In this document: positions 1-64,000 of the stretch, one piece after another | Layout of the letters: each line of letters starts with the position of its first letter | Numbering within the stretch: the first letter of the stretch is position 1 | Source of the DNA: Oscillospiraceae bacterium | GTDB lineage: Bacteria; Bacillota; Clostridia; Oscillospirales; Acutalibacteraceae | DNA length: 64,000 nucleotides | Direction of reading: 5' to 3' | NCBI GenBank assembly: GCA_015066015.1 | Contig: SVPE01000006.1 | Location: 1-64,000 of the forward strand | Translations under genes and position numbers: made by a program | The notes under the pieces: model-generated | The model's input: the letters and a program-made list of their open reading frames with translations, nothing else | Database searches by the model: none | Told to the model about the DNA's origin: nothing

Positions 1-127
1 TTGACCGATGGTGTCACAGGTGGGTAGGAGCGGTAGTGAATGAAGCTCCGGTGGAGCTTCAGAGCCGCGAATGACCGAAGCGCGTAGGTCGCGCAAGAGT
101 CGAGTCCTGTTTGAGGCGCCATCTGAA
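1..127 (+). ncRNA. Predicted structured RNA, three-way junction, unknown family
   Basis: No open reading frame explains this stretch, but it folds well. A closing stem pairs 7-15 with 115-123 and, after a TTGA bulge at 111-114, 16-20 with 106-110. Inside it one arm pairs 30-33 with 65-68 and carries a perfect 9-bp hairpin (41-49 with 53-61). A second arm pairs 73-75 with 99-101 and carries a 5-bp GC hairpin (80-84 with 90-94). A strong terminator follows at once, so it is probably transcribed rightward. The promoter would lie before the window. It does not match the tRNA, tmRNA, SRP, RNase P or 5S consensus that I can recall, so the family is left open. The 5' end may be cut off. Confidence 0.45.
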
Positions 128-129
128 CT

Positions 130-180
130 ATACCTGCAATTCGAAGCATTTGTGTTCCGTTTGCAGGTATTTTCGTTTTT
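130..180 (+). terminator. Rho-independent terminator of the 5' structured RNA
   Basis: A perfect 10-bp stem (130-139 with 161-170) with a 21-nt loop is followed by a T-rich run ending in TTTTT at 180. It separates the structured RNA from the promoter of the next gene. Confidence 0.7.
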
Positions 181-282
181 AAAACCCTTGATTTGTCGAG
201 AGTTTAATTTACATATTGATACACTTGTGGATTAAAAAATCATTACTAAATAAAACAGTAATGAATTTTTTTACTTTTTCTA

Positions 283-311
283 TTGACAAGCACAAAAATC
301 TATGCTATATT
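283..311 (+). promoter_or_regulatory. Sigma-A promoter for the DUF2089-like gene
   Basis: TTGACA at 283-288, a 17-bp spacer, and TATATT at 306-311 preceded by an extended -10 TGC. It gives a leader of about 15 nt before the AGGAGG at 320-325. Confidence 0.75.
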
Positions 312-332
312 CTAATCAAAGGAGGAGTAAAA

Positions 333-1391
333 ATGAAAGAATTTAAATTCAGCGACTGCCCTGTATGTAAAGGAGAACTTATTCACGCTAGATTAATGTG
401 TAAAGATTGTAAAGCGGAATATGTGATAAGCGAACCCTTTTCATTATTTGAAAAATTAACTCCGGAACAAACGGCATTTTTAATTTTATTTATAAAGAAA
501 GAAGGCAAGTTAAATCAAACCTGCGAAGCAAACGGAATGTCTTATCTCGAAGCAAAATCAATGTTGAAAGGATTATCAAGATTTTTTGAAGAGAAGGGAG
601 ATTTTAAAATGGAGAAAAATGAAAGCAAATATAGCAGTATAGATTACAACAAAACACAAGTATCAGAATTTGTCAAAGCGAAAATCAGAGAAGCAGGCGG
701 TGAAGTTGTTATTCCACTTTTAACCGGGACTCCTTGTATTGTAAAAGAAACGGCTGATGGGGAATCTTTTACAAGTGATAAGCTTAATTCATACAGTTTG
801 AAGTACGGATATGATATTTTTGACATTATTGTTGAGGAGTTAAACAAAGCAAATGGTAAAGTAATGATAAAGGGAAATTCATTCGATGGTCGTGTAGGGG
901 ATCCCTGTTGTTCGAGAAATACTCTTGTCGGATTTATTGCTATGGAATATTTAGGTAAAAAAACAGGTGAATCTGTAGAAGATCCGGTATTTGTACTTGC
1001 TGCGATATTGGATTGGGCAGGAGTTGTAAAGAATTGTCGTGGAAAAGTTAAACTAAAGGAAATCAAAACAGATGATTTGGAGACGAAATTTTACAACGAA
1101 TTAGTCAGCAAGGTGAAAGAAGGCAAAGATAAATACAAGTACAATCCGATAAGATTTACTCAGATGTTAGCTGAGTGTGGTGGTGTTGAAACGGCAAAAA
1201 AACTAATAAAAACTCAGATAAAAACAGGTATGCTTTCAGAGGGTGTCGCTCAGTTGCTTGTATTGGACAGATTAGATCTGACTATGGAAGCTTCAGTTTG
1301 CAAAGACGAATACAAAGATTTATTTACGGAAGAAGAAATCAAGTTCTGCAAAGATTTGTTGAAAAAGTTATCTAAGAATAATAAAAACTAA
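333..1391 (+). CDS. DUF2089-like zinc-ribbon/HTH protein with an unknown C-terminal domain
   Basis: The 352-residue protein starts at ATG 333, seven bases after GGAGGA. An upstream in-frame ATG at 216 lies ahead of the promoter and is unlikely to be used. Residues 8-28 form a zinc ribbon (CPVC...CKDC). Residues about 35-90 resemble the DUF2089 helical region (LTPEQ..F...F....G...) followed by a helix-turn-helix-like segment, so DNA or RNA binding is possible. Residues about 115-352 are not recognised; they include a GRVGDPCC segment at about 220. Typical DUF2089 proteins are only about 100-130 residues, so this is an extended form. It stands alone with its own promoter. A regulatory role is inferred from the N-terminus only. 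Confidence 0.6.
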   Translation: MKEFKFSDCPVCKGELIHARLMCKDCKAEYVISEPFSLFEKLTPEQTAFLILFIKKEGKLNQTCEANGMSYLEAKSMLKGLSRFFEEKGDFKMEKNESKYSSIDYNKTQVSEFVKAKIREAGGEVVIPLLTGTPCIVKETADGESFTSDKLNSYSLKYGYDIFDIIVEELNKANGKVMIKGNSFDGRVGDPCCSRNTLVGFIAMEYLGKKTGESVEDPVFVLAAILDWAGVVKNCRGKVKLKEIKTDDLETKFYNELVSKVKEGKDKYKYNPIRFTQMLAECGGVETAKKLIKTQIKTGMLSEGVAQLLVLDRLDLTMEASVCKDEYKDLFTEEEIKFCKDLLKKLSKNNKN

Positions 1392-1643
1392 TATAAAACG
1401 AAAAATTAATATTTCGGATGTTTGGATGGTAGATTTTTAGGCAAACGTCACCGAGAGCAGAGATGATTTCATCAATAAAATAACAATTATGAATATATAT
1501 GATTATTTATATCGCGCTAATGTTACAGCTGTCAGAAATACGTTGAGCTGTGCTTGACGAAATAATAATCATTCCGTCGAATTTTATATGGTATTTTTGG
1601 TGTGTTAAGCGAGTTATAATAATAAAAAATCGGAGATAAAATT

Positions 1644-2234
1644 ATGAAAAATGTATGGGTACATTATCTTGAAGCATCGAACGGAGAAAGATTCATAAAG
1701 CAAACAAGGGTTTTTGAGAAATTTAAAAATGCAAAAGAAGCTACTATAAAAGCAATAAATGATTATGTGAGTTCTCAGGGGGATTTTTTTAAACCTTGGA
1801 AACCCGAGCAAATGCTCGAAGAATTTTTTAATTTAAAATATTATAAGGAAAAAATTGAATTGTATTCCGAAGACGGTCTGGAAGAACATATTAAGAAAAC
1901 CCCTGAGTATCTGCACAGATTTTTCAACGGCGAAGCGGGAAATATCAATGTAGTTTTTAAAGAAAATGATGGGGAATATAAATATACTGCCTTTTGTGCC
2001 AATATTATTGATGAGGGCAGTTGGTACGAACAAGGTGGCTTCTTTGGACAAGCTTGTTCGACAACTGAGGTGCTTGACGCATTTTCAATGTTTCATTTTT
2101 TGGAAACCAACTGCTTTGAAATTGATGACCCCGACCGAGATTATTATTGTGTTATATGGAAAGCCCCCGAAATGGGTTTGGTCGAACCATTGTCTTATGT
2201 AATTATAACTTTAGTAAAAACAGTTATTGAGTAA
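1644..2234 (+). CDS. Hypothetical protein, 196 aa
   Basis: A 196-residue soluble protein with no signal peptide or membrane segment. GGAG lies eight bases before ATG 1644. The sequence is rich in aromatic and acidic residues, with a Lys-rich helical stretch at about 28-70 and an acidic aromatic patch FEIDDPDRDYY at about 157. I do not recognise a family. Composition matches the neighbouring AT-rich region, and the length and ribosome binding site support a real gene. It stands between noncoding gaps of 250 and 200 bases and shows no operon partner. Confidence 0.6.
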   Translation: MKNVWVHYLEASNGERFIKQTRVFEKFKNAKEATIKAINDYVSSQGDFFKPWKPEQMLEEFFNLKYYKEKIELYSEDGLEEHIKKTPEYLHRFFNGEAGNINVVFKENDGEYKYTAFCANIIDEGSWYEQGGFFGQACSTTEVLDAFSMFHFLETNCFEIDDPDRDYYCVIWKAPEMGLVEPLSYVIITLVKTVIE

Positions 2235-2442
2235 AAATTTTTATCGGCAAAAAAATCAGGCAGAGGACTATACTATATATTTAAAAAGATTTTCCGTAGA
2301 AAAACAACATTGAAACTCATTGTTACAGATTTACTGCTATACCGTTTTGATATTTCTAAATTTTACTCTGATTTCGGATGGGCACATGAAAAATGAAGCT
2401 GTTAAAAATAATATAGACTTGTTTTAAGGGCTCAAAATCGAG

Positions 2443-2730
2443 GTGAGAAAACAAGAGGACATCGTGAAGATGTCCTCAGACTGTCGAAAAACCGTGTTTC
2501 GCAATCAAGCGATACACGGTTTTATGTCTGTATTGTTTAATGTTTGGAATAAAATTGATAAAAAGGCTTTTAATGACGATTATGCTTTTGAAGCTTTTCT
2601 TGCCGAATCAATTATACAGAATCTGATTTCAGGTAAGTATGCAGATCTTAGTGATGTAAAAAATAATTTTAAATATGATCACTTTAAAAATGTTGCACTT
2701 GATTATTGTAGTAGATATGGGATAAAATGA
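2443..2730 (+). CDS. Doubtful small ORF, 95 aa or shorter, possibly a gene remnant
   Basis: The frame is open from GTG 2443, but its first 27 codons are occupied by two perfect inverted repeats (2455-2477 and 2488-2523), which is unusual for coding DNA. The part that looks protein-like begins near ATG 2524 and gives about 68 residues (FNVWNKIDKKAFNDDYAFEAFL...), helical and without a recognised family. No good ribosome binding site precedes ATG 2524. It may be the 3' end of a decayed gene behind a repeat element, or a short gene whose leader folds. Confidence 0.3.
   Translation: MRKQEDIVKMSSDCRKTVFRNQAIHGFMSVLFNVWNKIDKKAFNDDYAFEAFLAESIIQNLISGKYADLSDVKNNFKYDHFKNVALDYCSRYGIK
2455..2523. repeat. 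Two adjacent inverted repeats
   Basis: A 9-bp stem with a 5-base loop (2455-2463 with 2469-2477) is followed after 10 bases by a 10-bp stem with a 16-base loop (2488-2497 with 2514-2523). There is no good T-run, so a terminator is not certain. Confidence 0.6.
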
Positions 2731-2819
2731 TACTGAAATCTTAGTTTCTCAAAAATAATTTCATTTTTTGCAATAATTTGTCTGTTCCAATCGTGTTATA
2801 GATGAAAGGAGGAATGGTT

Positions 2820-3305
2820 GTGACCGTTTTTATTAAGGGAAAGGACGCTTTCTCGTTCGCTTTCAAACAATTTACTGACACTGTTTACCGTATCGCCTTA
2901 CATAACACTGTGAATTTTTCTGATGCAGAGGATGTGACTCAAGAGGTTTTTATCAGACTTCTTGAATCGAATAAGGCTTTTCGTGACAGTGAACACCTTA
3001 AAGCATGGCTGATCAGAGTTACTATAAATCTGTGCCGCGATAGGATGAAAAAATCAAGCCGTGAAACCCTTGTTGAAAATGTTATTTTCAATGAATCCTC
3101 TGAAGCAAAAGCGGATATCATTCAGGCAGTAAAGGCTCTGCCCGAAAATTACCGCAATACCATCTATCTCCATTATTATGAAGGCTATACCGCTAAGGAG
3201 ATCGGTAAAATTCTTGATGCTAAGGAAAACACGGTTTTGTCATGGCTCAGCCGCGGTCGTGAAGCCTTGCGAAAAGAACTTGACGGAGGTTTTGATGATG
3301 AATAA
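2820..3305 (+). CDS. ECF RNA polymerase sigma factor
   Basis: A 161-residue sigma-70 family factor of the extracytoplasmic-function type. GTG 2820 is preferred because GGAGG at 2808-2812 is seven bases upstream; the in-frame ATGs at 2802 and 2814 overlap or touch that site. Region 2 is visible as DAEDVTQEVFIRLLE followed by the WLIRVTINLCRD helix. Region 4 is ALPENYRNTIYLHYYEGY..KEIG followed by the recognition helix ENTVLSWLSRGREAL. The next gene overlaps its end by 8 bp and encodes a membrane protein, a typical sigma/anti-sigma arrangement in which the partner sequesters the factor until an envelope signal arrives. Target promoters are unknown. Confidence 0.88.
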   Translation: MTVFIKGKDAFSFAFKQFTDTVYRIALHNTVNFSDAEDVTQEVFIRLLESNKAFRDSEHLKAWLIRVTINLCRDRMKKSSRETLVENVIFNESSEAKADIIQAVKALPENYRNTIYLHYYEGYTAKEIGKILDAKENTVLSWLSRGREALRKELDGGFDDE

Positions 3306-4287
3306 AAATGAATATATCAAAGCGGTAAATAATATAACAGCACCGAAGTCTCTTGTTAATAAAATTGAAGCACTCGAAACAGTAGAGAAAAAGAAAAAAT
3401 CTGTCTTTAAAACTGTTGTAGCTGTTGCCGCCTGTTTCGTAGCAGTAATAATTGCATTTTCGGGAATTGTCGGCGGTACGCTTATGGCTTCGGAAGGTGA
3501 TATGGCTTACAACAACCTTAGCACAAGTACGGCTTACGGTGTAACAGCTGCTGCACCACCGAGCGTCTCAGTTGATGCTTCCACAAGCAATACGGGTTAC
3601 GCTGTAGTGACAGACCGCAAAATTGTGAAAAATGCGGCACTGAGCATTAAAACTAAAAGCTATGATACACTTCTGGCTGATGTTAAGCAGAAGATTGAGC
3701 AGTATGGCGGATATATTGAGGAAAGTCAGGAGTATAACTTTGACAGTGGCTCTAACAGAAGTGTTGATATGGATGTGAAAATTCCTGCTGATAAGCTGGA
3801 AAAATTCATAGAAGAGATTTCGTTAGTCGGGACGGTAACCTCAAAAACAGTTTCAAGCGACGATATTACGGATTCATATATCGATGTCGAAAGCAGAATC
3901 AAGGCACTTGAAACTGAGGAGAAAACCCTGCTTGGTATTCTTGAAAAGGCAGAAAGCCTTACAGATGTTATTGAGCTTCAGAAAAGGCTTTCAACAGTGA
4001 GAACTGATCTTGAAGCTACGAAAGCAAAGAAGCAAAGCTATGACAATATGGTAGCTTATTCGGAAGTGTTCCTTGATATCAATGAGGTTGAAAGGGTTGT
4101 TGAGGGGGACGAGACATTTTTTGGTGAGGTTAAGAAAAGACTGATGAACAATCTTTATGATTTGGGAGATTTACTGCGTGAGTTTGCCATAAATCTTATT
4201 GCTTCATCGCCGTATCTTGTAATTTTGGGAGTAGTTGCGGCAGTTGTATTTGTAATTGTGAAAAAAAGAAGGAAAAATAAGCTCTGA
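3298..4287 (+). CDS. DUF4349 membrane protein, probable anti-sigma partner
   Basis: A 329-residue protein starting at ATG 3298, 8 bases after GGAGG (ATG 3295 is possible). A short cytosolic N-terminus of about 38 residues, with zinc-free anti-sigma-like helices, precedes a membrane helix (VAACFVAVIIAFSGIVGGTL). A Ser/Thr/Ala-rich linker leads to a DUF4349 domain at about 105-270, with the typical KIPADKLEKF segment and a coiled coil (ESRIKALETEEKTLLGILE). A second membrane helix and a Lys/Arg tail close the protein. The 8-bp overlap with the ECF sigma gene implies translational coupling. Acting as the anti-sigma factor is inferred from the position and topology; DUF4349 itself has no firm biochemical role. 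Confidence 0.8.
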   Translation: MNKNEYIKAVNNITAPKSLVNKIEALETVEKKKKSVFKTVVAVAACFVAVIIAFSGIVGGTLMASEGDMAYNNLSTSTAYGVTAAAPPSVSVDASTSNTGYAVVTDRKIVKNAALSIKTKSYDTLLADVKQKIEQYGGYIEESQEYNFDSGSNRSVDMDVKIPADKLEKFIEEISLVGTVTSKTVSSDDITDSYIDVESRIKALETEEKTLLGILEKAESLTDVIELQKRLSTVRTDLEATKAKKQSYDNMVAYSEVFLDINEVERVVEGDETFFGEVKKRLMNNLYDLGDLLREFAINLIASSPYLVILGVVAAVVFVIVKKRRKNKL

Positions 4288-4576
4288 TATCATGTTTTGT
4301 TTTGGTCAAGGGCTGTACGGCGGTTGTCATTGTACAACCGCCTCAGCTTGTCGAAAAGTATTTTCGACAAGCTGTCGGACTGTTGAGAAAGGTGCAAGAT
4401 GCCTTTTTCTTCGCCCCGAAGGCGTACAGTGGTACTCCGAGAGGGCGAAAAAATGGCAAAACAATGCAAAAATGGTCGGGATTCGATGTCCTGACCATTT
4501 TTCTTTGTAGTTTTGTTTTTATGTTGACACGTCTTTATTAAATTGATATAATGGCAAAAAAAGTGAGGTGATTTAT
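4288..4576. repeat. Intergenic cluster of inverted repeats with a shared short core
   Basis: This gap holds a 9-bp hairpin (4319-4327 with 4334-4342), a perfect 14-bp palindrome arm pair (4344-4357 with 4361-4374), and a hairpin TTCGCCC/GGGCGAA (4410-4416 with 4443-4449). The loop of the last one carries GGCGTACAGTGGTACTCCGA (4421-4440). A closely similar core recurs at 15977-15996. No credible gene lies here. Confidence 0.6.
4468..4505 (+). terminator. Probable terminator after the ECF/DUF4349 pair
   Basis: A 10-bp stem (4468-4477 with 4493-4502), its right arm ending in TTTTT, followed by CTTTG. The flanking A-run makes it potentially bidirectional. Confidence 0.6.
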
Positions 4577-5590
4577 ATGACCAAGAAAAGAAAAATTATT
4601 ATAGCAATTATCGCATTGTTATTGGCGGTTGTTTTCATATTGCCGATATATTTTATGCCTAATATAAAAATGATTCAGGGAGCTAAGAAATGTACTATGG
4701 AAGCTGTAGATTTATCAAGACACGGTGACAGAATTTATTTTCTTAATACAGGCAGTGCGGATGCGATTTTAATTGAGAGTGAAGGAAGGTTTGCTCTTGT
4801 TGACGGTGCAGAGGACAGCGACAATCCGAGAGGATTTGAGGATCTGGCTTTTGAGGGAACAGAGGATTATGTTGTAGATGCCATAAGAAAAATTGCAGGC
4901 GATGAGAGCGGAAAAGCGGTGCTTGAATTTGTGTTGGGCACACACAGTCATTCTGATCACATCGGTGGTCTGGATACGGTTATACTGGATGAGAATATCA
5001 CTGTTAAAGCTGCTTACATAAAGGAATACGACGAAAGCAAAATCAAAGCTTACGAAATTGAGTCCTGGGATAATAAAGAGGTCTATGAGCAGATGATCTC
5101 AGCTTGCAAAAAGAGAGAAGTTCCCGTTGTTAACAATATATCCGAGGAGCCTTTCTCTTTCGGTAGTTTTACTTTCAGATTCTGCAATACTGCTGAAACT
5201 CAGTCGGCAGAGACTGTTGGTGAAAATGAAAATGCTATAGGTTTATTGATTGAAAAAAACGGTATCAGAGCCTTTCTTGCAGCCGATATAAATAATTATG
5301 ACGGTGACGAGGACAGACTTGCAGAGGAGTTGGGCAAGGTGAATTTGCTCAAGGTTGGTCATCACGGTTACGACGGGTCCACAACTTCCGGTTTTGTTAA
5401 GGCTCTCAGTCCGGAGGTTGCAATAGTTACAAACAGGCAGGGCAAAATCAGCCGAACACCACTTAAAAACCTGCAGAGCGTTAATGCCTCGGTTTTTGAG
5501 ACAGGGAAATATAACGGAATTGTTGCTGAGTTTACAAATGACGGAATCGTACTTTACGGTGACCTGGACAAAAGTTTAATAGAAAGGTAA
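4577..5590 (+). CDS. Membrane-anchored metallo-beta-lactamase-fold protein, ComEC C-terminal-domain type
   Basis: A 337-residue protein; ATG 4577 sits six bases after AGGTG (an in-frame GTG at 4568 overlaps that site). One membrane helix at about 7-28 anchors it with the catalytic domain outside. The metallo-beta-lactamase fold has the metal-binding motif HSHSDHIGG at about 132-140, a later AADINN segment and a KVGHHGYDGS motif at about 255. The sequence is closest in style to free-standing ComEC/Rec2 hydrolase domains, which are predicted nucleases, phosphodiesterases or lipid phosphatases. It lacks the ComEC channel domain, so a role in DNA uptake should not be assumed. It is probably monocistronic. 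Confidence 0.75.
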   Translation: MTKKRKIIIAIIALLLAVVFILPIYFMPNIKMIQGAKKCTMEAVDLSRHGDRIYFLNTGSADAILIESEGRFALVDGAEDSDNPRGFEDLAFEGTEDYVVDAIRKIAGDESGKAVLEFVLGTHSHSDHIGGLDTVILDENITVKAAYIKEYDESKIKAYEIESWDNKEVYEQMISACKKREVPVVNNISEEPFSFGSFTFRFCNTAETQSAETVGENENAIGLLIEKNGIRAFLAADINNYDGDEDRLAEELGKVNLLKVGHHGYDGSTTSGFVKALSPEVAIVTNRQGKISRTPLKNLQSVNASVFETGKYNGIVAEFTNDGIVLYGDLDKSLIER

Positions 5591-5707
5591 ATAATTCAAT
5601 CACAATCTATGTTGATTTTAACGAAAAAATTGCAGTAAGTGTTATAAATACACACGTTTTATATTGTAATTTTTCCGTTTCTGACTTTAAATAAAATGAA
5701 ATAATTA

Positions 5708-5736
5708 TTGATTAGTTTTTGCTTTTGTGTTATAAT
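5708..5736 (+). promoter_or_regulatory. Sigma-A promoter for the GPH-like transporter
   Basis: TTGATT at 5708-5713, a 17-bp spacer, and TATAAT at 5731-5736 with an extended -10 TGT. Confidence 0.75.
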
Positions 5737-5768
5737 CTAAATTACTATAAAATCAGGAGGAAAAAAAT

Positions 5769-8237
5769 ATGGCTTTAGCAGACAAGGCGAAAAATCTGAT
5801 TTCGGATGTTCGCTTATACTGGAATGTTCCTATGCAGGGTAAATATGTTACCTTCAAGGAGACGGCAGCTTATTGCTTCGGCGGTATAGGTGCCTATGCT
5901 CTTACTATGATGGGTAATGCCTGCATCCTTTCAACAAACAATGTGCTTCTTTCAAGTACATTGGGTATCGACCCGACCGATATGTACATAATGTATCTTA
6001 TCGCGGTTATTTCTAACATCTTCCTTACAGGTATCAGATCAAACATAATTGACAATACCCGTAACAAGGCAGGTAAATACCGCCCGTACATAGCAACCAT
6101 GGCAGTTCCCACAGCGATTATTTGTGTGCTTATGGTATGCTTCCCATATAATAAGTTGGGTGACCTTGTCGGCGAAGGAATGCTTTTCGGAGAAACAAGA
6201 GCTTATATTGCAAAATGTGCAGTTGTAATGATTCTCAACTTCTTCCTTCATTTCTTCTTCTATTTCTTCTATGACGCATATGAAAACCTTATTCACGTTA
6301 TGTCTCCCGATACTCAGGAGCGTACAGACATAGTAGCGATAAAGAGCGTTGTTTATTCATTTGCACCTACTATTGTTCAGATTATTACTCCTCTTATTGC
6401 TCAGCATATATACCACACAAACACAACAGATATCCGTGTTTACAGACTCCTTTATCCTATTCTTTCAGTTATAGGTATTCTTCTTTGTATCGTTGTTTAT
6501 AAGCACACCGAAGAAAAGATTGTTCAGGCAAAATCACACGTTGCCAGAATCAAGCTTATGGATGCTCTTCGTGCCGTTGCAAGAAACAAGTACTTCTGGA
6601 TTATATCTCTTGCTACATGGATTGGATTCCTTGAATCTGCTTATTCGAACATTCTCTATTGGCTTTATAACTACGGAGGCGCCTGTACCGGCGGTGAATA
6701 CGGTATAGTTGTTACCGTTTACGGTAATGCCTCCCTCTGGGGCATGATACTTGCTCCTATCTGCATCAGAAAATGGGGTAAAAAGGCAGTTCTTATTGTA
6801 ACTAACTTCTTCAACATCGTGTTTATCATGATGATGTATCCCTTCCTTTCCGACATCAAGCACGGCACAATCTGGATTGTTATGGGATGTCTTTATCTTA
6901 ATGCACTTGTAGGCTCTTTTGCGAGAATTTACAACCCTGCAATTCAGGCTGACATCCGTGACTATCAGCAGTACATAAGCGGTGAAAGAATCGACGGTGC
7001 ATTCTCTGCAGTTACAACCATCGGTACAGTTATCACTCTTGCAACATCTTCTGTTCTTCCTGTTATTTACGAAAGAAACGGTCTTACAAAAGCCAATGCT
7101 GCTGTTGTAACAGCCAAAGCTGAAATTTTAAACCGTGTTCTTCCCGAAGGCAAAACTGTAGGTGAAATTCTTGCTGACCAGTTTGCTCACGGTCAGGATA
7201 ACTACAACAACGCACTTTCAGCTCTTTATGATATCGACATCCTTTCAAGTCTTCTTAAGGTGCTTGTTGTTGTTGCTGCATTCGGTGCTTTCCTCAATAT
7301 GGTTCCTTACTTTGCTTATGACTTCAACGAAAAGAAGCAGAAGTCAATTGTTCGCGTACTTAAGGTAAGAGCTCTGTTTGAGGACTACGGTAACGGAATC
7401 ACCAAGGACGCAGACCTTGTTGAAGGTATTGATATTATCCGCAATGCAAGAGAAATGGCTGCTACGGGTACACCTCTCAGCCTTGACAAAAAAGCCTATA
7501 AGAAAAACGGCGATGCTACCTCTCGCAAGGAAGCAAAGAAGGCATATAAGGAAGCGCTTAAGTTCAACGAGGAAATTGAAATTGCAAAGTTTGTCTGTGC
7601 TGAACTTGATAAGTTCTCATCCGCAGAGATGCAGAAGCAGGTAAACGAGTGCAAGAAGATTGTCAGCGTCGGAATTAACGGACTCATCAGAATGGATATT
7701 GCAGATCTCAAGCGCGGACTTAAGAATGCAAAGGTGCTCAGCAAAAACACACCTGCTGAAAAAGAATACCGCAACTTCAAGATTGATATGGCCAAAAATA
7801 TGCTCACTTCTTATAAAACCATAAAGAAGTATTATAAAGATGCAAGTGAGCTTGTACAGCCTGATTTTAAGATTTTAGATGCTTATTATGACCGAGAAGA
7901 TGAGATTGATAACACTATGAAGGCTCTTTATCTTGAAGATAAGAAGGCTGATAAGGTGAGAAGAGCTGAAATCAAATCTCAGATTAAAGAACTCAAGAAA
8001 GAGAAAAATGAGCTTAAGAAGAACATCAAAGCAGAGATGGACAAGCACGCTAACTTTGACCGTGTTGCCAAGCCCTTCATTGTTGCTGAAAAACTTGTAA
8101 AGCAGCAGGAAAACTACACTCACTTTGATGATATTGCAGCAAAGTACGAAGAAGCTAAGCAGAGAAGTGAGGCTGAGCGTGCAGAAAAATTAGCTGAACA
8201 GGAACGTGCTGCTGAAAAAAAGACCTCAAACAAATAA
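5769..8237 (+). CDS. MFS transporter, GPH (glycoside-pentoside-hexuronide) like, with a 300-residue charged tail
   Basis: An 822-residue protein; AGGAGG lies eight bases before ATG 5769. Residues about 25-520 contain roughly 12 membrane helices. The loop DNTRNKAGKYRPY at about 96-108 matches the conserved loop of GPH/MFS symporters, which take up sugars or glycosides with Na+ or H+. Residues about 525-822 are highly charged, helical and coiled-coil-like, with Lys/Glu-rich stretches. Ordinary GPH carriers are about 450-500 residues, so this tail is a clear addition. It could interact with a cytosolic partner or a regulator. The substrate cannot be read from the sequence. It is followed by a terminator and an NhaC-type antiporter gene. 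Confidence 0.75.
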   Translation: MALADKAKNLISDVRLYWNVPMQGKYVTFKETAAYCFGGIGAYALTMMGNACILSTNNVLLSSTLGIDPTDMYIMYLIAVISNIFLTGIRSNIIDNTRNKAGKYRPYIATMAVPTAIICVLMVCFPYNKLGDLVGEGMLFGETRAYIAKCAVVMILNFFLHFFFYFFYDAYENLIHVMSPDTQERTDIVAIKSVVYSFAPTIVQIITPLIAQHIYHTNTTDIRVYRLLYPILSVIGILLCIVVYKHTEEKIVQAKSHVARIKLMDALRAVARNKYFWIISLATWIGFLESAYSNILYWLYNYGGACTGGEYGIVVTVYGNASLWGMILAPICIRKWGKKAVLIVTNFFNIVFIMMMYPFLSDIKHGTIWIVMGCLYLNALVGSFARIYNPAIQADIRDYQQYISGERIDGAFSAVTTIGTVITLATSSVLPVIYERNGLTKANAAVVTAKAEILNRVLPEGKTVGEILADQFAHGQDNYNNALSALYDIDILSSLLKVLVVVAAFGAFLNMVPYFAYDFNEKKQKSIVRVLKVRALFEDYGNGITKDADLVEGIDIIRNAREMAATGTPLSLDKKAYKKNGDATSRKEAKKAYKEALKFNEEIEIAKFVCAELDKFSSAEMQKQVNECKKIVSVGINGLIRMDIADLKRGLKNAKVLSKNTPAEKEYRNFKIDMAKNMLTSYKTIKKYYKDASELVQPDFKILDAYYDREDEIDNTMKALYLEDKKADKVRRAEIKSQIKELKKEKNELKKNIKAEMDKHANFDRVAKPFIVAEKLVKQQENYTHFDDIAAKYEEAKQRSEAERAEKLAEQERAAEKKTSNK

Positions 8238-8264
8238 TGTGAAGGCTGATAAACAGTTGAAGCT

Positions 8265-8302
8265 ACAGGGAAGAATTTATTTCTTCCCTGTAAATTTTTG
8301 TT
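8265..8302 (+). terminator. Terminator after the GPH-like transporter
   Basis: A perfect 11-bp stem (8265-8275 with 8281-8291), a 5-base loop and a following AAATTTTTG tail. Confidence 0.8.
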
Positions 8303-8329
8303 GAAAAATAAAGAATCATATGATATAAT
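8301..8329 (+). promoter_or_regulatory. Sigma-A promoter for the NhaC-type gene
   Basis: TTGAAA at 8301-8306, a 17-bp spacer, and TATAAT at 8324-8329 with an extended -10 TGA. Confidence 0.75.
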
Positions 8330-8388
8330 GCTAAGCTGTATGTAAAATAAATATAATTCAGTAAAAACTAAGAAACGAGGAATTTGAA

Positions 8389-9705
8389 ATGAAAAAATCA
8401 AATGCACTTGCACTTATCCCCATTGGGGTTTTTGTGGTGTTCTATCTTACACTCGGTATTGTGTTTGAGTATGTTATGAAAATATCAATGGGCTTTTACA
8501 GTGTGCCTGTTGTAGTAGCATTTCTTGTGGCACTTTTTGTTGCCGTGCTTCAGACCAAGGGCAAAAGTCTTGACGAAAAGTTTGAGATCATGGGTCAGGG
8601 TGTAGGCGATAAGAACATTGTAACTATGCTTCTTATTTTTATGCTTGCAGGTATTTTTGTAGGTGTTGTCGGCAGAAGCTCTGCTGAAAGTGTTGCTTAC
8701 TTTATGCTCTCCGTTACGCCGCCGAGAATGGCTGTTGTGGTAATTTTTATTGTAAGCTGCTTTGTTTCAACGGCTATGGGTACATCTGTCGGTACAATTA
8801 CTCTCCTTACACCGATTGCCGTTGCAATTGCCGAGGGCTCAGGCTTCTCTCTTCCTCTTTGTGTCGGCACTGTTGTAGGCGGTGCAATGTTCGGTGATAA
8901 CCTCTCTTTTATCTCGGATACAACTATTGCTGCCTGTAACGGTCAGGGATGTAAGATGAAGGACAAGTTCCGCACAAACTTTCTTATTGTTGTTCCTGCA
9001 GCAGTTGTGTCGCTCGGGCAGATTTTCTTTATGTCGATGGGTGCAGATATCTCAGAAGGTATCTCGAAGGAATATGATATGATTCAGGTTATTCCTTATG
9101 TGCTTGTGCTTCTGAGCGGTATATTCGGAGTTAACGTTTTTCTTACTCTTATTATCGGCATCCTTTCAGGCAGTATTATAATGCTTGCTACGGGAGCTGT
9201 TGATTTTCCGGGCCTTCTTTCCGGTATGGGGGCGGGGGCATCAGGTATGTTTGAAACCTCTATGGTTGCCATTCTTGTTGCGGCTCTCGGAGCACTTATT
9301 AAGCATAACGGCGGCTTCGAGGCGCTTCTTAACGGTATCCGAAAGGTATTCAAGGGCAGAAGGGGCGGTCAGCTCGGCATCGGCCTTCTTGTAGGACTTA
9401 TGGATATCGCCACCGCTAACAACACCGTTGCTATTGTTATGGCTAACCCCATCGCAAGTGAAATGTCGAAGGACTTTGGCATCTCGAAGAGAAAAACCGC
9501 CTCTCTTCTTGATACCTTCTCCTGCATTGTGCAGGGCTTCCTTCCCTACGGTGCGCAGATTCTTGTTGCGATTTCTGCCGTTAATACTCTTGGCGGTGAA
9601 ATATCAGCCTTTGATATTATTACAAATATGGTATACCCGATGATGCTTCTTGCAAGCTCGCTGGTATTTATCTTCCTTTTTCCGGAAAAGAAGGAAAAAG
9701 CATAA
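8389..9705 (+). CDS. Na+/H+ antiporter, NhaC family
   Basis: A 438-residue integral membrane protein with about 11-12 hydrophobic segments. The block MGTSVGTITLLTPIAVAIAE followed by GTVVGGAMFGDNLSFISDTT is characteristic of NhaC and related carriers, in which the buried acidic residue (GDNLSFISDT) takes part in ion exchange. A second half-repeat, MDIATANNTVAI, contains the matching polar segment. Family members exchange Na+ for H+ (NhaC) or malate/lactate (MleN), so the exact exchange is not certain. It has its own promoter, a ribosome binding site (GAGGAATTTG) and a downstream terminator, and is therefore probably monocistronic. Confidence 0.8.
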   Translation: MKKSNALALIPIGVFVVFYLTLGIVFEYVMKISMGFYSVPVVVAFLVALFVAVLQTKGKSLDEKFEIMGQGVGDKNIVTMLLIFMLAGIFVGVVGRSSAESVAYFMLSVTPPRMAVVVIFIVSCFVSTAMGTSVGTITLLTPIAVAIAEGSGFSLPLCVGTVVGGAMFGDNLSFISDTTIAACNGQGCKMKDKFRTNFLIVVPAAVVSLGQIFFMSMGADISEGISKEYDMIQVIPYVLVLLSGIFGVNVFLTLIIGILSGSIIMLATGAVDFPGLLSGMGAGASGMFETSMVAILVAALGALIKHNGGFEALLNGIRKVFKGRRGGQLGIGLLVGLMDIATANNTVAIVMANPIASEMSKDFGISKRKTASLLDTFSCIVQGFLPYGAQILVAISAVNTLGGEISAFDIITNMVYPMMLLASSLVFIFLFPEKKEKA

Positions 9706-9780
9706 AAATAATAAAAGTTTCCTACGAGCTTTTGAAAAAGCTTGTGGGGTCAGGGGCAAAGCCCTTTTATGAATAAAAAC

Positions 9781-9826
9781 AGCTTCCTTGCCGGTTTTTA
9801 AATCACAAGGAAGCTTTGTTATTGTT
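9781..9826 (+). terminator. Terminator after the NhaC-type gene
   Basis: A 10-bp perfect stem (9781-9790 with 9806-9815) with a 15-base loop and a TTGTTATTGTT tail. A weaker hairpin lies upstream near 9730. Confidence 0.7.
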
Positions 9827-9864
9827 GATATGTTTATAAAAATGTGATATATTAAAAAAAACTC

Positions 9865-9895
9865 TTGACTTTTACCTAAGGGAAAAGATTATTAT
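9865..9895 (+). promoter_or_regulatory. MerR-type promoter with a 19-bp spacer and dyad operator
   Basis: TTGACT at 9865-9870 and TATTAT at 9890-9895 are 19 bp apart, the over-long spacing that MerR-family activators correct by DNA distortion. The spacer holds an imperfect dyad, CTTTTACC-TAA-GGGAAAAG (9869-9887). Autoregulation of the adjacent MerR gene is therefore likely. Confidence 0.75.
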
Positions 9896-9918
9896 AAGCA
9901 AAGAAAGGAGAGATTACT

Positions 9919-11127
9919 ATGAAAATAAAAGAAATGTGCGAGCTGACGGGGCTTACAGATAAAACAGTACGTTTTTACATTGATAACGGACTTATCACAC
10001 CTGAATGCAAAGAAAATTATCTCGGACGACGTTCTTTTACTTTCAGTAAGCAGAACCTTTCTGAACTCGAGGATATTGCAACTTTACGAAAAGCAGGTTT
10101 TTCGGTTGCACAGATAAAAGAAATCCAAAACGAAAAAGAAAAAAGCAGAGAGATAATTCCGCAACTTATTGCACTTAAAGAAAAGCAGATTGAAGAAAAC
10201 AAGCTCATCAATGCAGCTTTAAGTCAGCTTGAGAGCGACAGGGCATACTCTGTCAGGGAGATTGCAGAGGTGCTTCGTGAAAGCGGAAAGGATAAAGAAG
10301 TTCTGCAGGATGAAGATGATATCTGGTATATTCTCATAAAGTGGATAAAGCTTATAATGATTGTTCTGTGGCTTCTTTCTGGTATTGCCGGGTTTGTTGA
10401 AGCATCAAAAAGTGTCAGTGCAGCAGTAGAGAATTATTCACCATTGACTGCCGTTTTAAGTGTAAAAAGATTGATATTAATTTGGTGTATTATTCTATCT
10501 CCGATAATCATTTTCTTAATATCTGTATTAGTAAAAAAAATAAAAAACATTAAATCTTTTTCTTTAACTCATAATGTGATTGTAGTGAGTATTTTAACGG
10601 TATCCTTATTATTTGCTCTACCGCTTCTTCCGGGTATGTTAGGAGTATTTCATAGATTGGACTACGGTGCAGAAACAAGCTCACCGGAAGACTATTTTAT
10701 CATTACTAACACAACAAATGAGGATGATAGATTTTACAAAGTGTTTCCTAGTCAGATTCCGGCATATGTTATGCAGAACTATTATTTATGTAATCACAAA
10801 AAAGAGTGCGAATGTAAAAAGCCTGAATATTATTATACAAATTACCTTGATTGGGATGTTGAGGTTTATGAAATGTATGCCGAATGGGTTTTGGATGAAG
10901 AAGCCTTTGAAGCAGAGGTTGACAGGATATACTCTATCGGCGGAATAGAACGAACCTATGAAGATTATACTGTACGATTTTTTGAATATGAAAAAGATTG
11001 GCGAGGAAAGTACTGTCTTGCTTTTGCTTATAATAAAGAGACAAAAACGGTAAGATATATATATTACGGCGGATATAATCCTGAGGGGAAAAAGCCTTAC
11101 TGTGAAACAGTTGAATGGATTATATGA
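9919..11127 (+). CDS. Membrane-bound MerR-family transcription regulator
   Basis: A 402-residue protein. Residues 1-70 are a MerR winged helix-turn-helix (MKIKEMCELTGLTDKTVRFY, then the FSKQNLSELEDIATLRKAGFS wing region). Residues about 75-125 form the usual dimerising coiled coil. Unlike ordinary MerR proteins (110-280 aa) it continues with three predicted membrane helices (about 137-160, 182-205, 218-240) and a C-terminal domain of about 150 residues. An odd number of helices puts that domain outside the cell. It carries SPEDYF near its start and KTVRYIYY near its end, both shared with the paralogue at 17410-18561. It likely senses an envelope or extracellular signal while bound to DNA at the membrane. 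The signal is unknown. Confidence 0.85.
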   Translation: MKIKEMCELTGLTDKTVRFYIDNGLITPECKENYLGRRSFTFSKQNLSELEDIATLRKAGFSVAQIKEIQNEKEKSREIIPQLIALKEKQIEENKLINAALSQLESDRAYSVREIAEVLRESGKDKEVLQDEDDIWYILIKWIKLIMIVLWLLSGIAGFVEASKSVSAAVENYSPLTAVLSVKRLILIWCIILSPIIIFLISVLVKKIKNIKSFSLTHNVIVVSILTVSLLFALPLLPGMLGVFHRLDYGAETSSPEDYFIITNTTNEDDRFYKVFPSQIPAYVMQNYYLCNHKKECECKKPEYYYTNYLDWDVEVYEMYAEWVLDEEAFEAEVDRIYSIGGIERTYEDYTVRFFEYEKDWRGKYCLAFAYNKETKTVRYIYYGGYNPEGKKPYCETVEWII

Positions 11128-11143
11128 GTATGGTACAATGTAA

Positions 11144-11182
11144 ACAATCCCTGCAGAAACCAAACTGCAGGGATTGTTATAT
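11144..11182. terminator. Bidirectional terminator between convergent genes
   Basis: A perfect 13-bp stem (11144-11156 with 11165-11177) with an 8-base loop sits between the rightward MerR gene and the leftward MFS gene. Confidence 0.7.
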
Positions 11183-11263
11183 AGTTATAATACCTTTTAT
11201 GCCCTCGCCGGGCAGGCATTCTTTCTTGTAAGAAAGAATCAAAGAACTTTACCTGTTTTATTT

Positions 11264-12670
11264 TTACCCGATTTCATCAAGATTTGCTCCCTTTGTTTCC
11301 TTGACCCTCGCACCGAGAATAACGGCCGCAACAGCAACACAAGGAAGTGCAACAAGAAGGCAGGTGAGATATACGGGAATCACAAGCATTCCCACGGCGG
11401 CAAGAATGTAGCCCACTGCAAGACCGATGATAACGAGAAGACCTTCAGCACCAACAACGGAGGCTCTGATGTCGGTGGGTACCTTTTCTGTCATCATAAT
11501 GTTCATATAGTCTCTGCCTATCCAGTAACAGCCCTGGTAAAGTCCGCAGAAGCCGCCGATAAGATAGGGGTTCCAGAGATTATTGATGCCGACAGCAAAG
11601 AGAATAAAGCCTGTTATACAAAGCACGCTCGCACCGACTATAGTCTTCTTTCTGCCAAGCTTATCAGCAATAAAGCCTGAAAAGAAGGTGAGTGTTGCAT
11701 AAACAATGGGAAGGACAAACATTGACTTTGTGATATCTGATGTGCTCATACCTGCGATGTGCATTGATGATTCATAGTAAAGTGCAATTGCAGGCATACC
11801 TGCATCGAATATAATGTGAGAAATTATAAGACTCTTTGTGTCCTTGTTAGCGAATATGTATTTTACTGCATTGAAAACGCCTGACTGATTTCTCTGTGCT
11901 TTCTTTTCTTCTTTTTCACGCTTCTTTTGTGCTTGTCTTTCCTCGTAGGGAATTGAAAGATAAGCAATTCTTTCATTCATAAAGACCTTGGTGTCCTTGG
12001 CGAGAATAACTACCATAAGTGCCGCAACAATACCGGCAATTGCAGGTGCAAGGAAGATTCTTCTCCAGAGAGTCGCATCGTCGCCCATAAGAAGATTGCG
12101 GAGCATCGGAATACAAACAACGCCGAAGATGCCGAGCGCCTTCAGTACACTGTAAATGGCAGCTCTGTATTTGTCGGGAGCTTCTTCAAGAATATAGATA
12201 ATCTGAATGTCGTGACCGAAGAAAAAGCCGATGACTGCATATCCGAGGAGAAAAACAAGGTAATTGGGTGAAAAATAAATAATGAGAAGTCCGAGACTCA
12301 TACCGAGTGTAGAGATTGCAAAAAGCGGCTTTCTGCCCCACTTATCGGCAAGAGCCTTGTAAAAGGGTGTGATTGCACCGAGCACATAACTGATAACGCT
12401 GACAGAGGTGTGCAGGGAAAGACCTTCCTCAAAGGTGTATATTTTGCCGAGGAAGGGTCGGTTGACGAAAAATTCCGTTACAAAGGATGATTGAACCGAA
12501 ACGGAAAGGTTGCTTGTAACCTCGTCAATTATGTTTACAAAGGCGATTATCACAAGCAGAATGAAAAAATAACTGCTTGAATTGCCCTTAAGTGATTTTT
12601 TCTTAAGCGAGGACAGCTGTCTTTCTTCAAAGGCTTTGGTTCTTGTTGACTTTTTTTCTTGTTTTGTCAT
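11264..12670 (-). CDS. MFS transporter
   Basis: A 468-residue carrier. The start at 12670 is chosen because GGAGA lies just upstream on the minus strand; the frame extends upstream without a ribosome binding site. About 12 membrane helices are visible, with the MFS loop ADKWGRKPLFAIST after helix 2 and a second ADKLGRKKTIVG in the C-terminal half. A strongly basic and acidic cytosolic loop (EERQAQKKREKEEKKAQRN) joins the halves. The N-terminus is a long Lys/Arg-rich cytosolic stretch. The loop signatures establish the superfamily but not the substrate; sugar, metabolite or drug transport are all open. It has its own promoter and a hairpin in the leader. Confidence 0.8.
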   Translation of the reverse strand: MTKQEKKSTRTKAFEERQLSSLKKKSLKGNSSSYFFILLVIIAFVNIIDEVTSNLSVSVQSSFVTEFFVNRPFLGKIYTFEEGLSLHTSVSVISYVLGAITPFYKALADKWGRKPLFAISTLGMSLGLLIIYFSPNYLVFLLGYAVIGFFFGHDIQIIYILEEAPDKYRAAIYSVLKALGIFGVVCIPMLRNLLMGDDATLWRRIFLAPAIAGIVAALMVVILAKDTKVFMNERIAYLSIPYEERQAQKKREKEEKKAQRNQSGVFNAVKYIFANKDTKSLIISHIIFDAGMPAIALYYESSMHIAGMSTSDITKSMFVLPIVYATLTFFSGFIADKLGRKKTIVGASVLCITGFILFAVGINNLWNPYLIGGFCGLYQGCYWIGRDYMNIMMTEKVPTDIRASVVGAEGLLVIIGLAVGYILAAVGMLVIPVYLTCLLVALPCVAVAAVILGARVKETKGANLDEIG

Positions 12671-12693
12671 ATTCTCTCCTTCTTTCTTCAATA

Positions 12694-12712
12694 AAAAAAG
12701 CGCCGATAAGCG
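12694..12712 (-). promoter_or_regulatory. Leader hairpin with a U-run before the MFS start codon
   Basis: On the minus strand GCGC-TTATCG-GCGC is followed by seven Ts, a short terminator-like hairpin between the promoter and the ribosome binding site. It may attenuate transcription. The stem is short, so the case is weak. Confidence 0.3.
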
Positions 12713-12725
12713 CCCCAACATATCC

Positions 12726-12754
12726 ATCATATCAAATCTGTAATTATATGTCAA
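12726..12754 (-). promoter_or_regulatory. Sigma-A promoter for the MFS gene
   Basis: On the minus strand TTGACA (12754-12749), a 17-bp spacer, and TATGAT (12731-12726). Confidence 0.75.
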
Positions 12755-12829
12755 TAGATTTAAGGTGTATTCACACACTTTCTCCCTCTTGCATAAAAAC
12801 AAAGTAGTTAATTTTGTACAAAAATGATA

Positions 12830-12858
12830 TTGAAATGTGGAATTTTTTATGGTAATAT
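12830..12858 (+). promoter_or_regulatory. Promoter of a small noncoding transcript
   Basis: TTGAAA at 12830-12835, a 17-bp spacer, and TAATAT at 12853-12858. No gene of normal size follows before the terminator at 13066. Confidence 0.6.
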
Positions 12859-12864
12859 ATAGTC

Positions 12865-13133
12865 ACAGAAAGGGAAAGGTGATACCGATGAACAGGTAAA
12901 ACCCAACAGTCTTCATTAAAAGCCTTGTATGAATAAATAGATAAAAAAACATACAAAGAAGAACATAAACCTAAAACAAGAGTACGAGGCAAAAAATTAA
13001 ATGAAGACACCACATTCTGTAGAAAGAGAGGTTGCCCAAATGAAGTTAGATAACAAGACAGAACAGAAATAACCCCCCGCACCAGAATGATGTGTAAAGA
13101 AACATCGGTGCCCGGGGGTTATTTCTTTTTTAT
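12865..13133 (+). ncRNA. Candidate small RNA or decayed gene transcript, about 270 nt
   Basis: A promoter and a very strong terminator bracket about 200 bases without a proper gene. There is a ribosome-binding-like AAAGGTGAT followed by a three-codon frame (ATG AAC AGG TAA at 12889), and a 23-codon frame at 13001-13072 without a ribosome binding site. The base composition is A-rich on the plus strand. A regulatory RNA, a leader-peptide transcript or the relic of a short gene would all fit. Confidence 0.35.
13066..13133 (+). terminator. Strong terminator with a long stem
   Basis: A 12-bp stem (13066-13077 with 13114-13125) continues as GCACC/GGTGC (13079-13083 with 13107-13111), followed by a T-run. 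Confidence 0.8.
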
Positions 13134-13143
13134 ATCTGTGTTT

Positions 13144-13168
13144 TACGTCCCGTGGGGGCGTTTTTTTA
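13144..13168 (+). terminator. Second short terminator-like hairpin
   Basis: A 7-bp stem with one G-T pair (ACGTCCC / GGGGCGT) is followed by TTTTTTTATTTT, directly after the long-stem terminator. Confidence 0.5.
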
Positions 13169-13175
13169 TTTTAAA

Positions 13176-13205
13176 TTGACTTTTAGCTGTTTTCAAACGT
13201 ATATT
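13176..13205 (+). promoter_or_regulatory. Promoter for the second ECF sigma pair
   Basis: TTGACT at 13176-13181, an 18-bp spacer, and TATATT at 13200-13205. An ECF-type autoregulatory promoter could overlap but cannot be recognised by eye. Confidence 0.55.
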
Positions 13206-13226
13206 AGGTGAAGGGAGGTTGATGAA

Positions 13227-13715
13227 GTGAAAAAAACATCGGCACGGCCGGCTGATGAAATTGAAATAATCGTAAGCACTTACGCAGATATGCTGTTTCG
13301 ATTGAGCCTTATTATTCTCGGGAATCAGAACGATGCAGAGGATGTTGTGCAGGAAACAATGCTTAAATATATGAAAAAGACACCTGTGTTTGAAAGTGAA
13401 CAACACCGAAAGGCTTGGCTTATAACGGTTGCGAGAAATAAATGTAGGGATATTATCCGTTTCAGGGCAAAGCATCCTACTGTTGACATTGATGAATTGA
13501 GAAATCATTCTGCTGATAATACAGACAGCGGAATCCTTGAGGCACTTGTCACCCTTCCCGAAAAAATAAAGTCGGTAATGATTTTGTATTATGTTGAGGA
13601 TTTTTCCGTAAAGGAGATTGCCTCAATAACAGGCAAAACCGAATCGGCAATCAAAATGCGGCTACAAAAGGGTCGCAGACTTTTGGCAGAAAAATATCGG
13701 AAGGAGTTTATGTAA
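13227..13715 (+). CDS. ECF RNA polymerase sigma factor
   Basis: A 162-residue sigma-70 family factor starting at GTG 13227, eight bases after GGGAGG. Region 2 is seen as NDAEDVVQETMLKYMKK and the AWLITVARNKCRDIIRF helix. Region 4 is TLPEKIKSVMILYYVEDFSVKEIASITG followed by the recognition helix ESAIKMRLQKGRRLL. It is only a distant paralogue of the factor at 2820-3305. Its stop codon is followed directly by the start of a single-helix membrane protein, the classic co-transcribed anti-sigma arrangement. Confidence 0.88.
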   Translation: MKKTSARPADEIEIIVSTYADMLFRLSLIILGNQNDAEDVVQETMLKYMKKTPVFESEQHRKAWLITVARNKCRDIIRFRAKHPTVDIDELRNHSADNTDSGILEALVTLPEKIKSVMILYYVEDFSVKEIASITGKTESAIKMRLQKGRRLLAEKYRKEFM

Positions 13716-14312
13716 ATGGAAAAAGAAATAAAGTCGCTCCGGAAAATTGAAATGCCGGAAGAGATGAAAAAAAGACTTATCGAAAAATGCTATAATGAAA
13801 GGCAGGAAAAAACAGTGAAAAAGTTATACAGAAAGCCCGCAATTCTTGCGGCGACATTGGCAGTTGTTATTTGTCTCGGCGCAGTTACAGCTTTTGCATC
13901 ATCGGGAAAGCTCGAGGGATTTTTCGGCGATGTTTTCGGTTGGAACGGAGCTGTAGTCGGAACCGTATACGAGAATGCAACGGATGAGATTGCAGTAGAG
14001 GCAGAGGTAAAGGATAGCGTAATAACCGTTAAGGCTGTTTTATTGCAAAAAGAGGAAGCCCCCTACCTTTATCTTGATGTGCTTGGCATAGGTAGTTGCA
14101 AGATAATTGATTCTGAGGGCGAGATTATCCTTGAGGGTGTTTCTTCTCGGAAGGTCGAAGTCAAGGACGGTAAAGCTGTAGTAGAGCTTGCCTGCGAAGA
14201 GCTTCTTCCCGGTGAGTACAGCCTTGTTATCGACGAGTTCATCGGCGGAGCAAAGGCAGAGCAGGACCTTGCTATCAAAGGCGTCTGGGAATGTACTATC
14301 AGTGTAAAATAA
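13716..14312 (+). CDS. Probable anti-sigma membrane protein (DUF4179-like)
   Basis: A 198-residue protein whose ATG follows the sigma stop codon with no gap; the ribosome binding site AAGGAG lies inside the sigma gene. Residues 1-44 are a charged helical cytosolic segment able to bind a sigma factor. One membrane helix spans about 45-63 (AILAATLAVVICLGAVTAFA), and an extracytoplasmic beta-rich domain of about 135 residues follows (FFGDVFGWNGAVVGTVYEN...). Topology and coupling support an anti-sigma role. The family assignment to DUF4179 is tentative. The signal sensed outside is unknown. Confidence 0.65.
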   Translation: MEKEIKSLRKIEMPEEMKKRLIEKCYNERQEKTVKKLYRKPAILAATLAVVICLGAVTAFASSGKLEGFFGDVFGWNGAVVGTVYENATDEIAVEAEVKDSVITVKAVLLQKEEAPYLYLDVLGIGSCKIIDSEGEIILEGVSSRKVEVKDGKAVVELACEELLPGEYSLVIDEFIGGAKAEQDLAIKGVWECTISVK

Positions 14313-14324
14313 GCATCAAATATT

Positions 14325-14372
14325 AATCCACCGCTTAATTCACTGTTAAAGCGGTGGATTTTTTATTTTTAC
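14325..14372. terminator. Terminator between the sigma pair and convergent GH16 gene
   Basis: An 11-bp perfect stem (14325-14335 with 14350-14360) is followed by TTTTTATTTTT. It lies between convergent genes and probably serves both. Confidence 0.8.
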
Positions 14373-15274
14373 TTATACTGATAAACCCTTACATAATCCA
14401 CGATGAACTCAGCAGTATCTCCGGGTTGCATACTCATTTTGCCTGTGCCGTGTCTGTCGGCATTCGCCACTCCGTTTTCGCCTGCAACCTCGCAGGAAAG
14501 AATGAGATATTCGGGGTTCTGACTTACGCCGCCGGTTGAAAGTCTGCCTGTTTCAACGCCGTTGATGTAGAATATGTATTCGTTTTCGTTCCACTCAAGA
14601 CCGTAGGTGTTGAACTCCTCATAAGGATTATTGCAGAACCATTTTCCGATGCTGTCGCCCTGATGACCTTCGCCGTATCCGTCGTAGTGGATTCCGCTGA
14701 CAACTGCATCACCGTAGCCGAGGGAAACATCTTTGTAATACATTGACTCAAAAATATCAACCTCTGTGCCGTCCTCGCCCGAGCCATCAACGTTTTCGAC
14801 CTGATCATTCATCATCCAGAAGGCTGACCACATACCCGTCGAAGCGGGAAGAATCGCACGGCACTCAAAATAACCGTAGCACTGCTCGAATTTGTTGCGT
14901 GTTTCAACAATGCCTGTGTACCAGCCGGGACCGTAGTCTTTGTCGTCGGGTCGGTTTGCAAAGTAGTCTTTATAAGCGTCAGGGGTAGGAAGACCATTTT
15001 CGTAATAGGCTGTGGTGATAACGAGTTTCCCGTCTCTTACATCGACCATATCCTCGTGCCAGTAGCCGCCCTTCCTTTCGCGTTCCCACCAGTTATAAAT
15101 CCATTTTGTTTTGTCCAGCTCTTCACCGTCAAATTCGTCGCTCCAGACAAGCTCGAATTTGTCGAGGTTGATTTCCTGACCCTCAGGAATTGCAGGCAGA
15201 CCGAAAAGATGGGGTAAAGTGGGTGAAACAGCCATTAAAACCGCTACTAAAAATCTGAAAAATTTCGAAAACAT
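14369..15274 (-). CDS. Secreted GH16 family beta-glucanase
   Basis: A 301-residue secreted enzyme. The start at 15274 has AGGAGG upstream on the minus strand. Residues 1-28 are a signal peptide. The catalytic domain begins with LVWSDEFDGEELDKTKWIY at about 42-60, the usual GH16 entry strand. The active-site motif EVDIFE is at 171-176, giving nucleophile Glu171, Asp173 and acid/base Glu176. GH16 enzymes cleave beta-1,3 or mixed beta-1,3/1,4 glucans (laminarinase or lichenase). The spacing EVDIFE without an extra residue is the lichenase-like form, but I would not fix the substrate. The C-terminus is a beta strand (VDYVRVYQY) typical of the family, with no carbohydrate-binding module. Confidence 0.9.
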   Translation of the reverse strand: MFSKFFRFLVAVLMAVSPTLPHLFGLPAIPEGQEINLDKFELVWSDEFDGEELDKTKWIYNWWERERKGGYWHEDMVDVRDGKLVITTAYYENGLPTPDAYKDYFANRPDDKDYGPGWYTGIVETRNKFEQCYGYFECRAILPASTGMWSAFWMMNDQVENVDGSGEDGTEVDIFESMYYKDVSLGYGDAVVSGIHYDGYGEGHQGDSIGKWFCNNPYEEFNTYGLEWNENEYIFYINGVETGRLSTGGVSQNPEYLILSCEVAGENGVANADRHGTGKMSMQPGDTAEFIVDYVRVYQYK

Positions 15275-15294
15275 AATTATTCCTCCTTTGCTAC

Positions 15295-15324
15295 AGTATA
15301 ACAAAATGCATCTCAGCTTGTCAA
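15295..15324 (-). promoter_or_regulatory. Promoter for the GH16 gene
   Basis: On the minus strand TTGACA (15324-15319), an 18-bp spacer, and TATACT (15300-15295). Confidence 0.6.
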
Positions 15325-15375
15325 CAGATGTATATACATAAAGTAAAATTCATATCATAATAGGGGTGATATAAT

Positions 15376-15855
15376 ATGAAGATTGATAAAAGCAAGCTCA
15401 AGGTTTACGGCATTTTTCTGTTGATAACGTTGGGCGTGGGTGCGGCTTCCGCACTTCTTACGAATATGGGTATGGATAGCTACAAGGCGGCAGAAAAGCC
15501 ACCGCTGACACCGCCTGACATTGTCTTTCCCATAGTGTGGTCGGTTCTCTTTACGCTTATGGCAATAAGTGCGGCAAGAGTGTGGCTTACGGATAATTCA
15601 AGACTCCGCAACCATGCAATGATAGTGTATTTCATCCAGCTGTTTTTCAATTTCTTCTGGAGTGTACTCTTCTTTAATTTTCAGGCTTACGCGCTCGCAT
15701 TTTTGTGGATTCTTGGTCTATGGGCACTGATACTTGTTATGATTATAAGGTTTTATCAGGCGGATAAAATTGCGGGACTTCTGCAGATACCATATCTTTT
15801 GTGGGTTACCTTTGCAGGGTATCTTAATTTTATGATTTATCAGCTTAATAAATAA
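15376..15855 (+). CDS. tspO: TspO/MBR family protein (tryptophan-rich sensory protein)
   Basis: A 159-residue protein with five membrane helices, the family length. The conserved entry to helix 2, PPLTPPDIVFPIVWSVLFTL, is present at about 42-61, and the aromatic-rich segment FFNFFWSVLFF follows in helix 3. TspO proteins bind porphyrins and other tetrapyrroles or sterols and take part in stress responses; the bacterial role is not fully settled. ATG 15376 follows AGGGGTG. It is divergent from the GH16 gene and followed by a strong terminator. Confidence 0.88.
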   Translation: MKIDKSKLKVYGIFLLITLGVGAASALLTNMGMDSYKAAEKPPLTPPDIVFPIVWSVLFTLMAISAARVWLTDNSRLRNHAMIVYFIQLFFNFFWSVLFFNFQAYALAFLWILGLWALILVMIIRFYQADKIAGLLQIPYLLWVTFAGYLNFMIYQLNK

Positions 15856-15859
15856 AATG

Positions 15860-15900
15860 AGGGGATGTAAAAAAACTCGTTTTTTTACATCCCCTTTTTA
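15860..15900 (+). terminator. Terminator after tspO
   Basis: A perfect 16-bp stem (15860-15875 with 15880-15895) with loop CTCG and a TTTTT tail. The core GGATGTAAAA...TTTTACATCC recurs in the terminator at 43172-43198. Confidence 0.85.
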
Positions 15901-16166
15901 GGGGCCGGGAAAAAATGCGCAGAATGAACAAACCGAGCCAAAATAAAGCGTTCAGCTTTATTTTGGTTTACCCGACGGCGTACAAAGGTACTCCGAGGGC
16001 GAGGTTTGTTTATAGCATAAAACGCAAAAACCTTGTTTTTGCCTGCTTTTGCTGATTTTTACAGTTTTAAAGGGTTTCTTTGGTAGTTCAATACCGAAAG
16101 AAACCCTTTAGTTATCTTGTTTTATGCGGTCTGCACTTTTTTTACAGCCCCTTTTGAGCTTGTTTT
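15901..16166. repeat. Intergenic inverted-repeat cluster with shared core, no gene
   Basis: Contains a 12-bp inverted repeat (15938-15949 with 15955-15966) nested inside AACAAACC/GGTTTGTT, and the core GGCGTACAAAGGTACTCCGA (15977-15996) also seen at 4421-4440. A 17-bp stem with one bulge follows (16069-16085 with 16092-16109), which probably terminates the leftward gene 16167-17219. Confidence 0.6.
16069..16109 (-). terminator. Probable terminator of the leftward membrane-protein gene
   Basis: A 13-bp stem (16069-16081 with 16097-16109) is extended by GGTA/TACC inside. On the minus strand the flanking T content is only moderate. Confidence 0.5.
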
Positions 16167-17219
16167 TTATTCTTCTGAGGGGATATCGGAAACTACGGGG
16201 AGTTCTTCTTCGGAAATTTCAACAGCTTCACTGAAAAGGCTGATTTTTGCCTGAGCGAAGAAGTATTTGAACAGATACAATGCGATAAGGTATGTTGCGA
16301 CAGCTACCAAAAGACCTGATGTAGTTGCGTATATTGAAGATACAAGTGAATAGGTGTATCCGATGTTGTCAGTACCGATGAAAACGGTGTTAACAATATA
16401 GCTGTAAATAATGTGGATAAGTCTTGAGAAAAGGCCGACAATTATTGAGGCAAGTCCGTCTACACCAATGAATGCCATTGCATCAACGTGATTTTTAAAA
16501 GGCTTGTAGCCGGCAACATATGTCAACACAAGAAGCGCTGAGTTGCTTAACCAACTGATTGCCGATGCGGATATTGTGAAGTCAAAGGAAATGACATCAT
16601 CTGCAGGATTGAAATCATACATTGCAAAATAGTTGATCAGATAGTTGATGCCGCTTGTAACGGCACCGATAGCAATACCACCGATAATTGAATAAGCTAA
16701 GTATCTTTTTCTTGCTCTTGAAAGAGTCATTTGGGAATTTTCAAGACGCTGACCGGATAATTTTGTGTTGACACCTTCAAAGCAGGTGTAAGCAAAGTAT
16801 GCCGCAAAAATAACAAGGGGGCTTAATGCAATGTTAATTACGGGTTGAAGGTCTGCAATATCATAAGCTGATGCAGAATCATAGGCGATTACAATTTTTG
16901 CAATTCTGACGATGAGAGAGTTGAGAATCGAAACAGCGTTTCTGCCAAAGCACAAAGCACCTGCAAAGATGATGGTCTTTTTCTTATCCTTAGTGAGAAT
17001 GTATCCCATAATAAGAAAGACGGCAAGGGTGATTACTGATACGATGTAAGAGAGAATGTCTTTTGTCAGACTGTACATAGCAAGATTTTCAATGGCACCT
17101 GAATCAGCGGGGAATGCAGCAAATATAATGTTTGCAAGAATACCTGCACCGTAGCTTATCAGAAGTGATACTGCCGTAAAGATTCCGACTTTTCTTTTGT
17201 TTGTTGTGTTTTCGTTCAT
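16167..17219 (-). CDS. Multi-pass membrane protein of unknown function
   Basis: A 350-residue protein with about eight hydrophobic segments, a Lys/Arg-rich cytosolic N-terminus (NTTNKRKVG) and an acidic cytosolic C-terminus (AVEISEEELPVVSDIPSEE). GGAGA lies ahead of ATG 17219 on the minus strand. I recognise no family signature. The gene lies 190 bases downstream of the membrane-bound MerR regulator on the same strand. Two TTGATACTTT repeats lie in the gap, so it could be a target of that regulator, but this is inference. Polar residues inside the helices are few, so a channel, transporter or simple membrane scaffold are all possible. Confidence 0.65.
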   Translation of the reverse strand: MNENTTNKRKVGIFTAVSLLISYGAGILANIIFAAFPADSGAIENLAMYSLTKDILSYIVSVITLAVFLIMGYILTKDKKKTIIFAGALCFGRNAVSILNSLIVRIAKIVIAYDSASAYDIADLQPVINIALSPLVIFAAYFAYTCFEGVNTKLSGQRLENSQMTLSRARKRYLAYSIIGGIAIGAVTSGINYLINYFAMYDFNPADDVISFDFTISASAISWLSNSALLVLTYVAGYKPFKNHVDAMAFIGVDGLASIIVGLFSRLIHIIYSYIVNTVFIGTDNIGYTYSLVSSIYATTSGLLVAVATYLIALYLFKYFFAQAKISLFSEAVEISEEELPVVSDIPSEE

Positions 17220-17289
17220 TTTTTATTTCTCCTTTTTTGATTTGGTGATATCATTATAACTCATAAAAAGGAATTTTTAAATAACAATA

Positions 17290-17330
17290 TTGATACTTTG
17301 AGGTATAAAAAGTATAATAATTGATACTTT
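17290..17330. promoter_or_regulatory. Direct repeats TTGATACTTT, possible operator
   Basis: TTGATACTTT occurs at 17290-17299 and again at 17321-17330, 31 bp apart (about three helical turns). An inverted AAAAAGTAT half-site lies between them and pairs with the second copy. The site is upstream of the membrane-protein gene at 16167-17219. Confidence 0.45.
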
Positions 17331-17409
17331 TTGCGAAAAAAACAGTGTTGAGTTTTGACTTGTCATATTATATCCAATATCCGTAATGAAGATTTTTCAA
17401 AAACAAAAA

Positions 17410-18561
17410 TCACCAATCTACGGTTAAATAGTAGGGGGTATGTCCCCATTGACTTGATGAATATATGTAACGTACAGTATTTGTTACATCATTGTAAGCG
17501 AAAATAACGTAAGAGAAAAGAGTATGACCTGAATTTTCTTCATAATCCTCAAAATAAATACATTTCCAGTCACCTTTGATTCTTTGAAAAGTTATTTCAC
17601 CGGTATAGTTCAATGCTTCCTTTTTTGCCGCTTCATACTCCTCGTCGGGCAAGCTCCACTGGGCAAGAAAATCTGAATCGCTGTCTATAGCATTGCGATG
17701 TCTGTAAAAAAACTCAACATTCTCTGCTTCTCTTGGTATGCGATATGGGAACAGCTTGTGGTAAATTGTTATTTTGACATAATCTTCAGGATTTTCAGTT
17801 TGTGAGTGTACGCTTGGTGCAATCACAGAAAATATCATATTGAAAAACATAAGCTGTACAAGCGGTAAAAGCAACCAACAGATTGCTGAAGAAGCTTTGA
17901 GCCTTCGTTGCTTTTGTTTTTCTGTTTTGTTCTTGTATGATTTTTTGTTGATTATAAACAGTGTTAAAGGAAGCAAAAAAGCAATAAAGTGAAGAGAGAG
18001 TCGGAATAAGCCTAATCCGTCTGCCTGAAAATAAAGAAAATCGAATTCTTTAATATAGAAAGAGATTTCTATAAGAAACATTATCAGCCATGCACCAAAA
18101 GCGAGCAGAGAAGCAGTTATGAAGTTTTCTGTTTTATCGGCGAGTCTTTTTTCTTCAGCGGTTACAGTGTTCTCAGGCACCTGATTTTCTGTGGCATTTT
18201 TCTTAAGCTGTGTACAGATGACTTCAAACGTAAGCTCTGTTTCTTTAAGGAGAATTTCAAGAGAAGCCGAAACAAGCAAGTCTGTTGCAATCTGTTTTTC
18301 TTTTCTGTCATAGATATCCTTCAGGATAGTCCTGCAATTTTCCTTGCTGTTTTTCAGAGATTTTATTTCTGCAATTGAAAAGCCGGTTTTCCTTAAAATT
18401 GCAATGTTTTTCAGTAGTTCAATATCTTTTTCTGAAAAGTCAAAGCTTTTTCGTCCTTGAAAATTCTCAGTGTACGATGGCGTAATAAGCTCGTTTTCGA
18501 TATATATTCTTATAGCTCGGTCTGTAAGATCTGTTTGTGCCATAACTTCTTTGATCTTCAT
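17410..18561 (-). CDS. Membrane-bound MerR-family transcription regulator (second paralogue)
   Basis: A 383-residue protein; the start at 18561 follows AGGAGG on the minus strand. Residues 1-70 are a MerR winged helix-turn-helix (MKIKEVMAQTDLTDRAIRIY...). A coiled coil follows, then three membrane helices (about 147-172, 192-213, 233-256) and an external C-terminal domain. That domain shares the NPEDY start, a KLFPYRIP-like segment, a GDW...C segment and TNTVRYIY with the regulator at 9919-11127. These form a paralogous pair of one-component membrane sensors. It probably controls its own promoter and perhaps the membrane protein downstream. Confidence 0.85.
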   Translation of the reverse strand: MKIKEVMAQTDLTDRAIRIYIENELITPSYTENFQGRKSFDFSEKDIELLKNIAILRKTGFSIAEIKSLKNSKENCRTILKDIYDRKEKQIATDLLVSASLEILLKETELTFEVICTQLKKNATENQVPENTVTAEEKRLADKTENFITASLLAFGAWLIMFLIEISFYIKEFDFLYFQADGLGLFRLSLHFIAFLLPLTLFIINKKSYKNKTEKQKQRRLKASSAICWLLLPLVQLMFFNMIFSVIAPSVHSQTENPEDYVKITIYHKLFPYRIPREAENVEFFYRHRNAIDSDSDFLAQWSLPDEEYEAAKKEALNYTGEITFQRIKGDWKCIYFEDYEENSGHTLFSYVIFAYNDVTNTVRYIYSSSQWGHTPYYLTVDW

Positions 18562-18591
18562 TATATTGCCTCCTTTCGGGTTTCTGTGTTT

Positions 18592-18622
18592 ATAATACAC
18601 TTTTACCCAAGGTTGAAGTCAA
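18592..18622 (-). promoter_or_regulatory. MerR-type promoter with a 19-bp spacer
   Basis: On the minus strand TTGACT (18622-18617) and TATTAT (18597-18592) are separated by exactly 19 bp. The spacer contains an imperfect CAACC-TTG-GGT dyad. It has the same boxes and spacing as the promoter at 9865-9895. Confidence 0.75.
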
Positions 18623-18729
18623 GAGGTTATGTGATTTTTTTTAAAAACAAATATATTTCCCCCAGCCTCTTTATTTTCAGATAATTTAATGTTATAATTT
18701 TCCAAAACACAATAAAAGGAGAAAAAATT

Positions 18730-19803
18730 ATGACAATAATGACCTTTACAAGAATTATGACGGCAATGCTTATGGTAATTGTTAATCTTTTCAATTATAC
18801 CTTTAACGACTATGCTTATCCTGCAGTCAGCATGTCGGGGGCTTACGTTTTCTGTTATTTTACGGGAAACGAGGTTGACGAGCAGACAATACACCTTGCA
18901 GTAAGCACTGACGGCTACAATTTTGAGGCTCTCAACAACAACGAAAAAATCATCAATCAGACTCAGGGCACAGGTTGTGTGCGAGATCCTTATATCTTTA
19001 AGGCTGTTGACGAAGAGGGTCAGGATTGCTATTACATAGTTGCAACAGATATGAATGCTCTTGAGGGCTGGACATCCAACCACAGAATTATCTTCTGGAA
19101 GTCCTACGACCTTATCAACTGGGAGGATGAATATCTGCTTGATTTCCGTCAGTTTGAAGGCTTTGAAAATTGCAACCGTGCATGGGCACCTCAGGTAATC
19201 TGGGATAAGGAAGAGGAAAAATATATGCTTTACCTCGCTCTTTCCGAATGGGATGATCCCGAAACTCCCGAAAATGAGGATATTGCTCAGCATTATTATC
19301 TTTACACTTCAGATTTCAAAAACTTTACAGAGCCCGAGTATCTTTACGGCAGAAGAACTGAGGTTGCAACAAGAGATGACGGTGTTGTTTTCAACGGCGT
19401 TCAGTGTATTGACGGCGATATGATTTACAACGAAAAGGACGGTTACTATTATCTCTATTTCAAAGAGGATCTCTATCAGAAGATAGCTTACGTAAGATCA
19501 AAGAATGCTTCAGGTCCCTTTGAAGGTGATTATGTAACCTGCTCACTTAACTGGTTTGGTGTTGAGGGCAGTACGATGTACAACATTACCGGTACAAATG
19601 CGTGGATGATGATTATGGATGAGTACGGTGAAGGCACATTCTTTGCGCAGATGACAAGAGACTTCGAAGATTTCCGTCAGGTGCAGAGAGCAAGATATTC
19701 TGTAAATCACCTTAAGCCACGTCACGGCTCGGTTGTAGCAATCAGTGAAGCAGAGTACTTTGCACTTGTTGATGCTTACGGTGTACAGCCTACAGAAAAA
19801 TAA
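18730..19803 (+). CDS. Secreted GH43-like five-bladed beta-propeller glycosidase
   Basis: A 357-residue protein with a signal peptide at about 1-25 and ATG 18730 behind AAGGAG. The body reads as a five-bladed propeller. CVRDPYIF at 83-90 carries the likely catalytic base Asp86, and NRAWAPQVIWDKEEEKYMLY is the typical second blade. CIDGDMIYNEKDGYYYLYFKE and GVEGSTMY supply the later acidic residues. This matches GH43 and related arabinan/xylan-side-chain hydrolases. The substrate is undetermined. It is divergent from the MerR gene and followed by a terminator; with the GH16 gene it suggests growth on plant or fungal polysaccharide. Confidence 0.75.
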   Translation: MTIMTFTRIMTAMLMVIVNLFNYTFNDYAYPAVSMSGAYVFCYFTGNEVDEQTIHLAVSTDGYNFEALNNNEKIINQTQGTGCVRDPYIFKAVDEEGQDCYYIVATDMNALEGWTSNHRIIFWKSYDLINWEDEYLLDFRQFEGFENCNRAWAPQVIWDKEEEKYMLYLALSEWDDPETPENEDIAQHYYLYTSDFKNFTEPEYLYGRRTEVATRDDGVVFNGVQCIDGDMIYNEKDGYYYLYFKEDLYQKIAYVRSKNASGPFEGDYVTCSLNWFGVEGSTMYNITGTNAWMMIMDEYGEGTFFAQMTRDFEDFRQVQRARYSVNHLKPRHGSVVAISEAEYFALVDAYGVQPTEK

Positions 19804-19811
19804 TTACTATT

Positions 19812-19846
19812 CCGGGAGCTTTGCCGGACAGAGTTCCCGGTTTTGT
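19812..19846 (+). terminator. Terminator after the GH43-like gene
   Basis: CCGGGA at 19812-19817 pairs with TCCCGG at 19835-19840, followed by TTTTG. Confidence 0.55.
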
Positions 19847-19891
19847 TACAAGATTATAATAATAGTGACAAAATTGTAACGGCGAAAATTG

Positions 19892-20022
19892 TTGAAAAAA
19901 AGAAGCATTAGTGTTAACATATAAATGTAGAAACATATCAGCTGTTGATATCTATCTACCTTCTTTATATAAAATCGGAAAAGGAAAAGGAATCTGAGAA
20001 GGTTCCTTTTCCTTTGTTCTTT
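19892..20022 (+). ncRNA. Candidate small RNA of about 95 nt
   Basis: A possible promoter (TTGAAA 19892-19897, a 17-bp spacer, TAACAT 19915-19920 with an extended TGT) is followed by a 6-bp hairpin (19935-19940 with 19946-19951). A strong terminator follows (13-bp stem, 19980-19992 with 20003-20015, with a T-rich tail). There is no open frame between them. A regulatory RNA is possible. Confidence 0.35.
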
Positions 20023-20050
20023 TTTGCTTAAGAGTTGTTTTTTTATCATT

Positions 20051-20079
20051 ATTAATTATCACAAATTGAGATAATTAAT
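20051..20079. promoter_or_regulatory. Inverted repeat upstream of the acyltransferase gene
   Basis: ATTAATTATC and GATAATTAAT form a perfect 10-bp inverted repeat (20051-20060 with 20070-20079) about 60 bases before the start codon. It could be an operator. Confidence 0.35.
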
Positions 20080-20141
20080 AATTGCTTATTTATTACAATG
20101 TATAATTAATAAGATTATTGATAAAAGAAAGGACTGTTGAT

Positions 20142-21278
20142 ATGGCCGAACAGCTTAACAAACCCCGTGTTGTATGGCTCGACTTGCTGCGTGTTATAGC
20201 AACCTGTATGGTGCCGCTGGCTCATCTTTGTTCCAATTGCTGGAATCTGACAGCGGGTGTTCATTCCACGGATTATATCACTCTCAACTTTTTCAGCGCT
20301 ATGTGCAGATGGGTTGTACCCGTTTTTGTAATGATAAGCGGTGTGTTTTTTCTGAATCCGTCAAAGCCCTGCGACCCAAAAAAGATTTTCAGAAAAAATG
20401 TTGTAAGAATGGCAACTGCATTTTTGTTCTGGTCATTTCTTTATGCTTTGCAGTGGACCTTGTTCAGGCCTCACGCACAGACTGAGGTTGTTCAACCCTT
20501 CAGCAAGAAGTTTTTCCTCAGCGAGCTTATAGTCGGAGAGTATCATATGTGGTATCTTTATATGATAGCACTTTTGTATCTGCTCACGCCTCTTATCAGA
20601 GTTTTTTCTGATAATGCTACAAAAAAACAGCTCGAAGCATTTATGGTGCTTTCCTTTGTTTTCGCGCACTTTATTCCCATGATTCTTCAAATTCCGTTTA
20701 TAAAGCAGTTTACCTTTGATGATGTATACGAAGATCTCAATATCGGCTTTATCGGCGGTTATGTAGGCGTTTACATAGCGGGTCAGTATATGACAAAATA
20801 CCCATTCAGGAAAAATATAAGGAAGCTTGTATATATCCTCGGTGTTCTGGGTTATGCAATTACTGTTTTCGGAAATCTCTGGATTTCTTTCCAGAAGAAT
20901 AAGTCGATTAAGGATATGCTCGGTGCAGATCTCGGCTGCAGTGTAATGATAGCTTACGCGATGTTTACCTTCTTCCAGAATGTTGTTTCAAAAATAGAGT
21001 TCAAGGAAAAAACAGTGAAAATAATCAAGTGGCTTTCCGCGAGATCTTTCGGTGTTTATCTTTGCCACGTGTTTGTAATGAGGGCTTTCCAGTACTTCGG
21101 AATTCAGGTAATTCACATCAGTCCTGAGCACGCAACAGTTGATATGAGCTTTATGCCTTACATACACATCCCTCCCATAATCGGTGTACCTGTGCTTACA
21201 ACGCTGGTAATTATCGGTTCGTTCATTGTTTCCTGGGTGATTTCAAAAATCCCCCTATTGAAAAAATATGTAGTTTGA
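20142..21278 (+). CDS. Acyltransferase family 3 membrane protein (O-acetyltransferase)
   Basis: A 378-residue integral membrane protein with about ten helices. ATG 20142 sits nine bases after GAAAGG; the in-frame TTG at 20118 overlaps that region. The family start RVVWLDLLRVIATCMVPLAH at about 8-27 includes the conserved His of acyltransferase_3 enzymes. These proteins move acyl groups, usually acetyl, onto polysaccharides, peptidoglycan or lipids at the outer membrane face. A role in modifying cell-wall or surface glycan fits the later wall-synthesis genes, though a separate terminator shows it is not in their operon. Confidence 0.85.
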   Translation: MAEQLNKPRVVWLDLLRVIATCMVPLAHLCSNCWNLTAGVHSTDYITLNFFSAMCRWVVPVFVMISGVFFLNPSKPCDPKKIFRKNVVRMATAFLFWSFLYALQWTLFRPHAQTEVVQPFSKKFFLSELIVGEYHMWYLYMIALLYLLTPLIRVFSDNATKKQLEAFMVLSFVFAHFIPMILQIPFIKQFTFDDVYEDLNIGFIGGYVGVYIAGQYMTKYPFRKNIRKLVYILGVLGYAITVFGNLWISFQKNKSIKDMLGADLGCSVMIAYAMFTFFQNVVSKIEFKEKTVKIIKWLSARSFGVYLCHVFVMRAFQYFGIQVIHISPEHATVDMSFMPYIHIPPIIGVPVLTTLVIIGSFIVSWVISKIPLLKKYVV

Positions 21279-21284
21279 TTATAT

Positions 21285-21322
21285 AAAAATCTGCCGTAGA
21301 GTGCCTGCGGCAGATTTTTTAC
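21285..21322 (+). terminator. Terminator after the acyltransferase gene
   Basis: An 11-bp stem AAAATCTGCCG/CGGCAGATTTT (21286-21296 with 21308-21318) followed by TTTAC. Confidence 0.8.
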
Positions 21323-21396
21323 TTTTAACTATCTTTTAATTTTGTTATATATATGTTATAATATAATCAGTTATACCCGAAAGAGAGGTGCAGATT

Positions 21397-22347
21397 ATGC
21401 CGGTAAGGAAGAAATACGCTTACAGCAAAGATCTTAAAATATATTCGTTTCTGAAACCTCCTGTTTTTGAGCCTGCGCTGCCTTTTGTGCAGCTTTGTAT
21501 GAAGTTTTTTTATCATACAGATTTCTGTGAAAAGGATATGAAGAAGGAAACAGAAAAAATTCCTGTTAAGGACGGAGCGAAAATCCGTATGCTGATTTAC
21601 ACTCCTGAAGCTGTAATGGCAGAGAAATCCCCCTGTATTATATTTTATCATGGCGGAGGATTTGTGTACAATGCGGCGCCTCATCATTTTACCCTTGCAA
21701 AAAATCTCGCACGTAAACTTGGAGTAAAGGTGTTTTTCATCGACTACCGACTTGCACCTGAGCACCCTTTCCCAACGGCGGCTGAGGACGCTTATTACAG
21801 CTACCGTTACATTTATGAAAACGCAGAGCATTACGGAATTGACAGAAACAGAATTGCACTTTGCGGAGACAGTGCCGGCGGCAATCTTTCGGCGGTTACG
21901 TGTCTCATTGCCAGGGACAGAGATTTCACCTTGCCTAAGGCGCAGGTGCTGCTTTATCCGTTTGTTGACGGAGATACTGAAACGGAAAGTATGCTTGAAT
22001 TTACCGATACTCCAATGTGTAACAGTAAGGCGGCAGTCGGATACAATAAGGCGTACATAAAGGAAGAAAACAAGTATCCGGCAGAGTGGTTTTCCGTGGT
22101 TGATGCAGAAAGTCTTGAAAATCTTCCGGAAGCTTATATTGAAACAGCGCAATTCGACTGCCTTCGCGACGGCGGAGTGAAATATTATAATAGACTCTGT
22201 CAAAGCGGCGTCAAAGCTACCCTCTTTCAGACAAAGGGTACTATGCACGGCTATGATATAGCTACGGGAAGTGCAGTTTACGCATTATGTATGGATAAGA
22301 GGACGGAGTTTCTCAGAAGGGTTTTCGAGGATAAGGAAACTGTTTAA
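21397..22347 (+). CDS. Alpha/beta hydrolase, hormone-sensitive-lipase-type esterase
   Basis: A 316-residue alpha/beta hydrolase. ATG 21397 is seven bases after AGAGAGGTG. HGGGF at 85-89 is the oxyanion-hole motif of the HSL (family IV) esterases. GDSAGG carries the nucleophile Ser159. The acid is probably the Asp in FDCLRDGG and the His is in MHGYD near the C-terminus. Such enzymes hydrolyse short-chain esters, including acetylated sugars. It has no signal peptide, so it acts in the cytosol. It is the first gene of an apparent operon (15-bp gap to the FHA gene) that continues through MnmE. Confidence 0.85.
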   Translation: MPVRKKYAYSKDLKIYSFLKPPVFEPALPFVQLCMKFFYHTDFCEKDMKKETEKIPVKDGAKIRMLIYTPEAVMAEKSPCIIFYHGGGFVYNAAPHHFTLAKNLARKLGVKVFFIDYRLAPEHPFPTAAEDAYYSYRYIYENAEHYGIDRNRIALCGDSAGGNLSAVTCLIARDRDFTLPKAQVLLYPFVDGDTETESMLEFTDTPMCNSKAAVGYNKAYIKEENKYPAEWFSVVDAESLENLPEAYIETAQFDCLRDGGVKYYNRLCQSGVKATLFQTKGTMHGYDIATGSAVYALCMDKRTEFLRRVFEDKETV

Positions 22348-22361
22348 TAAAGGAGATCATT

Positions 22362-23303
22362 ATGGAAATAGTCTGGTCTTTATCGCGCTATGTGCTTCCG
22401 GTGGTTACGGTTGTTATACTTGTGAAATGTATAATGACACTGTTACTGGGCCACCCGAAGGAAAAAATATACGGATATATTATAGATATGTCCAGCGGTA
22501 ACAGATATGCTCTTAATATGTGGGAGACATCTGTCGGCAGAAGTAAGAGCTGCGATATAGTTCTGCCATATGACAGTGTTGCACGTTCGCATGCGGTTAT
22601 TACCCGAAGGATTGACGGATGGTATATTCACGATCTGCTTACAAGATATGCTCTCAGAGTTAACGGTCGGGATGTCGATCAGAAGCAGATTATAAAAAAC
22701 GGAGACGTAATCGAGCTCGGTAAAATCCGTTTCCGCTTTGAAATTATAAACGATCCCGTTCAGAATGTCGGCAGAAAAACAAAGCGTGCAGCTTCAGGTG
22801 CTGCAGACAGATCTCAGCCGGCACAAAGGCAGCGTTCCGCACCGGCTCGGAATTCTGATTCCGCTGCAACAAGACCTTCGGGCGGACACTACGATTCAAA
22901 TAACAAACCGGAGCTTAAATTCGAAAAGAAGCGCCCCGTAACGCCTCCACCTTATCGTAAGGAGCAGAACAGCTTTACCGTGGAGACGGGTAGCAGACCC
23001 CCTCAGCCGAAACGAAGAACAAGAAAACAGCCGCGCCTTGTTAACAAAGAAAGCGGAGAAGTATTTATTCTTTGCGGAAACGAGGTAACAATCGGCTCTT
23101 CCAGAAAATGCGATATAAGGCTAAAGGGAAGCGGTGCGGAAAAATTTAACACACTGATTGTTCTTTATGAGGATGGTTGGGCAGTTGAAAGGGAAAACGG
23201 CTTTACTTCACTTAATGGTAAGGAGGTCAGGAAGCCGCAGCTTCTCTTTGACGGAGATATGATAGGTATCGGTGAAGCAAGACTGTATTATTACGAGATG
23301 TAA
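22362..23303 (+). CDS. FHA-domain protein with two FHA modules and a membrane helix
   Basis: A 313-residue protein. A membrane helix at about 7-29 anchors it. The first FHA domain (about 42-130) has the phosphothreonine-pocket residues SVGRSKSCDIVL and RSHAVI, followed by the late NGDVIELG segment. A proline-, Ser- and Arg-rich linker (about 135-225) joins it to a degenerate second FHA domain (VTIGSSRKCDIRL, then DGDMIGIG). FHA domains bind phosphothreonine proteins made by Ser/Thr kinases. The 12-bp gap to ftsW/rodA suggests that it links phospho-signalling to cell-wall growth. No kinase gene is in this window. Confidence 0.85.
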   Translation: MEIVWSLSRYVLPVVTVVILVKCIMTLLLGHPKEKIYGYIIDMSSGNRYALNMWETSVGRSKSCDIVLPYDSVARSHAVITRRIDGWYIHDLLTRYALRVNGRDVDQKQIIKNGDVIELGKIRFRFEIINDPVQNVGRKTKRAASGAADRSQPAQRQRSAPARNSDSAATRPSGGHYDSNNKPELKFEKKRPVTPPPYRKEQNSFTVETGSRPPQPKRRTRKQPRLVNKESGEVFILCGNEVTIGSSRKCDIRLKGSGAEKFNTLIVLYEDGWAVERENGFTSLNGKEVRKPQLLFDGDMIGIGEARLYYYEM

Positions 23304-23315
23304 GGAGGCGATAAT

Positions 23316-24599
23316 ATGAAAAAAGGCTCTTCCATGTCGTCGAGACGGGACAAAATAAGAAAAAAATATAAATATGTAGACAGTAGCTTTATACTCTTTC
23401 TTGTAACGGTTTTTCAGGTTATCACCTTCATTCCTGTTATTTTTACCGATGGGATATTCTATGCCGAATCGGCAATGATGGCGTTTTCATATATGGCATT
23501 CGAATGGTTATATGTTGCCTTTATGCAGGGTGTAGCCAAAAAGGTTAATTTTGAAATAGAGTTGATTGCCTTCTTTCTCAGCGGTATAGGTCTTTGCCTT
23601 ACAGAGAGTGTAGCAAGGGGCAGTATGCTTATGCAGCTTATAACCGTAATCGCGGGGGTAATTGTTTATGATGTGCTTTTATGGTTTATAAAGGACGTCA
23701 AAAGAGTTATGTTTATCAGGTCGCCGCTTGCGATTTTTACAATTGTGTTTTTTGTAGGCTGCTTTCTGTTTATACGTCTTACGGGAAACGAAATCAACGG
23801 TGCTTACAACTGGGTCACTCTCGGACCCGTTTCTTTTCAGCCGTCAGAATTTGTGAAAATTGCCTTTGTTTTTGTCGGTGCGGCAACTCTTGATAAGATG
23901 CTCACGTCCAAAAACATATATATGTTCATTCTTTTTGCAATGGGGTGTATCGGTATACTTTTCCTTATGAAGGATTTTGGCACGGCACTTATTTTTTTCT
24001 TCACCTTCATAGTTATTGCATTTATGCGTTCAGGCGATATACGTTCAATTGCATTTATCTGTGTCGGTGCAGTTATCGGTGCATTTCTTATACTTTATTT
24101 CAGACCCCACGTTGCGGCACGTTTTGCAACCTACAGACATATATGGGACGACCCTTATGGCACCGGCTATCAGCAGACAAGACTTCTTATTTATGCAGTA
24201 AGCGGAGGTCTACAGGGTCTTGGAATAGGAAACGGTATGCTCAGGTATGTTTATGCAAGTACTACTGACCTCGTTTTCGGTATGCTCTGCGAAGAGTTGG
24301 GGCTTATAATTGCCTTTACTGTTGTTACGGCTTTTGCGATTCTTGTTATTTATGCCGTAAAATGCTCAAAGAGTGCGCCGTCAACCTTTTATTCGATTTC
24401 GGCAGCAACTGCGGCATCACTCATCCTTTTTCAGACTTGCCTTAACATATTCGGCGTTACGGATATACTGCCTCTTACAGGCGTTACTCTGCCCTTTATA
24501 AGTCAGGGTGGCTCAAGTATGATTTGTTGCTGGGCACTGTTTGCCTTTATCAAAGCGGCGGACATCCGTGCTTATCCGAATCTTTACAAAACAACATAA
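23316..24599 (+). CDS. FtsW/RodA/SpoVE family peptidoglycan glycosyltransferase
   Basis: A 427-residue SEDS protein with about ten membrane helices; AGGAGG precedes ATG 23316. The family hallmarks include the NGAYNWVTLGPVSFQPSEFVK motif region at about 155-175, the later GLGIGNG segment and the C-terminal TGVTLPFISQGGSS motif. SEDS proteins polymerise lipid II on the outer face of the membrane together with a class B PBP, which is encoded next. A Lys/Arg-rich cytosolic N-terminus of about 25 residues precedes helix 1. Whether it works in elongation or division cannot be told from sequence, so no gene symbol is given. Confidence 0.9.
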   Translation: MKKGSSMSSRRDKIRKKYKYVDSSFILFLVTVFQVITFIPVIFTDGIFYAESAMMAFSYMAFEWLYVAFMQGVAKKVNFEIELIAFFLSGIGLCLTESVARGSMLMQLITVIAGVIVYDVLLWFIKDVKRVMFIRSPLAIFTIVFFVGCFLFIRLTGNEINGAYNWVTLGPVSFQPSEFVKIAFVFVGAATLDKMLTSKNIYMFILFAMGCIGILFLMKDFGTALIFFFTFIVIAFMRSGDIRSIAFICVGAVIGAFLILYFRPHVAARFATYRHIWDDPYGTGYQQTRLLIYAVSGGLQGLGIGNGMLRYVYASTTDLVFGMLCEELGLIIAFTVVTAFAILVIYAVKCSKSAPSTFYSISAATAASLILFQTCLNIFGVTDILPLTGVTLPFISQGGSSMICCWALFAFIKAADIRAYPNLYKTT

Positions 24600-24613
24600 G
24601 GGAGGCGCTTCAG

Positions 24614-26002
24614 GTGAAAAATACAACAAGACGTGTATACATTGTGCTTTTGTTGGTCGTTGTCTTTTTTGCAGGCCTCGGTTTTATGCTTTACACATTT
24701 ATAACTGACGGTACTACATGGGTAGCCGACAGAGGCAATGAACATATTTATTCTGAAGGTAGTCTTACTGTAGCGGGAACAATTTTTGACCGTAAGGGCG
24801 TAGAGTTGATTTCGACAGTAGACGGGGAAAGAATTTTCAATGACGATGAGGCGGTGCGGCGTTCCACACTTCATATTATCGGCGATTCATCGGGATACAT
24901 TTCAACGGGTATACAGACACTGTACCGGTCAAATCTCGTAGGCTATAATTTCACCAACGGTATATACGGGGTTCTTTCTTCTGATGAGGGCTGTGATATC
25001 CGACTTACGGTTGATGCCGATGTTTCTGCGGCAGCCTATGAGGCTATGGACGGAAACAAAGGTACTGTTGTCGTATATAATTATAAAACAGGTGAAACTT
25101 TATGTATGGTGTCTGCTCCGGATTATGATCCTTTGGATATACCTGACGATATCGATACGGATACAACGGGAAAATATGAGGGTATTTATCTCAACAGAGC
25201 AATTTCGGGAGTATTCACACCCGGTTCAACCTTTAAGGTTGTAACTGCAATTTCGGCTATAGAGAATATTCCTGATGTGTTTAAAAAAGAGTTTAACTGT
25301 ACAGGCAAATATACTACCGGAAGTGCTGCCGGCGACGGTGACGTCATTTGCCACAGCAAGCACGGTAAAATAAATTTTGCTGACGGACTCAGTCATTCGT
25401 GCAATGTGGTTTTTGCCTCGCTTGCAAACGAGCTTGGTGCTGAAAGGCTGACGGAAACTGTCCGTAAGCTCGGTTTCGGGGAAAACGTTACAATAAGCAA
25501 GGCTGATGCGGTTAGAAGCACCTTTGATGTCAGCGGCAGTACAAAGCTTGATCTCGGCTGGGCAGGAATAGGTCAGTATACAACTCTGGTCAATCCCTGT
25601 CAGATGCTTATGCTCATGGGAGGTATTGCAAACGGCGGAACGGCTGTTATTCCTTATCTTGTAGAGGATTCATCAGAGCTTATTGACGTTAAAGGAAAGA
25701 TGAATCCGGCATTTACACTAAGCCCTGAGACGGCGCTTACCATAAAGAAGATGCTGAGATATAACGTAACAAGCTATTATGCTGATGAGACATTTCCCGG
25801 ACTTGAAATGTGCGGAAAGACCGGTACGGCTGAGGTGCCGCCTGATGAGGATCATGCATGGTTTGTGGGATTCTCGCAAAGGAATGATTTTCCTTATGCA
25901 GTTGTTGTATGCCTTGAAAATGGTGGCTCGGGCTTTGATGAAGCAGTACCTGTTGCAAACACTGTAATGCAGGCATTGCTCAGAGCTGACGGATTAAGAT
26001 AA
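24614..26002 (+). CDS. Class B penicillin-binding protein (PbpA-like transpeptidase)
   Basis: A 462-residue protein. GTG 24614 is chosen because GGGAGG lies eight bases upstream; the open frame extends back into ftsW. One N-terminal membrane helix (about 8-29) is followed by a short pedestal domain and the transpeptidase domain. The active-site motifs are STFK (about 205), SCN (262-264) and KTGT (402-405). The short pedestal and size fit the PbpA group, which pairs with a RodA-type SEDS protein, rather than a full FtsI. It cross-links peptidoglycan outside the membrane. It is co-transcribed with the FHA and SEDS genes. Confidence 0.9.
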   Translation: MKNTTRRVYIVLLLVVVFFAGLGFMLYTFITDGTTWVADRGNEHIYSEGSLTVAGTIFDRKGVELISTVDGERIFNDDEAVRRSTLHIIGDSSGYISTGIQTLYRSNLVGYNFTNGIYGVLSSDEGCDIRLTVDADVSAAAYEAMDGNKGTVVVYNYKTGETLCMVSAPDYDPLDIPDDIDTDTTGKYEGIYLNRAISGVFTPGSTFKVVTAISAIENIPDVFKKEFNCTGKYTTGSAAGDGDVICHSKHGKINFADGLSHSCNVVFASLANELGAERLTETVRKLGFGENVTISKADAVRSTFDVSGSTKLDLGWAGIGQYTTLVNPCQMLMLMGGIANGGTAVIPYLVEDSSELIDVKGKMNPAFTLSPETALTIKKMLRYNVTSYYADETFPGLEMCGKTGTAEVPPDEDHAWFVGFSQRNDFPYAVVVCLENGGSGFDEAVPVANTVMQALLRADGLR

Positions 26003-26033
26003 TAAGATTTTAATGTTAAGTGAGGAAAAATAA

Positions 26034-27398
26034 ATGAGCGATACAATAGCAGCACTTTCTACGCCGCTTGCACCGGGCGGAATCGGGGTAATAAGGATTT
26101 CCGGTGATAAGGCTACAGAAATTGCCGACAGAGTTGTCAGGACTACATCGGGAAAGTCTATGTCAGATATGAAGGGCTATAATGCTGCCCACGGAAAGGC
26201 CTATGACGGGGATGAGTTGCTTGACGAGTGTGTTGCACTTGTTTTCAGAGCACCTAAAAGTTATACCGGTGAGGACATTGTTGAAATTTCCTGCCATGGA
26301 GGTGTGCTTGTAACCAGCCGTGTATTAAGGGCTGTTTTTTCGGCCGGAGCAAGACCTGCCGAGGGCGGAGAGTTCACGAAAAGGGCATTTCTTAACGGAA
26401 AAATGGATTTGTCTGAAGCAGAGGCGGTTATGGGGCTTATAAGTGCAAGAGGTGAAGGCGGAATGAAGGCTGCACTCACTGCTCTTGACGGAGCTCTCAG
26501 CAAAAAAATCAACACCTACTGCGATACACTTGTTTCTGCGGCGGCGAATATGGCTGCCTGGGTTGATTACCCTGATGATGAAATTCCTGAGCTTGATTTC
26601 ACTGTGCTTGAAAAAAGGCTCAATGAGGTTTATAACGGAATAGAGTCGCTTCTCAGTAAGTTTGATGCGGGTAAAGCGATCACCGACGGAGTTGAGACTG
26701 CTATTGTGGGAAAGCCTAATGTAGGAAAATCTGCACTGATGAATATGCTTTCAGGGTTCAGACGCTCCATCGTAACGGATATTGCCGGCACAACACGGGA
26801 TGTTGTTGAAGAAACAGTACGTGTGGGTAGGGTGATTCTCAATCTTGCCGATACGGCAGGTATCCGTGAAAGTGAGGATGCAGTTGAGAGTATTGGTGTT
26901 GAGCTTGCAAAAGAAAAAATAGAAAACGCAGGACTTATTCTTGCCGTTTTTGATGTATCAAGAGGGCTTGATGAAAGTGATGAGGAAATCCTTGAGCTTT
27001 GCAAGGGCAGAGACGTAATCGGTGTAATCAATAAAACCGATCTTCCCTGTAAGGTCGATGTCGAGAGAATAAGGGAAGCCCTCGGTGAAGTGATTTTTAT
27101 AAGTGCGCTTAAGGGCGACGGTGAAAAGGAATTGTCCGACGCTATAGAGCGGGCTCTCGGTACGGATAAGATTGATACTTCACAGGCAATGCTTACAACC
27201 GAAAGGCAAAGAAGAAGTGCTCAGAAGGCTCTTGAAGGTATAAAGGAAGCAATCGACGCAGTAAATATGGGAATGACTATGGATGCCGTAAATGTGTGTA
27301 TTGACTCAGCGATTGAGAATTTGTTGGAGCTTACGGGTAAAAAAGCGAGAGAAGCTGTTGTTGATGAAGTCTTCTCAAGATTCTGTGTTGGTAAATAA
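26034..27398 (+). CDS. mnmE: tRNA uridine-5-carboxymethylaminomethyl GTPase MnmE
   Basis: A 454-residue protein of standard MnmE (TrmE) length. The N-terminal formyl-THF-binding domain starts TIAALSTPLAPGGIGVIRISG. The GTPase insertion shows GKPNVGKSA (about 224-232), DTAGIRE and NKTD. The C-terminus ends in the diagnostic CVGK. With MnmG it installs cmnm5 or nm5 groups at the wobble uridine of tRNAs. The gene is at the end of the wall-synthesis cluster with a 31-bp gap after the PBP gene; mnmG is not in the window. Confidence 0.95.
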   Translation: MSDTIAALSTPLAPGGIGVIRISGDKATEIADRVVRTTSGKSMSDMKGYNAAHGKAYDGDELLDECVALVFRAPKSYTGEDIVEISCHGGVLVTSRVLRAVFSAGARPAEGGEFTKRAFLNGKMDLSEAEAVMGLISARGEGGMKAALTALDGALSKKINTYCDTLVSAAANMAAWVDYPDDEIPELDFTVLEKRLNEVYNGIESLLSKFDAGKAITDGVETAIVGKPNVGKSALMNMLSGFRRSIVTDIAGTTRDVVEETVRVGRVILNLADTAGIRESEDAVESIGVELAKEKIENAGLILAVFDVSRGLDESDEEILELCKGRDVIGVINKTDLPCKVDVERIREALGEVIFISALKGDGEKELSDAIERALGTDKIDTSQAMLTTERQRRSAQKALEGIKEAIDAVNMGMTMDAVNVCIDSAIENLLELTGKKAREAVVDEVFSRFCVGK

Positions 27399-27407
27399 GG
27401 TGATATT

Positions 27408-28145
27408 ATGAAAAAAGCAGCGGTTATAACAGGTGGCTCCGGCGGAATCGGCGAAGCAATATGCAGTTTGCTTGCAAAAGACGGCTATAATATAATACTG
27501 CATTATAACAGTAATGAGAAAAAGGCTGAGAACATTGCCGTGAAGCTAAAAGAAAGCTACGGCATTGAGGTCTTTACGGTGGGCTGCGACCTTGCCGAAG
27601 ACGGCGCCGGAAAAGCTCTCGGAGAAAAAATACAAGAGCTTACAGATAATGTGCAGGTGCTTGTTAATAATGCAGGGGTCTCTCTCGTCGGAGTTTTTCA
27701 GTGCCTTGACAGTGAAAGCGTAAGAAGACTTCTTAATGTGAATCTTACAAATGCTATGGAGCTAACTGCAAAAATAATGCCGATGATGCTGAAAAATCAT
27801 AAGGGAAGCATAATCAATATTTCCTCTGTGTGGGGAGTCACAGGCGGCTCGTGTGAGGTGCATTACAGTGCATCAAAGGCGGGGCTTATAGGCTTTACAA
27901 AAGCCCTTGCAAAAGAGGTCGGTCCAAGCGGTATAAGAGTAAACTGCGTTGCTCCCGGGTTTATTGAAACCGAAATGAACAGTTGTTTCGATACAGAAGC
28001 AGTAAAGGGTGTTGTAGACGAAACACCTCTTTGCCGTACGGGTAAACCCTACGATGTAGCAGAGCTCGTTTCCTTCCTTGCAAGTGACAAGGCGGATTTT
28101 ATCACAGGGCAGGTCATAGGTGTTGACGGTGGCATGGGAATATAA
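27408..28145 (+). CDS. SDR-family oxidoreductase, FabG-like
   Basis: A 245-residue short-chain dehydrogenase. The dinucleotide motif TGGSGGIGEAI is at about 8-18, NNAGVS at about 88, and the catalytic Ser-Tyr-Lys set is visible as NISS and YSASKAG (about 152-158). The C-terminal GQVIGVDGGMGI is typical of FabG-type reductases, which act on 3-oxoacyl-ACP, but many other substrates are known. Nine bases separate it from mnmE, so it is probably the last gene of that operon, ahead of a clear terminator. Confidence 0.85.
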   Translation: MKKAAVITGGSGGIGEAICSLLAKDGYNIILHYNSNEKKAENIAVKLKESYGIEVFTVGCDLAEDGAGKALGEKIQELTDNVQVLVNNAGVSLVGVFQCLDSESVRRLLNVNLTNAMELTAKIMPMMLKNHKGSIINISSVWGVTGGSCEVHYSASKAGLIGFTKALAKEVGPSGIRVNCVAPGFIETEMNSCFDTEAVKGVVDETPLCRTGKPYDVAELVSFLASDKADFITGQVIGVDGGMGI

Positions 28146-28149
28146 AAGG

Positions 28150-28188
28150 CTCTCCGATTACCTTGAAAAAGGTATCGGAGAGTTTTAT
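28150..28188. terminator. Terminator between the SDR gene and trmO
   Basis: A 14-15-bp stem with one mismatch (28150-28164 with 28169-28182) is followed by TTTTATAC. It lies between convergent genes. Confidence 0.8.
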
Positions 28189-28191
28189 ACT

Positions 28192-28863
28192 TTACTTTTC
28201 GTTTACGTCTGTTACTTTTAGTGTTCTGCCGTTTACGGTGAATTTTATTTCATATGAAGCAAAGCTCATTCCGTAAATTCTTTCGGGGTCATCCTGATAT
28301 GACGGTCTTGGGTCAGCGCTGAGTACTGCCTTAAGTGCAGTTCTTTTTTCTTCTGCCACGCCTGTAAGCAGATTTTCGGGGAAATCGACCTCCAGATGTC
28401 TTTCTTCAAGGCTTTCGGTGAATCCTCCGACGGCACGGGGGATACTGTCAGCATAGGGCAGATAGGGCTTTATATCGTATATAGGTGTGCCGTCAAGCAG
28501 GTCCGCTCCGCTTACGTGGAGAATGATGCCTTCGGTTTTGGAAAACTCGACTTTATCAAGCTTCAATGCGGAAAGTCCTATGGCATTAGGTCTGAACGGT
28601 GAGCGTGTTGCAAAAACACCCATACGCTTGTTTCCGCCTAAAAGGGGAGGTCTTACCGTTGGCGACCAGTCTTCTCTTACTGCCTCGGAAAACTGCCACA
28701 GCACCCATATATGGGAGAAATCTTCGAGTCCGCGAAAGGCTTCGGGGACACTGTATTCTTTCTCGAAAATAATTCGTCCGGTGCTTTCGCTAACAAGACC
28801 GCTTTGTCTGGGTATGCCGAATTTTTCCTTAAAGTCCGTTTCAATATGAGCTATAATTTTCAT
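28192..28863 (-). CDS. trmO: tRNA (N6-threonylcarbamoyladenosine37-N6)-methyltransferase TrmO-like
   Basis: A 223-residue protein of the TsaA/TrmO (YaeB) family. It shows KFGIPRQSGL at the start, the FSHIWVLWQF segment, and FATRSPFRPNAIGLS, the SAM-binding signature of the family. The later IYDIKPYLPYAD is the second conserved block. TrmO methylates t6A37 of tRNA-Thr(GGU). The start codon overlaps the stop of sdpI as ATGA, so it is translationally coupled to the sdpRI pair, an odd functional mix. The length agrees with the family. Confidence 0.88.
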   Translation of the reverse strand: MKIIAHIETDFKEKFGIPRQSGLVSESTGRIIFEKEYSVPEAFRGLEDFSHIWVLWQFSEAVREDWSPTVRPPLLGGNKRMGVFATRSPFRPNAIGLSALKLDKVEFSKTEGIILHVSGADLLDGTPIYDIKPYLPYADSIPRAVGGFTESLEERHLEVDFPENLLTGVAEEKRTALKAVLSADPRPSYQDDPERIYGMSFASYEIKFTVNGRTLKVTDVNEK

Positions 28864-29504
28864 TCTGTTTTGTCCTTCTTCTTTTTATAAAGCATATAAC
28901 TGTAAGCAGTTGGGACAAGAACCATTATAAGAACGACAGGGAAGAAAACAAAGGGGCTTTCGAGAAATGCTGTTGCAATTATAACAAGGCCGCAGACTAC
29001 CCAAAGCTTGCCGGCAAGAGCATGGGTTTTTGTCCAGTTTTCGCTGTCGTCGAGTGTCCATGGGAGTTTAATGCCTATAGTGTAGGTCTGTTTACACTTA
29101 GGTAGATAATTTCCGGTTATTACAATAATCAAACCTACGAACAACATTGTGATAAGACCGACTTTAATCTCTTTTCCGAGGGCCACAGGGTAAATCATGG
29201 TGCACATCAGAAGGCTTACTGCCGGGATAATGTAAAGCACCAGGTTGAATACCTTGTCGCTGATGTTCTTGTGCTTCGGGTCGAGTTTTGTAGCAAAAAT
29301 GCAGATAAGATGCATTGCAAGCATAAAGAAGGGCAAGCCGAAAACTGCAAAGGGCTTACTGCTGAAGCCGTCAGGCTCGTTATTTGCGCTGAAATGGGTC
29401 GGTATACTGTCGGGAAGTTTGCTCCACAGAATAATACCCACAATCATCGGGGAAAGGGTCAGTACGGATGTTAGAATTATTGTTTTCAGATGCTTTTTAA
29501 TCAT
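28860..29504 (-). CDS. sdpI: SdpI-family membrane protein
   Basis: A 214-residue membrane protein with six predicted helices. The DUF1648 segment LPDSIPTHFSANNEPDGFSS is seen at about 30-49 and the SdpI signature GNYLPKCKQTYTIGIKLPWT at about 130-150. In Bacillus subtilis SdpI gives immunity to the SdpC toxin and also sequesters the repressor SdpR at the membrane. Here it overlaps sdpR by 8 bp and trmO by 4 bp. No sdpABC toxin genes are seen nearby, so it may give immunity to other strains' toxins or have a housekeeping role. Confidence 0.85.
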   Translation of the reverse strand: MIKKHLKTIILTSVLTLSPMIVGIILWSKLPDSIPTHFSANNEPDGFSSKPFAVFGLPFFMLAMHLICIFATKLDPKHKNISDKVFNLVLYIIPAVSLLMCTMIYPVALGKEIKVGLITMLFVGLIIVITGNYLPKCKQTYTIGIKLPWTLDDSENWTKTHALAGKLWVVCGLVIIATAFLESPFVFFPVVLIMVLVPTAYSYMLYKKKKDKTE

Positions 29505-29772
29505 CGGTGTCAGCTCCTTTCAGTTGTTTGATCCAAAGCATTATTTCTTCTAGCACAGAAGCGTTCAGCTCATAATAAATATATTTCCCTTCGCGCTCGT
29601 CTCTTATAAGGTCGGCATCCTTTAAAACGGAAAGGTGCCTCGAAATTGCCGCGCCGGAAACCGGAAAGGCTTCGCTTATTTCGCCGGCAGATTTCCGTCC
29701 TTTTTTCAGCATTGCGAGAATGTCGCGCCTTATAGGGTCGGAGAGAGCCTTCATAGTGTTCTGAATGCTCAT
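29497..29772 (-). CDS. sdpR: ArsR-family repressor SdpR
   Basis: A 91-residue winged-helix repressor. The start at 29772 follows AGGAGG on the minus strand; the longer frame to 29805 overlaps the operator. The ArsR core reads MKALSDPIRRDILAMLKKGR, then the recognition helix VSGAAISRHLSVLKDADLI and the wing REGKYIYYELN. There are no cysteine clusters of metal-sensing ArsR proteins, in line with the SdpR type. It should bind the perfect palindrome at 29797-29823, which lies just downstream of its own -10 box, and be relieved by SdpI. Confidence 0.88.
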   Translation of the reverse strand: MSIQNTMKALSDPIRRDILAMLKKGRKSAGEISEAFPVSGAAISRHLSVLKDADLIRDEREGKYIYYELNASVLEEIMLWIKQLKGADTDD

Positions 29773-29796
29773 TATTATTACCTCCTTATAAGATAT

Positions 29797-29823
29797 ATTT
29801 AACATTTAAGTTAAATGTTAAAT
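29797..29823 (-). promoter_or_regulatory. Perfect palindromic operator for SdpR
   Basis: Two 13-bp arms (29797-29809 and 29811-29823, ATTTAACATTTAA and its complement) flank a single central base. The site covers the predicted transcription start of the sdpR-sdpI-trmO operon. Confidence 0.8.
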
Positions 29824-29825
29824 GT

Positions 29826-29854
29826 ATAATAGCATGAAATTTTTCTTTTGTCAA
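29826..29854 (-). promoter_or_regulatory. Sigma-A promoter of the sdpR operon
   Basis: On the minus strand TTGACA (29854-29849), a 17-bp spacer, and TATTAT (29831-29826), with an extended -10 TGC. Confidence 0.8.
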
Positions 29855-30131
29855 GAGTCTGTGCTGAAAATGTCTGTACTCCGGATTGTGAGGATAGTTT
29901 TCAGCTCGCGCGGTGTTTTTTTGATTTTCGCAGAAAGTAAAAAAAGCAGCGAGTCGCTCTGAACATGCGGCGTTGCTTTCAAACATTGATGAATCGGTGC
30001 AGGGTGGGAAATTTTTCGTATGAGGGCGACTCGCTGAGCAACGCCGCAGGCGTTGCATCACCGCGCTGCTTCGGGGTGAAGTATAAACGCCGGATGTCTT
30101 TTGACACCCGGCTGTAAGAGAATAAAGTAAA
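29855..30131. repeat. GC-rich intergenic block with interleaved inverted repeats, no gene
   Basis: Arm A (29948-29957, AGCGAGTCGC) pairs with A' (30026-30035), and arm B (29967-29977, GCGGCGTTGCT) pairs with B' (30037-30047). The order is A-B-A'-B'. An outer AGCAGCG/CGCTGCT pair spans 29945-30070. A separate hairpin at 30089-30112 (GCCGG, one mismatch, TGTC) may end the leftward SDR gene. The block is clearly richer in GC than its surroundings. Confidence 0.55.
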
Positions 30132-30926
30132 TTATGATTTAAGAATAAGACCGATTGCAAATACCTGAGCCTTTGCAGGTAATACGTTAAGAAGCATGAG
30201 AAGAGGATTCCGATTGATGTTGTAAAGATATTTCGGCTTTTTCGACTCGAGTGCTTCAAGGGCAAGCTCAGCGATTTTTTCGGCAGGTATGTGTCTTGAC
30301 TCTACGCTGTCAACGATTGTCTGGAACTTCTTGGCGTTGTTGACATAAAGCTTTGTGTTATTACGGAAGCGTTCAAGTGCAACATTCGAAACATTGAGCA
30401 GACCGGTTTTGACTGCACCCGGACGGATAACCGAAACGGGAATATCGAGCAGCTGAAGCTCCTGACGAAGTGAGAATGCATACTTTTCAAGAGTTGTTTT
30501 TGTAATGCCGTAAATACCTGTAAAGGGAAGAGGGTCAAGGGGTGCGAGCTCACTTGAAGTGATAATGATTCTGCTTCCTGTGAAAAGAAGGGGCTTGAAT
30601 ACCTTGTTGATACGGAAAACGCCGAATACATTTACGTCGAAAATTTTTACAAAGCGTTTTTCGTCCATCTCTATGAGAGAATCAAGGTCGTAAATGCCGG
30701 CAGTATGTATAACAGCGGCAAGGTTCTTTGTCTGCTTGCTGATATTTTCGTAAACCGATTCGACAGAGGCCATATCGGTTACGTCGCATTTGTAAAAGCT
30801 GACGTTGCCGTAGTCTTCACCTTCGTTGTAATCGAGTCCGAAAACACGGTAGCCTTTTTCATTGAGAAGAGAACAGATTGCTTTTCCCATACCGCCCGTA
30901 GCACCGGTTACAAGTACATTTTTCAT
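30132..30926 (-). CDS. SDR-family oxidoreductase
   Basis: A 264-residue short-chain dehydrogenase. The N-terminal nucleotide motif is TGATGGMGKAICSLL, with an Asp (GLDYNE) after strand 2 that suggests NAD(H) preference. HTAGIYD and the catalytic IITSSE and YGITKTTLEKYA (Tyr, then Lys four residues on) follow. The C-terminal 60 residues are longer and more hydrophobic than FabG types and resemble membrane-associated SDRs acting on lipids or steroids. It is four bases downstream of the DtxR-like gene and closes the operon. The substrate is unknown. Confidence 0.85.
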   Translation of the reverse strand: MKNVLVTGATGGMGKAICSLLNEKGYRVFGLDYNEGEDYGNVSFYKCDVTDMASVESVYENISKQTKNLAAVIHTAGIYDLDSLIEMDEKRFVKIFDVNVFGVFRINKVFKPLLFTGSRIIITSSELAPLDPLPFTGIYGITKTTLEKYAFSLRQELQLLDIPVSVIRPGAVKTGLLNVSNVALERFRNNTKLYVNNAKKFQTIVDSVESRHIPAEKIAELALEALESKKPKYLYNINRNPLLMLLNVLPAKAQVFAIGLILKS

Positions 30927-30930
30927 TTTG

Positions 30931-31314
30931 TTATTCTCCTATTATTCCTTTGTGGTTCTCCAGACTTTTTTTAATTGCTTCGAATGTTTCTTCGGAAATG
31001 ATATGCTCTATTTTGCAGGCGTCTTCCGATGCGATTGTTTCGGGTACACCGATTGCAACAAGACATTTTGTCAGGATGGTGTGTCTTTCGTAAAGGATTG
31101 TAGCAATCTTTTTTCCGGGCTCAAGAAGAACGATGTTTCCGTCGCCCATTACATCTATATATCCGTTTTCGCGGAGATTTTTCATAGCTACACTTACGCT
31201 TGGCTTTGAGAATCCGAGTTCCTTTGCAATGTCTACCGATCTGCAGGAGCCCTTTGTATTCGTGAGCATATATATGGTTTCAAGGTAATTTTCCGCTGAC
31301 TGTTGAATTTTCAT
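30931..31314 (-). CDS. DtxR/MntR-family metal-dependent regulator
   Basis: A 127-residue protein, shorter than MntR (about 142 aa) and without the SH3 domain of DtxR. The winged helix-turn-helix is CRSVDIAKELGFSKPSVSVAMKNL. Aligned by eye to MntR, the metal ligands seem largely kept: Glu12 (Glu11 in MntR), His78 in the YERHTIL helix, and the Glu-His pair in KIEHIIS. The position of MntR Asp8 is Asn9 here. It likely senses Mn2+ or Fe2+. Its neighbours are replication genes and an SDR, so its targets may be elsewhere. Confidence 0.82.
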   Translation of the reverse strand: MKIQQSAENYLETIYMLTNTKGSCRSVDIAKELGFSKPSVSVAMKNLRENGYIDVMGDGNIVLLEPGKKIATILYERHTILTKCLVAIGVPETIASEDACKIEHIISEETFEAIKKSLENHKGIIGE

Positions 31315-31332
31315 GGCTTTACCCTTTCACAT

Positions 31333-32310
31333 TTATTTAATTTGTCTTATATCTTTTCCGCAGAAGGCAAGGGGGAGACTGCTTCCGAAAAGGCGGGAAG
31401 CGATACGCTGTGTATATTTTTCGTAAATTTCGTCCATTTCGAGATTGGTGCTGATTATGGTGGGCAGATTCCTGAGAAGCCTTGTGTTGATGATGTCGTG
31501 AAGCGCTGCAGTTGTGAACTGAGTTATAAATTCAACTCCGAGGTCGTCGATTATGAGAAGATCAGCACTTGTGATTGCTTCCTTTTCACTTTCGTCGGAT
31601 ACCAGCTTTCGTCCGAAATGCTCTTTTTCCAAAGCTTCCATTATATTCTGAATACTGCCGTAGTAAACACCGTAGCCGTGCTCGATGACAACATTGGCAA
31701 TAGCAAGAGAAAGGTGCGTCTTACCAAGACCGGTGCCGCCGTACATAACAAGTCCCTGGGCTTTTCTGGTGAAGTTTTGTGCATAGTCTTTGCAGAAGTT
31801 GAGTATGCTTGCCATATGTTCACGCTGACTGATGCCCAATACGGGGTCGACAACATCGGGATAGTAGCTGAGGGAGAATTTTTCGAAGGTGCAGCTTTTT
31901 ACAGGTGCAGTTTCACCTAAAAGAAGTTTTGCCTGATTTATGACCTCTTTTTTCTGACAGTCGCAAAAATATCCGCCCTGTGAGCCTGTGTCCTTGCAAC
32001 GGAGACAGGTATATTTTATATCAAGGTAATTTTCATCAAAGCCGTTTTCTCTGAGAAGCTGTTTTTTTCTGCTCTGGGCTGCGAGGCTTTTTAAGGAAAG
32101 CTCTCTGATATATTTTTCTGCATCTCCACCCATGGCCAGCGCCTTGACGGCATCGAGTCCGTAAGAGGCGATTTCACCCTCTACTCTTGAAATTTCCGGG
32201 CAAATTGAAATTACTTTAAGACGGCGTGCATCGTTTTCGCTTTCTGCTTTTTTTCTGCGGCGTTCAAGCTCTTCCTTTGCTCGCTGATAAACTATCTGCT
32301 TGTATGCCAT
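31333..32310 (-). CDS. DnaC/DnaI-like helicase-loader ATPase
   Basis: A 325-residue AAA+ protein. An N-terminal helical region with a four-cysteine cluster (CLRCKDTG...CDCQKK at about 100-125) recalls the zinc domain of DnaI. The Walker A motif GGTGLGKTHL is at about 190-199, Walker B is LLIIDDLGVE, and an arginine-finger segment RIASRLFG lies near the end. These proteins load the replicative helicase DnaB (DnaC in Bacillus). The DnaD-like gene lies 13 bp upstream, as in the primosomal arrangement of Bacillota. Role as a chromosomal helicase loader is a family-based inference. Confidence 0.87.
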   Translation of the reverse strand: MAYKQIVYQRAKEELERRRKKAESENDARRLKVISICPEISRVEGEIASYGLDAVKALAMGGDAEKYIRELSLKSLAAQSRKKQLLRENGFDENYLDIKYTCLRCKDTGSQGGYFCDCQKKEVINQAKLLLGETAPVKSCTFEKFSLSYYPDVVDPVLGISQREHMASILNFCKDYAQNFTRKAQGLVMYGGTGLGKTHLSLAIANVVIEHGYGVYYGSIQNIMEALEKEHFGRKLVSDESEKEAITSADLLIIDDLGVEFITQFTTAALHDIINTRLLRNLPTIISTNLEMDEIYEKYTQRIASRLFGSSLPLAFCGKDIRQIK

Positions 32311-32323
32311 GGTATCACCTCTT

Positions 32324-33385
32324 TTAATCGTCGTCCTTAGGAGGAGTGTATTTTATGCCGACAGCCTTGCTGGTAAATGCTGAAACGTCGAAGGTCGGCT
32401 CTCTTCTTTCACCGGGAGGCTTTTGTTTTGTGTCCTTTTTAGGTGCGGACTTAGTTCTTTGCTGCTGCCATCTGAGCTTTTCGCGCTGTATGTCCTGGGG
32501 TGTTTTAACTGAATTTTTATACCAGTTTGAAAGCACCTTATCCATATATTCGAAGCTTGCTTTACCGGTGTTGTCAACAGATTCCTCATAGGCGAAGAAA
32601 ATCATATCGGCATTGTAGCCGTATTCCTTTGTCCAAGCGTTGAGAAACCGTTTTTGCTTCTGAGTGGGATTTTTATTTGTGATTTCTGTCATACTGCGAA
32701 GCTTGTGCCAGGTTTCGTCGATAATGTTATGCTCTTCAATATATTCGATTGCACCTTCGATGCTGTCGATTTCAAGCTCGCTCCATTCTTTACCTGTTTT
32801 CGAAATTGAGGAAAAGCCGGTTTTACCTCTGGCTTTGTTGAATTCTATAGCCATAAGAATGACTTCAACGGGAAGTCCGTAGCTGTCATGCATCATTATG
32901 AGTGTTGACTGGCCGTCATAGCCTACAGTTTTGCCCAGAATATTCTGTGCCTCTGCAAAAAGAAGTCGGAGCTCCTCGCTTTCCTGAAGTCTTGCGGCAA
33001 CCTGCTCGTGATTAGGCTTCACGACGGGGATTTCCTCAACCTTTTTTACAGTAGCAGTAACCGGAGGGGTTTCACTGACAGGAGACTTTGAGGCAGTCTC
33101 GGCGGCAAAGATTTCTGCCGTTACGGGAGGCTTCGGTTGAGAGCCGTCTTTTACAAGAAGTCCTCTTTCCTCCCAGAAAATCAGGGCGTCGCTTATATCT
33201 TCTTCATCGTTTCCCGTTGCCTTTGCAATGTCGGAAACAGATATGCTGCCCTTTGTACCGTGGCGTAGCATATAAAGAATAGTTCTGAAATGCACTGCTG
33301 AAGCAAGACGGAGATTTTCATCGACCACAACATCGGGTACTGCGAAAATTCCCGTAAAAGCAAGGGGATTGGTTTTATAGTTCAT
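32324..33385 (-). CDS. DnaD-domain replication initiation protein
   Basis: A 353-residue protein. The start at 33385 is the first ATG after the glnA stop; TTG 33406 overlaps that stop. Residues about 25-85 form a winged helix (RTILYMLRHGTKGSISVSDIAKATG). A flexible Pro/Thr/Val-rich linker of about 60 residues follows. The DnaD/DnaB_2 domain at about 240-310 ends with the YxxxIL-type helix (FEYMDKVLSNWYKNSVKTPQDI). The C-terminal tail is basic and Gln-rich. DnaD/DnaB proteins remodel DNA and recruit the helicase loader encoded next. Confidence 0.85.
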   Translation of the reverse strand: MNYKTNPLAFTGIFAVPDVVVDENLRLASAVHFRTILYMLRHGTKGSISVSDIAKATGNDEEDISDALIFWEERGLLVKDGSQPKPPVTAEIFAAETASKSPVSETPPVTATVKKVEEIPVVKPNHEQVAARLQESEELRLLFAEAQNILGKTVGYDGQSTLIMMHDSYGLPVEVILMAIEFNKARGKTGFSSISKTGKEWSELEIDSIEGAIEYIEEHNIIDETWHKLRSMTEITNKNPTQKQKRFLNAWTKEYGYNADMIFFAYEESVDNTGKASFEYMDKVLSNWYKNSVKTPQDIQREKLRWQQQRTKSAPKKDTKQKPPGERREPTFDVSAFTSKAVGIKYTPPKDDD

Positions 33386-33402
33386 TATTAATTCTCTTTC
33401 AA

Positions 33403-34734
33403 TCAATATTTACCGAGGTACTTGTCGATTTCCCATTGGGAAACTCTGGTGGAGTATTCGCGCCACTCCTCCTGCTTTGCCTCGATATATTTTTTATGTA
33501 TGTGAGCACCCATAGCTTCCTTGGCAAATTCGCTTGCGCTGAATTCTTTGGTTGCCTCACGGAGTGTTTTGGGAAGTGAATGTATGCCTGCGGCCTTTCT
33601 TTCCTCGGCGCTGAGGTCGAAAATGTTTGAATCCTTCGGTGCAGGAGGAAGCATTGACTTTTCTACACCGTCAAGACCTGCCTGAAGCACTGCGGCCATT
33701 GCAAGATAAGGATTCGCTGCAGGGTCGGGATTACGAAGCTCGATACGTGTGCCTGTGCCTCTTGCGGTAGGAATACGGATAAGAGGGCTTCTGTTTTTTG
33801 CAGACCATGCGATATAAACGGGAGCTTCATATCCGGGAACAAGTCTCTTGTATGAGTTTACAATGGGGTTTGTGAGAATTGTAATAGCTTTGATGTGGTG
33901 CATAACACCTGCAATAAAGTTGTATGCAATATCTGAAAGTCCGACGTTGTCTGCTTCGTTGCAGAAGACATTTTTGCCGTCTTTGAAAAGCGAGATGTTT
34001 ATGTGCATACCTGAGCCACAGATTCCGTAAATTGGTTTCGGCATAAAGGTAGCGTAAAGGTTATGCTGATTTGCGAGGTTTTTTACAACATACTTAAATG
34101 TCATTACGTTGTCGGCAGTGCGAAGAATTTCGTCGTACTTGAAGTCGATTTCGTGCTGAGCGGTTGCATTTTCGTGGTGAGAGGCTTCGATTTCAAAGCC
34201 CATCTCTTCAAGGCAGAGACAGATTTCCTTGCGGCAGCCTTCGCCTCTGTCAACAGGGCCGAGATCAAAATATCCGCCCATATCGTAGGTTTCCGTTGTA
34301 GCTTTTCCGTGGTCGTCGAGGTGGAAAAGGAAAAATTCACATTCGGGGCCTACATAGCAGTCAAAGCCCATATCTGCAGCCCTTTTGATTGCACGGCGCA
34401 GTACGTATCTGGGATCGCCTTCAAAGGGTGTACCGTCAGAGTTGTAAACATCGCAGATAAGTCTTGCGGTTTTACCTGACTCACAGTCCCAGGGGAGGAT
34501 AACAAATGAATCAAGGTCAGGGTGAAGCTGCATATCACTTTCTTCGATTCTTACAAAGCCGTCGATTGATGATCCGTCGAACATACACTTGTTGTCAAGG
34601 GCTTTTTCAAGCTGACTTACGGTAATGCATACACTTTTGAGTGTACCCATAATATCGGTAAACTGAAGGTTGATAAAGCTGACTTTTTCTTCTTTTGTGA
34701 TTCTGATTATATCTTCTTTTGTATATTTACTCAC
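33403..34734 (-). CDS. glnA: Glutamine synthetase, type I
   Basis: A 443-residue GlnA of the Bacillota GSI-alpha length. Visible blocks are [23 protein letters not shown] (the latch and active-site strand), GPECEFFLF with the metal-binding Glu, and NISLFKDG after the SGMHIN motif. NRSPLIRIP follows, and the C-terminus lacks the adenylylation-loop Tyr of GSI-beta types. It condenses glutamate, ammonium and ATP. The next gene upstream, 30 bp away, is a glutamate ligase homologue. It is normally controlled by GlnR in this phylum; no GlnR box was recognised by eye. Confidence 0.95.
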
Positions 34735-34764
34735 GGGTGTTCTCCTTTCAGTGGGACGGGGTTA

Positions 34765-35463
34765 TCAGTTATTTTTGCGGATTATGCCCATAGGAGTCTG
34801 TTCGCTTGACTGCCCGAGAGGGTTATCCTTGAGAATTTTAACATAGAGGTCTCTGTCCATTGAGGGTGATGAGGTGCCGAGAATGTTTCCGCCGAGATCG
34901 TTGATATCTGTGATGATAACCGCGGCACCGACAGCGTCGCTTACTTTCTTTGCAACCTCATCGGGATTGAGGGGAGCCAGGGAAACACACTCGTTATAAG
35001 GGGGAAGTGTGCAGTCGCAGGGACCGTCAATAGATCTTGCCTTTTCACCTGCGATCATATAGAACCAGCCGCGCTTACCGAGAAGCTTGCCTACTGCAGA
35101 CACTGCGGCGGCAAAAAGGATTCTCATTGTACCGCATTCCTGAAGGGCCATTTCCATGGTTTCGGGCATTGCCAGACCGATACCGTAGGGTGTCTTGAGA
35201 ACGAATTTTGAAAGGATAACTGCAAGCTTTCTGGGATGAATTTCAGAAAGAGGGATTGCTCTTCCCTGGGTGCAGCCTACAATTTTTTCTGTGATGAAAA
35301 GCACATCGTCTGCCTGAAGGTGAGGCTTTGCGTATTTTGTTGCAACATCGACAATGTCATCCTTGTCTGTGATAACATGAGTGCGAAGGCAGAGTCTGCT
35401 GTAATTTACTCCGTCGACCTCAATGATTTCGTTTTTTCCGTCATTTACAATATAGTTGTCCAT
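34765..35463 (-). CDS. CofE-like F420-0:L-glutamate ligase family protein
   Basis: A 232-residue protein of the F420_ligase (CofE) family. The core LQADDVLFITEKIVGCTQGR matches the GDVLVVTSKIVSKAEGR-type block of CofE, and DINDLGGNILG matches the later Asp-rich metal site. CofE adds glutamate to coenzyme F420-0 using GTP. No other F420 genes are visible, and most Clostridia lack F420, so a different gamma-glutamylation substrate is likely. Its place immediately before glnA supports glutamate chemistry. Cysteines (GPCDCTLPPYNEC) form an additional unusual patch. Confidence 0.75.
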   Translation of the reverse strand: MDNYIVNDGKNEIIEVDGVNYSRLCLRTHVITDKDDIVDVATKYAKPHLQADDVLFITEKIVGCTQGRAIPLSEIHPRKLAVILSKFVLKTPYGIGLAMPETMEMALQECGTMRILFAAAVSAVGKLLGKRGWFYMIAGEKARSIDGPCDCTLPPYNECVSLAPLNPDEVAKKVSDAVGAAVIITDINDLGGNILGTSSPSMDRDLYVKILKDNPLGQSSEQTPMGIIRKNN

Positions 35464-35526
35464 TGTTAGTCCTTTCTTTGATAAAAAATTGAATTCTTTA
35501 ACTTATGGTTTGTTTTTGTTTTACGA

Positions 35527-37026
35527 TTATTCGTTTACCTTGCCAATGAAACGAAGGAATGCCTCCATACCCTTTTCGCTTCGCTCGTAAACGCCTGCAT
35601 GCTCGAGGCATTTTGCAAAAACTTTACCTGTTTCTTCCTTGATAACAGCCTCGGTATTCTCTTTTGTGAAGGTGTAGCTGTTTCTGAAGGAGTCAACCCA
35701 TGCACTGTGCTTTGCAGTTGCCGGATTTGCATTGAGATCTGCACCTGAAAGAATAGCTTCTTCTACCGCTTTGAGCTCTGTCTTGAGTCTTGAGGGAAGA
35801 ACTGCAAGTCCCATAACCTCGATGAGACCGATGTTTTCTTTCTTGATGTTGTGAAGCTCTGCGTGAGGATGGTAAAGACCGTCGGGATGCTCCGGTGTTC
35901 TGATGTTGTTGCGAAGAACAAGGTCAAGCTCGAAAACATCTCCGCGTTTTCTTGCAATGGGAGTGATTGTGTTGTGGGGAGTGCCGTCGGTTTCGGCAAA
36001 AATATAAGCATCGGCGTCGGTATAAGCTCTCCATGCTGTGAGAATCTTATCGCCGAGGGCAACAAGTCTGTCTGTGTCTGTGCCGCTGATTCTGATTACG
36101 GACATCGGCCACTTGACAATGCCTGCTTTAACATCTTCAAAACCGCTGAAAACAATTTCCTTTTCGATGGGAGATTTTGCCATAGGGAAGTCATAGTTGC
36201 CGCCCTGGAAATGCTCGTGAGCGAGAATTGAACCGCCTACAATGGGAAGGTCGGCGTTTGAGCCTACAAAATAGTGGGGGAAAATCTTTACAAAATCGAA
36301 AAGCTTCTTAAAGGCGGCTGCATCAATTTTCATCGGTGTGTGAAGTGAGTTGAAAACGATGCAGTGCTCATTATAGTAAACATAGGGAGAATACTGGAAG
36401 CCCCACTGAGTGCCGTCGATAGTGATGGGGATTATGCGGTGATTCTGTCTTGCAGGATGGTTTACTCTTCCTGCGTAGCCTTCGTTTTCTATGCAGAGGA
36501 GACATTTCGGATATGAGCTGGGAGGAGCGTTTTTTGCTATTTCGATAGCCTTGGGATCTTTTTCAGGCTTTGAAAGGTTAACGGTGATATCGAGCTCGCC
36601 GTAATCGGTATCAGTTTTCCACTTCATATCCTTTACAATACGGTATCTTCTTATGTAGTCGGTGTCGCGGCTTAATTTGTAATAGTAATCCGTTGCACTT
36701 TCGGGAGAAATTTCGTCATATATTTTATAGAAGGTGTCAATTACCTCTGAGGGACGGGGGACAAGTGCGCTCATAAGCTTTGTGTCAAAAAGGTCGCGGC
36801 TTATGATGTCGTCGGAGATGAGAGATTTTTCTACGGCAAAGTCAAGAAGCTCCTTGAGAGTTTCCTCAAGGCTTTCACACTCGGGGGCGGGATTCGGTGC
36901 TTCGTATTCGTCTAAATGAAGAATTTCAAGAATTCTGTTTGTTGCGAAAATTTTGTCGCTTTCCTCGATAAGTCCACAGGAAAGTCCGTAAGAGATAAGC
37001 TTGCTGATTGAATTGTAAACTGTCAT
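35527..37026 (-). CDS. galT: UDP-glucose--hexose-1-phosphate uridylyltransferase, GalT class 2
   Basis: A 499-residue protein; the start at 37026 follows GGAGG on the minus strand. Size and sequence fit the long Gram-positive GalT class rather than the 350-residue E. coli type. NEHCIVFNSLHTPM, then GGSILAHEHFQGG (the His-x-His active-site region) and PHAELHNIKKENIGLIEVMGLAVLPSRL mark the family. It converts galactose-1-phosphate and UDP-glucose to UDP-galactose and glucose-1-phosphate in the Leloir pathway. galK and galE are not in the window. It begins the leftward run that continues into cofE-like and glnA. Confidence 0.93.
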   Translation of the reverse strand: MTVYNSISKLISYGLSCGLIEESDKIFATNRILEILHLDEYEAPNPAPECESLEETLKELLDFAVEKSLISDDIISRDLFDTKLMSALVPRPSEVIDTFYKIYDEISPESATDYYYKLSRDTDYIRRYRIVKDMKWKTDTDYGELDITVNLSKPEKDPKAIEIAKNAPPSSYPKCLLCIENEGYAGRVNHPARQNHRIIPITIDGTQWGFQYSPYVYYNEHCIVFNSLHTPMKIDAAAFKKLFDFVKIFPHYFVGSNADLPIVGGSILAHEHFQGGNYDFPMAKSPIEKEIVFSGFEDVKAGIVKWPMSVIRISGTDTDRLVALGDKILTAWRAYTDADAYIFAETDGTPHNTITPIARKRGDVFELDLVLRNNIRTPEHPDGLYHPHAELHNIKKENIGLIEVMGLAVLPSRLKTELKAVEEAILSGADLNANPATAKHSAWVDSFRNSYTFTKENTEAVIKEETGKVFAKCLEHAGVYERSEKGMEAFLRFIGKVNE

Positions 37027-37053
37027 TTTTTTACCTCCGCAAAATTTTTTGTC

Positions 37054-37072
37054 AGCCTGTTTAAAACAGGCT
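37054..37072 (-). promoter_or_regulatory. Perfect palindrome in the galT leader
   Basis: AGCCTGTTT and its complement (37054-37062 with 37064-37072) flank one base, between the promoter and the galT ribosome binding site. It could be an operator or a leader hairpin. Confidence 0.5.
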
Positions 37073-37087
37073 AAAACATTACATCTT

Positions 37088-37117
37088 ATTGTACACCAAA
37101 AGAACATTAAAAATCAA
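37088..37117 (-). promoter_or_regulatory. Promoter for galT
   Basis: On the minus strand TTGATT (37117-37112), an 18-bp spacer, and TACAAT (37093-37088). Confidence 0.55.
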
Positions 37118-37186
37118 CATATATTTGTGACAAAAACTGCATTTCAGGAATAATATATTAATGAAAATTCAATAAGGAGGATATTT

Positions 37187-38257
37187 ATGAGGGCAAAATG
37201 TGCATTCTTTCCTGCGGCGAATACTCCGAAGGGCTTCGTGTCCTTTTTTGATGAGATTTATAACCCGTACAGAGACTGTGAATCATATATAATCAAGGGC
37301 GGTCCGGGTACGGGCAAGTCATCCTTTATGAGACGTATTGCCGAGGCGGCGGAAAAAAAGGGCTTTGCAACTGAGCGTTTCTTTTGCTCGTCAGACCCGT
37401 CAAGCCTGGATGCTTTGCTGATTCCCGATAAAAGGCTTTCATTATGTGACGGTACGGCTCCGCATATTATTGAGCCGAGATTTCCCGGAGCTGTGGAAAA
37501 CATAATAAATCTGGGTGATTTTTGGGACAAACGCAAGCTTCGGAAAAGTGCCGACGAGATAAGAAGGCTTTTTTTTGAAAATTCTATTTATCACAGACGA
37601 AGTGCCGCGTATCTTGCGGCGGCGGGCCATATAAATATGCAAAACAGAAAAATTGCAGCAGACTATATAAACCGCGATAAAATTGACAGCTTTGCTTCAC
37701 GTTTTATATACCGTGAGATTACACCTAAGAAAAAAGGCGAAATAGGAGAAAGGTCGAGGCGTTTTCTGAGCGCAATATCACCAAAGGGAAATATTTTTCT
37801 TGCCGATACGGTGAAAAGTCTCTGTCCCCGTGCAGTAGGAATAGATGACAGAGAGGGTGTTGTGTCGTCACTTATCACCGAGAGGATAGGTGAGGGCGCA
37901 GTAAAAAACGGATATGATGTAATTTATTGCCATTGTCCTATGAATCCTGAGGATAGCGAGCATATTCTCGTGCCTGAAAAGGGAGTTGCTCTTGTAAGAG
38001 TGAACGGTGCATCGGGAGAGACTGAGTGCGATAGAATTATCCATACAGGCAGGTTTATGAATGACGGATTCTATAAAAACAGGTCGCTTCTGCGTTTCAA
38101 CAGCAGGGTAAGAGATGAGCTTATAAGGGAAAGTATAGCCTGTCTCCGGCAGGCGAAGGTAATACACGATAAACTGGAGAATATCTATATGGATGCGATG
38201 GATTTTGATTTGCTCAATGAATTTACAGAGAGCTTTATTGATGATATATTTGCTTGA
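37187..38257 (+). CDS. P-loop ATPase of the PRK06851 type
   Basis: A 356-residue cytosolic protein; AGGAGG lies 7 bases before ATG 37187. It opens with FFPAANTPKGFVSFFDEIY, typical of this uncharacterised ATPase family, followed by Walker A GGPGTGKSS at 38-46. PDKRLSLCDGTAPHIIEPRFPG is the next conserved block. The family has two P-loop halves. In this protein the second half (from about residue 200, ISPKGNIFLADTVKSL) keeps the general layout but I see no GxxxxGK motif, so it is degenerate. The function is unknown; family members are common in spore-forming Bacillota. Confidence 0.75.
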   Translation: MRAKCAFFPAANTPKGFVSFFDEIYNPYRDCESYIIKGGPGTGKSSFMRRIAEAAEKKGFATERFFCSSDPSSLDALLIPDKRLSLCDGTAPHIIEPRFPGAVENIINLGDFWDKRKLRKSADEIRRLFFENSIYHRRSAAYLAAAGHINMQNRKIAADYINRDKIDSFASRFIYREITPKKKGEIGERSRRFLSAISPKGNIFLADTVKSLCPRAVGIDDREGVVSSLITERIGEGAVKNGYDVIYCHCPMNPEDSEHILVPEKGVALVRVNGASGETECDRIIHTGRFMNDGFYKNRSLLRFNSRVRDELIRESIACLRQAKVIHDKLENIYMDAMDFDLLNEFTESFIDDIFA

Positions 38258-38282
38258 ATATTGATTAAGACTGTGCTATAAT
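38254..38282 (+). promoter_or_regulatory. Sigma-A promoter for the ArsC/Spx-like gene
   Basis: TTGAAT at 38254-38259, a 17-bp spacer, and TATAAT at 38277-38282 with an extended -10 TGC. The -35 box overlaps the end of the preceding gene. Confidence 0.75.
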
Positions 38283-38317
38283 GCAGATGAAAATGACAAA
38301 ATCAAGGAGATTTTAAT

Positions 38318-38674
38318 ATGCTGAAATTTATATGCTATCCCAGGTGCACAACCTGCCAGAAGGCTCAGAAGTGGCTTGATGAAAACGGAATCGGATATGA
38401 GATCCGCAACATAAAAGAGGATAATCCCACTTTCGGGGAGCTTGAAGAATGGTTCGGTCTGTCGGGCTTGCCTTTGAAAAAGTTTTTCAACACAAGCGGA
38501 CTTCTTTATAAGTCGATGGAGCTTAAAACAAAGCTTCCCGATATGAGTGAAGAAGAGCAGCTCAGACTTCTTGCAACAGACGGAATGCTCGTTAAAAGAC
38601 CTCTTCTTATCGGTGAAGATTTTGTACTTACGGGCTTTCGCGAGAAGGATTGGGCAGAGAAGGTGCAGAAATGA
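38318..38674 (+). CDS. ArsC/Spx/MgsR-family thioredoxin-fold protein
   Basis: A 118-residue protein with the N-terminal redox motif CTTC (YPRCTTCQKAQKWL) of the ArsC/Spx group, followed by GYEIRNIKEDNPTFGELEEW. The block KSMELKTKLPDM and the C-terminal VKRPLLIGEDFVLTGFRE agree with the YffB/MgsR side of the family. Because the CxxC and the KRPLL segment are present, either a glutaredoxin-like reductase or an Spx-like RNA polymerase binder is possible. It is translationally coupled to the next gene by an ATGA overlap. Confidence 0.85.
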   Translation: MLKFICYPRCTTCQKAQKWLDENGIGYEIRNIKEDNPTFGELEEWFGLSGLPLKKFFNTSGLLYKSMELKTKLPDMSEEEQLRLLATDGMLVKRPLLIGEDFVLTGFREKDWAEKVQK

Positions 38675-38973
38675 AAAAAATAAGAATAACTGTTATGCGC
38701 AAGGCAAGATACGAGGATCTTATTGAAAAATACGAAAACCCCATAGAGCATGCCTGCGACATTGAAGAGGGTCAGGTATTTATTGCTGACGGCTGGAAAA
38801 AGCCCGAGGGCTTTTGTGACAGTGCGTGGGAGACAATTTCACCTTTTGTTATGACGCTTGCTCATGGTGGAGAGGATTTTTATGACGGATGGATGAAGAA
38901 CAAAAAATCCGCCATGCTTTCCTGCAATGACGGATTTCGTCCTGTGAGTTTTTATGTTGAGGTAATAGAGTAG
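38671..38973 (+). CDS. TIGR04076 family protein
   Basis: A 100-residue protein whose ATG overlaps the preceding stop as ATGA. The block ADGWKKPEGFCDSAWETISP followed by a GGEDFYDGWM segment is the signature of this short family, with an invariant Cys and two Trp. The function is unknown; the pattern of Cys, Trp and Gly suggests a small redox or cofactor-binding protein. Coupling with a thioredoxin-fold protein supports that idea, but only by context. Confidence 0.78.
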   Translation: MKKIRITVMRKARYEDLIEKYENPIEHACDIEEGQVFIADGWKKPEGFCDSAWETISPFVMTLAHGGEDFYDGWMKNKKSAMLSCNDGFRPVSFYVEVIE

Positions 38974-38977
38974 TAAG

Positions 38978-39015
38978 AAAGGCAGGCAGGGAGTTTGTTC
39001 TGCCTGTCTTTGTTG
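38978..39015. terminator. Terminator after the TIGR04076 gene
   Basis: A 12-bp stem with one mismatch (38978-38989 with 39000-39011) lies between convergent genes. Confidence 0.65.
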
Positions 39016-39057
39016 CTTATGATAGCTTTACGGAAATAATAGAGACAAGCCCCATTA

Positions 39058-39414
39058 TTATATAAAGGATACCCATTCATTGGTACCCTTGAATTTGTCC
39101 GGATATGCGTGGCGGGGAAAACCTTTTACGTAAACAAGTATGACTCTTGGCAACAAGTTGCTCTTTGAACGTGATATTTCACCTGAGTATCTGTATTGTT
39201 TTCCGTTTACGGTATAGATGTAGGTGTAGGTGGTCAGGTTGGGAATGAACCACTAACCTGTGCGGCCTGCATGAAAATTCTTAATGGAATTGGCTTTTTT
39301 CAGAGTAGCTACCGATTTTTCACGGAATTTCGGAAATAAGCCTAAAATCGCTATCAACAGATACCGACATCCGATGAGAATTGATATAAGCGAAATGAAG
39401 CATAAAAAATCCAA
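39058..39414 (-). pseudogene. Small membrane protein interrupted by one in-frame amber codon
   Basis: On the minus strand a frame opens at TTG 39414, eight bases after AAGGTGG, and runs to TAA at 39058-39060. It is broken only by one TAG at 39253-39255 (codon 54). The product would be 118 residues: a hydrophobic N-terminal helix, a charged linker (FREKSVATLKKANS), then a beta-rich part (YTYIYTVNGKQYRYSGEIS, YVKGFPRHAYPDKFKG). This layout resembles DUF3592-like small membrane proteins. Coding character is the same on both sides of the TAG. It lies 75 bases downstream of a similar-sized membrane gene on the same strand. A recent nonsense mutation is the simplest reading. Confidence 0.6.
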
Positions 39415-39488
39415 AGCGCAACCACCTTATTTGTTTTAGCTTTTCTCTGCGGAGAGATCAAGATATTTTGCTTTTGCAGTTTGATAAA

Positions 39489-39863
39489 TTAACGACAGAC
39501 AAAACTGTACAGTTCTCCTTCTACAAGGGTAATTTCGCCGTATTGACCCACTTCAAATCCGTCTTGCATATCCTGAGGTATTTCAATTTTCAGCTTTTCG
39601 TTATCATCTGTCTTGAAAATAACAGTAAAGGTTTTAACTAATTTCGGAGTCAGAACCCCTACCATTTCTTCGCGGTAGCTCAGGTCAATAACTTTTCCCA
39701 TAAATTTTTCAGTATCGAATTCGGTTTTTATTTTTACTTCTTCCGGTCTGTACGGCTCAGTAATACCTTTACTTTTTTTGTATTGATTAACAATTCTTCT
39801 TATATAAAAAGCAAACACTGTTACAGCACAGATACATATGCAAAAATAAATAATATAGTCCAT
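39489..39863 (-). CDS. Small membrane protein with a beta-rich C-terminal domain
   Basis: A 124-residue protein. The start at 39863 follows AGAGGTGG on the minus strand; the longer frame to 39899 includes that site. One membrane helix spans about 2-22 (DYIIYFCICICAVTVFAFYI), followed by a basic stretch and a beta-rich soluble domain (MGKVIDLSYREEMVGV... TFTVIFKTDDNEKLKIEI...) that resembles DUF2500/DUF7489-like OB-type folds. The function is unknown. With the interrupted gene downstream it forms a pair of single-helix proteins on one transcript. Confidence 0.65.
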   Translation of the reverse strand: MDYIIYFCICICAVTVFAFYIRRIVNQYKKSKGITEPYRPEEVKIKTEFDTEKFMGKVIDLSYREEMVGVLTPKLVKTFTVIFKTDDNEKLKIEIPQDMQDGFEVGQYGEITLVEGELYSFVCR

Positions 39864-39952
39864 AAGCCCACCTCTCTGAAAGAACGCATAACTCTGCAAG
39901 AATCAAATAAAGCTGTGACGCAATAAAACTTGACGTATGGTAAATATAACTG

Positions 39953-39988
39953 AAAACGACAAGCTTCTGTTGAAACTTGTCGTTTTAT
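39953..39988. terminator. Terminator between small membrane genes
   Basis: A perfect 11-bp stem (39953-39963 with 39976-39986) with a 12-base loop; either strand has a suitable T-run. Confidence 0.7.
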
Positions 39989-40025
39989 ATGTGTTTACAG
40001 CTTAAAATAGCAACAAATCAAAAAT

Positions 40026-40400
40026 TCAACCAACACAAATCCATTTTCCTAAATCAAAAAACTTCGCTGTATCCCTATTGTACGGAATTAAAATTTGAGT
40101 ATTTATATCATAACTTCCTACAATATTTTTTGAAAAAATATTTTTTCGTGGTATGTATTTAAACGCAGTGTTAGAAACAAGTATAAATTTATTTCTGGAA
40201 TAAACTCCTTCTGCTTTTTCAAATATAGCATAATAAACAGTACGTTGATTATTTACAAAAGCTATTTTTTTATTAAACAACACAGACTGAAAACCCGTTT
40301 CATTTAATATTACATCGGTCAACAATCTGCGAGCAGAACATGTAAGAAAAAGTGAACATAGAATATAAACTAGCACACAGCTACCTAATACAATAAACAT
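40026..40400 (-). CDS. Hypothetical small membrane protein, 124 aa
   Basis: A 124-residue protein that starts at ATG 40400 (TTG 40406 is also possible); the ribosome binding site is weak (TTTGGA). One membrane helix at about 3-22 is followed by a beta-rich domain with FNKKIAFVNNQRTVYYAIFE and IPYNRDTAKFFDLGKW. The base composition is more AT-rich than that of neighbouring genes, which may reflect recent gain. It lies 21 bases downstream of a 32-codon frame that has a far better ribosome binding site, so translational coupling could explain the weak site here. I do not recognise the family. Confidence 0.5.
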   Translation of the reverse strand: MFIVLGSCVLVYILCSLFLTCSARRLLTDVILNETGFQSVLFNKKIAFVNNQRTVYYAIFEKAEGVYSRNKFILVSNTAFKYIPRKNIFSKNIVGSYDINTQILIPYNRDTAKFFDLGKWICVG

Positions 40401-40421
40401 TTCCAAATCTTTGTTTAATAT

Positions 40422-40520
40422 CTAACATACAACAACAGCAATAGTAATCATAATATCAATACCAAGAATAAATTTTACCTGCTTTTTCCAATATACAGAA
40501 GTAGCAATCTTTGTTTCCAT
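40422..40520 (-). CDS. Tiny membrane-peptide ORF, 32 aa
   Basis: A 32-residue frame, ATG 40520 to TAG 40422 on the minus strand. AAAGGAG lies about seven bases upstream and a consensus promoter is at 40586-40558. The peptide has a basic N-terminal third (KIATSVYWKKQVKF) and a hydrophobic C-terminal helix (ILGIDIMITIAVVVC). It may be a leader for the gene at 40026-40400 or a genuine small membrane protein. Confidence 0.45.
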   Translation of the reverse strand: METKIATSVYWKKQVKFILGIDIMITIAVVVC

Positions 40521-40557
40521 CTTAACACTCCTTTGTATAATTCTAATTCATATAAAA

Positions 40558-40586
40558 ATTATACCGCATATATTATTGATTTGCAA
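40558..40586 (-). promoter_or_regulatory. Promoter for the small membrane-peptide genes
   Basis: On the minus strand TTGCAA (40586-40581), a 17-bp spacer, and TATAAT (40563-40558). Confidence 0.7.
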
Positions 40587-40605
40587 TTCTCCTAATTTCG
40601 TAAAT

Positions 40606-40790
40606 TCCGTTTGCCCGAAGGGCAACATCATTGTGCCGTAGGTACACTTCATTGCGTAAGCACTTCATTTGCCACAAGGCAACTTCATTCGTTTATGTCC
40701 GCTTTTCGGACAATGAAGTTGACAGCAAGCTGTCAAATGAAGTACTCGCTTCGCTCGTAATGAAGTTATGTCCTGCGGACATAAATGAAA
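40606..40790. repeat. Mirror-symmetric array of mini-hairpins spaced by ACTTCATT/AATGAAGT
   Basis: Eight short GC-rich hairpins stand in a row. On the left side they are separated by ACTTCATT (40646-40653, 40662-40669, 40682-40689, with a variant near 40624). On the right they are separated by its reverse complement AATGAAGT (40712-40719, 40736-40743, 40759-40766, with a variant near 40783). The centre is the hairpin GTCCG/CGGAC (40697-40701 with 40707-40711). The whole block can fold as one long stem with side hairpins. No gene lies here. Confidence 0.75.
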
Positions 40791-40821
40791 AAATACCAAG
40801 TCTTGCGACTTGGTATTTTTT
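40790..40821. terminator. Bidirectional terminator next to tRNA-Ser
   Basis: A perfect 13-bp stem (40790-40802 with 40807-40819) with loop TTGC and T-runs on both strands. It ends the leftward tRNA-Ser transcript. Confidence 0.75.
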
Positions 40822-40909
40822 TGGCGGAGAGTCAGGGATTCGAACCCTGGGTGAGTTTCCCCACACAGCATTTCGAGTGCTGCACCTTCGACCACTCGGA
40901 CAACTCTCC
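40822..40909 (-). tRNA. tRNA-Ser(CGA)
   Basis: An 88-nt class II tRNA on the minus strand with an encoded CCA end (40824-40822). Acceptor arms GGAGAGT/ACTCTCC pair fully. The anticodon loop CTCGAAA gives anticodon CGA (codon UCG). A long variable arm, as expected for serine, and a GTTCGAATC T-loop are present. Confidence 0.95.
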
Positions 40910-40932
40910 CTATTTATTTTTCTGCAAAAAGT

Positions 40933-40961
40933 ATTCTATCAAAAGTTGTATCTTTTGTCAA
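40933..40961 (-). promoter_or_regulatory. Promoter for tRNA-Ser
   Basis: On the minus strand TTGACA (40961-40956), a 17-bp spacer, and TAGAAT (40938-40933), about 24 bases ahead of the tRNA. Confidence 0.7.
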
Positions 40962-40980
40962 GAAATTTCTGTCTAAAGGT

Positions 40981-41009
40981 TTGACATATTCTTTTTTTTA
41001 TATTATTAT
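40981..41009 (+). promoter_or_regulatory. Sigma-A promoter for the Mrp-like gene
   Basis: TTGACA at 40981-40986, a 17-bp spacer, and TATTAT at 41004-41009. Confidence 0.75.
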
Positions 41010-41081
41010 ATAGTTTAGTCTACAATAATGTATGCGTGCATTATTGTCCAATTTGTTATGTTTCAGAAAGGCGTGTTTATT

Positions 41082-41891
41082 ATGAGTTCATGTTCAGGTA
41101 ACTGTTCATCCTGCTCCTCGGCAGAGGGCTGCAAGGATAAGGATATGCATCTTAAGCAGAATGAATACAGTGACATTAAAAAAATCTATGCTGTTGTAAG
41201 CGGTAAGGGCGGTGTGGGTAAATCAAGCGTTACCGCGATGCTTGCAACTGCAACACAGTCACTCGGCAAGCAGGTTGCTGTTCTTGACGCTGACGTTACA
41301 GGACCTTCAATTCCTAAAATGTTCGGCATTAAGGGTAGAGCTGAAGCCGATGCAACAGGTCTTCTTCCTAAGGAGACAAGTACAGGCATTCGTGTGATGA
41401 GTGTAAACCTTCTTCTTCCCGATGAGGAGTCTCCCGTTGTATGGAGAGGTCCTGTAATCAGCGGTGTTATTCAGCAGTTCTTTACAGACGTTGCATGGGG
41501 CGATGTTGATTATATGTTTGTTGATATGCCGCCGGGAACAGGCGATGTTCCTCTTACAGTTTTTCAGCAGCTTAAGGTTGACGGCATCATCGTTGTTGCA
41601 ACTCCTCAGGACCTTGTAGGACTTATTGTCAAAAAGGCAATCAATATGGCAAATATGATGAATATTCCTATTGTGGGTCTGATCGAAAATATGAGCTATT
41701 TTGAGTGCCCCGACTGCGGTAAGAAGCACTCAATCTTCGGCGAAGGCAAGATTGACGAAATTGCTGCAGAATACGGTATCCCTGTACTTGCAAAGCTTCC
41801 TATCGACACAAGAACACCTTCACTTGCTGATAAGGGTGCTATCGAGCTTTGCGATACAGATGCGTTTGCAGAGATTGCAAAAAAACTCTGA
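41082..41891 (+). CDS. Mrp/NBP35 (ApbC) family iron-sulfur carrier ATPase
   Basis: A 269-residue P-loop protein; ATG 41082 is chosen because GAAAGG lies upstream and the family start is Cys-rich. Cys4, 8, 11 and 17 (MSSCSGNCSSC...) can hold an Fe-S cluster, as in NBP35. The deviant Walker A GKGGVGKS is at 41-48, followed by DADVTGPSIPKMFG and the PPGTGDVPLT switch. A C-terminal ECPDCGK CxxC is the site shared by all Mrp proteins for cluster transfer. It binds and hands on 4Fe-4S clusters to apo-proteins. It is single-gene, with its own promoter. Confidence 0.92.
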   Translation: MSSCSGNCSSCSSAEGCKDKDMHLKQNEYSDIKKIYAVVSGKGGVGKSSVTAMLATATQSLGKQVAVLDADVTGPSIPKMFGIKGRAEADATGLLPKETSTGIRVMSVNLLLPDEESPVVWRGPVISGVIQQFFTDVAWGDVDYMFVDMPPGTGDVPLTVFQQLKVDGIIVVATPQDLVGLIVKKAINMANMMNIPIVGLIENMSYFECPDCGKKHSIFGEGKIDEIAAEYGIPVLAKLPIDTRTPSLADKGAIELCDTDAFAEIAKKL

Positions 41892-42064
41892 TTTTGTATT
41901 TTTGCGAAAAAAGTTTACAAATTTGCTTAGATTCTGCAATCAGCAGGAGTTTAATTAATATAAGTTTAACAGCTGGTGCTTGATTTTAAAGTATAATTAT
42001 TGTAACCTATAGTATAATAAAGCAGAATTAATATCAAATTCGAAAAAATAGGAGGTATCCGTTT

Positions 42065-43144
42065 ATGAAGGATATTGTGAAAAAAATTCTGGTCGGTATT
42101 CTTGCAGTGGTAATTGTGCTTGGTGCTGCAATTTACAGATTTATGTTCTATGACCCTAATAAGTCCGATGAGGGTGAAACTCAGCCTACCGTGACAGACG
42201 CAGCCGGTACAACCTATTATGCACTTACCAATCCTGACGGAAGCATGATGGTTGTTGTTACAAATGAAAACGGCGAACAGTACAAGGCTGAATTCGACGG
42301 ACAGACTGTCGGAAGCACAGTTGCAGCTCTTCAGGCCGGTGAGGTTCAGGGTACGCTTCCCACGAACTATACAGGTCCTCATCTTGATGTTTCAGCAACA
42401 ACTCAGAATACGGACAGCTCCACAACAGCTCCTTCAGGCGGATCACAGCCGGCTCCTTCCACAGGCACAACCGCTCCTCAGCAAAAACCCACACAGACAA
42501 CTACTCCGGAGCCCTCTCAGCAGGCTCCTACTCAGGCTCCTACCCAGGCACCTTCTCAGCAGACAGGCAACAAGATTGATATATATCAGCAGGTGTTCAA
42601 GTCAGGTAATTTCCTTATGAAAATCAAGGATCCCGATCTTGGTAATGTTACTATGGCTATGAAGGGAAACAAGATGTACCTTGAAGCTGCTATGGAAGGT
42701 CTTTCACTCAAGCTTATATTTAACGGCGACAAGAAGGATAAGGACAATCCCGACGGTACATGGTACCTCATTCTCGACAGCTTCCAGAAATATTCAACAA
42801 TGCCCGCTGATATGCTCGGCGATATGAATGTAAGCGAGATCACAAAGGGTTTCGCACAGCAGGAGGAAAACCTTGTTTACACATCTGATGTTGTAGATGT
42901 TAACGGCGCTCTCCTTGTACGTGAAAGCACAACAGACATTAACGGAAACACAGTAAATTATTACTTTGACGGTGATGTGCTTGTAAAGAGTGAAACAATT
43001 TCACCTGCAGGCTCAGCAACATCTACAGAGTTTGAAATGATCACAACAAGCGTTGATGATTCGCTCTTCCAGATTCCTTCAGGCTACGGCTATCTCAATC
43101 TCGAGTGGCTTATGAAGCTTGCAGGCGGCTCAGTTACCGGCTGA
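42065..43144 (+). CDS. Secreted, membrane-anchored protein with a Pro/Thr/Gln-rich linker
   Basis: A 359-residue protein; AGGAGG lies seven bases before ATG 42065. A basic start and hydrophobic helix (about 8-24, VGILAVVIVLGAAIY) act as an uncleaved signal anchor. An external segment is followed by a low-complexity linker at about 120-175 with repeated QAPTQAP units. The C-terminal domain (about 180-355) is beta-rich (FLMKIKDPDLGNVTMAMKGN, a YSTMPADM segment, then SEITKGF and TEFEMITTSVDD). It resembles LolA/DUF-type lipid-binding folds in pattern, but I recognise no family. The function is unknown. Confidence 0.65.
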   Translation: MKDIVKKILVGILAVVIVLGAAIYRFMFYDPNKSDEGETQPTVTDAAGTTYYALTNPDGSMMVVVTNENGEQYKAEFDGQTVGSTVAALQAGEVQGTLPTNYTGPHLDVSATTQNTDSSTTAPSGGSQPAPSTGTTAPQQKPTQTTTPEPSQQAPTQAPTQAPSQQTGNKIDIYQQVFKSGNFLMKIKDPDLGNVTMAMKGNKMYLEAAMEGLSLKLIFNGDKKDKDNPDGTWYLILDSFQKYSTMPADMLGDMNVSEITKGFAQQEENLVYTSDVVDVNGALLVRESTTDINGNTVNYYFDGDVLVKSETISPAGSATSTEFEMITTSVDDSLFQIPSGYGYLNLEWLMKLAGGSVTG

Positions 43145-43163
43145 TAAAGGTTTTTTAAAAAAA

Positions 43164-43207
43164 GAAAAAAAGGATGTAAAAACTCGGGTTTTACATCCTT
43201 TTTTTGT
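43164..43207 (+). terminator. Terminator after the secreted protein gene
   Basis: A 10-bp core stem GGATGTAAAA/TTTTACATCC (43172-43181 with 43189-43198) extended by A/T runs. The same core is in the tspO terminator at 15860-15900. Confidence 0.8.
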
Positions 43208-43462
43208 ATACGCAACTTATTTGTCGGCAACGGTCTGTAGATTAAAAATGACTGTGTGCAAATTACCGTGATCTCACAGAAGTGTTTTTGTCGATTGATT
43301 TTTTATCGGTCGTTTTCGTTTCTGTATTTTTCTGTTGTTTTGGTAACCTTTCTGTCATTGCAGAAAAGAACGCAACCAAAGAAAGGAGGTTCAATATACC
43401 GGCAAAAACACCTGTAAGCTTAACTCCGAGGATTCCGATTTTTGTAGATAGTACATAAATTA
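43208..43462. other. Noncoding gap, no gene supported
   Basis: About 250 bases between convergent genes. An AAAGGAGG on the plus strand (43383-43390) has no start codon or frame behind it. On the minus strand a frame of about 60 codons encodes a hydrophobic and then basic peptide, but it lacks a start codon with a ribosome binding site. Confidence 0.5.
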
Positions 43463-43495
43463 AAAGGGACCTGCACTTTAAATGCCGGTCCCTCG
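43463..43495 (-). terminator. Terminator of the acyl-CoA ligase/PlsC operon
   Basis: AGGGACC/GGTCCCT (43465-43471 with 43487-43493), with an inner TGCA/TGC pairing. It is followed on the minus strand by TTTTAATTT. Confidence 0.7.
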
Positions 43496-43499
43496 GACT

Positions 43500-44705
43500 T
43501 TATCTGTATTCTTTGCCGGTGAGATATCTCCATGCGGCAATATACTTGGTCGGCGAACGTGGAATCTGTGTGCCGATATCAAGGAAAATCTTGTCATCAA
43601 CGACGAGAATGGTATCTTTTCCTGCAAGTGAGAGCTGCTTAATTTTACTCATTTCCATTACGATATCCTCTTTGCTGCCATCAAGGGAAACAACAAACTT
43701 CTCGGGATAGAGGTTAATAGTTGCATTTTCACTGAGAATCTCTTCAGCTTCGCCGTCAACCTTTTTTACAATCTGTCCGTCTTCGGAGAAGATAAGACTG
43801 CCTTTTTCTGTCGAAAGAACACGCTCCTTCCAGACGTCTCTCTGCCAGAGATCCCAGGAAAGCACATTGTCATGAACAAGACCTTCGCCGCAGTCGTGGA
43901 AGAAACCGTCTTTTTTCATTTCAGTCTTGTAACCGCAGTCGCAGGAGAGGAAGTTACCCTTGCTGTGGAGAGTGCCGACAGCACCGCACTTGGGGCAGAT
44001 ATAGAGAATTCTCTCTACACACTCAGCGAGGTTTTCGCCGTCGTAGTCGTGAGTTTCCTTACGCTGCTCATCATAAGCGTTGACATATGTATCTCTTCTG
44101 ATGATTTCGGTGATTTCCTCAACGGAAAGCTTGCTGAGCTCTTCGGGAGAATATTCACCTACAAAGTGGCCTATGATGGGGCCGCTTCTTTTTTCGTTGG
44201 CCCAACGGGGATTTCTGAGATAGCCGCCTACGAATCTGTAGGTGATAAGAGCCACACCGGAATCCTTGACAAGCTGACCGGTATGCTGTGAAATGAAGCC
44301 GGTCTGGCCGTTGATGCTCATTGCGCCCTCGGCGTGCAGACCTACGGGTATTCCTGCCTGTACATTGCGGATGATTTCTTCCGTAAGAATAGAGGAGGGT
44401 CTGTCCCTGTATTTGATGATTACACCGCCGATGTACTTGAAAACCCAACCGAGCTTCATTCTTGCGGTGTGGTCACTTGCGACGTATCTTACATACTTGC
44501 CGAGAGATTCCATCTCAAAGCCGGGGTCCATGGCATCGGTATGGTTTGAAATGAGAATGAAGGATTTGTGCTGCGGCTTGTGATAGTCGAGATGCACGTT
44601 GTTTTCCTTGATTACCTTGTTTTTAAGTATTGCAAAGATTGTCTTAACGGTAAAGCAATTGAAGAGATAGCCTCTTCTTACCTGGCGTCTTTCCTTGTTT
44701 GTCAT
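43500..44705 (-). CDS. PlsC-like acyltransferase with a C-terminal zinc ribbon
   Basis: A 401-residue protein. The acyltransferase motif HTDAMD (the HX4D box, His55 to Asp60) and a later EGAMS motif mark the PlsC/LPLAT family, which moves an acyl chain from acyl-ACP or acyl-CoA to lysophosphatidate or another lipid. Beyond the usual domain of about 240 residues it carries a zinc ribbon (CPKCGAV...SCDCGYKTEM) at about 245-275 and a beta-rich C-terminal domain. Its ATG overlaps the stop of the acyl-CoA ligase gene by 4 bp. The partner probably activates the fatty acid. Confidence 0.82.
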   Translation of the reverse strand: MTNKERRQVRRGYLFNCFTVKTIFAILKNKVIKENNVHLDYHKPQHKSFILISNHTDAMDPGFEMESLGKYVRYVASDHTARMKLGWVFKYIGGVIIKYRDRPSSILTEEIIRNVQAGIPVGLHAEGAMSINGQTGFISQHTGQLVKDSGVALITYRFVGGYLRNPRWANEKRSGPIIGHFVGEYSPEELSKLSVEEITEIIRRDTYVNAYDEQRKETHDYDGENLAECVERILYICPKCGAVGTLHSKGNFLSCDCGYKTEMKKDGFFHDCGEGLVHDNVLSWDLWQRDVWKERVLSTEKGSLIFSEDGQIVKKVDGEAEEILSENATINLYPEKFVVSLDGSKEDIVMEMSKIKQLSLAGKDTILVVDDKIFLDIGTQIPRSPTKYIAAWRYLTGKEYR

Positions 44706-46405
44706 TGTGCTGTAGCCTCCTTTTCAGCTTCTTCCTCAAGAGAGTGGTATGCAACCTTGCCAACGAGAGTCTTGGGAAGCTCGTCTTTGAAAATGATTTC
44801 CTTGGGTCTTTCGAAAACATCCAGGTATTCCTTACAGTATTCAAGGATGTTTTTCTTTGTTTCTTCGCTTGCATCAAAGCCTTCCTTGAGTACAATGTAG
44901 GCTCTTACTCTCTGCATTTTGTAACTGTCCTTGACGCCGATTACACAGCTGTAGTCAACGGCTTCGTGCTTGTCAAGAATATTTTCGATGTGAGTGGGGT
45001 ACACATTGTATCCGCTTGTAACGATGAGACGCTTGATTCTCTGCTTGAAGTAAACGAAGCCCTCTTCATCAATATAACCCATATCGCCTGAGAACATCCA
45101 GGTTTTACCGTTTTCGTCGGTGCGGAGGGTTTTTGCGTTTTCTTCGGGAGCGTCGATGTAACCGAGCATAAGTGTAGGACCGGAGATTATAAGCTCGCCC
45201 ATTTCACCTGAGGGGAGCTCGTTGAATGTACTGGGCTCAACTACCTTGTATTCCATATCTCGAAGCGGAAGACCGATGCTGCCTTCCTTTGCCTTGTCGA
45301 CTGGAGTTACACAGGAAGCGGTAACGCATTCGGTAAGGCCGTAGCCCTCGCGGATCTGTACACCTGCGTTATGCTCTCTGAAGAAGGTGTCGGCCCTCTT
45401 TTTAAGCTCGGGACTGAGCGAGTCGCCGCCGCTGAATACGCCGATAAGGAAGGAAAGATCCTTGCCCTCGAAAAGGTTAACCTTGAGCAATGCCTCATAA
45501 AGAGTGGGGACACCTGCAATGAAGTTGGGTTTGTTTTTGATAACAGCCTTTGCGTAGGTTTCCTTTGTGAACTGAGGGATAAGAATGCACATTGCACTGT
45601 TCTGAAGAACAGTGTGAATGCCGATTCCGAGGCCGAAACCGTGAAAAATAGGCATGACGGAGAGAAATTTGCAACCGTAGTCAAGTCTGCAGCCTGCAAT
45701 TTCAGAAATCTGTACACCGAGGGCGTTGAAGTTGTAGTCTGAAAGCATAATGCCTTTTGGTGTGCCGCTTGTGCCGCCCGAATAAAGAATTGCAGCGCCT
45801 TTGTTTTTGTCAAACTTTATTTCGGGGAGCTTTGCACCTTCACCTGTTTTTATAAAGGATGTCCATAGAAGATCTTTTTTCTTGTCCGTGGGGAATCTGA
45901 GGTTTTCCTTGTTTTTGAGATATTTATAGGCAATGGATTTTATAAGGGGAAGCTCGTCCTGAATTCTTGCAACGATAATGTCTGCATTTGTCTTGCTTTC
46001 GCCGACTGCTGATTTTACTTTCTCGTAAAACTGGTCGAGGGTGAGTATCATCTTGCTTTCGGAATAGTCAAGATAGAAAGTGATATTCTTTTTTGATGAA
46101 AGGGGATGTACCATATTTGCAATTGCGCCTATTCTGTTGAGGGCGTAGAGGCAGATAACACCCTGAGGTGTGTTGGGCATACAGATTGTTACTCGGTCAC
46201 CCTCCTTGATGCCGTGGTTGGTAAATGCTCCGGCAACAAGCTCGATTTTTTTTACAAATTCTGAATATGTAGTAATTTTGCCCATGAAATCAAGGGCGGG
46301 AGCGTTGGGAGTTCTTTTTGCCGATTCGGCGATAACACCGAACATTGTAGTTTCCGGATAAGGTCTTCCCGTAACCGGCGTCATATTTATTTCAGGTAAT
46401 TTCAT
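44702..46405 (-). CDS. AMP-dependent acyl-CoA/acyl-acid ligase
   Basis: A 567-residue ANL-superfamily enzyme. The P-loop-like AMP-binding motif is YSGGTSGTPKGI, GYGLTECV is the A5 motif, GDMGYIDEEGFVYFKQRIKR covers the A7/A8 hinge, and the TSGYNVYPTHIE segment follows. It activates a carboxylic acid, probably a long-chain fatty acid, through an acyl-adenylate. AGGAGG lies 12 bases before the ATG, a slightly long spacing. No membrane segment is seen. Coupling with the PlsC-like gene suggests re-use of exogenous fatty acids in lipid synthesis. Exact acid and acceptor are unknown. Confidence 0.87.
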   Translation of the reverse strand: MKLPEINMTPVTGRPYPETTMFGVIAESAKRTPNAPALDFMGKITTYSEFVKKIELVAGAFTNHGIKEGDRVTICMPNTPQGVICLYALNRIGAIANMVHPLSSKKNITFYLDYSESKMILTLDQFYEKVKSAVGESKTNADIIVARIQDELPLIKSIAYKYLKNKENLRFPTDKKKDLLWTSFIKTGEGAKLPEIKFDKNKGAAILYSGGTSGTPKGIMLSDYNFNALGVQISEIAGCRLDYGCKFLSVMPIFHGFGLGIGIHTVLQNSAMCILIPQFTKETYAKAVIKNKPNFIAGVPTLYEALLKVNLFEGKDLSFLIGVFSGGDSLSPELKKRADTFFREHNAGVQIREGYGLTECVTASCVTPVDKAKEGSIGLPLRDMEYKVVEPSTFNELPSGEMGELIISGPTLMLGYIDAPEENAKTLRTDENGKTWMFSGDMGYIDEEGFVYFKQRIKRLIVTSGYNVYPTHIENILDKHEAVDYSCVIGVKDSYKMQRVRAYIVLKEGFDASEETKKNILEYCKEYLDVFERPKEIIFKDELPKTLVGKVAYHSLEEEAEKEATAQ

Positions 46406-46763
46406 TTTTGAATTTATCCTCCGGGAATGGATTTATATATATTTATAAACAGTTAAACTGATACAGTTAAAATAATTTTTATGAATTAATTTTTATGAAT
46501 TAAATATTTCTTCCATAAATAAGTTTTCTTCACGGTTTCTCTCGGTGTACAGGTCTTATAAGCAACACTTCCTTTGGAGTTTATTTGTGAAACAAAAATG
46601 TTAAAGTTGTATTAAAATTCACCTTTTTTCATTTTGCACACATAGAATAAAGTTTACCATTTATATATATCAAAGTCAAGCAAAAACAGGGATAAACTGT
46701 ACTGAAGTTTTAAAAAACGGTAAATATAATTAAAATAATGAATACATAGCGACAAAAAATGAG
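46406..46763. other. Long AT-rich leader and intergenic region
   Basis: No gene is seen. On the minus strand a promoter at 46679-46651 would give the ligase gene a leader of about 240 nt. A 14-bp unit TAATTTTTATGAAT is repeated in tandem at 46473-46486 and 46487-46500, next to two ACAGTTAAA-type copies near 46450-46470. These may be regulator sites. Confidence 0.45.
46651..46679 (-). promoter_or_regulatory. Possible promoter for the acyl-CoA ligase operon
   Basis: On the minus strand TTGACT (46679-46674), a 17-bp spacer, and TAAACT (46656-46651). Confidence 0.5.
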
Positions 46764-46792
46764 TTGACATAAGGATAAAATAATGTTAAAAT
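46764..46792 (+). promoter_or_regulatory. Promoter for tRNA-Arg
   Basis: TTGACA at 46764-46769, a 17-bp spacer, and TAAAAT at 46787-46792 with an extended -10 TGT. Confidence 0.75.
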
Positions 46793-46805
46793 TATGAAAC
46801 TGCAA

Positions 46806-46880
46806 GCCTCCTTAGTTAAATGGATATAATAAACCCCTCCTAAGGGTTAGTTGTGAGTTCGATTCTCGCAGGGGGTGCCA
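46806..46880 (+). tRNA. tRNA-Arg(CCT)
   Basis: A 75-nt tRNA with an encoded CCA. The acceptor GCCTCCT pairs with AGGGGGT (two G-T pairs). The anticodon stem AACCC/GGGTT closes the loop CTCCTAA, giving anticodon CCT (codon AGG). The T-arm is GTGAG-TTCGATT-CTCGC. The D-stem is GTTA/TAAT, containing a G-T pair. Confidence 0.93.
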
Positions 46881-46928
46881 GGCTGTCAACAGTCATTGTG
46901 TGTGAACTTGTATCTGTTGGCTGCAAAG

Positions 46929-46993
46929 ATGGCGTAACCCACATTCACACGTGGGCGATTGTAAAGTGGGGATCGCTCCCCACCGCCATACCA
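46929..46993 (+). other. tRNA-like remnant downstream of tRNA-Arg
   Basis: ATGGCG (46929-46934) can pair with CGCCAT (46984-46989), followed by A-CCA. Inside are a 5-bp stem CCCAC/GTGGG (46938-46942 with 46951-46955) and a 7-bp stem GTGGGGA/TCCCCAC (46966-46972 with 46977-46983). There is no D-arm and the last loop is only TCGC, so it is not a functional canonical tRNA. Confidence 0.35.
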
Positions 46994-47022
46994 AAAGTAA
47001 ACACCACCTATTGGTGCTGAAA

Positions 47023-47056
47023 AAAGCCGACAGCTATTGCTGCCGGCTTTCTTTAT
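47023..47056. terminator. Terminator after tRNA-Arg
   Basis: AAAGCCG, a mismatch and CAGC pair with GCTG, a mismatch and CGGCTTT (47023-47034 with 47039-47050), followed by CTTTATG. Confidence 0.65.
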
Positions 47057-47066
47057 GCCTATAAGA

Positions 47067-47255
47067 CTAGTCATCTTCTTTTCTTGTGACAACACCTGTA
47101 AGAACCTGTTCTGATGGGAATACTAAAGAAATATCACTGATATCTCCAATTTCAAGAGTGATGTGATCGTCAGTATTATTATCTGCCACAAAAACAAATC
47201 TACCTTCTTGCTGATACGCATAGGAGTTTCGTTTCCAAAATGCAACGTTGTGCAT
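47067..47255 (-). CDS. Doubtful small ORF, 62 aa
   Basis: A frame of 62 codons on the minus strand with a plausible soluble sequence (YAYQQEGRFVFVADNNTDDH, then LVFPSEQVLTGVVTRKED), but no ribosome binding site before ATG 47255. An in-frame stop lies just upstream. The beta-rich, acidic character could be a fragment of a larger gene. It may equally be noncoding; the gene downstream on the plus strand has its promoter inside the adjoining gap. Confidence 0.3.
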   Translation of the reverse strand: MHNVAFWKRNSYAYQQEGRFVFVADNNTDDHITLEIGDISDISLVFPSEQVLTGVVTRKEDD

Positions 47256-47295
47256 TCCGTTTAGTTAGCATGAAAAACAAAAAAACAAAAAAGGA

Positions 47296-47324
47296 TTGCT
47301 TTGCGTCGTATGAAATGCTATAAT
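47296..47324 (+). promoter_or_regulatory. Sigma-A promoter for the channel gene
   Basis: TTGCTT at 47296-47301, a 17-bp spacer, and TATAAT at 47319-47324 with an extended -10 TGC. Confidence 0.7.
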
Positions 47325-47352
47325 GACAAAAAAGTGAAAAAGAGAGGGAAAT

Positions 47353-49461
47353 ATGTTGAGAAATAAGTTTAAAGAATGGTTCAGTGTGCAGCTTGTTAAA
47401 AAGCCGGGAGGAGTAGTTCTTGTTGCTATTCTTCTTTTTAATATTATATTTTTTCTTGCATCTGCAATAACCATAAGTGCCTTGTCTCTTGAGGGCACCG
47501 AAAAGATGGGATTTATTGAAGCTGCATTCTGCACAATTACAATGATCCTTGATGCGGGCTGCATTCAGTTTGTTGTTGAGGATATCGGACAGTCCGGTGT
47601 TCTTATAACATTGGTTTGTCTGTTTATAATTTTTGTCGGAATGATTTCATTTACCGGTGCGGTAATCGGTTATATTACAAATTATATCTCAGGCTTTATC
47701 GATAATGCCAACCTGGGTAAAAGAAAGCTTCATTTAAGTGAGCATTTTGTTATTCTCAACTGGAACTCGAGAGCGTCAGAAATAGTAAACGATATGCTCT
47801 ATTGTGATAAAAAGCAGAATGTTGTTGTTCTTGTGCCTGCGAGAAAAGCAGAAATTGAAAGAGAAATAGAAGAGCGCATCAATGACACTTTAAGAAAAGA
47901 GAATAAAGCGATTGAACGCAGATATAAGGATGCACCGTGGCTTAAAAGAAAACTTGCTACTGTAAGATATAAATTCAGAAGAAACGTAGTCGTTCTTGTC
48001 CGTGAGGGTGATATTTTTTCAGCAAAGCAGTTGGAGGACATTTCTCTTGATAAGGCAAGGTCTGTCATTATACTCGGCAGCGATATAAACAACTCTGTAT
48101 GCCGTTTCGGACAAAAGGAAAAGACAGAGGAACTCAGCAGAGGCAATTCTCAGACAATAAAAACCCTTATGCAGGTTGCAGATATAACTTCAGCAGAAGG
48201 CTCTTATGACAACCAGAGAATAATTGTAGAAATAACTGATGAATGGACCGGAGAGGTTGTAAATAAAATTATTGAAGCCAAGCAGGTTGATGCAAAGTGC
48301 AATATTATCCCTGTCAGAGTAAATGAAGTTCTGGGTCAGATACTTTCGCAGTTCTGTCTGATGCCTGAGCTTAACCACGTTTACAGCGAGCTGTTCTCGA
48401 ATAAGGGCGCGGAATTCTATACAGAAGAATGTGAAGACGGCGATGAAATGAAATTCCTTACAGAATATCTCGCTGACCACAATCATGCTCTTCCGGTGAC
48501 AATAATGAAGAATAAGGGTAAGTTTCATCGCTATTATGTTGCCGAAAACGACGAGGATGTCGACAAGCGTACGGTTATGACCTTGTCGGATTATGAGGTG
48601 TCGCTGAATAATAACTACAAAATGGAAACTAAAAATGTTATTATTCTCGGTCATAACAGTAAGTGTAAAAATATTATGGCGGGATTCAATGCATTCCGTA
48701 ACGAGTGGAAAACAGCTGACGGCGAGCCTGTGCGTATAGTTGTTGTTGATGATAAGAAGAGTCTTGAAAAAATGAATTACTATAGGGAGTATCCCTTTGT
48801 AATAAAGACCGTAGAGGCTGAAATTTACGACAAGGACCTTATCTGCGAAACAATCGAAGAATTCGTATCGTCAAACAAAGAGGATACCAGTGTGCTTATC
48901 CTTTCGGACGATTCTGCACTTACGGAAAACATTGACGCCGGAGCACTTGCAAATCTTGTTTATGTGCGAGAGATAATTAACAGAAAACTTAAGGAAAATC
49001 CCGATTTTGATGAAGAGAGCGTTGACATTATCGTTGAAATCATCAATCCCAAGCATCACGATATAGTAAGCAGTTACAGTGTTAACAATGTTGTTATCAG
49101 TAACAGATATATCAGTAAGATGGTAACTCAGATAAGCGAAGTTGAGGCTTTGTTTGAATTCTATAACGATATTCTTTCATATGATGATGAGGTTTCAAAC
49201 GGTTACAGCAGCAAAGAAGTATATATTAAGAAAATAGCAGATTACTTTGAAGAGATTCCCGAGGAGACAACTGCAGATAAACTTGTCAGAGCTGTGTTCA
49301 ACGCTTCGGTGAACACCGAAAAGAAAGAAGATATCAATCCGACAATAGCACTCGGTTATGTTAAGCCCGGCGGAAGAGTGAAAATCTTTGGAGGCGACCT
49401 TTCGGAAATCAATGTTAAGCTTGAGCTGAGAGACAAGATGATTCTTTTCAGTGCCCATTAA
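47353..49461 (+). CDS. CASTOR/POLLUX-like ion channel with RCK-type nucleotide-binding domains
   Basis: A 702-residue membrane protein; GAGAGGG lies before ATG 47353. Membrane helices at about 20-43 and 79-105 flank a pore-like segment (FCTITMILDAGCIQFV). The rest is cytosolic. The first Rossmann-like RCK/TrkA-N domain begins HFVILNWNSRASEIVNDML at about 134, and a second one starts KNVIILGHNSKCKNIMAGF at about 430. This order (two or more helices, long linker, two RCK-like domains) is that of the plant CASTOR/POLLUX channels and their bacterial relatives. Ions and ligand are unknown. It is a single-gene transcript ending in a terminator. Confidence 0.8.
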   Translation: MLRNKFKEWFSVQLVKKPGGVVLVAILLFNIIFFLASAITISALSLEGTEKMGFIEAAFCTITMILDAGCIQFVVEDIGQSGVLITLVCLFIIFVGMISFTGAVIGYITNYISGFIDNANLGKRKLHLSEHFVILNWNSRASEIVNDMLYCDKKQNVVVLVPARKAEIEREIEERINDTLRKENKAIERRYKDAPWLKRKLATVRYKFRRNVVVLVREGDIFSAKQLEDISLDKARSVIILGSDINNSVCRFGQKEKTEELSRGNSQTIKTLMQVADITSAEGSYDNQRIIVEITDEWTGEVVNKIIEAKQVDAKCNIIPVRVNEVLGQILSQFCLMPELNHVYSELFSNKGAEFYTEECEDGDEMKFLTEYLADHNHALPVTIMKNKGKFHRYYVAENDEDVDKRTVMTLSDYEVSLNNNYKMETKNVIILGHNSKCKNIMAGFNAFRNEWKTADGEPVRIVVVDDKKSLEKMNYYREYPFVIKTVEAEIYDKDLICETIEEFVSSNKEDTSVLILSDDSALTENIDAGALANLVYVREIINRKLKENPDFDEESVDIIVEIINPKHHDIVSSYSVNNVVISNRYISKMVTQISEVEALFEFYNDILSYDDEVSNGYSSKEVYIKKIADYFEEIPEETTADKLVRAVFNASVNTEKKEDINPTIALGYVKPGGRVKIFGGDLSEINVKLELRDKMILFSAH

Positions 49462-49494
49462 GCTTCTGAAAAGAGTAATTAAAGAAAATATTAA

Positions 49495-49530
49495 ACCTGT
49501 CCGTACAATGTTCTGCGGACAGGATTTTTT
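49495..49530 (+). terminator. Terminator after the channel gene
   Basis: A perfect 8-bp stem CCTGTCCG/CGGACAGG (49496-49503 with 49516-49523), then ATTTTTT. Confidence 0.85.
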
Positions 49531-49642
49531 ACTGTTTTGTACTTTTTAGTGTAAAATGTCACATATATACGAAAAACATATTTTTTCCTTCAGAAAGTAT
49601 CAAATTATATACTTTTTAGACAAAAAATACCAAGTATTTATA

Positions 49643-49671
49643 TTGACAAAAAATGGCTGCTACTGTATCAT
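49643..49671 (+). promoter_or_regulatory. Sigma-A promoter of the VWA/tubulin-like operon
   Basis: TTGACA at 49643-49648, a 17-bp spacer, and TATCAT at 49666-49671. No other strong promoter is seen before the window end, so it probably drives the whole cluster. Confidence 0.75.
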
Positions 49672-49709
49672 TATAACATAATTCGTTTTGCAAAAAACTA
49701 ATGAAAAGA

Positions 49710-49748
49710 GGAGGGTATACACGTGCATCGCACGTGTAAAAAGGCTTT
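49710..49748 (+). promoter_or_regulatory. Hairpin between a strong Shine-Dalgarno site and the start codon
   Basis: GGAGGG at 49710-49715 is followed by a perfect 9-bp hairpin (49718-49726 with 49730-49738, loop ATC) and then AAAAGGCTTT before ATG 49749. Unfolded, the site is 33 bases from the start; folded, it is within reach (about 12). Translation may depend on the hairpin. Confidence 0.5.
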
Positions 49749-52028
49749 ATGGAGAGAAAAAGAAAAGTGTTCACCCGGGCTGTGTCGCTGGCACTGGCTG
49801 TTATGATGCTGATGTCGGTTTTTTCATTGGCGTTTGTTGCTGATGCGGCTTTGGTTGAAAAAACACAGAGGACCTATGACATTGCAGTTGCTTTTGACAA
49901 TTCGGGCTCGATGTATGATAACACTCAGGCATGGTGTCAGGCAAAGTACGCAATGGAAATTTTTGCTTCTATGCTTGATTACGAAAACGGTGATAAGCTT
50001 ACAATATTCCCGATGTGGAAGGTTACAACTGACTCCCAGCCCGAGTATGATGCGAATGCAAACAAAAATGTAGACCCGGTTGTAATTGACAGCAAAGAGG
50101 ACATCAATCTCATATCAAATATGTTCACGGTAGTAGCCGGCGGAACTCCATTTGAGCCGGTGGAAGAGGCTTTTGATCATCTCAAGAAATCCAGCAAGAC
50201 TAATAAATGGTTAATTGTGCTTACTGATGGTAAATTTGAAAAGCTTAAACGAGACGATAAGCAAACAAGTAATGTTGATGTTCAAGGAAAACTTGAGGAA
50301 TATGCTTCGAAAAAAATTAACGTTCAGTATCTAGCAATAAAAACGCCAACCTCGACGGCTGTTTCGCTTGAACCAAGAGATTATCTTTATACAGCTGTTT
50401 CAGAGGCTACTGACCTTCAGTCTGATTTGAGTGAAATCTGTAACAGAATTTTCAAGCGTGCTGTGATTAACAGTAAATACATAAGTGGCAATAAAATCAC
50501 TCTTGATATTTCAATGAATAACATAATTGTGTTTGCTCAGGGTACTGATGAAAAGGTTAAGATAAGCGGTATTAAAAATGCTAACGGCGAAAGTGTGGAT
50601 AGGACTTTTGACAGCGGCGTCAGAAAATACAGTGAAATCAGTGCAAACTATCTGAAAGAAGAAGCTGATTGGAACGGCCCCCCTATAGTCGACAACACTT
50701 TATTCGGTCACGTTGTAACCTTCGCAGCTTGTCCCAAGGGTGAATACACACTCGATTGTTCGGGCGCGAAAAACATTCAGGTTTTCTATGAGCCGAATGT
50801 TGATATCCTTGTAACACTCAAAGATAAGGAAACCGGTGAAGAGGTTTACAATTCTGCAACTTCAGAAGGTAAGATCGAGGTTGTAGCAGGTAAATATAGG
50901 CTCGATTGTAAATTTGTTGACCGTCTTACAGGTGAAGATATAACGAAATCTGAACTTCTCGGAAATGTGGAACTTAATGCTGCCGTGGTCGCCTCGGATG
51001 GTAAAGAGATTAAGGTCAAAAAGGATGGCATTGTTGAGCTTAAAGCAGATGAACGCACCACTATCAAGGTTACCGGTAAATACCTTGATGATTATAAAAT
51101 TGAAACTGAAGATAATAAAGACGGTTTTGAAATAAATATAAGTGTAAAAATCCCGGAGGTTGATGATCTTCAGATTGATGTTGAGGGTGCTGATAACTGG
51201 TACACCATTTCTCAGAATGAAAAATGGCAGCCTATGAAGGCTAAGCTTACACTCAACGGTCAGCCTCTCACAGCAGATCAGATGAAGGCGCTTGAGTTTG
51301 CGGTTAAGTCGTCAAAGGATTCGCTTAAGCTTCGCACAGAGACACTCGGTGACGAGTCGGCAATTATGGTTTATATCGCCAAAGACGAAGCGGACAATTT
51401 TGTAAAGCCGGAAACCGGTATTTACACACTTGAGTTTACCGGTCAGCTTCCGGCAAACGAGTACGGTCTCAGACCCGCTGATTCGGAAAAAAAGCTTTTT
51501 GAAATCCAAAACTATGCTGAATATTGGCGCTGGCTTATATATGTAGTGGTTTTCGCTATCTTGCTGGCACTCTTCCTTATGTTTATGAGTCAGAAGGTAT
51601 TGCCTAAAAAAATGACAAAAGAAAATGCATCTTTCTGGTGCGCTGCAGTAGGTGATATGGACAGTGTGGTTGTAGATGTAAATTACAGGGCGAAATCGAA
51701 AGTTCTGGAAATCAAAGGCCCTAATTCTGTTCCCTATGAGCAACAGTGCAATGCTACGTTTTCGCTTAAAGCTGTTGATAACAGATTTAAAAAATCTAAA
51801 AACAGACAAATATGCATTGTAGGAATAAGTTGCTCAACCTGTGATGAAATGACAGTAGGTTCAACTGATTATGTAAAGGTTAATGGACAGTGGGTTAAGT
51901 CTATTGATGCTGAATCGATGGATGAGGGAAAGGTCCCATCGGGAATAAAACAGATTGTCGGTCCTGGTGTATCGGTAGAACTTTCGAGAAAAAAAGCAAG
52001 TCTAGAATGTACTGTTAGAGCAAAATAA
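49749..52028 (+). CDS. Secreted VWA-domain protein with a C-terminal membrane helix and cytosolic tail
   Basis: A 759-residue protein. Residues 1-33 are a signal peptide (cleavage near ADA-AL). The VWA domain at about 43-240 has a complete MIDAS: DNSGS (50-54), the Thr in AGGTPFEP and LTDGKF. Two or three beta-rich domains follow (about 250-585). A membrane helix at about 595-617 (WLIYVVVFAILLALFLMF) leads to a cytosolic tail of about 140 residues. So a metal-dependent adhesion domain faces out while the tail faces the tubulin-like protein encoded 24 bases downstream. It likely transmits or receives binding events across the membrane. It is the first gene of the operon; its ligand is unknown. 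Confidence 0.85.
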   Translation: MERKRKVFTRAVSLALAVMMLMSVFSLAFVADAALVEKTQRTYDIAVAFDNSGSMYDNTQAWCQAKYAMEIFASMLDYENGDKLTIFPMWKVTTDSQPEYDANANKNVDPVVIDSKEDINLISNMFTVVAGGTPFEPVEEAFDHLKKSSKTNKWLIVLTDGKFEKLKRDDKQTSNVDVQGKLEEYASKKINVQYLAIKTPTSTAVSLEPRDYLYTAVSEATDLQSDLSEICNRIFKRAVINSKYISGNKITLDISMNNIIVFAQGTDEKVKISGIKNANGESVDRTFDSGVRKYSEISANYLKEEADWNGPPIVDNTLFGHVVTFAACPKGEYTLDCSGAKNIQVFYEPNVDILVTLKDKETGEEVYNSATSEGKIEVVAGKYRLDCKFVDRLTGEDITKSELLGNVELNAAVVASDGKEIKVKKDGIVELKADERTTIKVTGKYLDDYKIETEDNKDGFEINISVKIPEVDDLQIDVEGADNWYTISQNEKWQPMKAKLTLNGQPLTADQMKALEFAVKSSKDSLKLRTETLGDESAIMVYIAKDEADNFVKPETGIYTLEFTGQLPANEYGLRPADSEKKLFEIQNYAEYWRWLIYVVVFAILLALFLMFMSQKVLPKKMTKENASFWCAAVGDMDSVVVDVNYRAKSKVLEIKGPNSVPYEQQCNATFSLKAVDNRFKKSKNRQICIVGISCSTCDEMTVGSTDYVKVNGQWVKSIDAESMDEGKVPSGIKQIVGPGVSVELSRKKASLECTVRAK

Positions 52029-52052
52029 ATAATATATTCAGGAGGAAAAATT

Positions 52053-55000
52053 ATGGCAGTAAAAAAAGAAAACATTCAGTGTAATGTTACAAAGGAGACA
52101 CTTTTTGTCGGTGTGGGCGGTATCGGCTCAGACATCGTTAAAAAAGTTGCCGAAAAGTGCGTAGGCACAGAGGCTGATAACCTCAGATTTGTGGTTATGG
52201 ACACAAATGCTAATGATCTTAGCGAAGTTAAGAAATCAAAAGCTGTGATAACTCACGTTCAGACTTCTTCTACGCAGAGAGTTCGTGATTATCTTGCAAA
52301 TGATAAAGATGCATGTGATAATTGGTTCCCTGTAAATGAAACTCTTAACGATAAGACTGTATCAGAGGGTGCCGGTCAGGTAAGAGCTATCTCGAGACTT
52401 GCTCTTAATGCAACTATTAAGACAGGTAGAATTCAGGAGCTTTACAACGCTATCGACGAGCTCTTCCTTAAGGATGGCGGTGACCTCAAGCAGGCTCTCA
52501 GAGTGGTTATCGTTTCGTCAGCGGCCGGCGGTACAGGCTCGGGTATTGCGATGATTATAGGTATGCTTATTCGTGAATATCTTCACAAAAATTATCGTGA
52601 AAAGTCAGCTATCATTCGAGGATATCTTGTACTCCCCGGCGTTCTTGATACTGTTATAAGCTCTGAGACTGAGCGTCAGAGCCTTCGCAGAAACGGCTAC
52701 GCAACAATTAAGGAAATCAATGCCTTTATGATTAAAGCTAGTGGCTATTGCTCAATGCGTAAGGAGTTGGAGCGATATAAGGATATACATATCAATGTTC
52801 CTACCACAACGAATGGTGTGGATAGATTAGAAGGGTTGCCCTTCGATTTCTGCTTCCTTCTTGATAAGGTTGATAAGAGTCAGGAAAGCATGCAGTCAAT
52901 GGATCAGTATAAGGAGTTTGCTGCACAGAGTCTTTATGAGCAGAATATTGGACCAATGCAGAAATCTGCTTTTGGTCAGGAGGATAATGTTATCAAGGAG
53001 TTTGCCGTTGGTGATAACCTCGGTAGAAACCGTTTCGGCGGTATCGGTGCATCGGTTCTTAAGTATCCCTATGAGGATATAGTGAAGTATGTTGCTAATA
53101 AAAGAGCGCTTTCCTGCATAGGTGACGGTAATATTGTGGGTAAATGGCTTAAATATGACAAGGCTTTTAAACAGGAAGAAGCAGAGTTCAAAAAGAGAAG
53201 TGCTTACACTTCTGATGAGGCGCCGGAAATAGGTGAAATCTATATCTCTAAGGTGAATTCAGGTGGAGATGTATTTGATAATTCTATAAAAAGGTGCTTT
53301 GCAAAAAATGTTGAAAAACCTGAAGATGAGGTTGATGATCTGATTTCATCCTTTAAAGATGCCTTTGATAAGTATATTTATGATGGATTCGAAAACAATC
53401 GTGATGTTCAGCAAATAAAAGCCAGTGCATCTGTAGTTAAAGAATATTGTTCTAAATTAGAAGAACTTCCTGATGTCGGAAAAATACAGGAGCAGAAAAA
53501 CGCTGTCAGAAAATATGAGGAGATAGTAAAACATAGTGCTGAAGGAATAGCTAGAATGCTGGCAAAAGCTGCAATGTATGATGCTCCAAGTATTAAAGGC
53601 GATAAAATACAGTCTTATAATATTGAGTCTCTTCTTGTTGGAAGAGAGGGTGCTATGCATCCTAATGCAATGAGATATTTGCTCTATGCTGTTAATGAGA
53701 CGCTGAAAAAGAAACAGGATGCTGCTAAAACTGAAAAGCAAAAAGCAGTAAAAACACTCTCTAAGTTTGCGGTTGATGCGAAAAACAGTGATTACTTTGA
53801 TGTCGATGTTGGTTTTGCTAAGAAGGAATTAGAAGAGAATTTTGATCAGGTTTGTGATTTGGTTGGAAAGACTGATTCAGGATTTTTACAGCAGGGCGCA
53901 AGAAAGGCGGTTCTGAACAAGATTAAAGAAATTTTCCCTGCCTATATTAAAGCTGTAAATAAGTTATGTGAGAACACCTTGAAAGAAGCTTCTTATGAAG
54001 TTGCAATAAAACATGTTACTCAACTTAGTAAAGAGTTTGAAAAATTCTATTCAAGCTTTGAAAGTAAGGTGCATCTCCTTTCAAAATCACAGGAGGACAT
54101 AGCTAGTAAGCTTAAGTTTAGGGACGGAAATAATGTTTCATATGTTTGTGGTGACAGAAGGTCCCTTGAAAGGTTTGCTGAAATTTGTCCTACAGGCAGC
54201 GATGATCTTATGCTTCCTGCGGAATTGTGTGCAGATATTTTCGAAGCAATTAAATATAATGCGGAAAACATGAGAATGGTAGGTATTGACGCCACACTTG
54301 CTAAACCAGGGAAGGATATATTTGAGACTGTTCTTACTAAATATTTTGTTGATTCAGTAAGCGATGAGTGCGACGGAATACTCAATATGAATATATTCTC
54401 GGCTATCGAGAAGGAACTCGAATTCAAAGAGTATTTCAAAGCTCAGGATAATGCAGGTGAGGGTGAAATAGTATATATTCCCGAGATTTCCGACCGTGAT
54501 AAGGATGCCTACTTCAGAGGAAAGTTTGGATTTGGTTATAATCTTGCTGCTCCCGGCATCGGAAGAGCCGGCTTCTCTGAATCACGTGAAGTAAGGCTTT
54601 GCGCTTATAACAATAAGTTAAGCGACTTCAACAGTGTAGATATTAAGGCGGCTATCCAGCCAAATAAGATTGGCGCGGTTGAAACAAATACTGTTTCTAA
54701 GTATGAAATAAGATTCTTCAATGCACTTTATAATGTCACTGCTGATGCAATTTCTCGTTTCAAAGCTCCTGAATATAATAAGGATTGCGGCAATAAAAAA
54801 CAAAGTGAAGCAGGTATTTATTATCGTGACTATCACGATTATGTGAAGAAAATAGGTCCTGATTCCCAGAGAAGCGCAGCCTTCTCGCTTCACACTGATA
54901 AGCGTTGGGATTCCCTTTCAGAGTTACCTGAGATTTCACTCGACGCGCATTATAATGAAATGGTGAAGATACATTCCGCTCTTATTTATGCTGTCGTTCA

Positions 55001-55661
55001 TAGTATGATTGTCACTTATCAGTCTTCAAGATATGATGCACGTAAGCGTATATTTGCACTTGAGGATTGTACGGATGGCGACAGAACGGCGCTTATTGTT
55101 TCAAATAACACTGAGTGTGATGAATTCTATGAGGTTCTTGATGCTCTTTACAGAGACAGAGCTTCTGTTGCAAAGATTTACAGTATGCAGAAAAAACGCT
55201 GCGAGTATGATATGCAAAAGAATCGCAGATATACCGAAAGTGCATTTGTTGCCGATGCTAAAAAGTTTAAGATTGGTGACGGTCATGATGCACCTACCAG
55301 CGTTTTTGAAATTCCTCTTATGTATTACAACTCACTTCCTCGAGCCAAACTTGATGACAGCGAGTTAGCAATCATGATTGATAGTGTCATTTCTGTTCTT
55401 GAACATGAAATTGAGAAATATGAGCAGGTAACAGACCGCGCACCTTTCCTTGCAGAACGTCTTGAAGAACAGTTCGAGCTCTTTGTCAAGAACTTCCTTA
55501 ATGATGATTTCAACAAGGATGGTGCGATGCGAAAGAACACTGTTATCAACGAAAACCGTGTAGTAAATATGGTTTATCGTAAGGTTACCAATAAAATGAG
55601 AGACCTCAATGTTTATGGTGTTGATGAGAGAATTGAAAAACTTAGGAAACTTATCAAATAA
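52053..55661 (+). CDS. Tubulin/FtsZ-superfamily GTPase-like protein, very large
   Basis: A 1202-residue protein; AGGAGG precedes ATG 52053. Residues 17-32 (LFVGVGGIGSDIVKKV) match the first FtsZ nucleotide loop, DTNANDLS at about 50 matches the FtsZ NTDAQ-type strand end, and SSAAGGTGSG at about 152-161 is the tubulin signature GGTGSG. This is the PF13809-like (tubulin_2) group. The GTPase part ends near 450. A long helical region (about 450-760) and a mixed C-terminal half follow, far beyond the roughly 380 residues of FtsZ. It has no membrane helix. Polymerisation and GTP hydrolysis are inferred from the family only. Confidence 0.82.
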   Translation: MAVKKENIQCNVTKETLFVGVGGIGSDIVKKVAEKCVGTEADNLRFVVMDTNANDLSEVKKSKAVITHVQTSSTQRVRDYLANDKDACDNWFPVNETLNDKTVSEGAGQVRAISRLALNATIKTGRIQELYNAIDELFLKDGGDLKQALRVVIVSSAAGGTGSGIAMIIGMLIREYLHKNYREKSAIIRGYLVLPGVLDTVISSETERQSLRRNGYATIKEINAFMIKASGYCSMRKELERYKDIHINVPTTTNGVDRLEGLPFDFCFLLDKVDKSQESMQSMDQYKEFAAQSLYEQNIGPMQKSAFGQEDNVIKEFAVGDNLGRNRFGGIGASVLKYPYEDIVKYVANKRALSCIGDGNIVGKWLKYDKAFKQEEAEFKKRSAYTSDEAPEIGEIYISKVNSGGDVFDNSIKRCFAKNVEKPEDEVDDLISSFKDAFDKYIYDGFENNRDVQQIKASASVVKEYCSKLEELPDVGKIQEQKNAVRKYEEIVKHSAEGIARMLAKAAMYDAPSIKGDKIQSYNIESLLVGREGAMHPNAMRYLLYAVNETLKKKQDAAKTEKQKAVKTLSKFAVDAKNSDYFDVDVGFAKKELEENFDQVCDLVGKTDSGFLQQGARKAVLNKIKEIFPAYIKAVNKLCENTLKEASYEVAIKHVTQLSKEFEKFYSSFESKVHLLSKSQEDIASKLKFRDGNNVSYVCGDRRSLERFAEICPTGSDDLMLPAELCADIFEAIKYNAENMRMVGIDATLAKPGKDIFETVLTKYFVDSVSDECDGILNMNIFSAIEKELEFKEYFKAQDNAGEGEIVYIPEISDRDKDAYFRGKFGFGYNLAAPGIGRAGFSESREVRLCAYNNKLSDFNSVDIKAAIQPNKIGAVETNTVSKYEIRFFNALYNVTADAISRFKAPEYNKDCGNKKQSEAGIYYRDYHDYVKKIGPDSQRSAAFSLHTDKRWDSLSELPEISLDAHYNEMVKIHSALIYAVVHSMIVTYQSSRYDARKRIFALEDCTDGDRTALIVSNNTECDEFYEVLDALYRDRASVAKIYSMQKKRCEYDMQKNRRYTESAFVADAKKFKIGDGHDAPTSVFEIPLMYYNSLPRAKLDDSELAIMIDSVISVLEHEIEKYEQVTDRAPFLAERLEEQFELFVKNFLNDDFNKDGAMRKNTVINENRVVNMVYRKVTNKMRDLNVYGVDERIEKLRKLIK

Positions 55662-55699
55662 GAAAAATATATAGGTTTTAAGAAGGGGAGATTTGTATA

Positions 55700-57916
55700 A
55701 TGTTTACGGTTATAATTGCCGAAAAAGAAATGCTCAAACTCTTCGAAGAAACTGAGATGTTCTTTGGACCGCTTATTGATAAGGAAAAGGTTGCATTTTG
55801 TTGTTGGGACAAATATGCTGATTCTATTGAAACTATGGTTCCTGAACTTTATGATACAATAGAATTTCAAAAGGAGTGGAGAGCTATTGTGTTTACTGAC
55901 AGTGGATACAATAAGCTCAACCCCTTTGATTATACAGGATATTATGAGCCATATTTCAAAAAAGAAAAGCGAAATTGGACTTATTACAATAAACGCTGTA
56001 TGTCAAGGATTGATTCTTATAATAAGGCAGCTGAAAACCCGTTGGTCAGACTTACTACTGCTCTTTGCGGATTTCCGAATATTAGAGCCGTTTCCAATAA
56101 CGAATCGGACTATCTAGCCGTTTTGTCGGGTGAAATGGAAATATATACTTATATGTTGAAAAAACAGTTTTATTTGACAGGCTGCTCTGAATTGGCTTTC
56201 AGGCTTGACAGATATCAAAGGGAAGCGCTCAAAAATTTTGTTCCTGAAAGTGAAGTTGATAACCTTATTTTAATGGTTAAAGATGGAGACATAGCCGGAA
56301 TTGTTGAAATGATTTCCGAAGAGGCTGTTGTAGATTTTATAAAGTTGATTGACTGTAATTCTTTGAATTGCGATCCTGATTTTGCAACACTTGAAATTGA
56401 AAACACAAGGAAAGCAGAGATCTTCAATTCTTTTAAGAATGCCTTTACTATTAAGGATAAATTACCAGTTGAGGTTGTTTGTCTTTCATCTAGAACATAC
56501 AGTACTGAAAATGCGGAACAAGACATACCATGGAAGGTAAAAGACGAAAGATCCTATTCCAGGTTTTCTGAATTCAATTTATACAGCGATAAATTGAGAT
56601 TTCTCTTGTTTGACGTTTTACCTAAGGATAACAGACAATATAAGTTTGATGAGGTCAGGCTTATGACACTGTTACTTCTTCTTGCGAATAACGAGATGCC
56701 CCCAAGCGCTGTTAATGCATCTCGAGTTTATCGCGCCAATATTAACCTTAATTCAGATATTATTTCAAGAATATGTGAAAACTATCTCAACAAGCTCAGG
56801 GCTACTGAAATCGCTATAAAAGAGATTGAAAGCAATCTCGGCAGAGATGTGGAAGACTCCATATCGGACGATACTGCACAGCGGGTTTTCGAATCAAATG
56901 TAACAATACCTGTTAAAATTAAACCGTCAGTCAATGAAGCAGACTTATTTGCTAAAAGCAAAGGCTTAGGTTTATCAACAGACTGTCCTGTGGACGAAAA
57001 GAAATTCTGGGGCAATCAATACAGAGAAATAAGCAAAAAATTCCAAAGATATCTCAGAGAACCTGTAAGAGCACTGAGAACAGCCGTTGAGGAAAATCTG
57101 CACGAAAATAATAAAATTGACGATGAAAGATCTATGCTTTTGTCTGTAAATCAGACAGAGGACATAAAATATCATCTTGCAGAAACTGAGCAAAAGATGA
57201 TTGAAGCTACAACAAAACAGATATATGATACAAGAAAGTTTGCCGAAGAGCTCAAACAGGCTGATAAAGAAATAAACCGTAAGATTGAGCAGCGAATGAC
57301 AAAGCAGAAAACTGTTACAATAGCTTTGATTGCGCTGTCAACATATTTTCTCGGATTCGTTTCGATGCTTTTCAGCAACTTAAATACATCAGATTCATTG
57401 AAGTTTTCTTTGTTGCTGGTTGTCGGTGCGTCAGCGGTATTTCTGCTGACAGGTTTTGTGTGTCTGTTTACACTCAGACGAAAGCTGATCAATCGCATCA
57501 GACACTTCAACTTCGTTATGAGCGGAATACAAAGCCAGATACGGTTGGCACTTTCGAAATTTTCTGTTTATTTGAGCGGCGTATGCAATGTTATGCGCGA
57601 TTTCTCTGCTCTTGAAAAGAGAGAGCTCAGTGTAACAAAAACAAAGCGGATTCTCAGTTATCACGATATGAAAATCAAAGAAAAAACAGAAGCAGTATTT
57701 GATTTGTTTTCAAAATATGTGGATTTCAGTGCGATAGAAATCAAAGAGTGCGAGCCTTATGATTATGATTTTACGATTTTGCGTGATTATGATTATGAGA
57801 TGCCCGACATCCACTCGAGAAAACGAATCGAATTCCTGCAAGTCGGCAACGAAGTTGTCCTTCCTGTTGACTACGTGGATTCTGTTTCTGTCATAAGGGA
57901 GGAATTGTATGACTGA
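55700..57916 (+). CDS. Coiled-coil membrane protein of unknown family, 738 aa
   Basis: A 738-residue protein behind AAGGGGAG. Residues about 1-520 are soluble and mostly helical, starting FTVIIAEKEMLKLFEETEMF. Residues 495-535 are a coiled coil (IKYHLAETEQKMIEAT...). Two membrane helices lie at about 538-557 and 566-588 (LKFSLLLVVGASAVFLLTGF), with a short exposed loop, so both ends are cytosolic. The last 140 residues are again helical and acidic. No family is recognised. Its 8-bp overlap with the next gene and its place after the tubulin-like gene suggest it is the membrane receptor or adaptor for that protein. Confidence 0.75.
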   Translation: MFTVIIAEKEMLKLFEETEMFFGPLIDKEKVAFCCWDKYADSIETMVPELYDTIEFQKEWRAIVFTDSGYNKLNPFDYTGYYEPYFKKEKRNWTYYNKRCMSRIDSYNKAAENPLVRLTTALCGFPNIRAVSNNESDYLAVLSGEMEIYTYMLKKQFYLTGCSELAFRLDRYQREALKNFVPESEVDNLILMVKDGDIAGIVEMISEEAVVDFIKLIDCNSLNCDPDFATLEIENTRKAEIFNSFKNAFTIKDKLPVEVVCLSSRTYSTENAEQDIPWKVKDERSYSRFSEFNLYSDKLRFLLFDVLPKDNRQYKFDEVRLMTLLLLLANNEMPPSAVNASRVYRANINLNSDIISRICENYLNKLRATEIAIKEIESNLGRDVEDSISDDTAQRVFESNVTIPVKIKPSVNEADLFAKSKGLGLSTDCPVDEKKFWGNQYREISKKFQRYLREPVRALRTAVEENLHENNKIDDERSMLLSVNQTEDIKYHLAETEQKMIEATTKQIYDTRKFAEELKQADKEINRKIEQRMTKQKTVTIALIALSTYFLGFVSMLFSNLNTSDSLKFSLLLVVGASAVFLLTGFVCLFTLRRKLINRIRHFNFVMSGIQSQIRLALSKFSVYLSGVCNVMRDFSALEKRELSVTKTKRILSYHDMKIKEKTEAVFDLFSKYVDFSAIEIKECEPYDYDFTILRDYDYEMPDIHSRKRIEFLQVGNEVVLPVDYVDSVSVIREELYD

Positions 57917-60900
57917 GAAAATTTTTGACATCATAAAAATGGTCATTGCAATAATTCCTTTTGTAATGTTGTGCTTCTCGGCTAAAAAAGCAAATGCTGA
58001 AAAATCACAGCGTTATAAGCAGTTTTTTATGCCTGTTGTTGCAGTCATATACATTATTGCCGGTATGTTTCTGGCAAAGCATGTTGACGAATGGCTTATA
58101 AACTTTATAAACAGTATTCCCGGTAAAATTTCATCTCTTGCATCTTTTACCTGGATACCCGAAGCAGTAGGCTCGGTTATCGTTGACATTGCAAATATGG
58201 TAAGAAATTTCATAGAAGGACTCGATATGAATTATTGGGTGTTCTATGCGACAAATGTTTTCCTTCTTACAGTCTATATGGTTGTAAAGAAAATAATTGT
58301 CAGCCTGTCACTTAAAATCTTCAAGGACGACCCGAGCAGCTGTATTATGGTGGCAGAAAAATTCTATGAATTTTTCCCGGAAAGAGGAAAATGGTGCCTT
58401 AAGGAAAATTATGTTCAGGCACGTACTCTTCTTAAAACGTTATTCTACTGTGCTGTTTTTGTATCATCAATCCTGATGATTGTAAGTCATAAGTTTTATC
58501 ACGACGGACGTCTTGAGGCAATGTTTTATCCTGTGTTCGGTGTAATCACCGTAGGTGAGTTGTTCTATTATCTCGACGGACTTACCAAGCGTGAATATTG
58601 CGGCAACATTCTCGGTGAAGATGAGGATGCTTATAAGGTAGTCAATTATTCACTTCTCAGAAAGTTTTTACGCTCAGTTTTCGGTGATAAGCTTCTTGCT
58701 GAAAACACAAGTGTAAACAACTCCCTTTCCTACGAGCTGACAACAGATGACATTATCCGCGAGTTTGAAAACGACGAGGATCAGAAAATCCAGAGCTTTG
58801 CAACATATGTGGATATGCTCAACAAAACAGGGTTTGATATTGACCACAACTATCTTTATTCCTCAAGGGATATGCTCAACGGAAAGAGCATACTGTTTAA
58901 CAATCCCTTCTATAATGACCTTATTCCTTACGCTTTCTATCCCATGAACAGAAATCTTCTCAGTCATAAGAAGGTGCTTATCGTTCTTGGAAGACACTCT
59001 ATCGAAAACGATATAATCAGCTGGGTGGAAAAAGGAATTGAAGCAGTCACCAATATTCCCTTCCTGTGGAATGTCGGTGTGCTCAACGCAGACGGTGAAT
59101 ACGACAGTGAGCTTGATGTCGGTATCGTTACAAGATCCGATGTTCTGAACATCAAATTACACGAGGCAAATACTGATTTTCTTGAAAATGTCGGTTTCTT
59201 CGTTGTAATTGAGCCGTCAAAGCTTATTTCAACTGCACAGATCGGTCTTAATCTTCTTGTTAAAAAATGCAGGAAGGAAGACGAGGATATTGTTTACTGC
59301 CTTTGTGACAAGAACTGTGACGGTCTTGTTGACGCGATGTCACATGTTCTTATGACAAGCATTACAGAGGTCTCGGCAACCAAGAAGCCCCGCGGCACAT
59401 CCTCTTATATGTGCTGGGAGGCAGATGAGGATTATCTCCATCACCGCCTTGTGCCTAATATTTCACGTTACCTCGGTATCGGTACAGAACTTTCTTTTGC
59501 GGCACTCAAGAACCAGGTATCAAAAACCAAATGGTACGGTGGCGAATCCTTCCCTGTTGTTGATTTGCGATGGATTGCAAAGCAGTATTATTACGACCTT
59601 ACCAAATATGCAGGTATATCCACAAGCCAGGATGCAATGGATGACAGCTTTGAAACCACATCCAACTTCTGGAGCGCAGAGGTTGACAAAAACAGCTATC
59701 TTACAGTTGAAGACGAATCCTTCAATATGTTCGAAATTCTGAGAGAATTCTCAACAAGAACAACAGAGCAGGGATTTGTAAACGTAATTTCATCAGATTA
59801 CCTTCTCAAGGATTATATGGCAGACAACTCCTCGATTTTCGAGGCAGATGCAAAGGCTGTTCCTTTTATTGTTTCTGACTATACACGAAGCAACAGAAAC
59901 ACAGTTCTGCGTATTATACTTATGATGAGTACCTTCCCGGTAAAGGAAGAAATCCTTGAAAAAGAGCTTTCACTTCTTGGCATTACTGCTTTTGAGATCG
60001 AAAAGCAGCTGTGGTATGAAATGTATAAATGTTTCTCAACTGCTGCAGAGATAACGGCGCTTCCCCAAAATTACAAGGAGGCGGTTTACCTTACTTATGA
60101 TAAGCCTATAAAGCAGGGTAACGGTGAATGGGAAAGCAGCATTATCAGAACTACGGATACCTTCAATCTTAAAAACGGTAAGATAGAAAAGAACTACTAT
60201 ATCAACGATAAGACATTTTTTGATTTATGTGTTGCACCCTTGCGTTCGGCAGGTTATGTTGCTGAAGACGAAAAAGGTCAGGCCTACTACCTCGGCTCAG
60301 AGCTTGCAGGTCACATTTATCAGAAATATCTTCCCGGACAGTTCTTTACTTTCGGCGGTAAGTATTACGAAATGCAGTACCTTACTGCAGACGGACAGAT
60401 ACTTGTCAGAAGAGCGGCAGATCATATCAACGGACGTCCCTCTTACAGACAGATGCGCGAATATGTTATCAAGGGTACAATGCCTTCTGAGAAAATCGGC
60501 GCACAGCAGAATATTTCCGGCATGAGAGTCGTCAAGGAATTTGCAGATATTCTTGTAAAAACTCCCGGTTATTACAGAATGAGCAAATACAATGACTTCT
60601 CAACTGCAAAGAAAATTTCCTTTGAGGGAGAAAAAAGCGGTATTCCCGAGAGAGTATACTGCAACAAGGAAATTATAAAAATTGAACTTCCCGAACTTGA
60701 CGGCAAGTTGAATGATAATGTCCGTTATACAATTACTGTTTTGTTCAATGAGATTTTCCGCACAATATTTGCTGAAAACCAGCCTTATATCTGCGCTGTT
60801 ACAGATAACACCTTTATTGAAAACAGTGAAGATGCAGAGCTCCTTACATATTCGATAAAGGGAGAAAACTGTGAAATCAGCAAAAATGCCATTTATATTA

Positions 60901-63821
60901 TTGAAGACAGTCAGCTCGACCTCGGTCTTACGGTTGCTGTTGAAAGAAACCTTGAACGTATTTTCGGTATCATTCACGATTATATAAGCTGGCACAATGA
61001 AACTCTTGAAGAGAGCCTTAATCCTTCACCCGATCCGACCGGTCCGGTCAGCTTTACGGAGGTGCCCGTAGGCGAGCCTAAAGAGCCTGAAGCAAAGGGC
61101 CTCAAGAAAATCCTTGCCAAGCTCAGAAAGCTGTTCGGTAAGGGCAAAAAGGCCGACGGCACTGCCGAGGGCGGAGATAAAGATCCTTCAGCAAATCCTC
61201 AGACTCCCGAAGGCGAGAAAGAAGAGCCCGAGAAGAAGGGTATATTCGGCATATTCAAGAGAAGAAAGAAACGCAAGAAGGGTGAGGATGATGTTCCTGC
61301 TGCGGACGGCGAAAATACGGGTGATAATGAGCCTGCGCCCGAAGCTCCTGAGGTTGATTATGAAGAACCTCAGCCTGAGCCGGAAGCTCCTGAGGCAGAG
61401 GAGGAGAATGGTGATTCTTCCGTAGAGCCTGAAGAGGATGCCGAAATTCCCGAGCCGGAAATCCCCTTGTTTATTCCTTCTTATGAAGAAGAATCCGTTA
61501 TAACAGACGAGACTGAAGCTGAAGACGCTGATGCTCAGCCTGAAGGCGAGGAGACAGAAGCTGAAACGGTTGAAGAGCCTGTTATAACTGAAGAAACCGA
61601 AGATGCTGAAGAGTCTGCTGAGAGTGGAGCTGCCGAAGCTGAGGAATCAGACGACGCTGATACAGAAGAAGCTTCATCGTCTGAGCCTGTTGCTCTTCAG
61701 GAATTCCCTGCTGAAAATGAAATATCGGATTCAGTAGAGCAAGAGCCTGAAATAGGCTTCAAGAACAAGAGAAAGCCTTATCACGAGAGATATTATATGC
61801 TTTACGGAAGAGAGAGCGAATTGCCGTTCATTGATCTTTCCGGCACGCTCGATTATCTGACGGATATCGGAGTGAAGAATAATGCTCTCAAACAGGCACG
61901 AGAGGGTAAGAAGATTGCAAAGCTTGTAGAAACAACCTTCAGACCCGGTAAGCCTGATGCGAGATACTGTGACTTCTGCGGTGCGGAAATTTATGGTGTT
62001 GAATATGAAACTCTTGCAGACGGACGTGACAGATGCGTTTCTTGCGGAAGAACAGCTATTAAAACCGGCGAGGAATTCCGTAAGATATTCGAGGATGTCC
62101 GCAGAAATATGGAATCCTTCTTCGGAATTCGAATCAATGTTGGTATCAGAGTTGAAATGGTCAATTCCAAGACTCTTCATAAGCGTCTCGGCAAGGCGTT
62201 CATTCCTACTCCAAAAACCGACGGCAGAGTCCTCGGCGTAGCTATCAAGGATAAGAGCGGTTATACTCTTATGATTGAAAACGGCTCACCGAGAATGGCG
62301 TCAATGCTTACAATGGCACATGAGCTTACTCATATCTGGCAGTATGTCAACTGGAATGACAAGGCTGTTAAAAAGAAGTACGGTAAGAATATGCGCCTTG
62401 AAATTTATGAGGGTATGGCAAAATGGGTTGAGATACAGTATGCTTATCTCATCAACGAGCCTGCAGTAGCCAAGAGAGAAGAAATTCTAACTTCTTACAG
62501 AGAGGATGAGTACGGATACGGCTTCCTTCGTTACCGTGCAAATTATCCCTTCTCAACAGGCACGGTTATAACAAAACCGACACCCTTTATGAATGTTGAA
62601 ACACCGCTTGCTCCCGAGTACTGCGGAACAATAAGCGTGAAGCTTCCCGTGATTCCTACCGGTTATGTCGATCCGGACGGTGAGGGCGGTAACGGCGATG
62701 ATACCGATCCTGCTCCTCAGCCTGAGCCTATACAGGGAACTATCGAGAGAAATCCTGATGATTATGCGAAATATGCATATAATCTTCTCAATGATGCGCA
62801 GAAGCCGGTATATGATTTACTGTACGAAGCCATTATGAATATGAACACTGAGGTCAGCTCCTTCGAATATCCGATTGTTGACAGTGAGGTTCAGAAGATA
62901 GTTGACTATGTTCAGAGAGATCATCCCGAGATGTTCTGGTTCCAGCACGGTGCTACATACTACTACGATAAGGAAACACGTATTGTAAGCCGCATCGAAC
63001 TGAGATACTGTATGTCAGCAGAGGAGCGCGAGCTTCGCGAAGACAAGATTGAGAAGGAAATCAGTCCTTTCCTTACTTCAATAAATAATTCTATGAGCGA
63101 TTATGAAGTAACGCTTCACTTGTATGAGAATATAATCAAGCTTGTGGATTATGACACAATAGGACTTGAACGTCAGAAGAAAACAACCGTAACTCCCGAT
63201 GTTCCCGATGATCTCAGATCAATTTACGGTGTGTTTGTAAACAAGAAGGCCGTCTGTGCAGGCTATGCTAAGGCAATGCAGTATTTGCTTAATCTTTGCG
63301 GCATAGAGTGTCTTTATGTTACAAGCGACACACATGCGTGGAATATTGTGAAACTTGAAGGCGATTATTATCATCTTGACGTCACATGGGGTGACGGCAC
63401 TGACACTAAAAAGGAAAAGGTGCAGAGCGATGCCGTTAACTATGATTGCTTCTGCCTGACAACAAAAGAAGTCCTTCAGCTTAAGTCTCACGTGCCCGAA
63501 AAGGATTTTGAAGTACCTGAATGTACGGCAACCAAGTGCAATTATCACAGAAGAAACGGACTTTATTTCGAAAACTATGATATTGATAAAATCAGAAATG
63601 TCATCACTGAAAAAGTGAAGCTCGGCAAAATTGATATCAGTATCAGGTTTGAAACAAATTCCGCCTTCCGTGAGGCAAAGAAAGAGCTTATCGACAAGAG
63701 TAAGCTCAGAGAGTTGATACAGTTTGCATCTCTTAAAGCTAAGGTTAAATTAGATTCAAGCTATATGTATTCTCTTAACGATGACAGAAAAGCAATTGCT
63801 TTTTATCTTAAAAAACACTGA
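57909..63821 (+). CDS. 1970-aa multidomain membrane protein with metallopeptidase-like and transglutaminase-like domains
   Basis: Residues 1-225 hold about five membrane helices. Residues about 230-1030 form a large soluble region with a Rossmann-like part (KKVLIVLGRHSIENDIISWV at about 355); no Walker A is seen. Residues about 1037-1275 are an acidic Glu/Pro/Ala-rich disordered linker with basic patches. A zinc ribbon follows (Cys1354, 1357, 1376, 1379), then the metallopeptidase motif HELTH at 1471-1475 (MLTMAHELTHIWQYVNW). The C-terminal transglutaminase-like core has Cys1783 (AVCAGYA), His1809 (DTHAWNIV) and Asp1824 (HLDVTWGD). The gene overlaps its upstream neighbour by 8 bp. It could be a processing or cross-linking enzyme of a VWA/tubulin-like complex. 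The fusion is new to me. Confidence 0.8.
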   Translation: MTEKIFDIIKMVIAIIPFVMLCFSAKKANAEKSQRYKQFFMPVVAVIYIIAGMFLAKHVDEWLINFINSIPGKISSLASFTWIPEAVGSVIVDIANMVRNFIEGLDMNYWVFYATNVFLLTVYMVVKKIIVSLSLKIFKDDPSSCIMVAEKFYEFFPERGKWCLKENYVQARTLLKTLFYCAVFVSSILMIVSHKFYHDGRLEAMFYPVFGVITVGELFYYLDGLTKREYCGNILGEDEDAYKVVNYSLLRKFLRSVFGDKLLAENTSVNNSLSYELTTDDIIREFENDEDQKIQSFATYVDMLNKTGFDIDHNYLYSSRDMLNGKSILFNNPFYNDLIPYAFYPMNRNLLSHKKVLIVLGRHSIENDIISWVEKGIEAVTNIPFLWNVGVLNADGEYDSELDVGIVTRSDVLNIKLHEANTDFLENVGFFVVIEPSKLISTAQIGLNLLVKKCRKEDEDIVYCLCDKNCDGLVDAMSHVLMTSITEVSATKKPRGTSSYMCWEADEDYLHHRLVPNISRYLGIGTELSFAALKNQVSKTKWYGGESFPVVDLRWIAKQYYYDLTKYAGISTSQDAMDDSFETTSNFWSAEVDKNSYLTVEDESFNMFEILREFSTRTTEQGFVNVISSDYLLKDYMADNSSIFEADAKAVPFIVSDYTRSNRNTVLRIILMMSTFPVKEEILEKELSLLGITAFEIEKQLWYEMYKCFSTAAEITALPQNYKEAVYLTYDKPIKQGNGEWESSIIRTTDTFNLKNGKIEKNYYINDKTFFDLCVAPLRSAGYVAEDEKGQAYYLGSELAGHIYQKYLPGQFFTFGGKYYEMQYLTADGQILVRRAADHINGRPSYRQMREYVIKGTMPSEKIGAQQNISGMRVVKEFADILVKTPGYYRMSKYNDFSTAKKISFEGEKSGIPERVYCNKEIIKIELPELDGKLNDNVRYTITVLFNEIFRTIFAENQPYICAVTDNTFIENSEDAELLTYSIKGENCEISKNAIYIIEDSQLDLGLTVAVERNLERIFGIIHDYISWHNETLEESLNPSPDPTGPVSFTEVPVGEPKEPEAKGLKKILAKLRKLFGKGKKADGTAEGGDKDPSANPQTPEGEKEEPEKKGIFGIFKRRKKRKKGEDDVPAADGENTGDNEPAPEAPEVDYEEPQPEPEAPEAEEENGDSSVEPEEDAEIPEPEIPLFIPSYEEESVITDETEAEDADAQPEGEETEAETVEEPVITEETEDAEESAESGAAEAEESDDADTEEASSSEPVALQEFPAENEISDSVEQEPEIGFKNKRKPYHERYYMLYGRESELPFIDLSGTLDYLTDIGVKNNALKQAREGKKIAKLVETTFRPGKPDARYCDFCGAEIYGVEYETLADGRDRCVSCGRTAIKTGEEFRKIFEDVRRNMESFFGIRINVGIRVEMVNSKTLHKRLGKAFIPTPKTDGRVLGVAIKDKSGYTLMIENGSPRMASMLTMAHELTHIWQYVNWNDKAVKKKYGKNMRLEIYEGMAKWVEIQYAYLINEPAVAKREEILTSYREDEYGYGFLRYRANYPFSTGTVITKPTPFMNVETPLAPEYCGTISVKLPVIPTGYVDPDGEGGNGDDTDPAPQPEPIQGTIERNPDDYAKYAYNLLNDAQKPVYDLLYEAIMNMNTEVSSFEYPIVDSEVQKIVDYVQRDHPEMFWFQHGATYYYDKETRIVSRIELRYCMSAEERELREDKIEKEISPFLTSINNSMSDYEVTLHLYENIIKLVDYDTIGLERQKKTTVTPDVPDDLRSIYGVFVNKKAVCAGYAKAMQYLLNLCGIECLYVTSDTHAWNIVKLEGDYYHLDVTWGDGTDTKKEKVQSDAVNYDCFCLTTKEVLQLKSHVPEKDFEVPECTATKCNYHRRNGLYFENYDIDKIRNVITEKVKLGKIDISIRFETNSAFREAKKELIDKSKLRELIQFASLKAKVKLDSSYMYSLNDDRKAIAFYLKKH

Positions 63822-63840
63822 GAAAAAGAGGTGTGATGTA

Positions 63841-64000
63841 TGAAAAAAATAATTGCAGTTATTCTTGTGGTCATTCTTGCAGGTGCAGTATTCGTGCTTT
63901 ATCCTAAGCTCGTTCACGAATGTGATGATTGCCACGAAACATTTTTCGGTACAGGTTATGTTCCTAATGCTATCCAGGAATGGGCATCGGAAACAGAAAT
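63841..64000 (+). CDS. Fifth gene of the operon, partial: secreted or membrane-anchored protein with a CxxC site
   Basis: The gene starts at ATG 63841, 19 bases after the large gene and eight bases after AGAGGTG; the window cuts it after 53 codons. A signal anchor (KKIIAVILVVILAGAVFVLY) is followed by HECDDCHETFFGTGY, a CxxCH site that could hold zinc or heme. The rest of the protein is beyond the window. Spacing shows it belongs to the same operon. Confidence 0.6.

What the first reader, a model, noticed from the sequence alone, without database searches (positions are those of the whole stretch)
49643..64000. Candidate undescribed system: VWA + giant tubulin-like GTPase + coiled-coil membrane protein + protease/transglutaminase megaprotein
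Seen: one strong promoter, then five same-strand genes with gaps of 24, 38, -8 and 19 bases. They encode an external VWA protein with a cytosolic tail, a 1202-residue protein with FtsZ/tubulin nucleotide motifs, a two-helix coiled-coil protein, and a 1970-residue membrane protein carrying HELTH and Cys-His-Asp motifs. Established: FtsZ-like families linked to VWA proteins have been predicted to form membrane-remodelling systems. Inference: this is an envelope machine in which a cytosolic filament is coupled through membrane proteins to an external MIDAS domain and to peptide-processing or cross-linking activities. I know of no described system with this gene set.
Basis: partly seen in the sequence, partly recalled or inferred. 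Interest (0 to 1): 0.9.

Follow-up and report, generated by a model that had tools for sequence, protein, structure and literature searches.

The report
Mobile tubulin–VWA membrane gene cassette
Some gut Clostridia carry a four-gene set, apparently passed between species, that joins an outward-facing VWA protein to a giant tubulin relative and two large membrane proteins; its function is untested as far as I found, but its neighbours suggest a surface-sensing or defence machine.

Summary
VWA (49749-52028), Tubulin_2 protein TUB (52053-55661), two-helix membrane protein CC (55700-57916) and 1970-aa MEGA (57909-63821) form a tight operon. Of 91 non-redundant relatives, 77 have VWA-TUB-CC-MEGA in order, 13 are cut by locus edges and one (L175) shows only CC-MEGA. 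In 394 genomes of the order, all 25 with a strong MEGA match also have Tubulin_2. The cassette is patchy (5 strong of 34 genomes of the genus) and its tree barely follows host family, so it probably spreads horizontally. MIDAS residues are invariant in 26 of 26 VWAs. Recurrent, optional neighbours: a CASTOR-like channel, an RyR-domain membrane protein, TIR proteins. Tubulin-VWA operons were predicted in 2010 (membrane remodelling) and 2020 (conflict systems); this set lacks the 2020 GTPase/GAP1 partners and has its own core: a new variant of a known kind. Best guess (0.35): a mobile, membrane-anchored, GTP-driven surface-sensing or conflict machine. The enzyme-like domains look cytosolic (crude), against external cross-linking.

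The parts
49643..49671 (+). sigma-70-like promoter TTGACA-17-TATCAT, candidate promoter of the cassette
   Evidence: best of 48 matches in the region; 40.2 expected by shuffles
49749..52028 (+). VWA protein, 759 aa: N-terminal hydrophobic segment aa 12-30, VWA domain aa 44-204, single TM aa 596-614, cytosolic tail
   Evidence: D50 S52 S54 T133 D160 invariant in 26 of 26; N-terminal segment + TM in 68 of 73 long homologues
52053..55661 (+). TUB, 1202 aa: Tubulin_2/FtsZl1-type GTPase domain (52101-53108) plus ~850 aa C-terminal part without a Pfam match over cut-off
   Evidence: PF13809 E 1.3e-55; GGTG[SAT]G in 79 of 80 long homologues; only Tubulin_2 match in its genome
55700..57916 (+). CC, 738 aa: large N-terminal part, TM hairpin aa 539-589, conserved C-terminal EELYD tail
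   Evidence: hairpin in 82 of 84 long homologues; no Pfam family over its cut-off
57909..61013 (+). MEGA N-terminal region (aa 1-1035): multi-pass membrane part and large conserved domain of unknown fold
   Evidence: 24-sequence alignment A1; no Pfam match for the window protein at E 0.1 and at most one member each for three families; best PDB E 0.71
61014..61775 (+). MEGA acidic/proline-rich linker, poorly conserved
   Evidence: low occupancy in alignment
61776..62588 (+). MEGA zinc ribbon (4 Cys) and zincin-like HELTHIWQ domain (HELTH at 62319-62333)
   Evidence: 4 Cys invariant in 23 of 23, HExxH intact in 15 of 23; DUF6782 putative metallopeptidase matched at E <= 0.1 by 16 of 23 members, best 1.3e-7, window's own 0.002
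63072..63494 (+). MEGA transglutaminase-like domain (Cys-His-Asp), optional
   Evidence: triad pattern in 21 of 91 loci
63840..64000 (+). fifth gene, 82 aa, runs to contig position 64088; not conserved core
47353..49461 (+). accessory TRKup: CASTOR/POLLUX-like channel protein, followed by its own terminator-like hairpin
   Evidence: PF06241 28.4 bits over cut-off 26.7; profile matches PDB CASTOR 9.1e-8; found in 7 of 26 genomes with the cassette (one weak) and 0 of 26 without

Best explanation
A horizontally exchanged, membrane-anchored, GTP-driven surface-sensing (conflict-type) machine. Shown by sequence: a conserved four-gene cassette VWA-TUB-CC-MEGA, intact MIDAS and tubulin nucleotide motifs, membrane segments in three of the four proteins, and, at a minority of loci, neighbouring genes for a CASTOR-like channel, an RyR-domain membrane protein and TIR proteins. 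Inferred: the external VWA domain binds a ligand or partner through its metal site; the signal crosses its single TM helix; TUB binds GTP and assembles into a filament or lattice on the membrane, held by CC and MEGA; MEGA acts as the large cytosolic effector or scaffold, with metal-peptidase-like and sometimes transglutaminase/thiol-peptidase-like activity. Where the add-ons are present, TIR-made ADP-ribose-type nucleotides could be read by the RyR domain and change ion flux, possibly stopping growth.
For: Cassette order in 77 of 91 non-redundant loci, median gaps 29, 33.5 and -8 bases. In the order, MEGA was found only with Tubulin_2: 25 of 25 strong genomes; two further short weak MEGA hits (G238, G304) lacked Tubulin_2 and were not counted. 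Patchy and probably horizontal: family labels need 16 changes on the TUB tree, least possible 8, shuffled mean 17.5, as low in 26 of 200 shuffles (quick method); 5 strong (and 1 weak) of 34 genomes of the genus, including a distant version in G897; different flanks in two genomes of one genus. Accessory genes within 8 kb: a TRK gene at 31 of 91 loci, all 37 placements on the cassette strand; TIR_2 in 12 of 75 same-strand downstream proteins scanned; RyR profile match to PDB 4.6e-13; CASTOR 9.1e-8. RyR-domain proteins of phages degrade or sequester 2'/3'cADPR (PMC13232231, abstract and opening read).
Against: No experiment. TIR and channel genes were not found next to most loci, though many flanks are short, so they are optional at best; two of 13 downstream TIR genes are on the other strand. 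No defence-library match (PADLOC; one hit at E 0.05). The T7 loop needed for GTP hydrolysis could not be placed, so filament turnover is unproven. Old paralogy with losses could also give a tree that ignores host family. Patchy, mobile distribution also fits adhesion or niche-use genes. TRKup association with cassette genomes is modest (p 0.01-0.02) and related genomes are not independent.
Confidence: 0.35

Rival explanations
1. Membrane remodelling or vesicle-forming cytoskeleton, as Makarova and Koonin predicted for FtsZl1-VWA operons: TUB filaments on the inner face bend or pinch membrane, VWA links to the wall or surface.
For: Same protein family and VWA partner (paper text); three membrane proteins. 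That the host also has a normal FtsZ is assumed, not checked.
Against: Patchy and apparently horizontally exchanged; TIR, RyR and channel neighbours are not expected for vesicle formation; no lipid-acting domain was found in the four proteins.
Confidence: 0.25
2. Surface adhesion or mechanosensing system of gut bacteria: MIDAS VWA grips a surface or fibre and the tubulin scaffold with CASTOR-like channel turns contact into a signal.
For: Invariant MIDAS positions; channel neighbours; titles of named relatives are mostly gut and rumen Clostridia MAGs.
Against: Apart from single weak Ig-like and FG-GAP matches, no adhesin or wall-anchor domain was found in 26 VWA proteins; the genome collection may itself be rich in gut genomes.
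Confidence: 0.2
3. Part of, or scaffold for, a type VII-like secretion system.
For: EssC-like ATPase and WXG100 gene follow MEGA in G422; FtsK-type ATPase and a papain-fold toxin-like gene follow it in G148; a full EssC lies on the same contig about 11 kb from the cassette in G162.
Against: EssC above cut-off in 3 of 26 cassette genomes and 5 of 26 without (p 0.70; G422's EssC is just under cut-off); in two of the three it is on another contig; none above cut-off in the own, incomplete genome; MEGA's N-terminal profile shows no EssC similarity.
Confidence: 0.05

Closest known systems
FtsZl1 (Tubulin_2) - VWA predicted membrane-remodelling operons (Makarova and Koonin 2010, PMC2875224)
   Same: Same tubulin-superfamily branch and a neighbouring VWA gene; large proteins; membrane-protein neighbours.
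   Different: CC and MEGA are constant partners here; OmpA, kinase or GTPase partners were not seen among the commonest downstream families.
GAP1-N2 / DO-GTPase tubulin-VWA systems (Kaur et al. 2020, PMC7159879)
   Same: Tubulin plus VWA genes in Firmicutes; membrane location; conflict-like distribution. Other Tubulin_2 loci found here fit them: L057 (GAP1-M and DO-GTPase2), L049 and L066 (DO-GTPase2), L060 (DO-GTPase2 below cut-off).
   Different: No DO-GTPase or GAP1 homologue found in the ORFs of 91 cassette loci; one tubulin gene, not two. By pairwise search the only type-B proteins that recur in cassette loci are TUB, TIR proteins, an ABC transporter and one lipoprotein (L078) like MEGA's C-terminal part; VWA is shared at domain level.
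CASTOR/POLLUX (DMI1) ion channels
   Same: TRKup's profile matches CASTOR and DMI1 chains in the PDB.
   Different: Bacterial and accessory; 48-71% identical within the 14 homologues aligned; ion selectivity unknown.
Thoeris and other TIR/cADPR signalling
   Same: TIR and RyR domains occur beside the cassette.
   Different: ThsA was not searched for; TIR genes were seen at a minority of loci, several of them with LRRs.

Membership tests
FtsZl1 / Tubulin_2 family | N-terminal Tubulin_2 GTPase domain | tested here: met
   E 1.3e-55, 189.5 bits over cut-off 27
FtsZl1 / Tubulin_2 family | tubulin nucleotide loops T1 and T4 intact | tested here: met
   GGTG[SAT]G in 79 of 80, G-x-GG-x-G in 78 of 80 long homologues; invariant G22 G23 G25 D50 G159 G160 T161 G162 G164 in 32
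FtsZl1 / Tubulin_2 family | long coiled-coil middle and helical C-terminal domain | not tested
   C-terminal ~850 aa present; no coiled-coil program run
FtsZl1-VWA operon | neighbouring VWA gene | tested here: met
   77 of 91 loci, 13 more cut off
FtsZl1-VWA operon | OmpA, kinase or GTPase partners in many members | tested here: inconclusive
   not among the 25 commonest Pfam families of 75 (of 123) downstream proteins (136 families in all, rest not shown); upstream proteins not scanned
GAP1-N2 / DO-GTPase systems | DO-GTPase gene | tested here: not met
   phmmer with one DO-GTPase at E <= 0.01, and with three more at 1e-5, found none in the ORFs of 91 loci; single-sequence search, so a very distant one could be missed
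GAP1-N2 / DO-GTPase systems | GAP1 gene | tested here: not met
   GAP1-M protein of L057 used as query, no hit at 1e-5
GAP1-N2 / DO-GTPase systems | two tubulin genes (Firmicutes form) | tested here: not met
   one Tubulin_2 match in the genome (91% complete)
GAP1-N2 / DO-GTPase systems | FNIII-repeat protein | not tested
   no search made
Type VII secretion | EssC ATPase in the genome | tested here: not met
   own genome's best match is far below cut-off
Tubulin fold and filament | tubulin fold in a structure model; T7 loop | not testable with these tools
   Structure prediction switched off
Plant DA1 (LIM-peptidase) | DA1-like domain match | tested here: inconclusive
   PF12315 in 1 of 23 members at E 0.031

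The most novel reading that the evidence does not exclude
A mobile bacterial immune or contact-response machine in which an integrin-like metal-dependent surface domain controls a tubulin lattice under the membrane, and this lattice gates a giant protease-like effector and, through TIR-made ADP-ribose nucleotides, an RyR-domain protein and a CASTOR-like channel.
Probability: 0.2. Interest if true: 0.92.

Novelty: new variant of a known kind. Interest (0 to 1): 0.62.

Why it matters
Tubulin_2/FtsZl1 proteins have been known from sequence since 2010, and the listings of my paper searches (open-licence PMC only, seen as titles and abstract starts) showed no experimental study of them. This cassette gives a compact, strictly ordered set with four fixed parts, with relatives in named strains (Flavonifractor sp. 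An112, Pseudoflavonifractor sp. An44, Faecalicatena contorta ET51), so the open question of what these tubulins do can be tested directly. If the conflict reading is right, it would link a bacterial tubulin to surface sensing and ADP-ribose-type signalling.

Tried and rejected
MEGA as degenerate helicase or FtsK/EssC ATPase: suspected by eye; profile comparison with EssC/FtsK proteins and with three SNF2 proteins gave nothing, rejected. DA1-like metallopeptidase: resemblance recalled from memory, one weak match, not claimed. Type VII secretion: adjacent in G422 and an FtsK-toxin pair in G148, but no genome association, rejected as general role. Empty site in the same-genus genome G138: the flanking genes' homologues lie on different contigs, one at a contig end and the other in a different setting, so no empty site could be shown. 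First genome-contig scan with TUB alone found no relatives. CC versus the third gene of the divergent clade (9 sequences): hhalign 81.8% probability, E 1.1e-5, only over the TM hairpin and the stretch after it, so homology of the whole protein is likely from position and architecture, not proven; these are counted as CC in the 77. The class-wide Tubulin_2 search (14 of 391 genomes) was not followed into its new genomes. Dropped before counts: 13 duplicate loci (105 to 92) and L078, whose MEGA hit is a 42-bit match of a lipoprotein (92 to 91; itself counts it among 14 'edge' loci). A planned search for DO-GTPase used single sequences only.
Full report
The genes. Four long same-strand genes lie at 49749-52028, 52053-55661, 55700-57916 and 57909-63821 with gaps 24, 38 and -8; an 82-aa gene follows after 18 bases. 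Upstream on the same strand is a CASTOR-like channel gene (47353-49461). Downstream on the contig (locus L002, add 60000) come a small lipoprotein-like gene, a membrane protein with a C-terminal RyR match (PF02026 E 0.0017, below cut-off, for this protein alone), and a TIR-TM-LRR protein.

What each protein is. TUB has a full Tubulin_2 domain (E 1.3e-55) and a sub-threshold Tubulin hit; a 32-sequence profile finds FtsZ/tubulin structures only weakly, best 9e-4. VWA alone is below Pfam's cut-off, and only 6 of 26 homologues match PF00092 at 0.01, yet the five MIDAS positions are invariant in 26 of 26 and DxSxS is found in 71 of 73 long homologues (the two misses look like a mis-called and a truncated frame). 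The VWA profile found no PDB chain at 1e-3. CC has no Pfam family over cut-off, and its profile's best PDB matches (1.7e-3) are to a ribosomal protein of no evident bearing; the TM hairpin is in 82 of 84 long homologues. MEGA's first 1035 residues match no Pfam family in more than one of 24 members at 0.1 and nothing in the PDB better than 0.71. Its zinc-ribbon cysteines are invariant in 23 of 23; HExxH is intact in 15 of 23 and lost in 8, all of the divergent clade, in which only L067 keeps it. HELTHxWQ occurs in 62 of 91 loci, counting truncated ones as misses, and the transglutaminase triad pattern in 21 of 91. MEGA matches fall in two or more ORFs in 25 of 91 loci, which suggests separable N and C modules, though frameshifts are not excluded. 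Positive-inside counts put MEGA's C-terminal side inside in 21, 19 or 12 of 24 members as the hydropathy threshold rises: cytosolic is likely but not firm.

Conservation of the set. Loci came from a TUB search of the host family (7 of 150 genomes), a Tubulin_2 search of the order (34 of 394 genomes) and a MEGA-profile scan of named genomes (132 relatives, the best 80 kept). Thirteen duplicates and one spurious hit were removed. Of 91, 77 have VWA-TUB-CC-MEGA in order, 13 are cut by the locus edge (under 8 kb before MEGA) and L175 (Peptococcaceae) has CC and MEGA without the others in 9 kb upstream. In the set fetched by MEGA alone it is 66 of 80 full, 13 edge, 1 exception (duplicates included). 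Strong MEGA matches occur in 25 of 394 genomes, every one with Tubulin_2 (hypergeometric p 2e-32; related genomes are not independent, and the MEGA profile was built from TUB-linked loci). Nine Tubulin_2 genomes have no MEGA. Five of them (G101, G225, G339, G367, G436) carry DO-GTPase-like genes near the tubulin, G339's below cut-off and G367's by pairwise match only; in G410 and G427 the pairwise search saw none in the stretches held; G213 and G503, with weak partial tubulin hits, were not fetched.

Spread. On a tree of 26 TUB proteins, host-family labels need 16 changes against 8 possible and 17.5 in shuffles (as low in 26 of 200, quick method, one long branch). In the window's genus, 5 of 34 genomes have strong matches and one more a weak one. 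In G003 the cassette sits beside a homologue of a gene that lies 22 kb from it in the window genome, and G003's channel gene is on another contig. I read this as accessory, horizontally moving behaviour; old paralogy with losses is not excluded.

Neighbours. Clustering all flanking ORFs of 92 loci gave four outstanding families: TRKdn 19 loci, TRKup 17, TIR 8, lipoprotein 6; nothing else exceeded 4. TRK genes lie within 8 kb at 31 of 91 loci, a lower bound because many flanks are short (39 of 91 have 5 kb or more downstream); all 37 placements are on the cassette strand. TIR genes downstream: 11 on the cassette strand, 2 on the other. TRKup was in 7 of 26 cassette genomes (one weak) and 0 of 26 without. 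TIR_2 was the commonest domain among 75 of the 123 same-strand downstream proteins (12 of 75; I chose the 75, leaving out mainly short ones).

Known kinds. Makarova and Koonin 2010 (PMC2875224; parts 1-2 of 5 of the text read) described FtsZl1 proteins with VWA genes and predicted membrane remodelling. Kaur et al. 2020 (PMC7159879; section 29 and passages read) described GAP1-N2 systems with tubulins and VWA and predicted conflict roles. Passages of PMC5898192 and PMC9871819 add no function. The present cassette shares the tubulin and VWA with both, shows no GAP1 or DO-GTPase, and has CC and MEGA as constant partners. I therefore rate it a new variant of a known kind. The mechanism given above is inference at about one in three.

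Noticed in passing
L002:6618-8606 (contig 66618-68606, beyond the window): TIR domain (aa 4-96), one TM helix (206-224) and LRRs: the parts of a Toll-like receptor in reverse order, beside the cassette (the comparison is from memory).
   Followed up: partly
L181:849-6036 (G422): EssC-like ATPase, a small gene without Pfam match, and WXG100 (E 1.3e-10) directly after MEGA: a type VII-like module at the cassette's end in this genome.
   Followed up: yes
L044:12171-15659 and L077:317-835 (G148): FtsK-type ATPase after MEGA, then a 172-aa papain-fold toxin-like protein (PF15644, 2.3e-8) and small proteins.
   Followed up: partly
L175:13029-21953: Peptococcaceae locus with CC and MEGA but no VWA or TUB upstream, followed by a GH94-type protein of at least 2975 aa.
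   Followed up: no
L078:3038-4105: A lipoprotein-like protein that matches MEGA proteins of 9 cassette loci sits just before a tubulin of the other operon type.
   Followed up: no
L067:3604-3888 and L153:14453-14773: Small proteins directly after MEGA that look like lone RyR domains; RyR was matched by 2 of 75 downstream proteins, which ones was not printed.
   Followed up: partly
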